Source: Dermatophagoides farinae (lineage: Eukaryota; Arthropoda; Arachnida; Sarcoptiformes; Pyroglyphidae). Taken from it: a stretch of 64,000 nt of DNA. Shown here piece by piece: positions 1-64,000 of this stretch. The stretch is taken from the NCBI RefSeq assembly GCF_024713945.1, contig NC_134686.1:2504001-2568000 (forward strand). Direction: 5' to 3'. How positions within the stretch are numbered: position 1 is the first letter of the stretch; each line of letters opens with the position of its first letter. The notes below the pieces were generated by a model. The model was not told where the DNA came from. It ran no database searches and saw only the letters and a list, made by a program, of their open reading frames with translations. A program made the position numbers and the translations under genes.

Positions 1-3000
1 CGATGACTAAATGATGATCGTATTGTGATGTTGATGTTTAATGTTGAATAGAATGGCCATAATGGTGATGACCAATAATTTTTCTGATTATAATATGACA
101 TGTTTCAAGATGGAAAATTAAAATTTTATCACCAGAAAAAGTGTGAATGAATGAACGATGTGAATTGGTTAGAAATAAATTTGAGGTATATATCAAGTAT
201 ATCGATTGTTACCGGGTTGATAAATTCTTCATGACTTTATTTTCATTTTTTTTTTCATTGCTGTTGTCGACAAAAAATAATGATGATGGCAGGGGGCAAA
301 AATCTCGGAAAAAAAACGTAACTTGAGAACATATCATTCGTATTATATCGTGTGTGTGTCTTGTCTGTGTACAAGTGAGAATAAAATGGATTATTAATAT
401 ATGATGATGGATGAAAGTTTGGTGCGAAAGTTGTACACAGTGGCAAAAAAATAATGATTTGGGGTGGTTTGAAGAGAAGAGAAATGAAAAAAAAATTCTT
501 TTCTTTATTCGTTGAAAGATTTAGATGATTGAAATTTGAAACAAACAAAAAAATTATCTCATTTTACATCATTCAGATCATTGACATAATTATATTATAG
601 CTACTATATATATGAGGTATATATTGATATTTTATTTGATAAAATTTCCGACATGAATTATGATGATGATGATACCCTGTATGATTATGAAAAAAATGAT
701 GATGATGATGAGTATATATTGTTTTCACAAGAAAAAATTCATATTTTTTTTGTCGTTTTGTTTTGTTCTGTTTGGTTCTTTAACCGAGTAATAATGATAA
801 TGATGATTTTAACGACATTTAATTGTTCATTTTTAATTTGATCTTCTTCTTTCATTCATTATATAGTTTAGTGTAACTCTCTTGTCATTCTCATGTCATC
901 ATCAAATTTTAAACGATGATAATGATGATTATAGAAAAAAAACTTTAAATTTTTCTCTAGAAAGTTTTAGTATTTACCAAGAAAAAGTCTATAGTTATTT
1001 GATTGGATTTTTTTTTGTTTTGTTGCCAACGACTGCAGTAATGAAAAACAACAACCAAAACAAATGATTTGATGATAAAAAACTTTTTTCTTTTTTTTTC
1101 TTCAATCAATTCGCAATATATAGTGATTGTGAACTTGTGACACACACACACAAAACAATACCAATCAAAATAATAGAGGAATAATTCTGGGTATTTTGTT
1201 ATTCGCAAACATACACAAACACACAAAAAAAAGTTTTTGAATCTTGCAGGAATCACAATGTAAAAAAAACCTGAATTAAAAAAAAAACACGGGAGAGGGA
1301 GAGAGAGAGAGAGAAAGAAATTTAATGAGATGAAAACAAAAGTTGGTTTATTGAATTGAATTGAATTATTATTGTTGTTGTTATTGAATATTGAAATATT
1401 TGGTACATTAAAAGCCACTATAGAAGAATTAATTTTATGTGTGTGTGTGTGTGTTCATGATCATAATAATAATAATGGGATAATAATAATATTATTATTG
1501 TCAATAATAATGCCCGAAATTTAGAAAATCTATCTTTAAAAAGCCGCAATCAAATAGCAGTAGCAAAACGCCAAAGACAACGACCACCACCACCATCACC
1601 AAGAAAAAAAATTGCATTCAATTTGAAAAAAAATAAAAAAAATATGAACGGAAAAGGGCAAAAAAAATAAACCCACAATGCTTATTTTTCTTTGTTGTTG
1701 TGATTTAAATCATCGTCATCATCATCATCATTGTTGCCGTCATATTAGAGTCGACGCCAGACAGAAAAAATGATTTTTTTTTTCTTCGGTACATCAGTAG
1801 TGAATGATGAAAAATCTTTACTATTGCATGTTTGCATTTACTATCTTCTTCTATGCACACATAGACTGCAACGATTTAAGAAACGAAACAAAACAAAACA
1901 AAAAAAAATCGTCTTTGTCGCCCATCGAAACATCCACACACACACACATGCACACATAAACATAATTACACACCATCATCATCAGACAGATTAACTTGAC
2001 TGTAAGCTTCACTGTATGATTTCAATGAATGATTTTCCATTGAATTGAGCAGTATATTAAATCAATGATGATGATGATGATGATGATTTGGTAAAGAGGT
2101 TGTAAAAAAAACAACAACAACAACAAGCAGAAGAAGCATAACAACAATATATATTGTGATGTGATGATGTGAGGATACAAAATCTTAATGCATTAACAAT
2201 ATTGTATATTGCAAACAAGTGGTGATCCTCAATGATGATGAGAATTTATATACACTGTGTATATATTGTATATGAATAAAAATTGTAAGAAAGAAAAACC
2301 AAAAAAAAAAAAAATTACATCACATACCCACTTTAAAAAGAAGAAGATTTGAATGAAAATTTAAAGTTGAATAACAACTTCGATGATATTGATTTAGACA
2401 GGTTGGCTATTTAAATTTGGATGCTCAATGTTGTCGTTGTCGTTCTCATGTGTGTGTGTGTTTATTGAATAATTTGCGAAATAAAAAAAAATCATGATTC
2501 GCTAAAAGCTTTCGATGATGATGATCATGATTATTCTTTCATTCATTTCAAAAAAAATTCTGGTATAGCAAGTTTTCTTTTTTTTTCTTACTCTTGTGTT
2601 TAGATTGTCGACTTTTTTTGTGAATGAAACAAGATAAATTTTGGCTATTTTTTTTCGCCGCCGGTGTTCTTTAATGGTTTGTTTTGATGATAACTGGTCA
2701 CGGCATGCAATGTTGCATTTTGTTAATCACAAGAAAAAAAAGACAACGACGATAAGGTCATACGATTCATTGGTTTTGTAACCGAAAAAAAGGCATTTTT
2801 CCAGCATTGGTTGGTGTGAATGATGGGAGCATATATGAAAAATTTCTTCAATTTAACTAATAATCAATCAATCAGTGGCTAGATAATGAAAAAAAGGGAG
2901 AGAGAGAAAAAAAAGGAAATAAATCGTTAATCAAATCAGAAGAACAAGCAAAAAACAAAAAAAAATGACAAATTGAAATTGAGCAATGTTTTTCGTTCGT

Positions 3001-3731
3001 TCGATTATTATCCAATAAGAATGGCAGTAAAAAAAATTTTTGTTTTTTTTTATATTTCTATTGGTTCATACCAGATGATACCAGTTATTTCTTGTTGTTC
3101 ATCACTTGATTGTTTGTTTTAGTTTTTTTTTCATTTTTTTTCTTGTTGGACACACTTATTGTTGTTGTTCGATGATGATATACATTGACAATAATAATAA
3201 TAATTTCATTTCAATTCATGATATTCAATATTTTGGAATTCAATTTTTCAATGTAAACAATTTTGTTTAGGCACTTTTATCATGAATGAATGAAGAACCA
3301 TATAATAAATAGCTCACCAGAATGAATATAAATGGGTGAATACATAAAAATGAAACATTCTTGTTGTTGTTATATTGTTGTTGAAGCCCACAACCATCAA
3401 CAATTATATTATGATTAATGCATGTTGGTTTTGGGTTTCATTTTTTTTTTGTTCTGGTTGCAGGTATACAGGTAATGTAAACAATTCTGATGACCGAATA
3501 TATTGTGTTTGTTTGCAATCGAATCTCAAATTACAAGAATGAGAATAATTTTTTTTTTTTTCTGTTTGTTTATCAAACGAAACTATCGATACAATCAAAA
3601 AATAAAAATGAATGAGAGTTCATGACCGCATGATGATGATTCAGCATGAATGCGAATATCGAAGCATGACATTTATTTAAAGCTTTCAAATGCCAATCTG
3701 ATTCAAATAAATTTTTTTTCCACTACTAATC
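1..3731. other. Non-coding, low-complexity upstream region
   Basis: No gene is supported here. The stretch is AT-rich with A/T homopolymers, GAT/ATC and GTT repeats, a (GA)n tract near 1291-1317 and short (GT)n/(CA)n tracts near 1438-1453 and 1936-1958. Open frames such as 957-1418 on the minus strand are built of homopolymer and microsatellite translation and lack any recognisable domain. A TATCGATA octamer (DRE-like in insects) lies at 3584-3591, about 140 bp before the TDP2 start, and may belong to its promoter. Confidence 0.6.
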
Positions 3732-5319
3732 ATGGATAATCAACAAAAATTAATCGATGAATTTATGACTGTCACCGAAGGTGACAATCAAACAGCGCAA
3801 GAATATCTGAAAAAACATTCATGGAAAGTTGTTGAAGCCATAAATGATTATTTTGAATGGATGATTAATGAAGAATATTGTCGAAACGAAAAACAACAAG
3901 AAGAACAAGAATATAATGATGAGCCTGATCAAAAGTATGTTGCAACAAAATTTCGATATCTTCAATAATTAATAATTTTCTTTGTGTTCATATAGGAAAG
4001 CAAAAGTTCAACATGATGATGATCGACAAAAATTAATCGATGAATTTATGGCTGTCACCGAAGGTGACAATCAAACAGCACAAGAATATCTGAAAAAACA
4101 TTCATGGAAAGTTGTTGAAGCCATAAATGATTATTTTGAATGGATGCATGAAGAATATTGTCGAAACGAAAAACAACAAGAAGAACAAGAACAAGAATCT
4201 AATGATGAGCCTTCTCAAAAGTATATTGCAACAGAATTTCGATATCATCAATAATTAATAATTTTCTTTGTTTGTTCATATAGGAAAGCAAAAGTTCAAC
4301 AAGAGGATGATGACGATGATGACGATGGCAATAGAAATCAACAACTTCGATTATTTCGTCATATAACATATAATATTGATAGTTTGAATGAACAAAATCT
4401 TAAAATTCGCATCAAAGCTATATGTAAAATTATTATGGATGAAAAAGCTACTATTGTATTTTTACAAGAAGTTCGCAATGAATCTGAACAGATTATTCGA
4501 AAAAATTTATCCAATCATTTTGAAATGTTTTCTGGTTTTATAGCCCATTCAACCGATTATTATACAATGACTTTAGTGGCTAAAAAATCATGGATCCAAA
4601 TTGATAATGGACAACAAATTATCAATTTCAAAGATACTCGAATGGGACGAAATATTCTTCGTACTGATGTAAGATTTTGATTTTCGTTTTCAAATTTTTT
4701 TTTTTTTGACATTTCATTTTTATCTTCAGATCACCATCGATAATGCTAAGTTATGTTTGTTGAATACACATCTTGAAAGTACGAAAGAATTTTCAGCCAT
4801 TCGTCAACAACAATTGGCGCATCTATTACGAATGTTTGATTCAATTGATAAACAACATACAATTATTGCTGCCGGTGATTTTAATCTACGTGACAAAGAG
4901 GTTTAAAAAAAATTGATGATTGATTTGACAACATTTAATATTGATATGTTTTTTTTTTGTCTGCAATGAAATAGCTTGCTGCAATTGGTGGCCTACCATC
5001 GAATGTTCAAGATGCGTGGTTGGCAACAGGACGTCGTCGTGAAGTTCAATATACTTGGGATATGTTACGTAATGATAATCTTCGATACAATGATGATGAT
5101 GAATTGGGACGACAATCTTCAAGTGGTGATGGTCAACGACAATTCAAACCACGTATGCGTTTTGATCGAGTGTTTGTACGTTGTTCCATACCATCATCAC
5201 AAATAGATCTTGTTCATTTTGGATTGATTGGTCTACAACGTTTGAAACCTCATGTTTGTTTTCCCAGTGATCATTGGGGTGTCATTACATCATATCAAAT
5301 TTATCCAAACTCATCATAA
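3732..5319 (+). CDS. TDP2: Tyrosyl-DNA phosphodiesterase 2 with tandem UBA-like domains
   Basis: Exon model join(3732..3934, 3996..4220, 4284..4668, 4730..4900, 4975..5319) closes in frame and gives 442 aa. In the known family, TDP2 removes topoisomerase II peptides from 5' DNA ends using an Mg-dependent exonuclease-endonuclease-phosphatase fold. Seen here: two near-identical N-terminal UBA-like helices (each starting QKLIDEFM), then catalytic motifs in order: YNID early in the fold, FLQEV (metal-binding Glu), NTHLES, GDFNLRD (catalytic Asp/Asn), YTWD, RFDRVF and the C-terminal SDHWG His motif. All key residues are present. The start is the first ATG after a T-rich tract and lies directly before the first UBA. 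The next gene, a carrier, follows 413 bp downstream on the same strand; AATAAA is at 5413. The second UBA exon is a recent duplication (see findings). Confidence 0.93.
3734..4300 (+). repeat. Tandem duplication of the UBA exon plus its intron
   Basis: Two copies of about 280 bp lie head to tail, roughly 3734-4012 and 4019-4300. They match over the UBA coding part and over the following intron, including the branch/acceptor stretch ending in CATATAG and the start of the next exon (GAAAGCAAAAGTTCAAC). They differ by a few substitutions and small in-frame indels (MINEEY against MHEEY; an extra EQ pair in copy 2), so they are not a simple assembly duplication. Confidence 0.9.
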
Positions 5320-5732
5320 TACAATTTATTCAATTCATTCATACATTTTACCTTTTAATGTCATTACAACAGCTTTGTTTGTTTTCATTTTTTTCTGTTG
5401 AATCATTTGTTGAATAAATTTCTAATCTATTTTTTAAACCATAAAATTCATTAAAGAAATGATGAATGAATTTGTGTACGTCATTCATGATTAGACTAGA
5501 AAAGTCACGTGTTTTTTTTTTATTTTCGTGATATCATCAATTGATGTGATGAATAATTCAGCATTTGTATTTTTATATATTCGCTAGTTTTTTTTGTTGA
5601 TTTTCATTTAGGTGGACAAATTAAAAAAAAAAAAATTTCACTCACCTCCTGTGTCCTCCTCCTATTCATCATCATCATCATCATCACCATTATCATCATT
5701 GACTAACAACGTGTATTCGTAACATTGACAAA
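5320..5732. promoter_or_regulatory. TDP2 3' end and carrier promoter region
   Basis: Intergenic. It contains the TDP2 polyadenylation signal AATAAA at 5413-5418 and an E-box CACGTG at 5506-5511. A pyrimidine-rich stretch (CACCTCCTGTGTCCTCCTCC) and an ATC repeat precede the carrier start. No coding signal seen. Confidence 0.5.
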
Positions 5733-7225
5733 ATGGATAAAACAAAAATAATGGATGTAAAAATAACACCTGTCCAGCAGATGATTTCATCATGTACCGG
5801 TTCATTTTTAACATCAATTTTAGGTATATTTTTTGGATTTTGTTGTTTTGTTTTTATTATAAATTCATTTGTTGTTAATTTGTTTTAGTTACACCATTGG
5901 ATGTGGTCAAAATACGATTACAAGCACAGCAAAAAGAATTTATGAAAAATAAATGCTTCCTTTATTGTAATGGATTAATGGATCATGTTTGTTATTGTCT
6001 AACGAATGGTAATGGCAATGGAAATGGCAATGGCATTAGCAACGATTCTAAATTTAACGGTAAACAAAATCAAATTAATGGACAACAGGCTAGCAACAAA
6101 CAGACAAATTTTAATTATTTTCATTCATCATTGAATAAAACAACAACAAAAAAAACCAATACACATTGTTCATATCATAGTATATCTACTGTTAAACATT
6201 TGACAGACAAACAGATTAAAGATCTTTGGTATCGACGTCCAAATTATTTCAATGGAACCATGGTATTTTTTTTCATTTATTATATATGAATAATAATATG
6301 ATGATGATGAGAAATAACTCATTTTTTTCATACTGTAGGATGGATTGATTAAAATTGCACGATATGAAGGCATTACATCATTGTGGAGTGGATTACCACC
6401 AACTTTGTATGTTTTTCTTTTTTTTTTTATTTACATACCTTTTTTCGGAATTTTTTTTTTTGTTTTTATTCAATCAGAATAATGGCCGTACCAGCAACTG
6501 TGATGTATTTCACCATCTATGATCAGATATGTGATAGACTTCGAAAAAAACTTCAAACACAACAACAACAACAACAACGAGGAGGAGGTAGTATAGCAAA
6601 TGTTTTGATACCCGGATTGGCAGGTGGATCAGCACGTATGGTTGCCGCAACGGTAATCTCTCCATTAGAAATGATTCGTACGAAAATGCAATCACAAAAA
6701 TTAAGCTATCATGAAATCGATACAGCCATACGTCAATTGATACGTTCGGAAGGTGTATTTCGTTTATGGAACGGTTTGAATGCTACACTACTTCGTGATG
6801 TACCATTTTCCATAATTTATTGGCTAAATTATGAAAATCTAAAACGTATATTTGAAATGAAAGAATTTGATTTTGGTTTCAGTTTTTTGGCCGGTGCAAC
6901 ATCTGGTGCTATTGCCGCAACCATCACATTACCATTCGATGTAGTCAAAACACATAGACAAATTGAATTGGGTAAACAATTGGTCGGTGATCGTGATACT
7001 AAATCAAAAAAGACCAAAGATATTATGATGAAAATCTATAATGAACGTGGTTATCGTGGCCTATTTGCTGGTATTGTACCAAGATTAATAAAAGTTGCAC
7101 CAGCATGTGCCATAATGATTAGTACATATGAAACTGGTAAGAATTTTTTTCGACAATATAATTATTCCAAAATGATCGAACAACAACAACAGCAACAGCA
7201 TCAAATCATCAATCAAATGGGTTAA
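5733..7225 (+). CDS. SLC25A40: Mitochondrial carrier, SLC25A39/SLC25A40 type
   Basis: Exon model join(5733..5823, 5889..6262, 6339..6406, 6478..7225) closes in frame at 426 aa. Mitochondrial carriers have three repeats with the PX[DE]XX[KR] signature; here they are PLDVVK, PLEMIR and PFDVVK, each followed by basic residues. SGLPPTLIMAVPAT and the IYDQ segment are typical of the SLC25A39/40 (yeast Mtm1) clade, which is known for mitochondrial glutathione import and inner-membrane location. An Asn/Gly-rich insertion (near residues 70-130, coded by 6007-6130) lengthens the first matrix loop, and short Gln runs sit before the second repeat and at the C-terminus. The start is the first in-frame ATG and gives the usual short N-terminal tail. 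SLC25A39 and SLC25A40 cannot be separated by eye. Confidence 0.88.
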
Positions 7226-7485
7226 ATCAATTTTAATTTTTTTTTTCTTTTCACAAAATGGACAAAATGGAATAATCAATTACTAGTCTGTTAACAAATT
7301 TTTTTTTGTTTCTCTTCACTGTATATTCTAATATATGTGTATAAATTAGAAAATGAAATTCTATATGGAATTATTTTTTTCTTCTGCCTTTTGAAACATT
7401 TTTAAAATCGATCACTGTGTTTTTTTGTGGTGATAAAATTAAAAAAAAAAAATGAAATGAAATTCATTGATCATCATTTGTTCAT

Positions 7486-8269
7486 TCATTCAACATCTTT
7501 TTCATTGACAGATTGTCCATTCACTTCTAATACATAAATCATACCTTTACGTTTATCACCACTGCTTATGGTTTTAATACAGCCACAATTTTGTTGTTGT
7601 TCATCCAAATTGAATTTAATTTCAGTGCCTTCGGAATCACCAAATTCATGTGTTGTATCTTTTTTCTGTCCATTTACCCATACATCTAGGGTATCTTTTT
7701 CTGCGGTCGATTGATTGATTGATTGATTTATTGATTGTTAGTTGTGAAAAAAACAAAACACATTTTCGTTCACATACCTAATACAACACGAAATTGTTTC
7801 TTTTCTTGTTTGTTATCATTGCCATCATCATTGTGATCATCATCATTCAAATCAAAATGCCATGCACGCATAATTTTTGATTGTTTTTCGCGAAATGTTT
7901 TAAATTGTTTACCATTAACATATAGAATATATTCATATGTAAAACCAAGACAGGCATTGATGACAATTTCACATTTAGCATATACTTCATCACTATCTGG
8001 ATTTTTTATCTCAAACGGTTCACTACCGACCAATTTGAACATCCATTCTTTTTTCAAAATAATCTAAAAAATTTTGGAAAGAAAAACAAAAAGTTAATTC
8101 AAATCGACAGTATGTAGAGAAGAAAAAAAAAACAATAACGAAACTCATTTACATCATTATCGATCCATAATACACGACGGCCAGTTGTTGTTCCATGTTC
8201 GAATTGAATTTTATGTATCTTATCATAAAGTGGTACTTCCCATGTGCCAACCAAATCGTTCATATTCAT
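7486..8269 (-). CDS. FAIM: Fas apoptotic inhibitory molecule (FAIM1)
   Basis: Exon model complement(join(7486..7700, 7778..8063, 8153..8269)) closes at 205 aa. FAIM is a small soluble beta-sandwich protein that protects cells from death-receptor signalling and from protein aggregation. Family landmarks seen in order: DLVGTWEVPL near the N-terminus, HKIQFEHGTT.GRRV, EWMFKLVG, YEYILYVNGK, then FRVVLEKDTLDVWVNGQK and a final SSGDKRKGMIYVLEVN. The second exon carries a lineage-specific Asp/Asn/His insertion (coded near 7803-7852) in a loop before FRVVL. There are two possible starts, at 8269 and 8263 (M-N-M-N). The gene is convergent with the carrier (260 bp apart). Confidence 0.93.
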
Positions 8270-8403
8270 ATTGTTGTTGTTTTTTTTGTTTTTTTTTCAA
8301 CAATAATCCAAATCCAACCAGAAAAAAAAAATCGTTGTATCGTTGTATTTACCAATTCGATATTTGTGTTTCAAGTGAAAAAAAAACAAAACATAAAACC
8401 GGT

Positions 8404-8420
8404 GGTTACCATTGGTAACC
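8404..8420. promoter_or_regulatory. 17-bp palindrome upstream of FAIM
   Basis: GGTTACC-ATT-GGTAACC is a perfect 7-bp inverted repeat with a 3-bp centre, about 135 bp upstream of the FAIM start. The stretch is unusually GC-rich for this window (AACCGGTGGTTACC...) and may be a dimeric transcription-factor site. The factor is unknown. Confidence 0.35.
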
Positions 8421-8525
8421 AGCGCCGATGAACTAATTTATTTTTCTAAAAGAAAAAAAAAGACAAATGATTATCATTACAGAATTTTCATTTTACAAAA
8501 TAATCAATAATATTTACATGAAAAT

Positions 8526-9345
8526 TCAACCAGAATGGTTAAAATTTATACGAATCACATTAGCATCATGATCATCATCATCATCATCATCGTAGTTTTC
8601 GTCAAAATCAGATTGTTCTGATTCATCATCACGAGTTCTGTAATCATAAAATCGAATCATTTGTTTGTGTAATGAATCTTTTTCTTTGCCAATGGCTTTT
8701 TCCAAACATTCGAATGATTGTTGATATGTTAATGTTTTCATTGTATGTTCATGTTTGGCTGGTTGATTGCTGCAATGATTTTGATCAAATAAACGGGCAC
8801 GATTCTCACTATAAGCATCTTTATATGGTGAAATAGTTTTCATCATTTCATCTTTTTCTTCTTTTATGGACAATTCTTCTAACAAATGTTCGGTTTTTGC
8901 AATACTTTTGTTCACATTTTTCTCACGGATCGATAGTTCTTCTTGAATTTCTTGCAGAAATTTTTTCGTCTTTTCACCTTTATCCTTGAGATTGTCTAAA
9001 AGTTTTCTGGAAATTTTTTTTTCATTATCATTATTAGACTTGAAATTTCAAATGAAAAAATTTCAAAAAATAATCATACCTATTTCGCAGGATTCTTTGT
9101 TGTTTTTCAAGTAAACCTTTCAGATCATCCAATGATAATCGTTTCAAATCGGGTCGATATTGTTCTTTGATTGTTAATGGATCATTTTGTTGATTATGAC
9201 TTGTTGGCAATTCGAATGCAGGCCTTTTCGTAATGGCAATCGGTCCTCGTTTATTATCATTATTACAGCTTTGTTGATTTTCATCCTCAAATTCTTCTTT
9301 AACATTTTCCAATCGAAATTGAACTTTACGATTCGAAGGCGCCAT
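8526..9345 (-). CDS. POLR2M: Gdown1/POLR2M-like RNA polymerase II-associated protein
   Basis: Exon model complement(join(8526..9006, 9080..9345)) gives 248 aa; an in-frame ATG at 9369 would add 8 residues. Family knowledge: POLR2M (Gdown1, GRINL1A) binds Pol II and competes with TFIIF. The recognisable part is the N-terminal helix motif, here SLDDLKGLLEKQQRILRNR followed across the intron by LDNLKDKGEKTKKF, which resembles the vertebrate signature (SL.EL..ML.RQERLLRN...LPDKG.KI). The C-terminus has an LTYQQSFECLEKA helix and an acidic tail (ESEQSDFDEN then an Asp run), also like Gdown1. The middle is low complexity. Assignment rests on one motif plus layout, so it is moderately sure. Confidence 0.62.
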
Positions 9346-9635
9346 TGATAATTTGATGATTCTTTTCAATGTGATGTATGAATGAATGAATGAATGAATA
9401 AATGACTCACGTGATAAATAAAAAAAAATTCTATTTTAACCCAATAGATCGAATAGATCACGTGTGGTGGGTGTATTTAGGATTATTTTTTCCAAAAAAA
9501 AATTATTTTCAAAACATTTATTTTCACAATTTTTTTGTTCCATCATAATTATAATAACACGACCGAATAGTCGTTGGATCATAAATACCAGTGAAAAAAT
9601 TATTTGTAGAAAAAAAATCCAAAAAAAAGAATTCA
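9346..9635. promoter_or_regulatory. Short intergenic spacer with two CACGTG boxes
   Basis: Between the Gdown1-like start and the PIN4 stop, both on the minus strand. TCACGTGA (palindromic E-box) is at 9407-9414 and TCACGTG at 9458-9464; both lie within 120 bp upstream of the Gdown1-like gene. (GAAT)n is at 9379-9400. A 67-codon minus-strand frame (9436-9639) also spans most of it and is listed separately. Confidence 0.4.
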
Positions 9636-9639
9636 TCAT
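9436..9639 (-). CDS. Possible small membrane ORF overlapping the PIN4 stop
   Basis: A 67-codon minus-strand frame starts at the ATGATGA that also contains the PIN4 stop codon, in a different frame. Its product would have one hydrophobic segment (residues 4-20), a basic patch QRLFGR, and a polar end [14 protein letters not shown] do not recognise it. It could be chance in an AT-rich 3' UTR, or a downstream cistron. The less biased C-terminal half is the only reason to list it. Confidence 0.18.
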
Positions 9640-10118
9640 TTTTTTCCTTCAACCATAATGATATGATAACCAAATTTAGTTTTAACCGGTGGATCCGTAT
9701 ACACTGGTTTATCTAAACTAGAAATTGGTAATTGAAATGCTGCATCTTGAAATGGTCCGACCATTGAACCACGTGTCATCCATCCTAGATCACCGCCTTG
9801 TCGTGCTTTATCCTCTGAATATTGTGCCGCAACTTCATTGAATTTCATTCCGGATTTTATCTTATCCATTGCTTCCAATGCTTTTGATTGTTTTTCACAT
9901 AATATATGACGTACCTGAATGTAATGAAATTGGAAATCAGAATTCAGAATTTTAAATTGTTAAAAGTAAACAATTTTTTTGGTTAATCAATCACCAATAC
10001 AAATACATACTTTTACCGATGTACCGCCTTTTTTTTCTTTTGCATCACCACCAGATTTTCCACCACTATTCGAACCTTTTGTCGTATCGCCTTTACCTCC
10101 TTTTCCTTTAGGTGGCAT
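9636..10118 (-). CDS. PIN4: Parvulin peptidyl-prolyl isomerase PIN4 (Par14)
   Basis: Exon model complement(join(9636..9914, 10011..10118)) gives 128 aa, close to the usual length of about 131 aa. Parvulins catalyse proline cis-trans isomerisation; Par14 works in the nucleus, in rRNA processing, and in mitochondria. Seen: a Gly/Lys/Ser-rich basic N-terminus ([10 protein letters not shown]), then the PPIase fold with [42 protein letters not shown] and a C-terminal [14 protein letters not shown]. The active-site His residues of RHIL and GYHII are present. There is no WW domain, which separates it from Pin1. The start is the only ATG before the basic tail. The upstream 300 bp is shared with a divergent gene. 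Confidence 0.95.
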
Positions 10119-10415
10119 ATCTTGAATTTTTTTTTTCTCTCCAAAAATCAATAACAATCCAAATCCAAAAAAACTAAATGTGTTGAATGTGTCTCAGTTT
10201 TTTTTACATATTTACAAATCATCAAAGCGCCATCTTGTAACTTGTATGTAACAACTATGATATGTTTGTTGTGATCTAATTCTTTTTTTTGATTTTCTTT
10301 TTTTTTCTTCAGCTTTCTTAACGTCTTTATTTCTATACTCGTTATTCTACCGTTGTGTTTATTGAATATTTTTTTTTGTTTGATTCAAATCGTGTCAATA
10401 ATAATAATAATAATA
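10119..10415. promoter_or_regulatory. Divergent promoter between PIN4 and the acidic protein gene
   Basis: A 297-bp spacer between two outward-facing starts. It holds GCGCCATCTT at 10227-10236 (reverse complement AAGATGGCGC), a motif that recurs at 37916 and 54846 in this window and resembles arthropod CTCF or YY1 sites. The rest is T-rich. Confidence 0.45.
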
Positions 10416-11387
10416 ATGTATAGAAAAAAACATAAATCAAATGCTCAAACATCAAAAACGATTACGAATAACAAATTTTCTTTACAAGTGATAAATTCCG
10501 ATTCATCAATTAGCAACAACAACAACAATCATAATCAGAACCAAAATCCTGGTCCATCATCATCATCATCATCATCAACAATGAAACCAGATTTAGATTT
10601 TTCGCATAATGATTTCATACGAAATTCTACAATGACCACCGCCGCCACCACCACAACTAGTGGAAAACGAAAATCAATATTTCATGATTTTGATCTAAGC
10701 GATATTAGCTTCGATAGTTCATTTAAATCATTTAGTAAAACATCAACAGTGATTGGAGAGCTTGTAACAAACGAAGAAAAAGAAAAAGGAAAAGAAGAAG
10801 AAGAAAAATCTTTAATCAACCTGGATGATATTGATTTTGATGATAATAATTTCGATGATGATGAGATTGATAATGATATTGTATCATTTTTATCATTACA
10901 TGATGACATTAACAAATCTCACCATACTGATGTTGATAATAATCCAAACAATAACAATTCGAACAATTGTCATTTCGTTACCGATGCCGATAAAGATGAA
11001 ATGATGAAATTAGTGAAAAATAATCTAATCAAATCACCATGTAATAAACAACCAAATATTGAAAATGATGACTATAGTCAACTATTAGACGATGATGATG
11101 ATGATGTTTATGATTTTGATTATGATCTAGATGACATCGATATGGATGATATTGATGAAATGATTGAAAAAATTAAAAATAATGATAATCAAAAACAAAT
11201 TGACCAAAAAGAAGAAGAAGAAAAAGATTCATTCGATTTCAAAAAAGCAAACGGTAAACAATGTGAAAAACCATCGGAAATATGTTATAAACGTGCAAGA
11301 TCTTTATTCTTTGATATTGAAATATTATTGATGAAAGAAATAGCTTTCTACAAGAAATATGGACACGAACCAAATCATCAAATTTAA
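10416..11387 (+). CDS. Unrecognised acidic low-complexity protein
   Basis: Single-exon frame, 323 aa from the ATG at 10416. An upstream in-frame ATG at 10353 would add a hydrophobic stretch coded by T-rich and ATA-repeat DNA; I consider it UTR. The product is basic at the very start, then Ser/Asn/Thr-rich, then strongly acidic (repeated DD.D.D and EEE runs). Two pieces look constrained: KRKSIFHDFDLSDISFD near residue 85 and the last 35 residues (SEICYKRARSLFFDIEILL...FYKKYGHEP). I do not recognise the family; a nuclear or cell-cycle regulator is possible but not shown. Tandem AATAAA-type signals follow near 11498-11510, which supports a real transcript. Confidence 0.6.
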   Translation: MYRKKHKSNAQTSKTITNNKFSLQVINSDSSISNNNNNHNQNQNPGPSSSSSSSTMKPDLDFSHNDFIRNSTMTTAATTTTSGKRKSIFHDFDLSDISFDSSFKSFSKTSTVIGELVTNEEKEKGKEEEEKSLINLDDIDFDDNNFDDDEIDNDIVSFLSLHDDINKSHHTDVDNNPNNNNSNNCHFVTDADKDEMMKLVKNNLIKSPCNKQPNIENDDYSQLLDDDDDDVYDFDYDLDDIDMDDIDEMIEKIKNNDNQKQIDQKEEEEKDSFDFKKANGKQCEKPSEICYKRARSLFFDIEILLMKEIAFYKKYGHEPNHQI

Positions 11388-12132
11388 TCCATATATATTG
11401 AAACACATAATACTACTTATCGTACTTACGTAATTGATTTTTATTATTGTTTTGTTATTTCTAATTGTTTTGTATAATAATAATGGATTGTTGTTGAATA
11501 AAAATGAATAAAAATTTTCACTTGAATTGTATTCATCATCATTCTATATATATTTGTATGTATCATTTGAAATGTAAATGTTACATTCGTCATTGTGTTA
11601 CCATAAACGAACATAGAGAGATAGAGATTAATTTACTGTAAATATAATGATGATGATAATAATGGGAAAAAAATTAAAAATAAAAACAACTTGTAATTAG
11701 TTTCTATGGATACTTACTTATGGGTTCTAATATATATAAATACAGGTGTAGTGTAGGTATAGATTCGATTTTCTTAGCTCTAACAATTCTCAATTTTTCA
11801 AACGAACGTCTTCATTTCATCGTTGTTGTTGTTGTTGTCGTCTTTTATTTTTTTTTTTTTTTGTCTGGATCGATATTTTCCAAAAAAAAAGAACAGGCAC
11901 TCACACCACTATGTGAGTTTTTTTTTTAAAAAAAACATTAGAAAACGAAGATATATTTCTGCGGAATTATTACCAATGAACTTTTCCATTTTGTTTGCTT
12001 TATTTGTTTAAGGTTTTTTTTTCTACAAAGAAGAAAAAAAACAAACAAACAAAAAACAAAGGTTAGTTTTTTGTTTGTGGACAATCAAATGAAATCAAAT
12101 TTGACAGTGAAATTGGCCATTGCAAATAATAA
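11388..12132. other. Intergenic, 745 bp
   Basis: Holds the 3' end signals of the acidic protein gene (AATAAA repeats near 11498-11510) and T-rich and GTT-rich sequence before the next gene. Small open frames at 11720-12011 are homopolymer translation. No gene or RNA recognised. Confidence 0.5.
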
Positions 12133-14629
12133 ATGATGATGATGATGATGATGAAGTTTCATGATATACACGGCGTAAATGTTTCATTGGACGACAATAA
12201 ACGTATTGCAAAACGAACAAATTCATTTTGTGATGCATTCGTATTCAGTTCGAATCCAATGCGTATGAATACACCGATGATTATTCAATTATCATCACGG
12301 CTATCATCTGAATGGCATGGTGCATGTTTTATTGGATTAACCACACGTAATCCGGTCAATTTTATGGAAACAATTTATTCAAAACATATAATCAATTTGT
12401 TGACCACCAATGTTGATGATGTATGGATCAAACAAATTCGTCCAGAATGGTCAAATGACAGTTTGATTCTTTCATTGAATTCGGATGGTGTATTCGAAAT
12501 AATCACCGAATATGAACCAAATTTAAAATATATGTTTCTGGAAAATTTACCAATAAATTTTCCATTATGGTTAATACTTGATCTATATGGTCAAACTGAA
12601 CAGGTACAATTTCCACATTATTCATCACCAAATTGTCGGGAAATTGTTTCACTTGGATCGGATATCTATTCTACATATAAATGTGGTGAAAATGGTATTG
12701 TTCCATACAATTCGGCACGTATTATATTGATTGGACCAAAATCTTCTGGAAAAAGTCAATTGAAAAATATTTTCATAAGTAATTTGTAAGCATTCGATTG
12801 ATTGAAAAGATCACATGAATGAATATAAACTAAATATAAATAAATCCACTTTATTTAATTACAGAAATCAAGATTCAAAAGATAATAATGATTCAATTGG
12901 TGATCCATCACAATGTCATCTGATTACCAATAATGATGGTGAATGGAATTTGTTACCGAATTCGACAACGAATAAATTGCGAATAACTCATGCAGATAAA
13001 TCCGATATCTATCATGATATTGCCAAAAATATTGTCCAAGAAATTGTATCGAATAAAGATCAATTTGATGCCAATGAATCACATTCGCCAAAAGATTTGA
13101 TTAAAAATGTATTAAGATTTCCACGTAAACTATTGCGACCATATTCAAAAGAAGTAAAACAATTGAGTGAAAATTTGGTAAGGCAAAATGATTCTGTTGA
13201 TCATAATAATCAATGATGATGTTTGTAAAATTTATTTGTGATTAGAATGAAATTCCTGATGAATTAATGTTGATGATTGAAGAAATGTTGAAAGCAATAC
13301 CAAATGATCAGAAAAATCTAACTACAAATGAATCATCTGTTAAAGATTTGGCCAATGAAAATGGTAACAATAAATCAAAATTGATCATAAATGTCCATGA
13401 TTTTAGTGGAAATTTTCTCTATCTTCTTATTAATCAAGTAAGGATGATTAATTTTTTTTTTAAAAAATTTCCCACAAATTAAACAAAAACAAAATAGTTT
13501 TTCTTCACCAGTTGTTCTGTCTATCTTTTTGTATTCAATCTGGCCGATGATTTAGAAACAACAACGTTGTCCAAATATGAAAATGTTTCTTTTGTTGTAA
13601 GTTTTTGTTGTAAACTCGAAATCTTTAATTCTGTTCATTTTTTTCCCACTTGGTTCACAGAGTGAATTAGGAAATCAATCATTAACTGTTCTACATTCCA
13701 TTCATCTATGGATTTCTTTGATTCATTCAACAATTGCAGGATTTCCGATTCCAAATGAAATCTCACCATCATCACCACCATCATCGACCGCTGTGAATGA
13801 TACTAATGATACCGATAATACGGATAATAATCAACAACAACAACAACAACAAGACCAATCAGTAGACACACCGACAAGCGATGAAAATTCTAGTGAATCA
13901 AAAACATTTGAATTACTTCAACCACAAATCATATTGGTAGGCACACACCGTAATTCCATACATGCTGAGCCAATCACTCGTAATCAAATTGTCAATGAAA
14001 TATTCGATAAAATTCGTTCAAGTTTTAATGATAAAAGCTATGGGGGACATTTGTTTGAGAAAAATATCGCCTTAGATTGTAAAGAAATGTCATTCGATGA
14101 ACCGGATCTAGTGAAAAATCTACGTCATATAATTGAATCATTAATTCATGAAGAAAAAATGGCCGGATTCTCCATACCATTATGTTGGATACAATTGGAA
14201 CAAATATTGGAAAAATTTAAACAACGTGGCATATATTTTGTCGATGTTTATCAATTACATGAAGTTGTTTCATCAATAATCGATACATTTCAATCATATG
14301 AAAATCTGAATTCAGCATTATATTTCTATCATAATCAAGGACGGATATTCTTTCTGGATTGTGTCAATAATCAAACTGCATTCTCAGCGGCTGATGATCG
14401 TCATGGTACATATGAACTTGGTATTATAATATTGGATCCAAATTGGTTTATCAGCTGTATATATGATCTTTGTTCATATTTATGTTCAATGAAAAATGAT
14501 GATGATGATAATCTGTTTCTTGGTATTATTAGGTAATGATTTTTTATTTATTTTTTTTCGCTTTCATTTTGTCTATTTATCATTTTTATATTTTTCTTTT
14601 TTTTCATTTATTTCTCATTATATCTGTTT

Positions 14630-14665
<36 letters not shown>

Positions 14666-17600
14666 GTGAGAATGCCATTAATAATGCCTGGTCGAATATT
14701 ATTGATCAGAAATTCATTCTTCTTGGATGTTTAGAAAATCTTGATCTAATTTGTAAGTAAAACATGGATAAAAAAAATAATTCGATGGTTAAACACATAA
14801 TTTATCATCATTATTTTCAAAAGGCGAAATAAATCCATATTTACCAATGGAAGATGTTTCAGATGTATCTGCAACAGCAATGATACCGAAATTGTATTTT
14901 TTTCCATGGATTACAAAACCGGTCATGAATGATACGACAGAATTTATGAATTCCGGCCATAACGATGGTCATAATGATAATCAAAGTAGTGAAAGTAGAC
15001 CAGATTCATCATGTGATACGAATTCATCAGCGAATAGTAATCAACAATCAATGGTAAATGGTCATCCTAGTCCGGATCCAAATGATGATAGCCGCGTTGG
15101 AAATGGTGCCAACGCCACAATCGGTGGATCAACATTTCAATTTATCATTGAATTCAATATTCTGCCAGTGGTAAGTGAAAAATATTGGTTTCTTGATTGA
15201 TTTTTTTAAAAAATATTTTTCATTTCATTCTCAGAGCCTGTTCACTCGTCTATTAGTACGTTTATCGAAATGGTCATGGAATCAAGGCTGGGGCCGAAAA
15301 CCTGAAATGTTCAATTCAAAAGGCCGTATTGCCGTTGATTTTGATCATGATATCATATTGAAGATAAATCTATTTCAAGATAGAATTTATTTGATTATTG
15401 TGAAAATTTTCGAAGAAATTCCAAATGATCAGATTGAAAATTTATTCATTGGTCCAGCGGCTAATGTTTGTGTTAAGGTTCAACATCTTATTGAAAATGA
15501 ATTGGCATCATTGAAAAATTCCTATTATCGTCGGTTATCATTCAAGTTAGTTATTCCTTGTCCTTGTGATGTTGTATGTGAAAAACATGATATTGAAGGT
15601 TGTCTCAATGAATCATGTTTACATTTTCTAAGTCTACATGAATGTCTGCAGAAAAAAGTGGTTGAATGTCGATTTAATCGCCAGGTACGTACCACATTCA
15701 TACATCGTTTCCTTCCATATGCGCCATCCAATCTGAATGGTAAGTATTATTTTGTTGGTGAAATCCATGTAATTGTTACGATAATGACTAATTTTCTTAC
15801 GTTCTAGATGATATTACATACGATAATACAATGCTATTGCCTACATCGAACAATACAAATGTATGGGAAAATGTTTTCCAAGTGGAACAATTATGGATGC
15901 GTGAAGCTGCCAAATTATTGAATGGTAATGAAAAACAATCACACGGTATGATTGGTGGTCATCGTCATGGTCGTAGTAATGGTGGTGGTGGTGGTGGTGT
16001 AGACAGTAATAATCTACAATCATCATCATCATCATCATCATCAATGAATGATTGGAGGGCATTGGCAAAACGTTTGAGCTATACTGAACGTGATATAATG
16101 AAATTTAATGCTGAACTTTCACCATCATTAGCATTGTTGAATGATTGGTATGAATCGAATGGTCGTACTAGATATTGTATAGATGTTCTTGTTTCCTGTT
16201 TAAGAATGTTAAATCGTGAAGATATTGCTTCATTAATTGAATATGAATTGGAACCTGAATCAGCATCACCACCGATATTTATTAGCTATCAACATGATTC
16301 ACAGAAACAAGTTCTTGGTATGTTGAACGGGCCAAACAACCATGTTGACAATAATCAAAATTTTTTAATTGATTTTTTTTCCTCTATTCTTTTCTCTTTT
16401 GTTTTTATTCATATTACAACGATTACATCCATGCAGAGATTAGAAGAAAACTTGAGCTCTCAGGTTTTCAATGTTGGATGGATACCAGGTATATGCACAT
16501 CAACGAAGAAAATATGTTTTTTTCCCAATTTTCTAATCTTTATTAGGTTTGTCAGTAATTTTTTTTTTTGTTTTATTTTTTTTTTACATTAGATCCATTA
16601 ACGGTGGTGATTCATTATATGGAAAAATCTATGAAGGCATTAGTCGAGCCAAAGTATTTATATGGTAAATATATTCATTCATTCATTCATTTATAATGAT
16701 ATTAGATTGATTGAACCAATGTAATGTGTTGTTGTTGTTATTTTTTATTTTTTTTATTTTCCATTTCCATTAGTTGTCTAACACCAAGATATGTAGCATC
16801 ACCAATGTGTAATCGTGAAGTAGCATTAGCCGATGTATTACATAAACCAATATTACCATTGATTATTGAATTTACACCATGGCCACCACCAGGTGCAATG
16901 GCATTAATATTATCATCAATTGTTTATGTTGATCTATGTGGTGTTGGTAGCCATCATGGTACTGGACGTACACAGGATACTGAATCACGTTTTCGTGAAA
17001 TTCTTGATCATATATCAAGATATATTTCCGGCTATTCAGATACATCACCATTTGTTTCGACAAGATCATATCAATTACAATTACCAGATTTATTTACTAA
17101 TACTGGTAATCGTTTCACACATCATCATCAACAACAAGTTGGTCGTAATAATCGAATTAATGGTCGAGATGATCATCATCATCATTCACATAATCATTAT
17201 CATCAATCAAGAAATTTATTAATCAATCATCATCATCATCATCATCATCCGAATAGGCCAATAACGAATAATCGTAGCCATTATTCAAATGTTTTACAGC
17301 AACATTTTGGTCTTGCAAATGTTGGTCATCATAATAATCGTAATAATAATCAACAACAACAACAACATCAAAGCCTAATAAGACGTATACAATCATCAAC
17401 ATCATCAATGATATTACGACGAAATAATTCACATGATACATCGACATCACCAATATTGATGGAAAGTAATCTTGAACAATTAATTAATAATAATAATGGT
17501 GGTGGTGGTAATATGAATAGTAATAGTGAACAGAATACACGTATAAATTCAAGTGTTAGCAATAGCAATGATGATGATGATGACGATGATGATGATGATA

Positions 17601-17946
17601 ATAATAATAATGATGTTGTCCGAGATCATCATCATCAATATTCAAATTCGAATCATCATCATCATCATCAGCATAATAATAATCAACATCAACAACAGCA
17701 ATCATCATCAAGAAATGATGGTCAACAATTGGTAATTTTTTTTTTTTTTTTTGTTCACTAAACGGATTATCTGATTTATTAATTTTCGTTTTTTTTAATT
17801 TTATTTTATAACTTTCAATATAGAATCGAGATGTTGGCGAATTACCATTCACCGAACAGATTATAACCGATGATAATATTTCAGCTATAACAAGAGCACG
17901 TATTGCTAATCGTATTACAAATTGTTCTGTTTGTAAAATTATTTGA
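12133..17946 (+). CDS. NHR-Roc-COR-TIR multidomain protein
   Basis: Exons: 12133..12785, 12865..13177, 13246..13437, 13498..13596, 13661..14532, 14667..14752, 14824..15170, 15235..15739, 15808..16317, 16437..16488, 16593..16664, 16774..17731, 17824..17946. Phase closes at 1593 aa. Domains: Neuralized homology repeat at about 8-165 (FHDIHGVNVSL, then AFVFSSNPMR and WHGACFIGLTTRNP); Roc GTPase-like with P-loop GPKSSGKS (201-208), HDFSGN in place of DxxGQ (373-378), VYLFVFNL and VGTHRN in place of THRD (512-517); COR region at about 550-1020 (SIPLCWIQLEQIL, IILDPNWFI, LFTRLLVRL); TIR at about 1177-1320 (IFISYQHDS, GFQCWMD, GGDSLYGKI, CLTPRYVASPMCNRE, PILPLI). The tail is His/Asn/Gln/Asp-rich and ends CKII. 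The start is the first of seven tandem ATGs. Roco proteins act as dimeric scaffolds and TIR domains as death/immune adaptors or NADases; a signalling role is inferred. Confidence 0.85.
14631..14664 (+). repeat. (CA)n microsatellite abutting a splice acceptor
   Basis: About 17 CA units run to the AAG of the intron 5 acceptor (exon 6 starts at 14667) of the NHR-Roc-COR-TIR gene. The usual pyrimidine tract is replaced by the repeat; a T-rich stretch lies upstream of it. Confidence 0.9.
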
Positions 17947-19872
17947 TTGATAATTTTGTTGTTTCTCAAACACATGTCCACAATGATGATGATGATGATT
18001 ATAATAATTTTTGATGATATGAAAAAAAATTCCACTTTTGACTTATAGATGTCAGATGTGTACAAACAAGATTAAAGATACACATTCATATAGATATAAA
18101 TAGCGGGAAGAAACCGGCGCCAAATTTTCATCAAAAAAAAAAAAAAAAAAATTCCTGTCGAGATTGCGCTATCGATATTTATTGGATCCATACAACATTG
18201 AATATGAGCCACACATATTGTCATGATCCAAATCATCACGAATCAAATGTTTGAACCACTACGACCAAATTGGATAATTCGATCACATTCAAATGTAGTG
18301 TGTGTGTGTGTGAGTGCTCAAGAAAAACAAGACAAGATCAGTCCACTTTTTTTTTTGTTGTTGTTGTCAAAAACTTTTCAAATGGATCTTTTTGTCCATT
18401 CTTCTCCAACCTATCATCAATCCATATTCATGTGTATCCAAAAAAAAAAAAAAAAAAATAAATCCCACAAATGATAACGTAGTAGTAGTAGTAATAATAG
18501 TAGTGGCATTAATATTTTATGATGATTTTATGTAGTGGAAAATGGATGGATTGTTGTCGTCGTGGTCTTAGAAACAACAACAAGAAGAAGAAGAAGAAGA
18601 AGAGAGTCTTTGCCTTCGTGTTTCATGTGTGCTGCTTTTTTTTTTTTTTGGTTTTGTTTGCGAGTTCTTTGCCATTATCATTTCATATTTTGTCTGTTCA
18701 TTTTTTCTCGGCCAATCGTTGTGTGTGTGTGTGTGAACATTGTCCGTGAGTAGTAAGTACGGTGTGTATGGAAAGAAAATTCAATCTTAAAAAAAAGTGA
18801 ATGAACAAAATTTGAAAAATTCGGGTATTTTTTGGACCGAAAAAAAACCCAAAATGATTTTGGTCGCCACCATTGTCGTCATTTTTTGTGGAAGATAGTA
18901 GTGGCTAATGTTGATGATGATGATGATGGTAGTGGCAGTTTTGTGATACTCCCTATTTTTTTTTTTATTTTTTCATCATCATCATATAAAATGTGATTTT
19001 TCCAGGTTCCAGAATTTCTGATCATTATAAATAATAATAATACACATCCAACAACGACGAACAAAGAATTTTTTTTTTTTTTTGCCTACTGCTTTGATTC
19101 TATTCACCAAAATGATTTCATGATGATGGTGACAGAATTCAAGTAGCAGCATCATCAATGGCATAGTTCCATGTTCCAAAAATATACGTATGGAACACAG
19201 AAAAAAAGAAGAAGATTGAAATGAAATTTTTTCATACTTTATCTATTTGAAATTGGTGAATGGCGTGTGTGTGTGTGTGTTTGTTCCAAATTTCATACAC
19301 ACTTTGTGTGTTTTGTATTCAATTAATCGTATGTTTTGTCATCCATCAATAAATTGTGAAGAAATGGATGTGTGCATTTCATCATTTAATAATAATCATC
19401 AACAACCACCATTATTATCATCATTATATTGACATTCAATGATTGTTTGAATGGATGAAATCGATTGTAATGTTGTGCAATCTAATCATCATCATAAGTG
19501 TTTGTGTCCAGTGTGTTTAATATGTGTTCGTTCGAATGTATCATCTCCATGTTTGGCCTAAACATACACATATTGTTGATTTTATCAAGTGCCATCTTTT
19601 TTTTTAATTTGAAATGGGAAAATTTCCAAGAATTTTATTTTGATAAAATTAAAATGTAACAACAAACAAACAACAAGGTTATCATCATATCATCATCATC
19701 ATTATTATGCACATATCTATGAAAAATGAAACAGAAAAAAACGAACAAGTTTCATCTTTATTTTTTTTCTAGTTTAATCTGATTATTATTACATCTAATT
19801 CCAAAATAATAATCTAATCCACCAACGCCTACACACACACACACACACATACATAACGACAAAATTTGGGCC
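17947..19872. other. Intergenic between the TIR gene and LAR
   Basis: 1.9 kb without a supported gene. It contains an E2F-like GGCGCCAAA at 18116-18124, a TATCGATA octamer at 18170-18177, (GT)n near 18298-18311 and 18720-18734, (GAA)n near 18580-18602 and (GAT)n near 18912-18926. The end presumably holds the LAR promoter and 5' UTR, with (CA)n at 19832-19848 just before its start. Confidence 0.5.
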
Positions 19873-22800
19873 ATGATGATGATCATACAACCATTGCTGA
19901 ATAGTTGTTGTTGTCGTTGTTGTTGTTGTTGCCATTCATCATCATCATCATCATCATCATCGATAATGATGGTAACAAAATCAAATAATGATAATAATCA
20001 TCTAAGAACATTGTGTATGAATAAAAGAACAAAACGGAAATATCACCATCACCATCATCATCATCATCATCATCAACGACGAATAATCAATAATCAATCA
20101 TTTCGATTGACATTTATATTACAATTATTATTTCTATTACAAATTGCAATATTTCCAACAAATATTTTGGCTCGTTCTGATGGTTTGTAAATTATTTATT
20201 CATTCATTCATTCATTCAATCAATCAATCAATAATCGTGGCTGAAAATTGAATTTTTTTCAGATTTCAGCAAATTCTGATGATTCGGGTTAAATTTTTTC
20301 TTTTCTTGCAGAAAAGAAAAAATTTAACCCACTCAATCCGAATTAGGATTTGTTGCCATATAGCAAAATTATTATTATTATTATTGTCAACAGAAAAAAA
20401 TGATGATGATGATAATAAAGTAAAAATTAGTTACAGTAGTAGTAAATTAAATTGTGTCTATCTGTGTGTGTGTGTGAAAAACAAAAAAAAAATTTGACAA
20501 CCAAAAACAAACAAACATATAGAGCCACCAAGGTAAAAAAAAACCATTTCTGGTTTATCGTTCACATGTGTGTATATATGAAGAGATGTTCAAAAAAAAA
20601 ACAAAATTTAACAAGAAAAAAATGTCATTTTTTTTGCAATGCAAAATAAAAAAAAAACCATGAAAATGACATTATCTTGTACATTATCACCATAGAGAGA
20701 GTCTATGGCATATGTTGTTGGATATATATTAAATGATTAAAATTCCACCACCAATAAAATTCTTTCTTTGTATGTTTGGTTGTTGATGATGATAATCTTA
20801 TTTTTATCTCTTATTGCATAAATATCAGAAATTATTCTCTTGGTTTTAATGCGATTAATTTGTAATAATCATGTTAATCTCTGTCTGTCTGTTTGTTTAT
20901 TTATTTACATCAACCAGGTAGTTGTTTTATTTTATTTTGTTCATTTGTATTTTGATCTTCATCATCATCATCATCAAATCCTTTTCAATTTTGATGATCA
21001 AATACACACACATAGCCATTAATAATTTTTTAATTTTTTTTCTCTTCTCGTTTTTTGGTTGTTATGATATGGATGATAAGTTTTTTTTTATTATCTTGTT
21101 TGGATTTTGGTTCTTGGTATATATATTCATTATTATTATCACCACGGTAATTGATTTGACATTCATTAATTTTACATTGTATGATAATTTGATTTTTTAA
21201 ATTGAATCATTTTATTCACTTTTTTTCCATTGATTTCATTGAATTATCATCATTAATCATTAAAATATCTTTATTATCTCGAATGACAGACAGAAAAGAT
21301 TAACCTTTTCGATCAAGTTGTAAATCATCATCATAATAAATGATGATTCGGTGACTGATTTTACCACTTCAATCCATTGATGATGATGATGTTGACAGTG
21401 AGGAAACAAATTTCATTTTTGTCCTCAATTTTTCTGATTGTGTGTGTGGATGCAAAATGAGATTTTTGTGTTGTTTGTAAAAAAAACCAATGTTTGTGTT
21501 TGTGTTTGTCACAAATGTCGGCATCGAACATTATTTTTTATTATTGATGATGTTCCATATGTCCAATCAAAATTTGTCAATTTTTTTTTACAGTCAGTAC
21601 AAATTATGGACCAGAATATTAAATAGCCTTATAAATCGATTGTGGTCGTTTTGTATTATGACCAACATTGATTCAATCACAATCGACACTTGAAATATTC
21701 GATTCATCTGTATTATATTTTTTTTATGATTCGAAAAAAAAATCAAAAATAACGTCTTTTTGTTTGTTTATTTATACATAGTCATGTTCATGGCATATGT
21801 GTGTGTGTGTGTGTGTGTGTGCATTTTACATTCATTCATTGTGAACATACAGATCACATTTCCATTTTGCTGATAATTTTTTTTTTTTGCACAAGAGTCA
21901 TGGTGAACGACGTGATGAATTCTGTTTTGTCGTCGTCGTTGGAAATGGTGAAAATGTTTTGTAATTTTAATTCTTGTAATATATTATGAAACTTAAAAAA
22001 ATTGCAATCTAAATCTGAATTTTCATTGATCGAATCAATATATATTTCCATAGATATCATACACACACACACAGCCGATACAAATAATGCTGAAATAATA
22101 GAATGATACCGGCCGGATTCTATTTTTATATTGAATAATTCTGGCTGGCTGTTTGTTATTCACTGAATATTTTATGATGATGATGATGATGTTATATATG
22201 GCCCTGTTTTTTTTTAATATATTTTTGCCTGGTTCCCATGTGTATCGATTGAGAATTTGGTTTTTTTTCCATTTTCATGGATCATCGGATTTTTTTTTTT
22301 CGTTCGTTTGTTTGTTTGTTTGTTCATCCATATATATATATATTTGCTGTCTGTCGTTTATTGTCGTCTTCCAAAAAAAAAAGAAAAAGAAAAAAACTTT
22401 TTTCTTTTGTTCATTCGATGAATCTTGATCTGATTTTTTTTTTTTTTTTTTTTGGTTATACACAGACTGTGCATATATATGATAATAATGGTAATCCATA
22501 ATCATCATCATAATAATAATCTGCAGCGAAACAAATTGAATATATATCAATGGACATTGAACTTTGTATAAAAAAAAGAATGAAAAAAATAGACAGACTC
22601 GAATCAGTGAAAAAAAGACTTTTTTTTGGCTGAAAAAAAACTTATCTGCATTTGATTTTTGGTTAAAAAATTTTTTTCGCCTTTTTTGTATTATTTGATA
22701 TTCATATTTGTTCGAATGAATCGAATGTTTTTGTTTTCATTTTCAAATACATCAAATTGATTAAAATGAATTGGCATGTGACATTTATTGTTTGTACATC

Positions 22801-25800
22801 TTGTTTTTTTTTTCCATCATTTTCATCATCCATGATGATAATAAAATAAATATTCAATTAAATTTGACTTGTTGTTGTCGTTGTTGTTGTTGTTGATCAT
22901 CAATCGATTTGTTTTCTTTATTATGACAAAACAAAACTTTCTTATTATGTCAATTTTATAATCATAAACTGGATGTGTCCGGCTAGAAATGGGTTAAAAA
23001 AAAAATTTTTTTTCTCAATCTTAACACCTCATAATGTATGACTGAAATGAAAATTTTGAATGAAAAGAATTTTTTTTTTTTTTCGTTATTCATTGCATGG
23101 CAATTCATTCATTCATTCATTCAATGACATGATGATAATAAATCATTCAGTCTTTTGGGGATGATAATTTATTTCTTGTTTGTCTTTGAATTATTATTAT
23201 CAAAAGAACATGTGTTTCTTTTTTTTGAAAAAAACGAAGATGTTTTTGTCGTTTTTGTTTCTGTTTTGTTTTGGTTGAGAAACAAAGATGCACTCGAATG
23301 TTTTTTGTCGTTTCGTTTTTATCTGTTTTACATATGTTGTGTTATATATATTAATGTATATTTTTTTTCTTTTCGTTTTCGTTTTTTTTTTTTGGTTCTG
23401 ATTGAAATTCAATCACAGGACATCCATCAAGGATAATAACACCACCAAAAGATCAATACGTTATATCTGGTCGTGTTGCAACATTCATCTGTTCGGCAAT
23501 TGGTACACCACCACCACAGATTGAATGGCGTAAAAATGGTCGCCATCTTACTACACAACGTTATTCTGTTTATTCATTTCCAAATGGATCCGTGTTACGT
23601 ATCGAACCAGTTAAATTGGTAAGTTTTTTTTTATTATTCGAAATTCAATTATTAGAAAATAGATTTAGTGTGTGTGTGTGCGCGAAACTTGAAACTTTTC
23701 ATCCTATTTCGTCGTCATCATCATCATCATTTCTTTTCATGATTATATCATTTTTCTTGTTTCTTAGAAACTTTTTGCTGTCATTTTTTTTCAATATTTA
23801 TATATAGGAATTCATGGTATTTCAGTCAGCTGACATTTTCCTTTTGGAAATTTTTTTTCTTTAAAAAAAACTTGTTTACTGCAAACTGGTAGTAGTAGTA
23901 GTGATGATGGTTGTAATGTTTCATTTGTACACACACACACACATACATCGATATGATAATCGATGGTAAAAAAAGATTTAAATTTTTTTTGTTTTTTTTA
24001 CAATGAAAAAGAAGAAAAAAAAATCAATCAATCTACAATTACTTTGATCGTCGATTGATTATTTTATTTATTAGTTTTGTATTTGTTCTTGTGACCACTG
24101 GTCAATGATGGTGATGATATCGATCCGGTTTTTTTTCAATGTGTTTCCATACACACACACACACCCTCGACTAATAGTCATGATGGCCAACCCGATCGAT
24201 TCGATTATGGTATTTCAAAGTGTTTCTTAAATGTGAAATTGATTTATATATACACACACACACAAACACTATTTACATTCGATGATAGACTCTTCCTTTT
24301 TTTGTTTTGTGTAAATCCTAGTTTTTTTTGGGTGTTATCTATATTTTTTTCAACTGAACGTTATCTTTTCTTTGATTGTCATATCTATCTATCTATACAT
24401 CTATCGTTTGTTGCCTTCATTAGTTGGTCAATATGTATGTGTGGTGTTTACATTTGACCCAGGTGTTTGACGACCATCGTCGTATGATGTCCAATTATCC
24501 AAATGTTGTATTAGTATGTGTACCATATGCTGTGGCCACCAACACCAACACCACCGTCGCCGCCGCCGCCGCCGGGTGGAATCATGTTTCAAAATTTAAT
24601 TTTGGACCATCGAGACTTCGCGTTTTTATATATTGATTTTAATTTTGCTGGTCAAACACATAGATTGCCACAATTTATGATGATGATGATGAACATTGGC
24701 AATGTATATGACATGACAATATAATTATTTTGATTGTATTGCCAAGTTGGTTGTTGTTGTTGTTGTTATTGGTCAAATCATGATAGACTAACAATTGAAC
24801 TGTATGAATTTTTTTTTTATTTTCTCTCTCTCTTTCTTTGATCTCTGACTATAAGACACTATTTCTCATGACCATAAATATGTTGTTGTTGTAGTTGTTG
24901 CCGAAGTGTTAATTTAATTAAAATCCATATATACATATACCATAATTTATGTGATGATGATTCTATTTCAAATCAAAAAAGACCACTGTGTTCAATGTTT
25001 TTTTTTTGGGGGGGGAGGTTATTATTTGTTTGCTTCGAGCATTTTTTATTTGGGATGATCTGATCAAATTGAATTTACACGTAAATATGATGATGATAAT
25101 AAAATGGATATATAGGATGGTATCAGAAGAACGTTTTTTCTACTTTATTTTTTTCTGATCTGATTGATCATTGTACTACATGTATGTATCATCATCATCA
25201 TCATCATTCATAACCTGTTTTCTTTTTTTGTTTTAACAAATCAAACTACAATTATGAATTACATCTTTATTTTACATTATTATTATTATTATTATCAGTG
25301 AATGAACTGTTTTTTGGGTATTGTGAATTGTGAATTGAATGAATGAATGAATGAATGAACGAATGGATGAAAAAACAAAAAACTCAATGATTGAAATTGT
25401 AATCATCATTCTCATGATGATGATAATAATAATAATTTATTCGTTTTGATGTTTCTTCTTTCATATACAAATGATGGTATTATGGCGTCACTGTGTCCGA
25501 TTGATCAACGCACACACACACACGCATACAATCAGTGAATGGTGTCCATATGTTATTTGAATGAATAAAGTTGGCCAGTTGTTGTTGTTGTTGTTTCATG
25601 ATTTTTTTTGTTCGCATTCACATTCACATTCAAAAGGGGTTGTCAGGGTTGATCATGTTGTTAGTTTAGATTCGGTTATGATGATTATGATGATGATGAT
25701 GAAGATACAATGCTGAATGATGGTAATAAATTATCTTTTTTTGGCTAACTGATGAATGGCATTTGTATATTAATGGATATTGAACCTGTATGTGTGTTTG

Positions 25801-28800
25801 TTTGGTTTGTTGTTATTCATATGTGTGTGTGTGTGTGTGTTTTATATTCGTGTTTTTTTTCCTGTTGTTGATTATGAAATTATTGTTGTTGTCGTTGTTG
25901 TTGTTGTGTTGTTGTTGTGTTGTTGTTGTTGTTGTTAATATAATCATCACCAGGATTGTATATCGTTTTGAATACATTGAATTGTAGTGAATGTTTTAAT
26001 CAAAATTTTATTACATCCTGTAATTTGAGTTGTGTGTATGATGATGACACAATCTTTGTTTCATATTTATATTGATGATATTAAATTGCTGTAATTTTTT
26101 TTCTCTTTTTTTTCATATCTTACAGAATCGAGATAATGCAACATATGAATGTTTAGCTGAAAATGGTATCGGTGAACCGGTCCGTGCAACAGCAATACTT
26201 CATGTTTATCCTGGTAAATATATGTGTGTTTACTATTTACAGTACAAACGATACAATCAGAAATGATTGTTTGTTCATTTCTGTGTGTGTGTGTGTGTTT
26301 GAAAAAAAAGAAAACACACCTTTGAAGATGATTGTTTGTTTGTGTACACGTTTTTTATTGATCAATTTTTTTTTCGTTTGTAATAGAGGAAAAAATACCG
26401 GAAGGATTTCCATCGTTTACATTACAGCCAAATATGCAAGGTGTTGAAAAAGGCCATAATGCATTATTACCATGTCGTGCAGTTGGCGATCCAGAACCAC
26501 AAATATATTGGCTACGTGATACAATACCAGTGGATATGACCAATCCACGTTATTCACTATATCAAGGAGGTATATATTTTATTTTCAATAATAAACATGA
26601 ATGATGATGATGACCATTACTAATATTTTACCATTTTTGTATTATCCGCTTTAGCATCATTGAAAATTTTACAAGCTCAAGAAGTAGATGAAGGTAAGTT
26701 ACATATTTCTTGTTTTTTGTTTTGTTTTTGAAGCCGGTAGAATATTCGGTGAAAAAATGATTGATCGTCCGTCTTCTTTTCTTTTTTTTTGCCCAATATT
26801 TACTATAATAGGTCCGTATGAATGTGTTGCTGAAAATAAAGTCGGTACTGCTTATTCGGAAATGGCTTCACTTCATGTTCGAAGTATGTAGTTGTCGATG
26901 TTGTTGGTAGTAGTGTTTTAAATTAACATTTTTTTTTCTTCCCTGAATGTTGACATTTCTTTTTTTTTCTGAACCGAAATCGATCGATGGACCAATCCAT
27001 TTTGTTAAAAATGATTATAGTTCGTGTTGTACCACCATATTTTACGATACCACCGGAAAATATCTATGAAATAATGCCACATAAAGATCTTAATCTAACT
27101 TGTGTTGCATCCGGTTCACCATTGCCCGAAGTACGATGGCGTAAAGGTGCCATTGAAATGAATAAAGATATAATACCACGTGGCCGTAATGTACTTACAT
27201 TAACAAATGTAAAAGAATCAGATAATTATACTTGTGTGGCAACATCGGAACATGGATCGATAGAAAAAACGGCACAAGTTATTGTTCGATCATTGCCAGG
27301 ACCACCTACCAATGTACAAGCATCGGATGTAACACCAACATCTGTTCGTCTTGCATGGAATTATGATTTTGGTTCCGAAGATATTGCCTATTTTATTATA
27401 CAATATAAACCAAAAAATGCTGGACAATTTTCTGAAATCAGTGGCATAACCACATCATTCTATGTAATCAATTCATTAACACCATATACTGAATATGAAT
27501 TCTATATCATTGCTGTCAATACGATTGGTCGTGGCCAACCATCATCATCGATTACGATCACAACAGGCGAAACAAGTAAGTTAACAACTTGAGTTTTTTT
27601 TCTGTTGTTTTGTTTTGTTTTGTTTTTTCTTCACACAATGAAATCATATAATTCAAATCTTAATCTTTTTGTACTAAAACAGAAAATCTAACATTTCATT
27701 TCTTTCTTTCTTTTTTTCAAATTTAACTGCTTTCCAAAAAAAAAAATGAAAACTAAACAGGACTTAACAGTATGCTTTAAATGATTTTTTCATTTTTTTT
27801 TAAATTTATGACCGATGAATATTAATTTGTTGATGATGATGATGATGACATTCACTAATACTTTTATCTTTTTTAATGTTTTTTTTTTGTTTTTGTTTTT
27901 TTTCAATTTTTTAGAACTAGGATCATATCCACGAAATGTTCAAGCACGGCCATTATCATCGACAACCATTGTGGTACAATGGGAACCACCCGAAGAGCCT
28001 AATGGCCAAGTGACTGGTTATAAAATTTATTATACATTAAATCCAAATCTTCCTATCAATTCATGGGATGTACAATCGGTTAATAGTAATGAGCTTACAA
28101 CAATATCCGATCTACAAGCACAATCGATTTATTCGATACGTGTACAGGCATTTACAACACGTGGTGCTGGACCATTATCACCACCGGTTCAAGTTAAAAC
28201 ACAACAAGGTGTACCTAGTCAACCATTAAATCTATTGGCCACATCAATATCGGCAACATCCGTACAATTAACATGGAATAAACCAAGTCATACTGGTGAA
28301 TCGATTATTGGTTATGAAATATATTGGAACGATACATTCACCAATCAAGAATATAAACGTGCCGTTCCTGTAGTGGAAACATATAAACTAACCGATTTAT
28401 ATCCAGATACATTGTATTATATTTGGATTGCTGCCAAATCACGTCGTGGTGAAGGTGCTGCAACACCTCCGATTCCTGTGAAAACTGATCAATATGGTGA
28501 GTGATTTTCTGTTTTCATTTCGGTTTAATGCCTTGTTTTGTTGTGTTTTGTTTTGTTTTATTTAATTTCGTTTTTTTTTTTTTTATTTTTGTTTTGTTTT
28601 TGGAATGCCGTTTTTCATGTTTTTTTTTTGTATTGCATGCATGTGTGCACCTGTGTCATGAATTTTTTAGTGCCGGAAACACCACCCAAAGAAGTTTATG
28701 TAAGAGCAATAGGTTCACGTTCATTACGAATACGGTGGCAACCACCCGAAGATTCTAGTGTACAGCATATAATTTATTATAAAATTCGTTATCGTGAAAT

Positions 28801-31800
28801 CACCAACGAACAAGATGATGATCACGATGATGGTGATGATGATGATGATGATGATGAGAATAGTTATCGAACATCAATATCAACAAACGCAGAGCCAATA
28901 CAATTAGAAAAAGTATTTGAAATAAACAATTCGAATCGTGATACATATCCATATGAATTGATTCTGAATGAATTGAAACATTGGACACAATATCAGGTGG
29001 AAATATTAGCTGGCACAAAAATTGGTGATGGACCACCATCTGATCCTATTGTTGTTCGTACCGAAGAAGATGGTAAGATTTTTTTTCTTCTTGCTCCAAT
29101 ATCTGTCTGTCTGTCTGTCTGTCTCTTGCTTCACGTCATTCGAAAAAAAATTGATTGAAGATCTCACTCTTTAGCAACGGAAATTTCTCTCTTTTTTGCT
29201 TTAATAATTAATTACTTTCCTATTTTTTTTCTTCTTTACTTGAATTACCACCGCACTTATCGAACACACTATTTTCATTTTTTTTTTTTTTTTTGGTTTA
29301 ATTGATTCACCAAAAAAAAAGATTGTTCCTTTTTCATCCAATGTTTTAATCTATTTTTAATGGTTTTTTTTCAGTTCCGGGTGAACCACGCGATGTAAAA
29401 GTAATGGCAATCAATTCTTCATCCGTACAAGTTCGATGGATACATCCGGAAGATTCTGAACATAATGGCCTGATTCGTGGCTATCAAATTCATGTACAAG
29501 AAATTGATAGGCTTGGTGAACCTACTGGTGAACAATTACGTTTTGATGTTGCCGACGGTTTGGCACAAGAATTTAATGTTACATCATTACAACCGGATAC
29601 CGAATATTCGGTTCAAGTTGCAGCTGTAACAAGAAAAGGCGATGGAACTCGTAGCCGTGCTGTCAATGTTAAAACTGCCGGCGGTGTTCCAACCAAACCG
29701 GAAATATTTATCAGTTTTCTAAAAGATGATCCACGAATGTCTGTAAAAGTTTATTGGACTAGACCGAATCAAACATTTAGTCAATTATTGGAATATAAAC
29801 TTCGTTATGGACGTGTTGATGATACGGTCAGAGACGAAGTGATAATGCCAGCTACTGAAACATTAAAGATTATTGAAAATTTGGAACGTGGCACACGTTA
29901 TGAATTTAGATTAAGTGGACGTAATTCAGTAGGCTGGGGCCAAGAATCTGTTACATATTTGGATACACCAGAAGGAGTTCCATCGGCTCCACCACAGAAC
30001 ATAACCGATCGTTTACAATCGCCAACTACTGTTGTGTTTACGTGGGATCCACCCGCCTATCAACAACAGAATGGAAAGATTACTGGTTATGGAATTCATT
30101 TTCACAAGTTAATAGATGTCACTCCAACCGAATACAATACTACTAACCTTCGAATGGTGTTCAGTTCGTTGGACGAGAATACTGAATATAAATTCAGGTA
30201 TACTTTTGAATGAAATGAATAATTTATTTGGGTTATTATCACAAGAAAAAAGTCAATCAATTATCATTCTGGCGTGTTATGAATACTAATTAATTATTTT
30301 TTTTTCGTTGTCCCATTGTAGAGCTCGTGCGTATACATCTAAAGGTGCTGGACCATGGTCAGATGTATTGCAGATAATGACACCTGGAGATGCACCACCA
30401 GCACCAACCAGTGTACAAGCATTAGCAACATCAGAAACATCGGTCGAAGTTTGGTGGGATGAAATGCCATTTTTCAATGATATTCTTGGCTATACTGTTT
30501 TATATACACAAATCGCTGTCGAAGATCTTGATCTTTGGTTTCGTCGTGAACTATCATTAACATGGTCGGCTGAACTTACCGGATTAGAACCGAAAACAAT
30601 GTACGCTATTCGTGTGGCAGCTTACACTAGAAATGGTTTAGGTCGATTATCAGAATTGATTACCGTTCGTACGGATCCAACCGAAGTTCCATTGAATCTT
30701 CAATCAACCGAAGTTACAACTCATACAATGACTTTGACTTGGAAACCACCAAGAAAATTGGATCCTGTCAAATATCAGATAACCTATGGTGCAAACAAAG
30801 AATTCTATGACAGTCAAGGAGTATTACAACGTTTAAAGATCGAACCGAAAACCATTTTTGAATCTTCAGATACGAATGAATATAAATTGATCAAATTGAT
30901 GCCATTTACAACATATCAAGTAAACGTGACAGCTATCGCTTCGGATGATGGTCATGTATATAGGCCGGCAGCTAAAATTATCGTAACGACTGCAATGGCC
31001 GCACCAAAACCTATGGTAAAACCGGATACAATTGAATCGAAAAATAAACAGCTGATCACAGTGATTCTACCACAAGCATCGGAAGAATTTGGCCTAATCT
31101 CTCATTATTATTTGGTTGTTGTGCCAAAAGAATTCGCTGATAAAGAACCTGATTTATATACGATCGAAGAGTTGAGCTCAACACCTATAGACAAGGTTGG
31201 ACCTTATATTGCTGCCAAATGGATGCGACGTTCGATTCCGAATACATTCTCATTGGGTGATGGCCAAAAATATAATGGATTTATTAATCGTAAATTGCAA
31301 AAAAATGTTGAATATCGTATCTTTGTTCGTGCTGTTGTGGATACACCACAAAAGAGTTTGTTTACAAGTTCACCATTTTCCGATCTACTAAGTTTAGAAA
31401 ATAATATGAATTTTATGAGCCATGAACCAACTCGTGTACATATTACCAGTGCAACATATGATCCAAAAGGCGTTCCAATAATGGGCAGAACTGGTGATAA
31501 ATCTGGCCCGATCCTCGTTCTATCCATTGTATTGGCCATCATGGTGGTGGTCATGTCGATTATAGCTTGTATCGTTAAACATCGACGACAAGTTATCAAA
31601 TCAACTCTAAATGATACGTCAATGAAACAATTGATTGCCACAGTAGAACCACAAGATCATATGATTCATCCATCAGATCCTGTGGAATTACGAAGATTAA
31701 ATTATCAAACATCAGCAATGCGTGATCATCCTCCGATTCCGATTACTGAACTTGAAAATCATATTGAACTGTTGAAAGAGAATGAAAATCAAAAATTTTC

Positions 31801-33634
31801 ACACGAATATGAATCAATCGATCCTGGTCAACAATTTACATGGGAAAATTCTAATCTTCCAGTGAATAAATCAAAAAATCGTTATGCTAATGTCATTGCT
31901 TATGATCATAGTCGTGTTGTATTGCAACCAATACCGGGTGTACCCGGTTCTGATTATATTAATGCAAATTATTGCGATGCATATCGTAAACCGAATTCCT
32001 ATATTGCTACACAAGGCCCATTACCCGAAACATTTGGTGATTTTTGGCGTATGGTATGGGAACAGAATAGTTTATCCATTGTGATGATGACTAAACTGGA
32101 AGAAAGAACTAGAATTAAATGTGACCAATATTGGCCTTCAAAAGGTACGGAAAAATATGGTGAAATTGAAGTCACGTTGATCAATTACGAAGAATTGGCC
32201 ACCTATTGTATACGGACATTCACATTGAAACGTGTTGGTACGTTTGATCTCCCGCGTGAAGTACGTCAATTTCAATTCACCGCATGGCCTGATCATGGTG
32301 TACCAAGACATCCGACACCTTTTCTAATGTTTTTACGACGTGTTAAATCAATGAATCCACCTGATGCTGGCCCATTAATTATTCATTGTTCGGCTGGTGT
32401 TGGTCGTAGTGGATGTTATATCGTAATCGATTCAATGTTGGATCGTATTAAATGTGAAGATTCAATCGATATCTATGGTCATGTTACATGTTTACGTGCA
32501 CAACGTAATTATATGGTACAGACCGAAGATCAATATATTTTCATCTATGATGCTGTTCTTGAAGCCGTTATAGCCGGCAATACTGAAGTTGTTTCAAGAG
32601 ATTTATATAAACAATTTCAATATTTAATGCAATTGGTACCTGGTGAAAATTGTACGACTATGGAATTAGAATTTCAAAAAATTGCTACAATGCGTCCAAA
32701 TAATGATGAGAATAAATTTATAAGCGCAAATCTTGTTTGTAATAAACATAAAAATCGTCTTATGAACATATTGCCATATGAATCGACCAGAGTATTTTTA
32801 CAACCAATTCGTGGTGTTGAAGGATCGGATTATATAAATGCAAATTTTATTGATGGCTATAAATATCGTAATGCTTATGTTGCTACACAAGGTCCATTAA
32901 TGGAAACTACCGATGATTTTTGGCGTATGATTTGGGAACATAATTCAAACATTATTGTTACATTAACACAAACACAAGAAATGGGCCGAGAAAAATGTCA
33001 TGAATATTGGCCAAGTGAACGTTCACAACGATATTCATATTTTGTTGTTGAACCAATTACCGAATATAATATACCGCAATATATACTTCGTGAATTTAAA
33101 ATAACCGATGCTCGGGTAATTGAATTGATGATGAATGAATGAGATTGTTTTATTTTAATTTCATTTTTTTTTATTTTTTTGTTGGTTTTTCAATAGGATG
33201 GCCAATCTCGTATGATTAGACAATTCCATTATGTTGATTGGCCAGAACAAGGTGTACCAAAATCTGGTGAAGGTTTCATTGAATTCATTACACAAGTACA
33301 TAAAACAAAAGAACAATTTGGACATGAGGGCCCGATTACGGTCCATTGCAGGTATGTTTTGTTTTGTTTTTAATATCATCGAAAATTGAATTATTTTTTC
33401 TTTCTTTCTGTCTGTGTTTTGTGTATATATAGTGCCGGTGTCGGTCGTACAGGAGTATTCATTACATTAAGTATTGTACTTGAACGTTTACAAAATGAAG
33501 ATGTTCTTGATCTATTTCAAACGGTTCGTACATTACGTACACAAAGACCGGGAATGGTGCAGACTGAAGATCAATATCAATTCTGTTATCGAGCTATACT
33601 TGAATATATAAGCACATTCGATATGGCTGCTTAA
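19873..33634 (+). CDS. Lar: LAR-type receptor protein tyrosine phosphatase
   Basis: Exons: 19873..20182, 23419..23618, 26126..26213, 26387..26569, 26655..26693, 26812..26883, 27021..27575, 27915..28496, 28671..29072, 29375..30197, 30322..33115, 33197..33351, 33433..33634; phase closes at 2134 aa. LAR binds heparan sulphate proteoglycans and synaptic ligands and works in axon guidance and presynaptic assembly. Seen: signal peptide in exon 1 (hydrophobic run ending ILARSDG, behind a Cys/Ser/His low-complexity head), three Ig domains (residues about 104-400, each with paired Cys), nine FN3 repeats, one TM helix (about 1479-1502), then D1 with KNRYANV, WPDHGVP and [10 protein letters not shown] (Cys about 1774), and D2 with WPEQGVP and [10 protein letters not shown] (Cys about 2067). 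Nine FN3 matches Drosophila Lar. FN3-4 has an Asp-run insertion coded at 28813-28858. Confidence 0.96.
20183..23418 (+). other. LAR intron 1 (3.2 kb)
   Basis: The first intron separates the signal-peptide exon from Ig1. It is AT-rich with (ATTC)n, (GTT)n, (GT)n at 21799-21821 and poly-T/poly-A runs. A perfect 20-bp inverted repeat lies at 20286-20330. No additional conserved exon was recognised; open frames here are repeat translation. Confidence 0.7.
20286..20330. repeat. Perfect 20-bp inverted repeat (hairpin)
   Basis: The left arm (20286-20305) starts GGGTTAAATTTTTTC. A 5-base loop TTGCA follows (20306-20310), then the right arm (20311-20330) is its exact reverse complement, ending TTTAACCC. 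The flanks pair imperfectly beyond this. It lies about 100 bp into LAR intron 1. Confidence 0.9.
23619..26125 (+). other. LAR intron 2 (2.5 kb), splitting Ig1
   Basis: Separates the two halves of Ig1. It holds several (CA)n/(TG)n, GTT and GAT repeats and one GC-rich spot with five or more GCC units near 24555-24575, which stands out in this AT-rich window. No exon recognised. Confidence 0.65.
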
Positions 33635-35318
33635 GTTTTATTTTCTGCCTACTTTTGAATGGCCCGGATTATTTATGATCTTAATGATGATGATGATAAT
33701 GATTTGATTTGATTTTGCTCAGGTATTAAACGTCAATTAATTTTGAACTAAAACAAAAAATAACAGATATATATCGCGCTAGTCAATGCCTACAACATGG
33801 ACAACACTTTGTTTTCTATATATATGTTTTTTGGAACCTCGTTTTTTATTCTCCATTTATGAATTATTTCTCCGAATTTTTTTCCCTTAATCAAAAAAAC
33901 AAAACAAAACAAAAAACATCAAGATTCTAGTCGTATTTCATGATCATCATCATCATCATCACCAATATTGATAAATTCTTTCCATTTTACTCTCCAGCCA
34001 TAAATCATCATCATCATCAATCAATTTTTTTAATTTGCATAATTTAACATCCAACAAAAATAAAAGACAAAAGTAACAAAATCAAGATCAATTGTCAATA
34101 TTGTGCCTCATTTTCTGGGAAAAGAGAATGAAAAAAAAATGAAGAATTTTGGAAAATATTTTCGTATACATTTGTTTTTTTTCTTCAAGACCACTTCAAG
34201 ACACACACATAATGATCTCTCTAAGACACATGAATTTTTTTTTTCTAATTATCAATTTCTATGTATAAATAATAGCTTCAAGCTTTGGAAACAAAAACAA
34301 AAAAAAAAACATCCGTTAGTTAATTTTAAATTTTCAAATTATTCAACAAACATTGAAACATTTATAATATTTACAAGTGATAATATATACTCATTTGACT
34401 CATTGACATTTTTTTTTTCATTTTGTACTTAACATTCACCTTTTATAAACCTTTTTTCGTGTGTGTGTGTGTGTGCATCCATTTTTTTTTTTTTTGCTCT
34501 TCTGACCATATCATATCATCCAGAATTTTCTCTCTCTCTCTCTCTCTGTACATTTTTTTTCAATTTTGATGTGTACACCAATTATTAATTGATTGATTGA
34601 TTGATTTGTGTATTTCGACAAATTTTCCATTTCCTTTGCTACGTTGTGTGTGTGTGTGTGTGCATATTGTGTTTAATTTTCATTTTTTTTTTACTTTTCG
34701 TTTGATTGCCAAAAACATTTCGCATACACACACACACACACGTTTTTTTTGTTGTTTTAATTTAATTTCCGTTTTTGTGTGTGTGTGTGTGTGTGGATTT
34801 TTGTCTTTTATTTTCCATTATTCTTTCCGTCTTTTTTTTCATTCAAATGATGATGTTTACATTAATGCCAATTTCGATTCGAATGTGTTTTATTATTATT
34901 ATTGAATAACAATTAAATGTTCTTTTCTTATTTATTTTGTTTTTTTTTTTTTGGAATCGTTATTTTCATAGAAATCCAATTATTGATTAAAAATCGACCT
35001 TGATTTATGGATATTTCATAATCAAATCATGTATGATTCATTGTGTCGAATTTGCATTCTGGATGATCATTCGATGAGCACAAGTGCACACACAGACACA
35101 CACAAACATTCTGTTTACATTGGCAAAACTCGTCTGTTCATTCATTGGGTGGTGGTGGTGGTGGTAGTAATTATTCTATAGAGAGAGGTATTTCTCAAAT
35201 ATGAAAAAAAATAATGAAACAAACTTTATTCATATACCCGAAAATGAATTGTTCTGAATGAATTCATCCAATGTTATGTGTGTGTCTGTGTCTGTCTCTA
35301 CAAACAAAACGAAAAAAA
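33635..35318. other. LAR 3' flank and ASB upstream region
   Basis: 1.7 kb without a supported gene. Probably LAR 3' UTR at the start. Contains ATC repeats at 33941-33960 and 34006-34018, a (CT)n tract at 34531-34547, several (GT)n/(CA)n tracts at 34458-34474, 34645-34662 and 34726-34741, and long T runs. AATAAA-like signals occur near 34056. Confidence 0.5.
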
Positions 35319-36602
35319 ATGTCCTGGAAAACAATGGAAAACATATTTCAAACGGCCATCGTTACAAATGATATTGATCTTGCACGAACGGTCATTCATA
35401 TGGTGAATATAAATACATTTTTTGATCATCGACAAGAGCTACCATTACATTTAAGTGTTAAAAATGGCCATATAAATATGGTTAAATTTCTTATTGAAAA
35501 TGGTGCCAATGTCAATATGATGGATCGTTCATATTTATATCCATTACATTATGCATGTTTATTTGTTCATCCATCGATAGCATCGTTATTGATTATGGCT
35601 GATGCAGATCCAAATGTCACTTCATTGAAAGCACAGACACCATTATTAGCAGCTATTGAATCAAATTCACTTGGTAAGTGATGTTTAATGGGAATGTGAT
35701 CGTTATCTGATCTAAATTTTTTATTTATTTTTACAAAAACATTACAAGAACTAGTCAAAATTCTTGTCAAAGCTGGTGCCGATATTGAAATGGCCGATTC
35801 TTTTAATTCAAATACACCATTACATCAAGCTTGTTTACATTTTCCATCGAATGCTCGTTTGGATATTGTCAAATATTTGATTGCATGTGGTGCTAATGTT
35901 AATACGAAAAATAATTCTGGTTTTACACCATTATTAACTGCCATACTTCAGAATTATAGTATAAATGTACGTCTAATCAAGTTATTATTACGTTCTGGTT
36001 GTGATCCAGATGAAGCAAACAAAGCTGGTATATCACCATTGTTGGCCACTATTCGACGATCTAGTGATCATTTTGATGATGGTGTAGAAACAGTGCAGCT
36101 ATTGATTGATCATGGATGTAATGTGAATGCACGTGAATTTGAATATTGTAATCAGGCGCCCGTATTGACACCTGGCGATACTGCATTGAATATTTCCATT
36201 GATCGTAATCAAGATTCAATTACTGAAAAACTAATACGAAATGGTGCCAATGTTAGTGTGGAAAATTCACATGGTAAAATACCAATATTTTCATTATTAC
36301 GTGATCGTAAATATGTTCTAGCTAGACAAGCTATAGCGATAATGCCATTCATTTCAACAAAACATTTACAACAATTATTAATACATCATTATCTATCCGA
36401 TGAATATCAAATGGATGAAGATACGAAAAATTTTCAACAAATCAAACGTTTCCTATTACAACGATGGCCATATTTTCCACGTTTAATGCATCTATGTCGT
36501 TGTTCATTGAGAAAATTTTTGGGAAAAAATTCTGATCAATTAATCGAACAATTATGTTTGCCCGAATCGATAAGAATGTTTTTAATGTTGAAACAATTGT
36601 AA
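35319..36602 (+). CDS. Ankyrin-repeat and SOCS-box (ASB) protein
   Basis: Exon model join(35319..35673, 35749..36602) gives 402 aa. ASB proteins are substrate receptors of Elongin B/C-Cullin5 ubiquitin ligases. Seen: five to seven ankyrin repeats (ELPLHLSVKNGHINMVKFLIENGANVN style, residues about 35-300; others begin YPLHYACLF, TPLHQACLH and TPLLTAIL), a helical linker, then a C-terminal SOCS box with a BC-box-like LMHLCRCSLRKFLG and a LPES motif where a Cul5 box LPxP is expected. The start is the ATG of MSWKTMENIF, after a T/C-rich leader. Which ASB subtype it is cannot be told by eye. The downstream Yip1-family gene is convergent, only 85 bp away. Confidence 0.85.
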
Positions 36603-36687
36603 TTTAAACGTACTTAGATTAGATATATATAAATTGAAATCAGTGATTTTTTTTTATTATTTTGTACTTTTCTGTAATCAAATTTAA

Positions 36688-37802
36688 CTAAAGAAACATG
36701 TATAGATAAAATAATGCCAATACAATATGAGATATAAGAATAAATATAAGCATTACATATGCAAATTTAAACGAACGACTTGGATCCGAATGAACAACCG
36801 GTCCAAAGATATTAGCAAAACTGAACCAGAAAGGAATGCAGCTGAAGCAAAAAATATGAATTGAATTTGTCGATTATTGATCAAGGCTAAAATGGTGACT
36901 GGAACAAACAATGATAATGAATAACCATATGCACAAAGACATTCGATAAATGTATAAAGTTTTGAACAACGACGCCATTGACAAAATGACCATAATATTA
37001 ATGGAGCAAGAATGACATAGGAAAATGTAATTGTCATTGCCATATTAATACGTTCAAATTCGAATGCCAATGGATGATGATGTGGCGGTGGTGGTGGTGG
37101 TGGTGATGGTATCAATGTTTTGTTCATTGTTGTCGAATCTATACCTATGGGTGTGATCGTTGTTGTTGTAGCCGATGTGATCGAATTGATGTTCATATAT
37201 CGTATGATATCATCACAAAATGAAATGGTGAATGCTAATGTAAGTGGTATCCAAAATGGTCCATAAAGATCCGGATTCGAATGAATATATCGATCAATAT
37301 ATGTTCCTTTTTCATTGCCCATTGTCAATGGAACCAGTGACCAGATGATACGACGAAAAAATTGATCCGTTGTAATATCAAAATATCTTGCATAATAATC
37401 GAATTGCCATATGGTAAGTTTTTTATGATTTCCATTACCGGTTGTTCCATCATGCGATCTAACGGGTGATCCAAGATCAATCGGTTGTGTATCATCATTA
37501 TCGACAAGAAAATCTGTATCACGATTTTTTTGCTGTTGATTCGATCCGGTAACAATAACCGATGGTTCCATTACATATGATCTTGTTGTTTCTTGCTGCT
37601 GTTGTTGTTGTTGTTGTGCATTTTGTATCTGTCCGGTTACGTATAAATTTTCATTACCAGTAGGTATGAATTGTAATTGAACTTGATTTAATATTTGATG
37701 ACCATCCATCGGTTGTTGTTGATTAGTTGATGTCTGTTTCGGTTCGAATGCCGAATCCAAAAATAATATTGCAGAATCTGTTGGTTTATTATTGGAATCC
37801 AT
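36688..37802 (-). CDS. YIPF1: Yip1-domain Golgi membrane protein (YIPF1/YIPF2 type), frameshifted
   Basis: The open frame 36753-37802 codes 349 aa. YIPF1/2 are five-pass Golgi/late-endosome proteins. Seen: a Gln-rich cytosolic N-terminus, YYARYFDITTDQFFRRIIWS, then SNPDLYGPFWIPLTLAF (the family signature) starting the membrane region, and four hydrophobic segments. After FLSGSVL the open frame drifts into a non-homologous basic tail. In the next frame the family-like C-terminus continues: ANIFGPVVHSD, then a hydrophobic last helix ending at a stop at 36688-36690. No GT-AG intron restores it, so one base seems to be missing near 36815/36816. The start is the only early ATG. A Pro/His run (37068-37115) lies in a lumenal loop. 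It shares a 320-bp divergent promoter with PPIP5K. Confidence 0.82.
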
Positions 37803-38122
37803 GATTTTTTAAAAAGAAAATACTCGATTTAAGAATTTTAACCAAAAAAAAAAATTGTTGCCGTCATCAGCTGGACTATTTTGATGATCTGATCGCAAAC
37901 AAACAATCTATCTTGGCGCCATCTTTGTGCCGATTCAAGAATCCGCCATAAAAAAAAATTGTTTTGGTCAAAGATAAAGTCATCTTGACTTTTTACATCT
38001 AATTGGCGGCTATAATCATCAAATCATCATCAACAGTATTTGTTAGTTAGTTTTGAAACGAAAAAAATTGAATTCAAAATTTTTAAAAATGAGATGACTT
38101 GAATATTTAAACATTATCAACA
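37803..38122. promoter_or_regulatory. Divergent promoter between YIPF and PPIP5K
   Basis: A 320-bp spacer between outward-facing starts. GGCGCCATCTTTG at 37915-37927 matches the GCGCCATCT motif also at 10227 and 54846. Further GC islets in AT-rich DNA are ATCCGCCATAA near 37940 and TTGGCGGCTAT near 38002. These suggest YY1- or CTCF-type binding; the factors are not proven. Confidence 0.5.
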
Positions 38123-41100
38123 ATGAAACCATCATCATCACCATCAACATCAACATCAACATCAACATCATCATCATCAGTATCGAATTCTCAACAACAA
38201 CAACAACAACAATTACGACCATCATCATTAGATAAAAGGAAACGAAAAAAGATCAAAGGATATCGTCATGGGCGACCATTTTTCTATATAACAAATGATG
38301 AAAAAGTATGTGTATTCTTTAGTTTGTTTGTTTTTCTACATATTCACCACATGATTAGAACGAACGATAATCTCCGGTTAAAAAAAAAAAACAAAAATCC
38401 TGACAGATTTGATTTTGATTTCATTTTCATTCATCAAGATGATGAGTGAAGGGGGAATCTAATCGAAAAAAAATTGTAATCATCAAACACACGCATTGAA
38501 TTACGAGTGAAAACGGACAGGAAAAAAAAGAAAAAAATTTAAATGAAATGAAAACCAGTTGATTCTAGTTTTTTTTTATTCAGCATTTATTCAGACAAAA
38601 CAAAATGTTCAGATGTTCATATGAGCAGTGTGAGTGTTCAGATTTTTATTACAGTAAGCAAGTTTTTTGTTTCCATATACAAAATCATCATTCATATTTA
38701 TAACATAATAATAATAAATGATGATCATATGATGGTGTTGATATACAAGACAAACAAACGCAGATTATCATGATCATGATCATCATCATTTTTCATGTTC
38801 GAATCAATGATGTTGTTTTTCATTGCTTGACGACCAAAAAAAAAAAAAAAAATAGAATAAAAATCCAATGTTTTTCGATCTAGAGGTATATTTTTGTTCG
38901 AATTTTTTTTTAAAATGGAAATGAGTTTTTTCTTTCCAACAAAAAAAAAAGATTTAACCATTTTGTCTATTTTGTCTATTATTTTTCTAGACTTTTGGCG
39001 ATTTAGAAATTGGTTGTGAACAAAAACAAAAATCAGCTGAAGATGATTATAATTATGATTATGAAAAAGATGAAATCGACGATGATGATGATGATGATGA
39101 TGTTGAAGAAGAAAAACAAGTTCTAGTTGGTATTTGTGCTATGTCAAAAAAATCACAATCAAAACCAATGAAAGAAATACTTTCACGGCTAAATGAATTT
39201 GAATATATACGTACAATAGTATTCGATGAATCAATTATATTGGAATCACCAGTCAATGAATGGCCAATCGTTGATTGTTTGATATCATTTCATTCGAAAG
39301 GATTTCCATTAAATAAAGCCATTGAATATGCAAATCTTCGTGAACCATTCGTTATTAATGATCTTCATTTGCAATATGATATACAAGATCGACGTAAAGT
39401 TTACAAGACAATTGAAGATTCTGGAATCGAATTACCTCGTTATGTTGTACTTGATCGTGATTCACCGAATCCAGATGAAGGTGTACTCATTGAAAGTGAA
39501 GATTCGATCGAAGTGAATGGAGTTGTATTTAATAAACCATTTGTGGAAAAACCAATATCAGCTGAAGATCATAATATTTATATTTATTATCCATCATCGG
39601 CTGGTGGTGGTAGTCAACGTTTATTTCGAAAAATTGGCTCAAGATCATCAGTGTATTCACAGGAAAGTCAAGTACGAAAAACTGGTTCATATATTTACGA
39701 AGAATTTATGCCTACCGATGGAACCGATGTGAAGGTCTATACAGTTGGACCAGATTATGCACATGCTGAAGCAAGAAAATCGCCTGCATTAGATGGAAAA
39801 GTTGAACGTGATAAAGATGGTAAAGAGGTTCCGATATCCAGTAATGTTGAGCAATGCAGAGAAATTGATTGCAAGAAAAGTTTGTTTAGCCTTTAAACAA
39901 ACAGTCTGTGGTTTTGATTTATTACGTGCTAACGGAATATCCTATGTATGTGATGTGAATGGATTTTCATTCGTGAAAAATTCAATGAAATATTATGATG
40001 ATGCTTCGAAATTATTGGGTAACATGATATTACGAATATTAGCACCACAGCTTCATATACCGTGGTCAATACCGTTTCAATTAGACGATCCACCGATTAT
40101 GCCTACAACTTTTGGTAAAATGATGGAACTTCGTTGTGTTGTCGGTGTCATACGTCACGGTGATCGTACACCGAAACAGAAAATGAAAATGGAAGTTAAA
40201 CATCCAAAATTTTTTGAAATATTCAAAAATTATGGTGGTTTCAAGGATAATCAACATCATGTTAAATTAAAACAACCAAAACAATTACAAGAGATTTTGG
40301 ATGTAGCAAGATATTTGCTTAGTGAAATTGATCAAAATCATGATCCAGAAATTGAAGAAAATCGTTCAAAATTAGAGCAATTAAAATCTGTTCTCGAAAT
40401 GTATGGACATTTTTCTGGCATCAATCGTAAAGTTCAACTGAAATATCAACCAAAAGGACGACCACGTCGATCTAGTAGTGAAGAAGGTGAGTTCAAATTG
40501 AAAAAAATTGTTCAATTTTTTCTGATTATTTTTTTTTATTTAACATTAAAGATTTACCTCGAGAACCATCATTACTTTGTATTGTTAAATGGGGTGGTGA
40601 ATTAACTCCAAGAGGTAGAATTCAAGCCGAAGAAATGGGCAGATTATTTCGTTGTATGTATCCCGGTGGTCAAGGTGAATATTCAGGAAATCAAGGCCTA
40701 GGATTTTTACGGCTACATTCAACATTCCGACATGATTTGAAAATTTATGCTTCAGATGAAGGACGTGTTCAAATGACTGCTGCTGCTTTTGCTAAAGGTT
40801 TGCTTGCATTGGAAGGTGAATTGACACCAATTCTGGTTCAAATGGTTAAAAGTGCCAACACTAATGGCTTATTAGATAATGACTGTGATTCAAGTAAATT
40901 TCAGAATATGGTCAAACAGAAAATCCACGAACTTATGCAATCAGATCATGATTTCACTGATGAAGATGAAAAACGATTGAATCCAATGAAAGCACCATCG
41001 ATTGTGAATGCAATGAATTTTGTTAAAAATCCAGTGAAATCTTGTGATCAGATACATAATTATATTAAGAAATTGAACAATTTAATCAAAGAACGACGTA

Positions 41101-43949
41101 ATGAAAGCCATTTACAAGATGCACATCTATATTATGGTGAAACATGGGACTTGATGCAAAGACGATGGTCAAAATTGGAGAAAGATTTCAAATTAAAATG
41201 CGGAAAATATGATATAACAAAAATACCGGATATTTATGATTGTATTAAATATGATCTGCAACATAATCAACATTTTTTACAATCATCCGATGCACATGAT
41301 TTTTATACACATGCAAAAGCAATGGCAGATATTGTCATACCACAAGAATATGGTACAAATGTTTATGAAAAGCTGACAATTGGCCTCGGCACATGTACAC
41401 CATTGTTGAAGAAAATCAAAGCTGATTTATTAAGTATTATTACCGATGCTGAAAGTGTTGATGCCGAAACCGGTGAATCAGTGAATCGTTTAAATCCACA
41501 ATATTCATATGGTGTTTCATCGCCTGGTCGTCATGTTCGTACAAGACTTTATTTTACAAGTGAAAGTCATATACATTCATTGTTGAATGTAATACGTTTA
41601 GGTTGGTGATGTTTGTTGTTGTTTTTCACACACAAAATATCTAATTTCATTGTTTTTTTTTTGGATTAGGTGGACTGTTTGATGAATCTAAAGATGAACA
41701 ATGGAAACGAGCAATGGATTATATATCAGTGATATCAGAATTAAATTATCTAACACAGATTGTCATCATGTTATATGAAGATCAGACAAAAAATCCAAAA
41801 TCAGATGATCGTTTTCATGTTGAATTACATTTTAGTCCCGGTGTTGTTTGTTGTTTGAATCAAAAAAATCTTCCAAAAGGACCTGGATTTCGTACACAAA
41901 CTGGTTCACGTAGTACACAGACAAAGGTATGTATCCATATTTTTTTCTATATTTGTTTGATATGCATTTCCGTCAATAAGAATCACAACCACCACCACCA
42001 CCACCACCACAACCTCTTACCCTTTGAACACATTCACCCATAATTGTCAGTTAGTCAGTTAGTCAATTAGTTAGTTGGTGTTGGTATTTGTGTAAGCTTA
42101 TAACTAAAAAAAAGTGCAAATAGTTTGAACTTTAAAAATGCAATTGAATCCATAAAATATCTAACTAAAATGTATATATTTCTATGTCCTTCGTTGTTAC
42201 TGTTGTTATTGTTGTTGTTGTCCATGCTTTTTCAAAACAAACAAAAATGTGTCCCAATGAATGTTTGTGGTAAAAAAAAAATGAAAAATACAACTGATTT
42301 CGATAGAAAGTTGTATTGAGTTCATCATTACCGAGCTCGATTAAAGAAGAAGATGAATTTGGTTATAATGATGATGAAACTAATCATAACGAAATAAATT
42401 CAACGATTAATTCAGTATTCATGGATGGAACAAATGTCATACAGCAACAACAACAACGACAAGAATCAACAATGAATTATAATCAATTATCATCGATGGA
42501 TATACACAACAACAACAACAACAACCACAAACAATCGACTACAAATAAAATTGCTTTGAACGATTCCACCACCGCAATGATTATCACCTGTTGTTGTAGT
42601 AATTGTACAACTACAATTACAACAGCTATTGCAGCAACAAATAATAAACTAAACATCAGCACCAGCAGCACAACTTCAAACACAAAAAATCCACAATTAC
42701 CATCCATAATTAATTCTACGCACTGTCGATATAAACATATCAATAAGATTATTAATTTTGCTTCAAACAATCAAGCTGTGAGTCCAAATTCATTTTATTT
42801 CATATGTGTATGCATTCAATTTTGTTTCTGTTTTTTTTTGTTTGTTTGTTTGTTTTTTTCTGTTTCTGTTTCTTTATGATTTTTTTTATTGCTGATAATT
42901 AATTCCGCTTTTAATTGCTTATTTGAATTTTATTAAAAATTATTACATTAATCACATGTGTGTAAAATTGTTTGGAATTATTTTTAATCAATTTTTTTCT
43001 TTGTTGTAAATTTTCAGATTGATTCTCCTGTTATTATTGAAGAACCGGAAAGTCCAGGTGAGAAAACAAGCATGGCCATTGTTGAACAGACATCAATGAA
43101 ATCTCAACCGATTCCGATTACTGTTTCGACTTGTTCGATTGATCGTAAAAGTATATCGTCAATTTTAAATAATGATTATTCAAAATCGAAACATTTTTTT
43201 TTCTTTTTTATTCACAATACATGAAACAGTTTCAAATAGTAATGAAGAAACAACCGGTCTAATCACACGTAGTTATTCAATATCGGATACTCGTGCACAT
43301 AGCCTGGAAAATGAAAAATCATCTGATACACTTAAGGAATCGAAAAAAATGCCCACATTGGAAAAGGAAAATTCAATTGCATTAAGCTGGAATGATGTTT
43401 CCGTAGCTGGTGGTGGTGGCCGTGAGCCAAGACATTCAGCAACAAGTTGTATGTTGCATAATTAATTTAGTCGATGAATTGATTTTTTTTTTTGATTAAT
43501 TGATTTCCCATATAGTTCGTAAAGGATATCGAAATTCTATACCAACACAATTGATGCGTTTATATATTCCGGAGAATCAACAATTCGGTTCTACATCAAC
43601 GTTATTCTCCACAGCTGTAATAAGTGGTTCATCATCGACACCGAATCTACAAGATAATGTTGTTATCGATGCACCAGGTCAACCTACAATCCGGCCATTA
43701 GAAACATTACATAATGCATTATCATTAAGATATTTAAGTGAATTTTTAGATAAAATGATCACATCACCTTGGTATCGTTTTCCATGTTCCCCGTCAAAAT
43801 CACCAATGCCCGTATTGATGCCTATGCCATCAATGGAACAATCAGATTTATTATCGGTGGTTCCATTATCCGATAAATTTGAATCTAATCTTCAAGTTGT
43901 CCATAATAATCAACGACAACAACAACAACGCAAACAAGCCACAATCTGA
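38123..43949 (+). CDS. PPIP5K: Diphosphoinositol pentakisphosphate kinase (PPIP5K/VIP1), one frameshift
   Basis: Exons: 38123..38305, 38991..40486, 40552..41601, 41670..41926, 42307..42777, 43018..43150, 43230..43448, 43516..43949. The total is 4243 nt, one more than a multiple of three, from a surplus C at 39831/39832; without it the product would be about 1413 aa. PPIP5K makes the inositol pyrophosphates 1-IP7 and IP8. Seen: an N-terminal Ser/Gln run, an ATP-grasp kinase ([80 protein letters not shown]), then a histidine-phosphatase domain beginning [16 protein letters not shown] and running through [10 protein letters not shown]. The tail has the conserved-looking [15 protein letters not shown]. 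Exon 5 (42307-42777) is low complexity and could be alternatively used: it is symmetrical, phase 0-0. Confidence 0.92.
38306..38990 (+). other. PPIP5K intron 1 (685 bp)
   Basis: Longest intron of the gene. It is A/T-rich with poly-A at 38836-38853, and TATTTTGTC repeats near the acceptor (38970-38990). No conserved exon seen. Confidence 0.7.
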
Positions 43950-44700
43950 ACATGATGATATTTCAGAATGTTTTCATTCAAGTGATCATTCATAAAAATT
44001 GTTCATTTTATGATTTTTTTTCTTGTTCAAATCCACTATATATTATATATCCAGATCTCTTTCAAAAATTTATTTATTTGTTATCAATATTTTTCCCGTA
44101 ATGATATACATAATATATTATTTCAATTTCAAAAATAAAATTTTTTTCCATAACAACAAAAGATGGCAGCACAAACATGAAAAAAAATGCTCAACAAGTG
44201 TGGCTTCACTGCATTACATTCTTTTTTGTTTGGTTTTTTTTTGTGTACCACTTTTTGGTTGTACATATTTTATTTGGCGAAGAGTGATTCACTCGCGCAG
44301 ATTGTGTGTGTGTGTTATTATTGCGCCAGTTATCCAAAGTAGAGCTTAATATTTCAACTGTCGTCTAATTTTTTTCAATTTGCTCGTTTCAAAAAGTAAA
44401 TGATTTTTGTGTGGATACCATACACACAGACTACAGCTACAAGAATAAACTTTTGTATACATTTGTTAACATTTGATCGTTTTGCTCGACTGATGATTAT
44501 ATTTATTTTGTGTGTTTCGAGCAAATGTCGTCCGTGTGATGATGCAATTTACTGGTTCATCGATCGATCCAGATAAAAAAAAAGCGCGCATAATCACACA
44601 TTTTTATTATATATTTTTTTTTAAAAATTGAAATTTAAAATTTGTATGATATTTTTTTATTTGTTGATTTGACAATCATTCGAATGAATAAATCACTAAA
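43950..44700. other. PPIP5K 3' flank and zinc-finger gene promoter
   Basis: 751 bp without a supported gene. An AAGCGCGC stretch at 44581-44590 and ACTCGCGC near 44291-44298 are the only GC-rich elements. An ATG-led frame at 44023-44349 is T-rich translation. Confidence 0.5.
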
Positions 44701-46480
44701 ATGGCTCCACAAACTAGATCATCAACAGCGAGAAACTTTGATAACAATCATATCGGACATAATAATGGCCGTAAAACTTTGAATGTAAGTTTTATTCATT
44801 TTATTTTTGGCAAGAAATATTTTTTTTTTGGCTAACATGTGGATGGTTCTCAAATTATAATTCATAGAACTCAAAAAATGTCACTAAAAATGTTCAACCA
44901 ACTGATGATCTCAACAATATCTATGATTTGAATGATGGTATTGAAAACACAAACGACCACACCATTCATGCTAATGGCATAACAAATCAATGTTCGAAAT
45001 GTTCGTCGATTTTTGAAAAAATTGAACAATTATGTAAACATTTAAAATCCGAACATAATGTTATTCAATGTCCAAAATGTTTGAAAGAATTTTTACGAAA
45101 ATCTCATCTTGAACGACATATTCGTGATGTTTGTTTCACATCGATGAATGGTCGATCAGCCAAAAAATTCAATTGTTCTTTTTGTGACCGAAAATTTACT
45201 CGTCACGATAATTTACAGCAACATATACGAAAAAAACATTCGGAACATGTAGACAAAACAACATCGAAACAGAAAAAATTTGACTGTAAAGTTTGTGGTA
45301 AATATTTTAACACACCAAGCCATGTGATCATTCATGAACGAATTCATACTGGTGAAAAACCGTTTAAATGTTCACATTGTGAAAAATCATTCAACAATAA
45401 TGGTGCATTACAAAAACATAATCGTGTTCATACGGGAGAAAAACCATACGAATGTAATGTTTGTGGTTATAGATTTGCATTACAAGGAACGTTGAGTCGT
45501 CATTCAAAAATACATACAGGCATTAGACCACATAAATGTGAATTTTGTGGTAAAGAATTCATACAAGCAAGTAATCTTAAAGCACATCTATTCTTTCATA
45601 CTGGCCAGAATGGTTTCAAATGTGATCAATGTGACAAACAATTTAATCGTAAATCACGATTAACTTTGCATAAAAAATATCTACATGAAAAAGTGAAACC
45701 ATTTATTTGTCCATCATGTAAAAAAGCATTCACACGAAAAGAAGATTTAAGTCGCCATCTATTTCTACATACTGGACTGAAAAATCATCATTGTGTTTAT
45801 TGTACTAAAAGGTATATAATTCAATTTGATTTTCAATTCAATAATCTAACTAATCGAATTATATTTTATTTATTTATTCCATTATATACTCATTATTACA
45901 ATTTTTGTCATAAAGTTTTGCCATTAAAGCTTCATTGAATGTTCATATGTTGACACATCGTAAAGAAGAGCCGATATCATGTAAAAAATGTAGCCATGCA
46001 TTCATTCGTAAAGATTGCCTAAAGCGACACATTCGTAAAGCTCATCGTGATGAAGCCGATGATTTGCTCATTCAACATTGTTTTGTCGATAAAAGACAAT
46101 ATACTAATCTAAACAAAGAGAATTCACAATTGATAAACAAAATGGAATATCGTCTTGTGCAACGAAAAATCAGCGATGATAAACTTTGTCAAGCTATTCG
46201 TGAACTATTAGCCTATGTTGTTAATCATGAACTATTGCAAGGATATGGATGGCCAAATAAACCTGTGGATTTATTGTTAGAATCATTGATTAAACAATGT
46301 AATCATGAACCAGTTAAAGCTGAAGATTATAATTTTTATGATCGTCTCAGAGAAAATGTTAAACTTTTATTCACTGTTGTCATCGAAGATGAATCATTGA
46401 AAGAAACATTAGAAATGAAAACTGTTGATGAAGTGATTGCCGATGTCATCCAAGAGGCAAGCGAAGTTCGAGATCCATAA
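44701..46480 (+). CDS. C2H2 zinc-finger protein with eleven fingers
   Basis: Exon model join(44701..44784, 44868..45811, 45916..46480) gives 530 aa. Likely a nuclear DNA-binding factor. Fingers run from residue about 65 to 385: CSKCSSIF..., CPKCLKEF (C2HC-type ending), CSFCDRKF, then CKVCGKYF, CSHCEKSF, CNVCGYRF and CEFCGKEF joined by TGEKP-type linkers, CDQCDKQF, CPSCKKAF, CVYCTKSF (split by intron 2) and CKKCSHAF. The last part (about 140 residues) is a non-finger, helical, charged region with LCQAIRELLAYVVNHELLQ and VKLLFTVVIEDESLKETLE, which I do not recognise. Target DNA and orthology are unknown. A MITE lies 40 bp past the stop, probably in the 3' UTR. Confidence 0.88.
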
Positions 46481-46929
46481 ATTAATCTTTTTTTATAAAT
46501 ATTTGTTATTTATCTAAATCAGTGATTCTCAACCTTTTTTTTGTCGCGGCACAATTTTAACGATTTCAAAATTTGGCGGCACACTGTATCACGGCATCAA
46601 TGGTCAATTTAAAATTTGGCGGCACACAAAAGTGCCGCGGCACAGTGGTTGAGAATCACTGATCTAAATCGGATCATTTGTTTAATTTATTTGTATTTTT
46701 CATTCTCATATTCTTTATTTATTCATTTGTTAAATAAATCAGAAAATTATTTTCATCATTTTCATTGATTTTGAACAAAAAAAAATTTATTTCTGGGAAA
46801 ATTTCCCGGTGCTTAAAACATGAACGAGAAATTTACCACGCTCATATCGAACACATTGTGCACAATATTGTGTCTCTGATCAAATCAAATGTATGACTAT
46901 CAAAGAAAACTTAACCAAAGTTTAAAATT
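46481..46929. other. Intergenic between the zinc-finger gene and EIF2B4
   Basis: Apart from the MITE, this holds AATAAA-type signals near 46732-46738 and AT-rich promoter sequence for EIF2B4. Nothing else recognised. Confidence 0.5.
46512..46669. mobile_element. hAT-type MITE with perfect target-site duplication
   Basis: The element spans 46520-46661 (142 bp). Its ends are a perfect 15-bp terminal inverted repeat CAGTGATTCTCAACC / GGTTGAGAATCACTG, and it is flanked by identical 8-bp copies ATCTAAAT at 46512-46519 and 46662-46669. The 8-bp duplication and CAG...CTG-like ends are hAT hallmarks; the CAGNGNTTCTCAACC end resembles Charlie/SPIN-like hAT elements (recalled, not searched). Inside are two 17-bp direct repeats AAAATTTGGCGGCACAC (46568-46584 and 46611-46627) and mirrored GCCGCGGCAC subterminal blocks. 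No transposase; non-autonomous. Confidence 0.93.
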
Positions 46930-48602
46930 ATGGAAAACAAGAAAGTAAAAATGCCACAACAACAAAATCTGATGACAGATGAAGAAAAAGCACAAAAAGC
47001 TTTGCTGAAAGCTCAACGAAAGGCTGAATTTGTAAGTTTTTTTTCCGAAAAATTTCATATTTCATTTGTTTTTCGATTAGGAAGCAAAATTCAAGAAAGA
47101 ACTTGAATTGAAGAAAAAAACCGAAAATGATAAAACAACCAAAACAAAAGCAGAATTAAAAGCTGAACGTCGAGCTTTACAAGAATCACAACGTGCTGCA
47201 AAATCTGTAACCGGTGCAGGTCAACAATCGTCACAAACAAAACAACAGATTGAAGCTCAGAAATTAAAACCTGCTATTGGTGAATCAAAAAATTCTAAAC
47301 CGGTGGATACGAATGTACGAATGAAATTGAAATCGCCTGATAAAATGACTATCGATGAGCACAAAAATAGAACGATTCCTAGCCTTGCCAAACAAGAATC
47401 CATTTTATCTAACAAAGAGCTTCCGATCAAAATTTTTTCACATCTTCCACGAAGAATTTCTGATTTGAATAAAATTCCTACAGATTCAGTGCCACCAATC
47501 GTCATCAAGATTGGTTATCAGATCAACAAAGATTTGATCGAAGATCCGACTGCCCGTTGCGTAGCCATGTTGGTAGCCTTCCAAGAAGTGATCAAACAAT
47601 ATCAGCCCATTAAAGATATCAAAAGAGAATTGCAGAAAATTCTTTTTGAAGATTGTGAATTATTTATACACAAATGTCGTCCATTATCAATCAGTATGAT
47701 CAATGCCATCATGCATTTGAAAATGATCTTTTCACGAATATCTTCCGGTCTGGATGATTCGAATTTTCGTTCAAAAGTTTGTGATGCCATCCATACATTT
47801 ATTCATGACGAAATAATGTGTTCGCGTGATGCAATATCGGCTGTACATGCATTGAAAATTTTTCCAATTAATTCGAAAGAAACACAAACCATCCTGACAT
47901 TAGGCTGTTCAACGATAATGCAGCAAATATTTTTGAATGCTATTGATCAAAATGTTCAATTCAATGTTATTGTTGTCGATACTAGTCCTCGATTTGAAGG
48001 CCGAAAAATGGTTGAATTTTTAACTAAACATCATATTCCTACCACCTATGTTTTGATCAATGCTATATTATACGTAATGAAAAAGGTATGTACAATTGAT
48101 TGATTTTGAATGATCATTAATTTCAATATATAATTGAATGTTTCAGGTGGACAAAGTGATATTAGAAGCTCATTCAGTACTATGTAATGGTTATGTCATG
48201 TCAACAGTTGGTTCATCACAAATAGCTTTGGTTGCACAAGCATATAATGTTCCAGTAATTGTTTGCTGCGAAACATATAAATATTCGGATCAAGCATATA
48301 CCGATTGTTTCATACAAAACGAACTAGGTGAGCGAAAGACACAGCAATCACATTGTAATTGTTGGCAATTTTTTTTTCTTTTGGATTTAGGTGCTGATTC
48401 AATGAAAAGTTTTTTTGATTTCTCATCAAAGAATGCAAATCTTTATAATGATGATCCAAACATTGCTGCAAATCTCAATTTTCTAGATCTTTTTTATGAT
48501 CTAATTCCACGAGAATTGGTATCAGCTGTTATCACTGAAAAAGGTTTCCTACCTTGTACATCGGTACCGGCTATACTTCGTTTCCGTGAAACAGTCAGAT
48601 AG
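46930..48602 (+). CDS. EIF2B4: Translation initiation factor eIF2B subunit delta
   Basis: Exon model join(46930..47031, 47081..48085, 48147..48327, 48391..48602) closes at 499 aa, near the usual 520. eIF2B is the decameric guanine-nucleotide exchange factor for eIF2; delta belongs to the regulatory alpha/beta/delta core that senses phosphorylated eIF2 alpha. Seen: a Lys/Ala/Gln-rich N-terminal extension with KAELKAERRALQE, a linker, then the Rossmann-like regulatory domain with TARCVAMLVAFQEVI, VVDTSPRFEGRKMVEFL, VILEAHSVLCNGYVMSTVGSS, VIVCCETYKYSD and the C-terminal PRELVSAVITEKGFLPCTSVP. The start ATG gives a short acidic/basic head before the conserved KAERRA helix. The DLGAP gene is convergent, 308 bp downstream. 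Confidence 0.96.
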
Positions 48603-48910
48603 CCAAATCAAGCCAAAATGTAAAAGATGTGAAATTTTTAATTGTCAATCTCAAATTCCGATCAATGATAATAAATATCATCTCTGGTGAGGTAACCATA
48701 TTTTTTAATCAATCATGAACAATGTCATTTTTTATCTGGTTAAAAAAATCTAAATCTCGAGTGCGAAAATTTTGTGAGGCACTCTCATAAAATATGAGCA
48801 GCTAAAAAATATATGCCATTGGTAAATTAATCTAAATATAATATAAATCGATGAAGGAATTTTGACGGAAGGAAAATTCATACGGTTTGTTTGTATGTGT
48901 GTCGAGAATG
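48603..48910. other. Convergent 3' spacer
   Basis: 308 bp between the EIF2B4 and DLGAP stop codons. AATAAA-like sequence at 48670-48675 on the plus strand. No gene seen. Confidence 0.5.
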
Positions 48911-51900
48911 TTATTTGGATGGAGCAAATATCCGAATTTCATCTGAATCTTGTTTCATTGTCATTTTACCGCGTCGTTTTATCTCCATTAAACGACGTTG
49001 TCGTTCTTCATCGCGTGGACTATTTATGTTGGCAGTTATTTTATTATTATTATCATATTTTCTTGGTGATGATGTATTGTTATGTATGGTGGTCATATTG
49101 CTTGATGGTTGTCGTGATCCGATTTTAGGGCTCATCTGTGTGAAAAAGAAATTAGACGCAAAAAAACAGATAAGGAATCCATCAATCAATTATGATCACA
49201 AATAGATAGACATCGAATCGTGAATGGTAAGAAACCCAAAGAACAAAAAAAAGGAAAACATAAATCATGACATTATTAAATTAAGGAATTTGGCCAACTT
49301 GGCCAACTCATTTGAAATTACAGTTTTAGAATTGGAATCTATTTGATCCAATTGTGGTGATGGTTTCCAATGATTCTGTTTAAATTGAATCAATTCATCA
49401 AATGATTGATTCACATCATGAACTTGTATCATGACCATGTCCCAAAATCCTTGAAGATCATCACTTTGAATCTTGAATTGTTCGCCATCGGCTTGATTCT
49501 ATACAACCAGTAATCAGTAGAATAGTAAACAATTAATAATAAATCATTAGATAATGAAAATAGACGGTTCAGTATGCTTACAATACTATCTTCGCATAGT
49601 TTTTGAAATTGTTGAAATTTTTTATCCAATAAAAGATTTGCTTTGCCAATGGCTGATCGAATCTTTCCTATACATTCTTCGGGAATGTCTTTGGTATTCG
49701 CTAGCCATTTCTCACCTTGTTGTATCTTGTTCTGTATTCGGGCTTGTTGTTCCTGGATTTTTTCCATAAATGCTTGGCCATCATGATTTTTATGTGAATG
49801 CGGTTGATGTTCCCTTAGCCACCAGTCTTTATCGAAAGAGTTGTTATTCGATTTATTGTCTTCTGATGATTCTATGAAATAAAATAAATAAAATTTTAAA
49901 AGTTTAGACATTAATTTAATTAATCATTCAATTTACCAGAATTATCGACGGAATTTATTTTTTGAAACAATTTACTGCTTGCCAATGTTGTCTTGATTTG
50001 ATTGGTCGGAGATGTTTCGGTAGTATTAGGATGGATGCTTTTTTCAATCGATTGACCTTTTTTAACACGACTTTTGTTCCAATCATCAGCGAATGATTCT
50101 CCATAAAGACTTTCAACTTTTTTGTGGAGAAATCCTTTTGAAGATCCCACTGGAAGACTTGTGAAACGATCCTCGACTGGACTACGTAGTAGAGAATCGT
50201 CACGTCGATATTCGGATGTATATCGATTATATGGAACATAACCATGATTTACACGACTAATATTCACATATGAAGGCTGATTTTGTTGAGAATTTTGTGA
50301 TTCAAAATGATTGTTCTGTTGATTTGCAATCATTTTTGACTTTTTATTCTTATCCGTTGAATGTGAGAAATATTCTGATTCAGAATTAATAATTGTAGCT
50401 GGCGATTGAGCGGGCGGAAGATGTATATGATTTGAAGGTAAGCAAATTGAACGATAATTTGATGGTGAAGAATGTTCAACACAATCAACTGATTCTGATG
50501 ATTGTTTTGATTTCGGAACAGGATGAAAATTTGACAATGAAATTGATTGTGAAATTGTATATTGTTCAGGATGATGAGTATTAATGTTGTTCAAATCATT
50601 TGCAGGTTCTGAAGACGAATATATGATAAATGTTTGATGATCATCAAGTTTATGATCTGGATCGAAAATTTTTGTCGAGGTTTGTTGACTATCGAAATGA
50701 GTACTACTTGTCTCTTGCACTGGGTCGGTTTGTTCTATTTGAATGTCACCATTTATGGCAATCTCCTGTGAAAAAGTAATTTGAAAAACAAAAACAAAAT
50801 TAATGACGAAAGCAATTTTTAAAAAGGGTTAATATATATAAAAAGATGAAGGAAAAAAAATAGCGGAAGCAAGAATTAATCATATAACGAGCACGGGCAT
50901 AATGTACAAGTTTATAGGATGGTTGTCAATGGATTTTTTTTGGTTACAGTAGTGGAAATACTTTAGTGATTTTTGTTCCACAGTCAATCGAAAGTTTTGT
51001 GCTAGATACTTGAACAAAAATCCGCTAATTAGGACAAAGGCCATGCGAATGAATCAAAATGTTCATGCTCAAAACGATGAAGAACGATTAATCCATTTAA
51101 AATGGTGTGTAAATAGTTATATATAATGTCAAATTTTGTATGATGAATGAATGGAGTCTATTTAATCTATGAAATATTCAATCAGAAGAGATAGACCAAG
51201 ATACCTCGATGTGTAATTTAGGAACTATTAATGATGATGATGATGATTTTTCTAAATTTTCCGACGATTGTTGTTGTTTAGCATCATTTGATTCTTTGAT
51301 TTGATCAAATTGTTGACAATGTATTATATCAGATTTGGTCAATGTTTTTCCATTCTGATAGGTAAGACGACGAGGTTTCTTTTTCAATAAAGTTTCAGTT
51401 GTTTTATGATGAGTTAAATCGACAACAGATGAGATACGTTTTAAACAGGAAAGTTTTTTAAATAATGAATGCAAATCATTTGTTGTTGAACTTAAACATT
51501 TGGACAATTGCCTAGGGAATAATTTCCGTGATTTAGATTGTTGAACTTCTTCTTCTTGTTTATCATCTACGATTGTTGTTGGCGATACATCAGGAATGAT
51601 TTTTACTCGAAAATCTTCTTCATATATTTGTCGTCGAAATTTTCGATGATGATCATCATCCGATTCATCATATACTGATGATGATGAATAATTTAACGAA
51701 TCTTCTTTTGAATCGGAAGAAGGAAATTGAACAAAATGAGCAAATGTTTCACTACGATGATGTTCATAACGGAATGTAATCTCATCCAATGATTTGCTAT
51801 CATCATCATCACCTTTATTATGGCCAAATAATTCATTCAAATGATTCGGATCTTCATAGGACACAAAATTATAATTTAAATTTATTTTAATTTGATTATC

Positions 51901-51963
51901 ATCATTCAATGCTGGATCTGATTGCTGATGATGTTGATCATTGATTGAATCATTTTGATTCAT
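48911..51963 (-). CDS. DLGAP: DLGAP/GKAP (SAPAP) postsynaptic scaffold, vulcan-like
   Basis: Exon model complement(join(48911..49135, 49322..49498, 49582..49871, 49937..50765, 51205..51963)) closes at 759 aa from the ATG at 51963. DLGAPs link PSD-95/Dlg to Shank in synapses. The first 500 residues are Ser/Asn/Gln-rich with Asp runs, as usual. The GKAP homology region is clear: KWLANTKDIPEECIGKIRSA then GKANLLLDKKFQQFQKLCED, DLQGFWDMVMIQVHDVNQSFDEL and the near-C-terminal RQRRLMEIKRRGKM...DEIRIFAP. The model ends APSK, without the QTRL Shank-binding tail of vertebrate members. The reading frame stays open upstream of 51963 to a possible acceptor at 51979-51980 (phase 0), so one or more 5' exons may be missing. 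Confidence 0.87.
50766..51204 (-). other. DLGAP intron 1 of the model (439 bp)
   Basis: Bounded by a donor GTATCT at 51204 and an acceptor TTTTTCACAG ending at 50766. AT-rich; no exon recognised. Confidence 0.6.
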
Positions 51964-54845
51964 TTCGTAGAAAAATTTCTATACACTGAATGAATGGCGA
52001 AAACAATAAATATCGAACCGATCGATACGAAGAGCAAAAGATCAATGGGGACATTTTGATTAGAATCACTGTTATGATCGATTTAACAAAAAAAAAACTC
52101 GTGATTGACACCAATGATGATGATGAACTTTTCTTTTGTTGTAGTTTTATTTGTTGTTGATCATCATCGAACAAATAGAAATTCTTGTCATCATTCTATA
52201 AAGATAGATCATCATTATTTCGATGTTGTTGTTGTTGTTGTTTGATTGACAACAACACATGATGTGTGCGTGTAAATGGTGGGATATAGATTTTTCTATT
52301 TTGCCAATTATTGTCTTTCAACATTAATCAATTATAAATTAAATTAAAAAATAATTTCAACAGCTATACTTGTACTTTTAAATGAATCAATAAAGATCTA
52401 TCCAATCGATATTTATCGATATTGTCGAATTTCCTATTACGATGATGATGATGATGATGATGTGGTTTTTTTTGTACATGTGTTTGTCAAAGATTAGAGA
52501 AAATTTGCATTTTGGTTCACTATGTTTATATTTATTTTTATATCCTGAAAGCTCTAACCGTTAATCACCGGTATCCAATACAACTAATTGATATTTTGGC
52601 ATTATCATCATCATTATAATCTATACATATTGTTTTCATTGTAAAAACTATGGAAAATGGAAAAAAAAGAATGTGAAACATAGAAAGCAATGGGCAAGGA
52701 AAAAACGATATAATGGATAATACTTGCGAAGCATAATATAAAAATGCTGGATTTCCATAAAAAGATAAAATGAAAAAAAAGAGAAAAGAATAAAATGATT
52801 GAGCATCAAATATGGTAAATGATAATAGAGATCTAATAAAGAAAATCGTTACCAATCAAATTTTTTTTTTTTGAGAATTCTTCGTTGTTGCCGTTGCCAA
52901 AGACTAGATGAATTTCAAAGCACTGAAATTGTTTGTTTACATAAAAATCACAATCAATAATTGTGTCGAGTATTCAAATGGATCAATGTTGAACGTTTAA
53001 GTTTGATATTTTCACCATAGTGTTTTCGTTGATTATAGGATGTGTTTTGACTATTATCAAATTAAGGAAGATTATTATTCGAGTATTTTGAATCAATATC
53101 ATCAACAACAACAACAACAAAAAAATTGGATGATGATGGTGACATTAAGTGCGGTTGTTCATGCTAGAGATAGATTGTTATTTTTTCATTTCATTTTCAT
53201 TTCATGTGTATATATATATCATATCCATCAACAATTGTAATGATTGCTTCATTCCTTCTGAATTGTTGTCATCACACATCACTATCACATATCATTAATT
53301 TCACTAAATTTGTTCGGTTGAATTTTTATTATTATTATTGCTTTATCATCAATGACGATAATGATGAGCAGTGAGTCGAATATATGACAATATTGAAATA
53401 TCGTTGGTTGTCTTTATCTCTTTTGAATGAAACACATATATAAATTTAAATGAATGACAATCTGTGAGCATCATATATGGATGAATCCATCATCATTAGC
53501 CATTCATATTTGAATGTTGTTTTTCCAGTTTCAATTGTTATTGAAAAAAAATGATCACACACACACACACTTATACACAATAGAAATGGGCTTGTTTCAA
53601 TAATGCTACTCACCCGGATTCGGGAGTTTTTTTTTGTTTGTTTGAATCGAATGAATCATACCCGATAATAACTAATTGAAGTATAGAAGGAATAACAACA
53701 ATAACAATGACGGGAACGACGTCGTAGCATTCCATATGAATGATTCAGCAGATTGAATTCTATAGTTTCGGAAAGTTGGACCCGATTGGTAGTGGCCAAA
53801 AATAAAATAAAAAAACAAGACTCGTCTATTCGTACATTCGGGTTGTTATATATTGTGATATATGGATGACACATAGACTCAAAACGAGATGAATCCAAAA
53901 TGTTTTGGTTGGTTTGTACACAAACGCCAGTTGGTTTTTAAATGTTTGAAAACGTGCCACAAATACAAAACGTGTGCATTTGTTAATCGTAATGATGATG
54001 AGAATTGTAGATAAAATTCACATTTGATAAAGTAGTGTTACCGATACACTAATTAAACAAATGTTCATTCATTTGATATAATACCTATGGGTGAAACAAA
54101 AATAATCATTTTTTTTTTTTTTTTTTTTTTGGTAGACGCACAGGCATATAAATACACATTCAAACAAACAAACAAACAATCAATCAATAAAAAAGGATTT
54201 GGAAAAAAAAGAAAATTATGAATGAATGGAATGGCTACTGATTTGTTCAACAATCAATGGCTATAAAAAAAAACAAAATTTAAAGGCTAAGCTTCACTAC
54301 TCATAACACTTTCATTCAATGAAATATATAAAGTTAAACATAATCAGTATATATTCATTCCTGTACACTATTATTTACCTGGCAACAAAATACAACGAAG
54401 AAAAAAAAATACGAAGGTAATCACCAAGCCACAGCCCATTTTTGTTTTCATGATTTCTTTCATTCTCAGCTGACCATTGTTATTAATGAAATGAGGAATG
54501 TTGTTATTGTTGTTGTTGTTGTATTCGATAGTTTACAAGGTTGATATATGATACAATGATCATTATGATGATACAAACAGGTGTCTGTGTAATACCTTAC
54601 ATATACAGAACCTACCTACCTGGCTACCTCAGTATTGTGTTTGTTCACTTGTCTATAATATGCTCACAATTGGCATTTAGTTGATTGACAAGTTTAAACA
54701 AAAACATGTCATTCTTGCCACATAATGTTGATCGATTTGTATGGGAAAAAAATGTTCAGTTGTCGTATCATGAAAATGAAAAAAAAAATTCATTTTCAAC
54801 GTGAATTAATCGGCAAAAATGATTCGAAATTTTTCCGATAAAAAG

Positions 54846-54856
54846 GCGCCATCTAT
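54846..54856 (-). promoter_or_regulatory. CTCF-like motif TAGATGGCGCC (minus strand)
   Basis: The plus strand reads GGCGCCATCTA at 54845-54855. Its reverse complement TAGATGGCGCC fits the AGRTGGCGC core known for Drosophila CTCF. It is isolated in gene-free AT-rich DNA and could mark a domain boundary. Inference only. Confidence 0.35.
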
Positions 54857-57149
54857 GAATTTAGATTCAAAGTATAGAGATTTCGAATTTGAAAAAATTT
54901 TCCTCCAAGAAACATTGTGTCTGCAGCAACGATAATAACGATGAGAAAAGATAATATTTTCGTTTCACTTGGTTGAATAAATGAATGACTGACCAAAAAA
55001 ATGGTTCATTGAATTCGGACCCAATGGCGGTAGTTGTCAGTGGTTGTCATGTTTTCAAATCACGTTTATGCCAAAAATTTGGTCTGATTTCGTCGGTAAA
55101 AAAAAGTCGTTTTAAATTTCCAACCAAAAAAAAAAAAAAAACGCTGTCCAAATGCATTGCTCATTATTATGTGTTCAACAGTCGGGAAAGTTATTTTTCA
55201 GGTTAGTGGACAATTTCATTTTCTTCCGAATAAACAACAATTTTTTTGTTGTTGTTGTTGAAAATCATTTTTCATTTTGTTAAATAATACCAATTATTAT
55301 GTCAGGTTTTAGGTGATCGTTTTATGAAAAGTGAAACAAAAAAAAAAAAAAAATGCAATTATCATTGATGATGTTGTTGTCGGGTGGTGGCGTTTTTTGT
55401 TTTGTTTCGTTTGTTTCAATTAATTTAATTTTCGAAATTTTTTTTCTTTTGCATTGAAATTCATTGTGACAACCGTTCAGTTATTATTATGATATCAATA
55501 TGAAATTCATGGAAATGGTCGTGATCCAATTTTTTTTTTTTTTTTGGTTCTGCAACACAAATTAAAATAGATTAGTTGAAGGGGAAAAATTTTCCAGACA
55601 CATGAATGAATGACAATAGGTATTTTTTTACTATTGCTACTAATCATAAGGGAAAAATAAATACATGAATCATTAAATCATCGAATAACCAAACGACTAC
55701 TTACACCTTGGATAATATGCATTTCATTTTCAAATTTGTAAAATAAAATCCACACATGGGTGTATCGTCATGATGAACATTTTTTTTTTTCGAAAACAAA
55801 AATTGAAAAGTTGTATATCGGTCAGTGGTAAAATTGAATGTTGATTGAATGAAAACAAGATCATCATCATCATCATCATTATTAGAGTGAAAACTGAAAG
55901 AAAAAATCTTTTCATTTGAATACGATTGACGACAAAACAATAAGAATCGATCCGGTCAATGATTTTTTTTTTAAATCTTCAAATAATCTTGCAAAAAAAA
56001 AAATCCGAAATCCAATAACAATAATGATGATGACGGTGATGGTGATGATAATTAATGATATGCTTGAACTTCTCCCTTCTTAAATCTCAATTTTATTATT
56101 TCACGATTAAGTCTCACTATAAACGATCGAAAATCTATCGATCAATCAACCCGATTATATAATGATAATGGGCTTAACATTTATCGTACACAAACATGAT
56201 GATGTTGCAGCCGAATTACATTGGAGATTTATTTTCATTCAGGTTGATGATAATTTGGTTGATTTGATAAACATTATCAGCTGTTTGCTGTTTCGATTGA
56301 TCCGATCATCATCATCATCATGGCATTGTCGAACAAAAAAAAAAAAAAAAAAAAAAAAGAAAAGAAAAGATCAATTCGTGAAAGGAAAAAAAAGAAAAAA
56401 AAAACTGGATCAATTATGATGATGATCATCATCATATCAGGAATAGTAATTCTTTTCATTTCATTTTTATATATTTCAAAAAAAACTCACCATAACTTGT
56501 ATATTGATTGATTCCATTAATAGTAACAAAATTGATTATCAAAGATTACCATTTCAATATATATATCGATATCGATATATTTCATTATTACGCAGATCAA
56601 TCTATCTATGATTACTATGTGCCAAATATATGATGATGATGATGACGTTATCTGCAAAAAAAAAGAATGGCAAAACTATGATTATGAATATATGGAAAAA
56701 AAAGATAATAAAAAAATTTTTTTTTTGTCTTACTTCATTTTTTTTCATCTTGAAGCCAATTGATTGATATCGGCCAATATGAAATGAAATGATCAATGTG
56801 TGTGTGTGCAATTACAAATGTAGAATGTTGTCATGTTGTTTTTCCAGAAACAAAAAAAAAAAAAAAAAGTTCAATCGTCATTTCAATATTATTCAATCGT
56901 TGGACTATTGACCACTTTCTGACGACATTATTATTATTATCGTTTTTGATTTGATTATCGCTGGACAAACAATGTGGTCATTTTGGTATACAAATGACCA
57001 CATGTATATGTAGTTGAAATAAAACAATAATAATAATAATATGCGATGTAAAATGATAGATAAATTCCATTTGATTACTTGTGATTGACAACAACAACAA
57101 TCGATTCATTTCATTTTGAGATTCAAATTGAATCCAATCAAATCTATTA

Positions 57150-57300
57150 TTACCATAAAATCACGACCATAAGGAGGCATCTTATACAATAAAAGGTTGA
57201 AAAATATCCTCATACATAATACGTTTCTTTAAGAGAGATAAAAAAAACATCTGCGTCTTATATCCAAGTTGCGTCTTATTTCGTCTCTATTTTAGGGTAA
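57150..57300. mobile_element. Eroded MITE with imperfect terminal inverted repeats
   Basis: The left end TTACCATAAAAT...GACCATAAGGAGGC and the reverse complement of the right end TTACCCTAAAAT...GACGAAATAAGACGC align over about 35 bp with mismatches. Inside the right half, GCGTCTTAT occurs twice (57253-57261 and 57271-57279), a pattern recalled from animal MITEs whose ends repeat ATAAGACGC. The family is not assigned; no clear target duplication. Confidence 0.55.
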
Positions 57301-59096
57301 ATAAAAAAAATCAATTGGATGCGGAACACACAGTCAAAAAAATAAAAAGACATTCACCTTAATAAATACCAATTGTTTAAAAAAAAACTCGTCATTATTG
57401 ATCAAATTACCAATCAATGGTAAAATGTTATTAACATTTTCGGATCAAAAAAACAACAACAAACGATGATTCAACATTTGACGATAATGACGACGCCCAA
57501 AAAAAAAACGATGATGAACACTCCCCGAAAATCGAATGTTCCAAATGAATGTTTTTCTTTTCGTTTGTTCATTGCACACACACACACACACACAAGTCCA
57601 AATGACGGAATTTAAACGACACATTATAAACACCTTGTCATTTTTCTATGCTGATGATTGGGCGTATTTGTTCATTTCCTTTGCTTATGTGTGTAACATG
57701 TTTTCTGCCATATTATTTTCTGTTCGGGTGTGTGTGTATTATATACAAATGTTCATTCCAAAATAATAAATTAGTCCGTTATTTAAATGTCCACGAGTGA
57801 AATTCGATCCAAATGATCACCAAAACAAAACAAAAAAAAAAAATCTGATACAGGAAAAGAAAACAGAAAAAAAACAAAAATTAAAACCAGTGTTTTTTTG
57901 AACAAACAAACAAACAAAAACATACCATTTTCAATTCAAAATCTTTACATACCACAAATGGATTCGATTTTTTTTTTGTTTTGTTTTGTTTTGTCGACAA
58001 AAAACCGTTTTGCTTGAAAAGTTTTTTTTTTTTGTTTGATTATTATTATCATTATATGACAAACATACATACCAAATATGTTGAACACAAGCCATTTAAA
58101 GATGGTGATGATATGGATGAAACAAGACCATTTTTTTTTCTCAATTCAAAAATTCTCGTTACATGTTTTTTTTCTTGTTGTTGTTGTTGACGAACTTTCT
58201 CTTTTCATATGTGTGTTTGTCAAATCAGTCATATGAAAAGGGAAAAAAAATAAATTTCAACTTCCTAAATGTGGATATAAAGCGGTGTTTCGACCATTGT
58301 TGATATTTGTTTGATAAAATTGAATTATGAATTTTTTTCTTTTTCATCGAATGTAGATATCTATGCTATCCATCATCAGTTACCGATATGTGTTTGATAT
58401 ATTTGCAACTGATAAGCGTTATTGGTCATTGTTCAATAGGATATGATACGGACGGATGTAATGATGATATCACGATTATACTATTAGCATTGATCTTGCA
58501 TCTTAATGACGGATGAAAAGAATGGATTCAAGTGTATCCATATCGATTCCGTTCTAATTTCAATAATGATGATGATGATGATGATCGAATTATAGATGTT
58601 TTGATTGTATAACGACATTTTTATGGGCGTTTTGTTTTACAAAGATTCATAAAATAATAAATAATAAGATAAGATTTGCTTCTCTCATTAAATGATAATG
58701 ATTGATCTAGATTTGTAATCTGAGCGATAGTCACCCATGTCATAGCGAAAAAAAAATTTTGATAGATAATTATCATCATCATCAGAAGAAGAACGATAAT
58801 AAAAGGTGTTTATAGGCTACACTTGGGTGTGCCATAATCATCATTTTTTTTCTTTTCAAGGACACGCATCAAATATGAGACAATGATGATTCCACGATAA
58901 AATGACACATAACTAATAATTGAATCAGATGATGATGATCAGTTGTTTATTTATTATATTGATTTATGGCATTAGTGAGAAAGTTGACAAAAGTATTTAT
59001 GAGGAACCCAATTCTTTACAATACTGTCCTAGAAAAATTAATTCGTTCATAAATGAATGAATGATTATTAATCAAATCAAGATTATAATAACTTAC

Positions 59097-59132
59097 ATTA
59101 AAGTCATCAAAATTAATTGCTACTGACGACAT
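59097..59132 (-). other. Candidate 5' coding exon (MSSVAINFDDFN)
   Basis: On the minus strand an ATG at 59132 opens 12 codons and runs into a strong donor AAT|GTAAGT, ending in phase 0. The composition is unlike the surrounding repeats. It could be a first exon of DLGAP, whose 51963 exon can be extended in phase 0 to an AG at 51979-51980, or of another gene. Weak evidence. Confidence 0.2.
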
Positions 59133-61624
59133 TTGATGGTGTTTTTTTTTCTCTGTTTTGTTTTACTTCTTTCCTACTTTTCAAATCGATCAAACAGAAA
59201 AAAAATAATCATTTAATCATTGATTGAACTAGTATTGGTGGTGATTGTTCAATATATAGTATTTAGAGCAACTCAAAGTGATTTTTTGTTGTTGTTGTTG
59301 TTGCCATATATTACTTGATTACTGTTGAAAAGTTGGCCACTGAATCCACCTGTATTTAAAAGATTGAAACCAGAAACTTCAATCATCAGTTTGCTTGAGA
59401 ATTTATTATATATAAAAAAAACATTCATTAATTCATGAAAATCAGAAAAAAAAACCAAAACAATTATCGTCATTATGGCTGGCTTTTCTCATTCAGTCGG
59501 TTATTGTTTTTTATTTCTGCTTCTTCATCTGTATAATGAGGTGGTAATGGAGTTTTTTTTCTGGAATGTAGAAAAAAAAACCGAAGTAAGAATTACCGAA
59601 ATCCAAGAGAGATTGAATTGATTTTGACAATGCATTAGGAATGAATATAAAAAAAAACAAAAGGATTGATAAAGAAGATTCATATTCATATTCATGATAA
59701 TAATAATAATATGGTTAATGGGATCAATCAGAACAAAGAAGAAGAAGAAGAAAAAAAATGTAAATGACGTACGGTTGGTTTTTCTCCCATCACATATAAA
59801 TGTTTCTCATATATATATATTATAATCGTCATCTTTGCTTCTGCATTTGTTGCTGTTTTTTTTTGATCATCATCATCATGATTATGATCATATGGATGGT
59901 TGATCTGGACCGAACGATTGAGGATAATGGAAAAAAAAGGATAGGATAGGAAAACATTCACATTCAGTCAGTCAGTCAGTCAGTCAGTCAATCAAACAAA
60001 GTCAAAATCAAAAGCAAAAGGTTAGCCTCTTTAATTTTTTTTTTTTTTTTGCTATACCGGGATATATAGTGTTACATTCAAACATTATTATGGTCATTGT
60101 TATAAACAACAACCACCATTATAAGAAAATGAATCAACATTTTCCATCCATTCATCCATCTATCCATCCTGTCCATCAACCTCTGTTCTCGATTCATTCA
60201 TATATTGTATGGTTTAGAGATTGAAACCAACACACACACACAACCAGATCATCATCATCATCATCATCAGCAGTAATGAAAATATTTAATCTGGCTTGAA
60301 TAACCAACAATAAAATACGCGTGTATTGAAAAAGAAACAAGCAAGTAAACAAACACAGATTATCCATCTCTTATTTGATCTTAATCTATATGATGATGAT
60401 CATCATCATTTGTAATGATGATAATCCATGATGATGTTCATTCATTCATTCATTTCATTATGGGGTTAGTGTGTAACGGGGGTGGCTCTCTATTCTTTTC
60501 ATTTATGTTCATTATTATTAACCATATACATATTCAAATTCAAATGATGAATGAAATGAAATAAAATTAATATAAGCATGATGATCATGATGATCATGAT
60601 GATGATGAACATGTGCAAATGAATACAATACAGGAATACAGAAGCTTTGTAATAAGGACAAACTTTCTATATCATAAGATTAAGTATTCAGAGATTAAAC
60701 ATAATAATGAAAAGATGAAAAATTATTATTAGTTATAGATTGAAAATGTTATTTTACCATTATTCAATCAGCCAGCCATTCAGATGATGATGATGTTGAT
60801 GATCGATAGATTGAAAAGGGATAAAAATGGATAGAAAATTCGATTATCGTCATGTTAAAATGACGATGATCAATGGATATAGTTTTTTTTGTTGTTGTTG
60901 TTGTTGGTATTTTTTCTTTTTTATAACTATGTTGATGACTTAATGAAAACTTTTTTTTTTGGATCAATAATGGATTTTTGAATAATAAATTTTTTTTTTC
61001 ATCAAAATCGATAAATTGCGAATTTTTAACATCGGGTCAAATGATGATGAAAACTATCTGGTTTATATGAATTTTTTTTTTTGGTAGTAAACAGCAGGAG
61101 TTATTTTTTTATTTTTTTGCTTTGTTTACCTATTGTCGTTCACATCGCCTGGATCATCATTGATTCATTGATCTGTCATCATCATCATTCGATCATTCGA
61201 TAAACAATCGATTGAACATACACATATTTAGATTGAAAAAAAATGAACAATGACCATTCATCATAATATTAACATCATTTATAAATGACATTTATAGATT
61301 GATGATTTGATCGGTTTTACCTCTTTCTCTCTCTGGAATCGATCCATTGATCCATCCAAAGACAGAAAAAAAGGTACAATCAACATTGACCTCAAAACCG
61401 TGTTTTTTTTTTTTTTTTGGTTGTCAAAATCTTTGACCATTGATCATTGCGTATAGGCAGGTTCAATCAATACATCTTGGATCATCATCATCATCATCTG
61501 GATAATATATCAAACATCATTTTCTATATTTACCAGATGGATTTATTTTCCCATCCACAATGACTTGAATGAATGAGGATTGAAAAACCAAAAAAAAAAA
61601 AAGAAAAGAAAAAAATTCACTTAC

Positions 61625-61651
61625 CACACTGGCTCTTCTTCGATTGAACAT
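61625..61651 (-). other. Candidate alternative 5' exon (MFNRRRASV)
   Basis: On the minus strand an ATG at 61651 opens 9 codons and ends at a consensus donor GTG|GTAAGTG in phase 0. RRRAS would be a basophilic kinase-site-like motif. Phase is compatible with the DLGAP extension, as is the 59097-59132 segment. Weak evidence. Confidence 0.15.
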
Positions 61652-64000
61652 TTTTCAGCCTTTTTTCATGCCTAATGGATAGAAAAAAAAACTTTAAAAT
61701 GGAAATTTATAAATTGTTTATTCAAATACTTACTTACTCACATACACACATGCTGTGGATTATTGTGGTCACTGGCTATTATTACATAAACTTAACCGAT
61801 TTAATGGTGGTGGTGGTAGCCACAAAATTAGAATCAAAACCGAATTTTCAATGAATCAAATTCGAATGAATTTACATTTTAAACTTGTAGCAAAAGAAAA
61901 CAAATTTGATGATGATCATCATGATGACGATGATGATTGTTAGTGAATCAAATTGATTAATGATTGATTTATAGATTTTTGATCAATATTGAACAATTGC
62001 ATTTCATTGATGATGATGATGATGATGATAATGATGAGTGTGTGAATTAAATAGATTCGGTTGGTTGAGAATCAATTCTATTGATGATTGACCTTAAAAA
62101 ATGGCTAAACAAATAAATTTCATCTTTGTTTCTTCAAGGCATTTTTAGGCCAATGATGATGATGATGATAATGATGACAGGAATTTGATTGGATTCATCT
62201 TCATTGTGTGTGTGTGTGTGTGCGTGTGTGACTGTGAATGTTTACTTTAATCATTTCCGAGTTGAACCAAAGAAAAGATTTTGATAATTTCAAAAAAAAT
62301 GGCTTGAGTTGAAAATAGATGACGATGATAGAACAGAAGACCACCACAATCGATTTTATCGAAAAATAGTTACATATATAGTTTGTGTTTGTTTCTTCGT
62401 TATATAAAAAAAAATTCTCAAGATAGGTTTTCATCACACCATTTAACGGTAAACACAATTAATTGGTGATGATGATGATTCGGTTCGCTTGATGATTGGT
62501 GGAAAATATATTTTTTTTTTCATCGATTATCAACAACAACCATTATTGTGATTATATGAAATATAATAATATATCAAGCACGACCAATACAAATTCGAAT
62601 TAGGAACAATCAATCAATCATTTTTTTTGATTATTTGATTATGAATAATTTTTTTTTTTGTATACAAGCAAGTAGATCGATAAGTTTTAGATTTTTTGAT
62701 TTGATTTTTGCTAAAAAAATGCAATGCAATCAATAATTATTTGTTTTTATATCCAATCCGTCCATTTTGTTGTCGGTAATTTTATTCATTTTTCAAGGTT
62801 GAAAATCTTTTTAAAGATGCATGATGAAGGTTTCTTTTTTCACCCAAATGACAAGGTAGTTGCGAACGAATTAAAGATGAATTTATATATATGGTATCAT
62901 GAAAAAAAAACAAACAACAATCGTCATCATGATGATGATGATAATCCTAAGATCATGATTTAGACCTAGATTCATTTCTTCATTCATATATTTCACATTC
63001 ATTCAGCCGTTTGTTGTGGTTATATGTGAGTCATCATGATGATGATGATGATGATGATGATTAAAATAGCCAAAAATTGATACAAGAAATGCATATTAAC
63101 ATGAGCATGATAACAGTGGTTAACGGTCATGATTTATCGTAACCATATATCAGACGATCGAATCAAGTTTTATTTCAACCTGTAAAAAATCCACATATAG
63201 ATAGATTTTCGAAGGAAACAATATGACGAAATCATTTATATTCAGCAAAGGTTGAAACCAGTGTAACTTTCACAGCCAATGTAAGAAAAAAAAAACGAAA
63301 ACTTATTTTTTTTTTACCACGGATCTTATTATTATTTCAAAATTCGATTCACCTAGATCGATGGGTAAGTAAAAATAATAAATGACCATCATCATCATCA
63401 TCATTATCATCATACCTTGGTTCAATATGAACGAAAAAAAGAATTTCGGTAAATCGTAACCGGTAAATATACAGATAATTCGAATGAGAATTTTGTTTTG
63501 ATTTTCGAACACATCGATTACCGTCATATGATTGATTTCCTTATATAAATGCTAATCACATATATATACAATGTGTACTGATTTACATTTTTTGTTTTTT
63601 TTTTTAATCAGACAAAATTCAAAATAAACTCGAAAATAAAAAAAAGGTGATGATTTATAATGATGACGGTGATGATGATGAGAACTAATTTTGCATAAGA
63701 TAAATATCATCATGATAATAATGATGATAATAAGGTGAAAATTAATATATCAAAAAAAAAAAGATGTCATCTACTTAATGAAAAGCTCATTATATTCTTT
63801 GTATTTATGCGCAAGCGTAAAACGAAAATCTTTATTAATTATATATTCAGAAGCGGATTCTTTGTTCTTATTATTTTTTTTGGCGGTCATTTTTCTTGAG
63901 CTCATTCTTTTTTTTTTGTTTGTTTGTTCCGAACGATAATAATAAAATGATGATGATAAAAGAAAAGAAATCTGTGTGTGTGTGTGTGTGACCATTCAAG

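Follow-up and report, generated by a model that had tools for sequence, protein, structure and literature searches.

A predicted NHR-Roc-COR-Death-TIR gene in the mite Dermatophagoides farinae

Gene model and domain order

The window analysed here, a whole stretch of 64,000 nucleotides of Dermatophagoides farinae DNA, contains a gene whose predicted protein combines a Neuralized homology repeat (NHR), Roc and COR regions, a Death domain and a TIR domain. The gene and its features are as follows.

12133..17946, + strand: whole gene, 13 exons, 1593 aa; all introns GT-AG, phase-consistent, one terminal stop
12133-12785, 12865-13177, 13246-13437, 13498-13596, + strand: exons 1-4
13661-14532, 14667-14752, 14824-15170, 15235-15739, + strand: exons 5-8
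15808-16317, 16437-16488, 16593-16664, 16774-17731, 17824-17946, + strand: exons 9-13
12157..12612, + strand: NHR, aa 9-160; PF07177, E 5.1e-25
12733..12756, + strand: Roc P-loop GPKSSGKS, aa 201-208, read from the sequence; same exon as the NHR
13321..13557, + strand: core of Roc (G3 motif DFSG), aa 348-406, spanning an intron; PF08477
13937..13954, + strand: Roc G4-like motif VGTHRN, aa 512-517
14183..14894, + strand: COR-A, aa 594-762, spanning introns; PF16095
15129..15657, + strand: COR-B, aa 841-995, spanning an intron; PF25497
16044..16247, + strand: Death domain, aa 1102-1169; PF00531, E 3e-10 (Pfam, whole protein)
16275..16939, + strand: TIR domain, aa 1179-1289, spanning introns 9-11; PF13676 (TIR_2), E 8e-23
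16796..16828, + strand: motif ASPMCNREVAL with Ser1243, Met1245 and Glu1249, from alignment to Cat1 and SARM1
17075..17731, + strand: C-terminal stretch of low complexity (aa 1335-1553), rich in Asn, Gln, His, Asp and Ser

The preliminary description of this DNA had proposed a phase-consistent model of 13 exons, and this was borne out: the coding sequence rebuilt from the splice model (12133-17946) is 4782 nt long and gives 1593 residues and a stop with no internal stops, and all 12 introns are bounded by GT..AG and measure 60-134 bp. The GC content is 0.325 in the exons against 0.232 in the introns, the frame of the preceding exon, when continued, meets a stop in 10 of the 12 introns (introns 4 and 9 are without one), and an in-frame TAA lies immediately 5' of the first ATG. 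No close second copy of the gene was found in the mite genome. As a prediction from sequence, the continuous gene model, its domains (COR weakly) and their order are shown.

Exon 1 is common to the NHR and the Roc P-loop; Roc extends over exons 1-5, COR-A over exons 5-7 and COR-B over exons 7-8, while exon 9 holds the Death domain and the start of the TIR, which runs on to exon 12. A fusion of two genes is unlikely because domains bridge every exon junction except that between exons 8 and 9 (15739|15808). The case of separate NHR-Roc and COR-TIR genes, raised as an alternative in the preliminary description, is likewise judged unlikely from the shared exons and the domain-spanning introns. A model that has merged two adjoining genes, one of exons 1-8 for NHR-Roc-COR and one of exons 9-13 for Death-TIR, would have to divide at the one junction that falls outside any domain; we consider this highly improbable, as the intron there is 68 bp long (GTAAGT..CTAG) with matching phase, there is hardly any promoter space between the two exons, and a similar domain set is described elsewhere as one combination (in the text of PMC5094078).

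We are confident that the architecture is NHR-Roc-COR-Death-TIR. The order NHR, Roc, COR, TIR had been proposed before, and Pfam matched all four, placing Roc and COR weakly but in order between the NHR and the TIR; the Death domain, which Pfam sets between COR and TIR, had been overlooked. This domain is the best of six Death matches in the genome, and its best match in a search of PDB sequences is p75NTR (4.3e-5), with ankyrin at 0.0027 and MyD88 at 0.039. The residues N, Q, H, D and S make up 64% of the low-complexity stretch. In the Pfam search of the whole protein at E<=10, where filters remove most matches above about 0.1, kinase and ankyrin domains had no match, and ARM, SAM, NACHT and NB-ARC were absent from the matches listed. 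The likeness to STAND-type receptors suggested earlier therefore holds for the layout only, and by Pfam the protein is not a STAND ATPase.

Roc and COR regions

For Roc, PF08477 scores 23.4 bits with the whole protein (E 7.2e-5), under the cut-off of 27, and 27.8 bits with a 391-aa piece (E 3.2e-6), over it. The shortest pieces give Roc at 0.056 for the P-loop alone, where another family (0.038) outranks it, and at 0.025 for G3 alone; P-loop and G3 are 165 residues apart. A reading of this region as another P-loop ATPase was rejected, since it drew weak matches only, none better than the 0.038 just given. Against PDB sequences, the Roc piece matched LRRK2 no better than at E 0.16. The G4 motif reads THRN, with Asn in the position held by Asp in the mite's LRRK-like (THYD) and DAPK-like (THAD) proteins. 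THxD is usual for G4 in Roco proteins, though not defining; with THRN in its place, specificity for GTP may be weak or lost.

COR-A matches at E 0.0055 in the whole protein and 5.4e-5 as a piece (23.6 bits, under the cut-off of 35.3), and COR-B at 0.0026 and 1.5e-5 (25.3 bits, under the cut-off of 27); the COR-B region is also matched by the DUF1619_N model (E 0.0046). When the COR pieces were shuffled (n=10, five of each), none matched COR and two of the ten matched other families (E 0.024-0.12). The COR piece had no match at E<=10 among PDB sequences, and the gene was absent from the matches of genome-wide, exon-by-exon searches with Roc (E<=0.1) and COR-A (E<=10). With scores below the cut-offs, no PDB match and the DUF1619_N overlap, the COR assignment therefore rests on the HMMs and on domain order. 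In blastp comparison with the mite's LRRK-like frame, in a two-sequence set, the region around G3 gave E 0.005 and that from G4 into COR-A 0.006; the DAPK-like frame reached only 0.38 and 0.91 among the matches listed. Comparison by phmmer gave 0.0001 and 0.058. This pairwise likeness weakly supports a Roc-COR identity.

Enzymatic and adaptor features of the TIR domain

Matches of the TIR domain among PDB sequences include Cat1 (2.9e-9), SARM1 (6.2e-6), a TLR15/TLR2 entry (1.4e-4), IL1RAP (0.001) and TLR1 (0.0067); MyD88-named entries are absent from its 44 PDB matches, and the entries that we take to be TIRAP reach 0.46 at best. By these comparisons the domain is nearer to the NAD-cleaving TIRs, Cat1 and SARM1, than to MyD88. 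Its NCBIfam matches are Thoeris ThcB4, a retron TIR and FxsC, and PDC-S66, Aga_TIR models, bSEFIR, ThsB and SAVED_TIR are among its 12 PADLOC matches.

The best PDB match, Cat1, is a type III CRISPR TIR NADase, described in PMC12162218 as cleaving NAD+; it is identical to the mite TIR at 30 of 83 aligned residues, and has a CARF sensor where the mite protein has NHR-Roc-COR-Death. Ser1243 and Glu1249 align with S68 and the catalytic E74 of Cat1, Glu1249 also aligns with the catalytic E642 of SARM1, and Met1245 lies at W638 of SARM1. Among the seven active-site residues of one Cat1 protomer, as set out in the text of PMC12162218, four are identical (S7, D33, S68, E74) and three differ (H8, N9, N10), in a comparison that covers the aligned part and leaves K121 and Y122 outside it. 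Asp1208, the BB-loop counterpart of D594 in SARM1 and D33 in Cat1, is absent from the mite's MyD88 and from all three mite Tolls aligned; the glutamate is present in all three Tolls (3/3) and therefore proves nothing alone.

SARM1 is the second-best molecule in the PDB search and resembles the mite TIR in this Asp and Glu; it differs in its ARM and SAM domains, in the Trp that Met replaces, and in its SS loop, which an 8-column gap removes from the mite sequence. Cat1 in the same alignment also lacks the SS loop and retains the Trp. Statements in PMC8266388 are that changing D594 or E642 reduces SARM1 activity, and that TIRs without a SARM1-type SS loop are inactive. We regard an enzymatic output as possible from these alignments.

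The TIR_2 as opposed to the TIR label was dropped as a test of enzymatic type, because the mite's MyD88 itself has its higher score with TIR_2 (48.2, against 34.3 for TIR) and the label does not discriminate. A comparison at the BB-loop glycine (SARM1 G601), where the mite protein has Asp as aligned, was dropped because gap placement decides its outcome. Prokaryotic origin by way of a close bacterial TIR relative was also rejected: 22 stretches were matched by pattern and 0 of the 22 confirmed, in a contig scan that detects close relatives only.

Related proteins and possible function

The preliminary description took this fusion to be possibly undescribed, which does not hold, as the combination has been mentioned for a centipede, the Pacific oyster and Aplysia. 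According to the text of a 2016 anemone paper, Strigamia maritima and Crassostrea gigas have a Roc/COR-Death-TIR combination with Neuralized where kinase and SH3 would stand, and by this description (Neuralized-Roc/COR-Death-TIR_2) they share the domain set of the mite protein; Actiniarian Novel Gene 3 likewise has Roc/COR, Death and TIR, with kinase and SH3 where the mite protein has its NHR (PMC5094078). For Aplysia TIR/COR proteins (LOC101861518 and relatives), the legend of Fig. 6 in PMC9334734 (2022) labels NHR, ROC, COR, Death and TIR among its boxes; the ROCO-bearing LOC101861518 is classed there as MyD88, unlike the mite gene. The mite gene joins this known but uncharacterised kind, as its protein has all five domains, COR weakly. 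We found no functional study or mite report of the architecture in searches of an open-licence library of papers.

Elsewhere in the mite genome lie genes that, named by eye from their domains, appear MyD88-, SARM- and Pelle/IRAK-like, among them a Death-TIR gene comparable in size to MyD88 (a 392-aa frame) and Death+kinase genes of the Pelle/IRAK type; LRRK-like and DAPK-like (frame L051) genes are also separate from the gene in the window. MyD88 shares with the protein a Death domain followed by a TIR, and differs from it in lacking NHR-Roc-COR. DAPK1 has the same Roc-COR-Death order, with kinase and ankyrin in front and no TIR.

We think it most likely that the protein is a GTPase-gated immune or cell-death hub in the cytosol, where this Roco-type protein would probably reside, and we modestly favour the NHR-Roc-COR-Death-TIR identity taken together with a GTPase-gated role in Death/TIR signalling. 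Sensing, GTPase-controlled dimerisation and TIR output had been suggested before; this was a reasonable inference, as SPRY-like domains, the Neuralized repeat included, are described as prominent in eukaryotic immunity (PMC8195603), but it missed the Death domain. The NHR, a SPRY-like binding module, would recognise a ligand or membrane partner or restrain Roc, and the nucleotide state of Roc-COR would alter self-association. The reported binding of LRRK2 to the Neuralized protein NEURL4 via its ROC domain (PMC4565672) is a precedent in trans for contact between NHR and Roc. The output might be NAD+ cleavage by side-by-side TIRs, as in SARM1 and Cat1, which we put just short of evenly balanced, or homotypic recruitment of Death/TIR partners in the manner of Toll-MyD88-Pelle, which as the only output is scarcely less likely; an output that is neither enzymatic nor adaptor is quite unlikely.

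The protein might instead be a MyD88-like adaptor whose Death-TIR part acts as in the Myddosome, with NHR-Roc-COR regulating its availability and a non-enzymatic TIR. The order of Death and TIR, the loss of the W638 position and SS loop, and the Pelle/IRAK-like genes of the mite are consistent with this, as are the filing of the ROCO-bearing Aplysia protein as MyD88-like (PMC9334734) and the TLR-pathway interaction proposed for the anemone Roc/COR-Death-TIR gene (PMC5094078). However, the mite has its 392-aa MyD88-size gene besides, and in the PDB searches the TIR is nearer to Cat1 and SARM1 than to the presumed TIRAP or to MyD88, and the Death domain nearer to p75NTR and ankyrin than to MyD88, so that we hold this reading possible but doubtful. 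It overlaps the adaptor branch of the GTPase-gated hub. A DAPK/LRRK-type Roco without an immune role, in which Death and TIR build a cell-death complex in development or the NHR serves Notch-ligand endocytosis and trafficking, seems unlikely: we know of no TIR in those cell-death or Notch-trafficking pathways, kinase and ankyrin are unmatched in Pfam, and the mite has separate genes of both types, even though Roc-COR-Death is the DAPK tail, a DAPK-like frame shows that the type occurs in this mite, and LRRK2-NEURL4 is described as working in Notch-ligand trafficking (PMC4565672).

In its strongest form the GTPase-gated hub would be an animal counterpart, in layout, of plant TIR receptors, a soluble sensor with the NHR reading a ligand, Roc-COR gating assembly and Death-TIR cleaving NAD+. 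We consider this somewhat unlikely; if true, SARM1 would not be the sole enzymatic TIR of mites, and perhaps of centipedes and molluscs, but would have a second beside it, and these animals would have a Roco class beyond LRRK, DAPK1 and MFHAS1, the ones usually listed for animals. A 2014 review of ROC domains gives LRRK and DAPK1 for protostomes and deuterostomes and MFHAS1 for deuterostomes only, and a protostome Roco protein with Death and TIR falls outside the list in that text (PMC4104024). The gene is a natural test case for two ideas: that a TIR can be driven by a Roc-COR switch, and that NHR and Roc make contact in cis. The Imd pathway is described as highly reduced in chelicerates (PMC4833078), and acariform mites appear, according to PMC6275457, to lack both Imd and XIAP; with Imd reduced or apparently lost, an additional protein with Death and TIR would offer a concrete candidate for mite defence besides Toll.

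Gene model and domain composition

Reconstruction of the gene from its splice sites gives 13 exons in one reading frame of 4782 nt, encoding 1593 amino acids and a stop, with all 12 introns bounded by GT..AG; the protein is thus of the length proposed in the preliminary description. The frame opens with seven consecutive ATG codons (12133-12156), and because an in-frame TAA directly precedes this run, it is uncertain which of the first few Met codons is the real start. Exon 1 holds both the NHR and the P-loop, Roc is spread across exons 1-5, COR-A across exons 5-7 and COR-B across exons 7-8, while exon 9 holds the Death domain and the start of the TIR domain, which runs across exons 9-12. Only the exon 8/9 junction is defined by frame and splice signals alone.

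Features of the gene, with Pfam E-values for the whole protein
12133-17946, forward strand: NHR-Roc-COR-Death-TIR gene
aa 9-160: Neuralized, 5.1e-25
aa 348-406: Roc, 7.2e-5 (3.2e-6 as a piece)
aa 594-762: COR-A, 0.0055 (5.4e-5 as a piece), under the curated cut-off
aa 841-995: COR-B, 0.0026 (1.5e-5 as a piece), under the curated cut-off
aa 1102-1169: Death, 3e-10
aa 1179-1289: TIR_2, 8e-23

The NHR, Roc, COR and TIR domains of the preliminary description are all matched in Pfam, COR below curated cut-offs; its list lacked the Death domain. None of ten shuffled COR pieces gave a COR match. Counting against the Roc-COR assignment, in sequence comparison with the PDB the COR piece has no match at E<=10 and the Roc piece finds LRRK2 at just 0.16. 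The Roc P-loop (GPKSSGKS) and G3 motif (DFSG) are separated by 165 residues, and the G4 motif at 13937-13954 reads THRN, not THxD. Also counting against it, genome searches with the Roc and COR-A models did not recover this gene. They were run exon by exon, and in this gene each of the two domains is divided among several exons; it is absent from the 98 Roc matches at E<=0.1 and from the two COR-A matches at E<=10, both of which lie in the LRRK-like frame. The DAPK-like frame is likewise not recovered by the COR-A search at this threshold.

The last large exon (17075-17731) encodes a long stretch rich in Asn, Gln, His, Asp and Ser, which make up 64% of aa 1335-1553; this stretch is probably disordered.

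Candidate output of the TIR domain

The best two PDB matches of the TIR domain are the NADases Cat1 (2.9e-9) and SARM1 (6.2e-6), followed by a TLR15/TLR2 entry (1.4e-4), IL1RAP (0.001) and TLR1 (0.0067); none of the 44 PDB sequences matched at E<=1 is named MyD88. Twelve PADLOC models match (best PDC-S66, 3.2e-9). Three bacterial TIR models of NCBIfam also match, these three far under their cut-offs. We aligned nine TIRs: that of the gene, two SARM1 rows, Cat1, locus L016, the mite's own MyD88 and three Tolls. Asp at SARM1 D594 is found in the gene's TIR, both SARM1 rows, Cat1 and L016, and not in MyD88 or the Tolls; Glu at E642 is present in all but MyD88. The W638 position holds Met in the gene's TIR, Asp in MyD88 and Trp in the remaining seven.

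In the active site of Cat1, one protomer supplies S7, H8, N9, N10, D33, S68 and E74 and the next supplies K121 and Y122; alanine substitution of N10, D33, S68, E74, K121 or Y122 impaired growth arrest in every case (PMC12162218). The gene's TIR keeps four of the seven single-protomer residues; K121 and Y122 lie beyond the aligned part. It lacks the SS loop, and TIRs without this loop are described as inactive (PMC8266388), which argues against an enzymatic TIR here. However, Cat1 also lacks the loop in our alignment, yet cleaves NAD+. An enzymatic output is possible and slightly favoured.

Proposed mechanism and relation to described proteins

We propose that the NHR would act as a sensor of ligand or membrane, and possibly as a lid over Roc; LRRK2 is reported to bind NEURL4 through its ROC domain (PMC4565672). 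Roc-COR would serve as a dimeriser under nucleotide control (PMC4104024), with a possibly altered nucleotide specificity because of the THRN G4 motif. The Death and TIR domains may form a nucleating tail, whose output would be either NAD+ cleavage or an adaptor role.

The system had been put forward as possibly undescribed, a suggestion overtaken by similar combinations already in print. Anemone Novel Gene 3 joins kinase and SH3 domains to Roc/COR, Death and TIR; in the combination most similar to it, from Strigamia maritima and Crassostrea gigas, 'neuralized' replaces kinase and SH3 (PMC5094078). A figure of Aplysia TIR/COR proteins has a box labelled NHR, and a novel GTPase TLR cascade is suggested (PMC9334734). 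The kind is thus already known, but uncharacterised as far as literature searches show, and the mite gene adds a member to it.

Genomic context

Of 25 open frames listed for the window, each 170 aa or longer, five are exons of the gene; of the 20 others, seven were scanned at E<=0.01. One is a mitochondrial carrier and one a Yip1, two have no domain match, and two carry Ig/fibronectin or fibronectin/tyrosine-phosphatase domains. None of the seven hints at a pathway shared with the NHR-Roc-COR-Death-TIR gene.

26954-33139: Ig, fibronectin III and tyrosine-phosphatase domains in frames of which the first and last were scanned, probably a single receptor-type (LAR-like) phosphatase gene
35700-36599: ankyrin repeats then a SOCS box, in one scanned frame

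The window belongs to a 62.4 Mb assembly whose Der f 2 exon agrees with a solved Der f 2 at 119 of 120 residues and less well with Der p 2, so we take the species to be Dermatophagoides farinae. Counts from this assembly are lower bounds. A spliced TIR search at E<=1 found no close second copy, its four matches all falling on the gene's own exons, and the Neuralized model gave three matches, the gene and two neighbouring ones on contig C3. From single domain matches and by-eye reading, we take other loci to be MyD88-like (L004), SARM-like (L018, L057), Death+kinase (L050, L054), Toll-like (L001-L003), DAPK-like (L051) and LRRK-like (L038). The G4 motif reads THYD in the LRRK-like frame and THAD in the DAPK-like frame.

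A second non-Toll TIR gene, L067, lies outside the window (G000:C1:1651000-1658500, minus strand). By eye, its TIR-like halves occupy adjoining frames, one of which matches TIR_2 at 29.8 bits, and a downstream Rossmann-like frame weakly matches SLOG cluster 4 (E 0.0075, under the cut-off). In a TIR-SLOG protein, NAD-derived signals could be both made and sensed.
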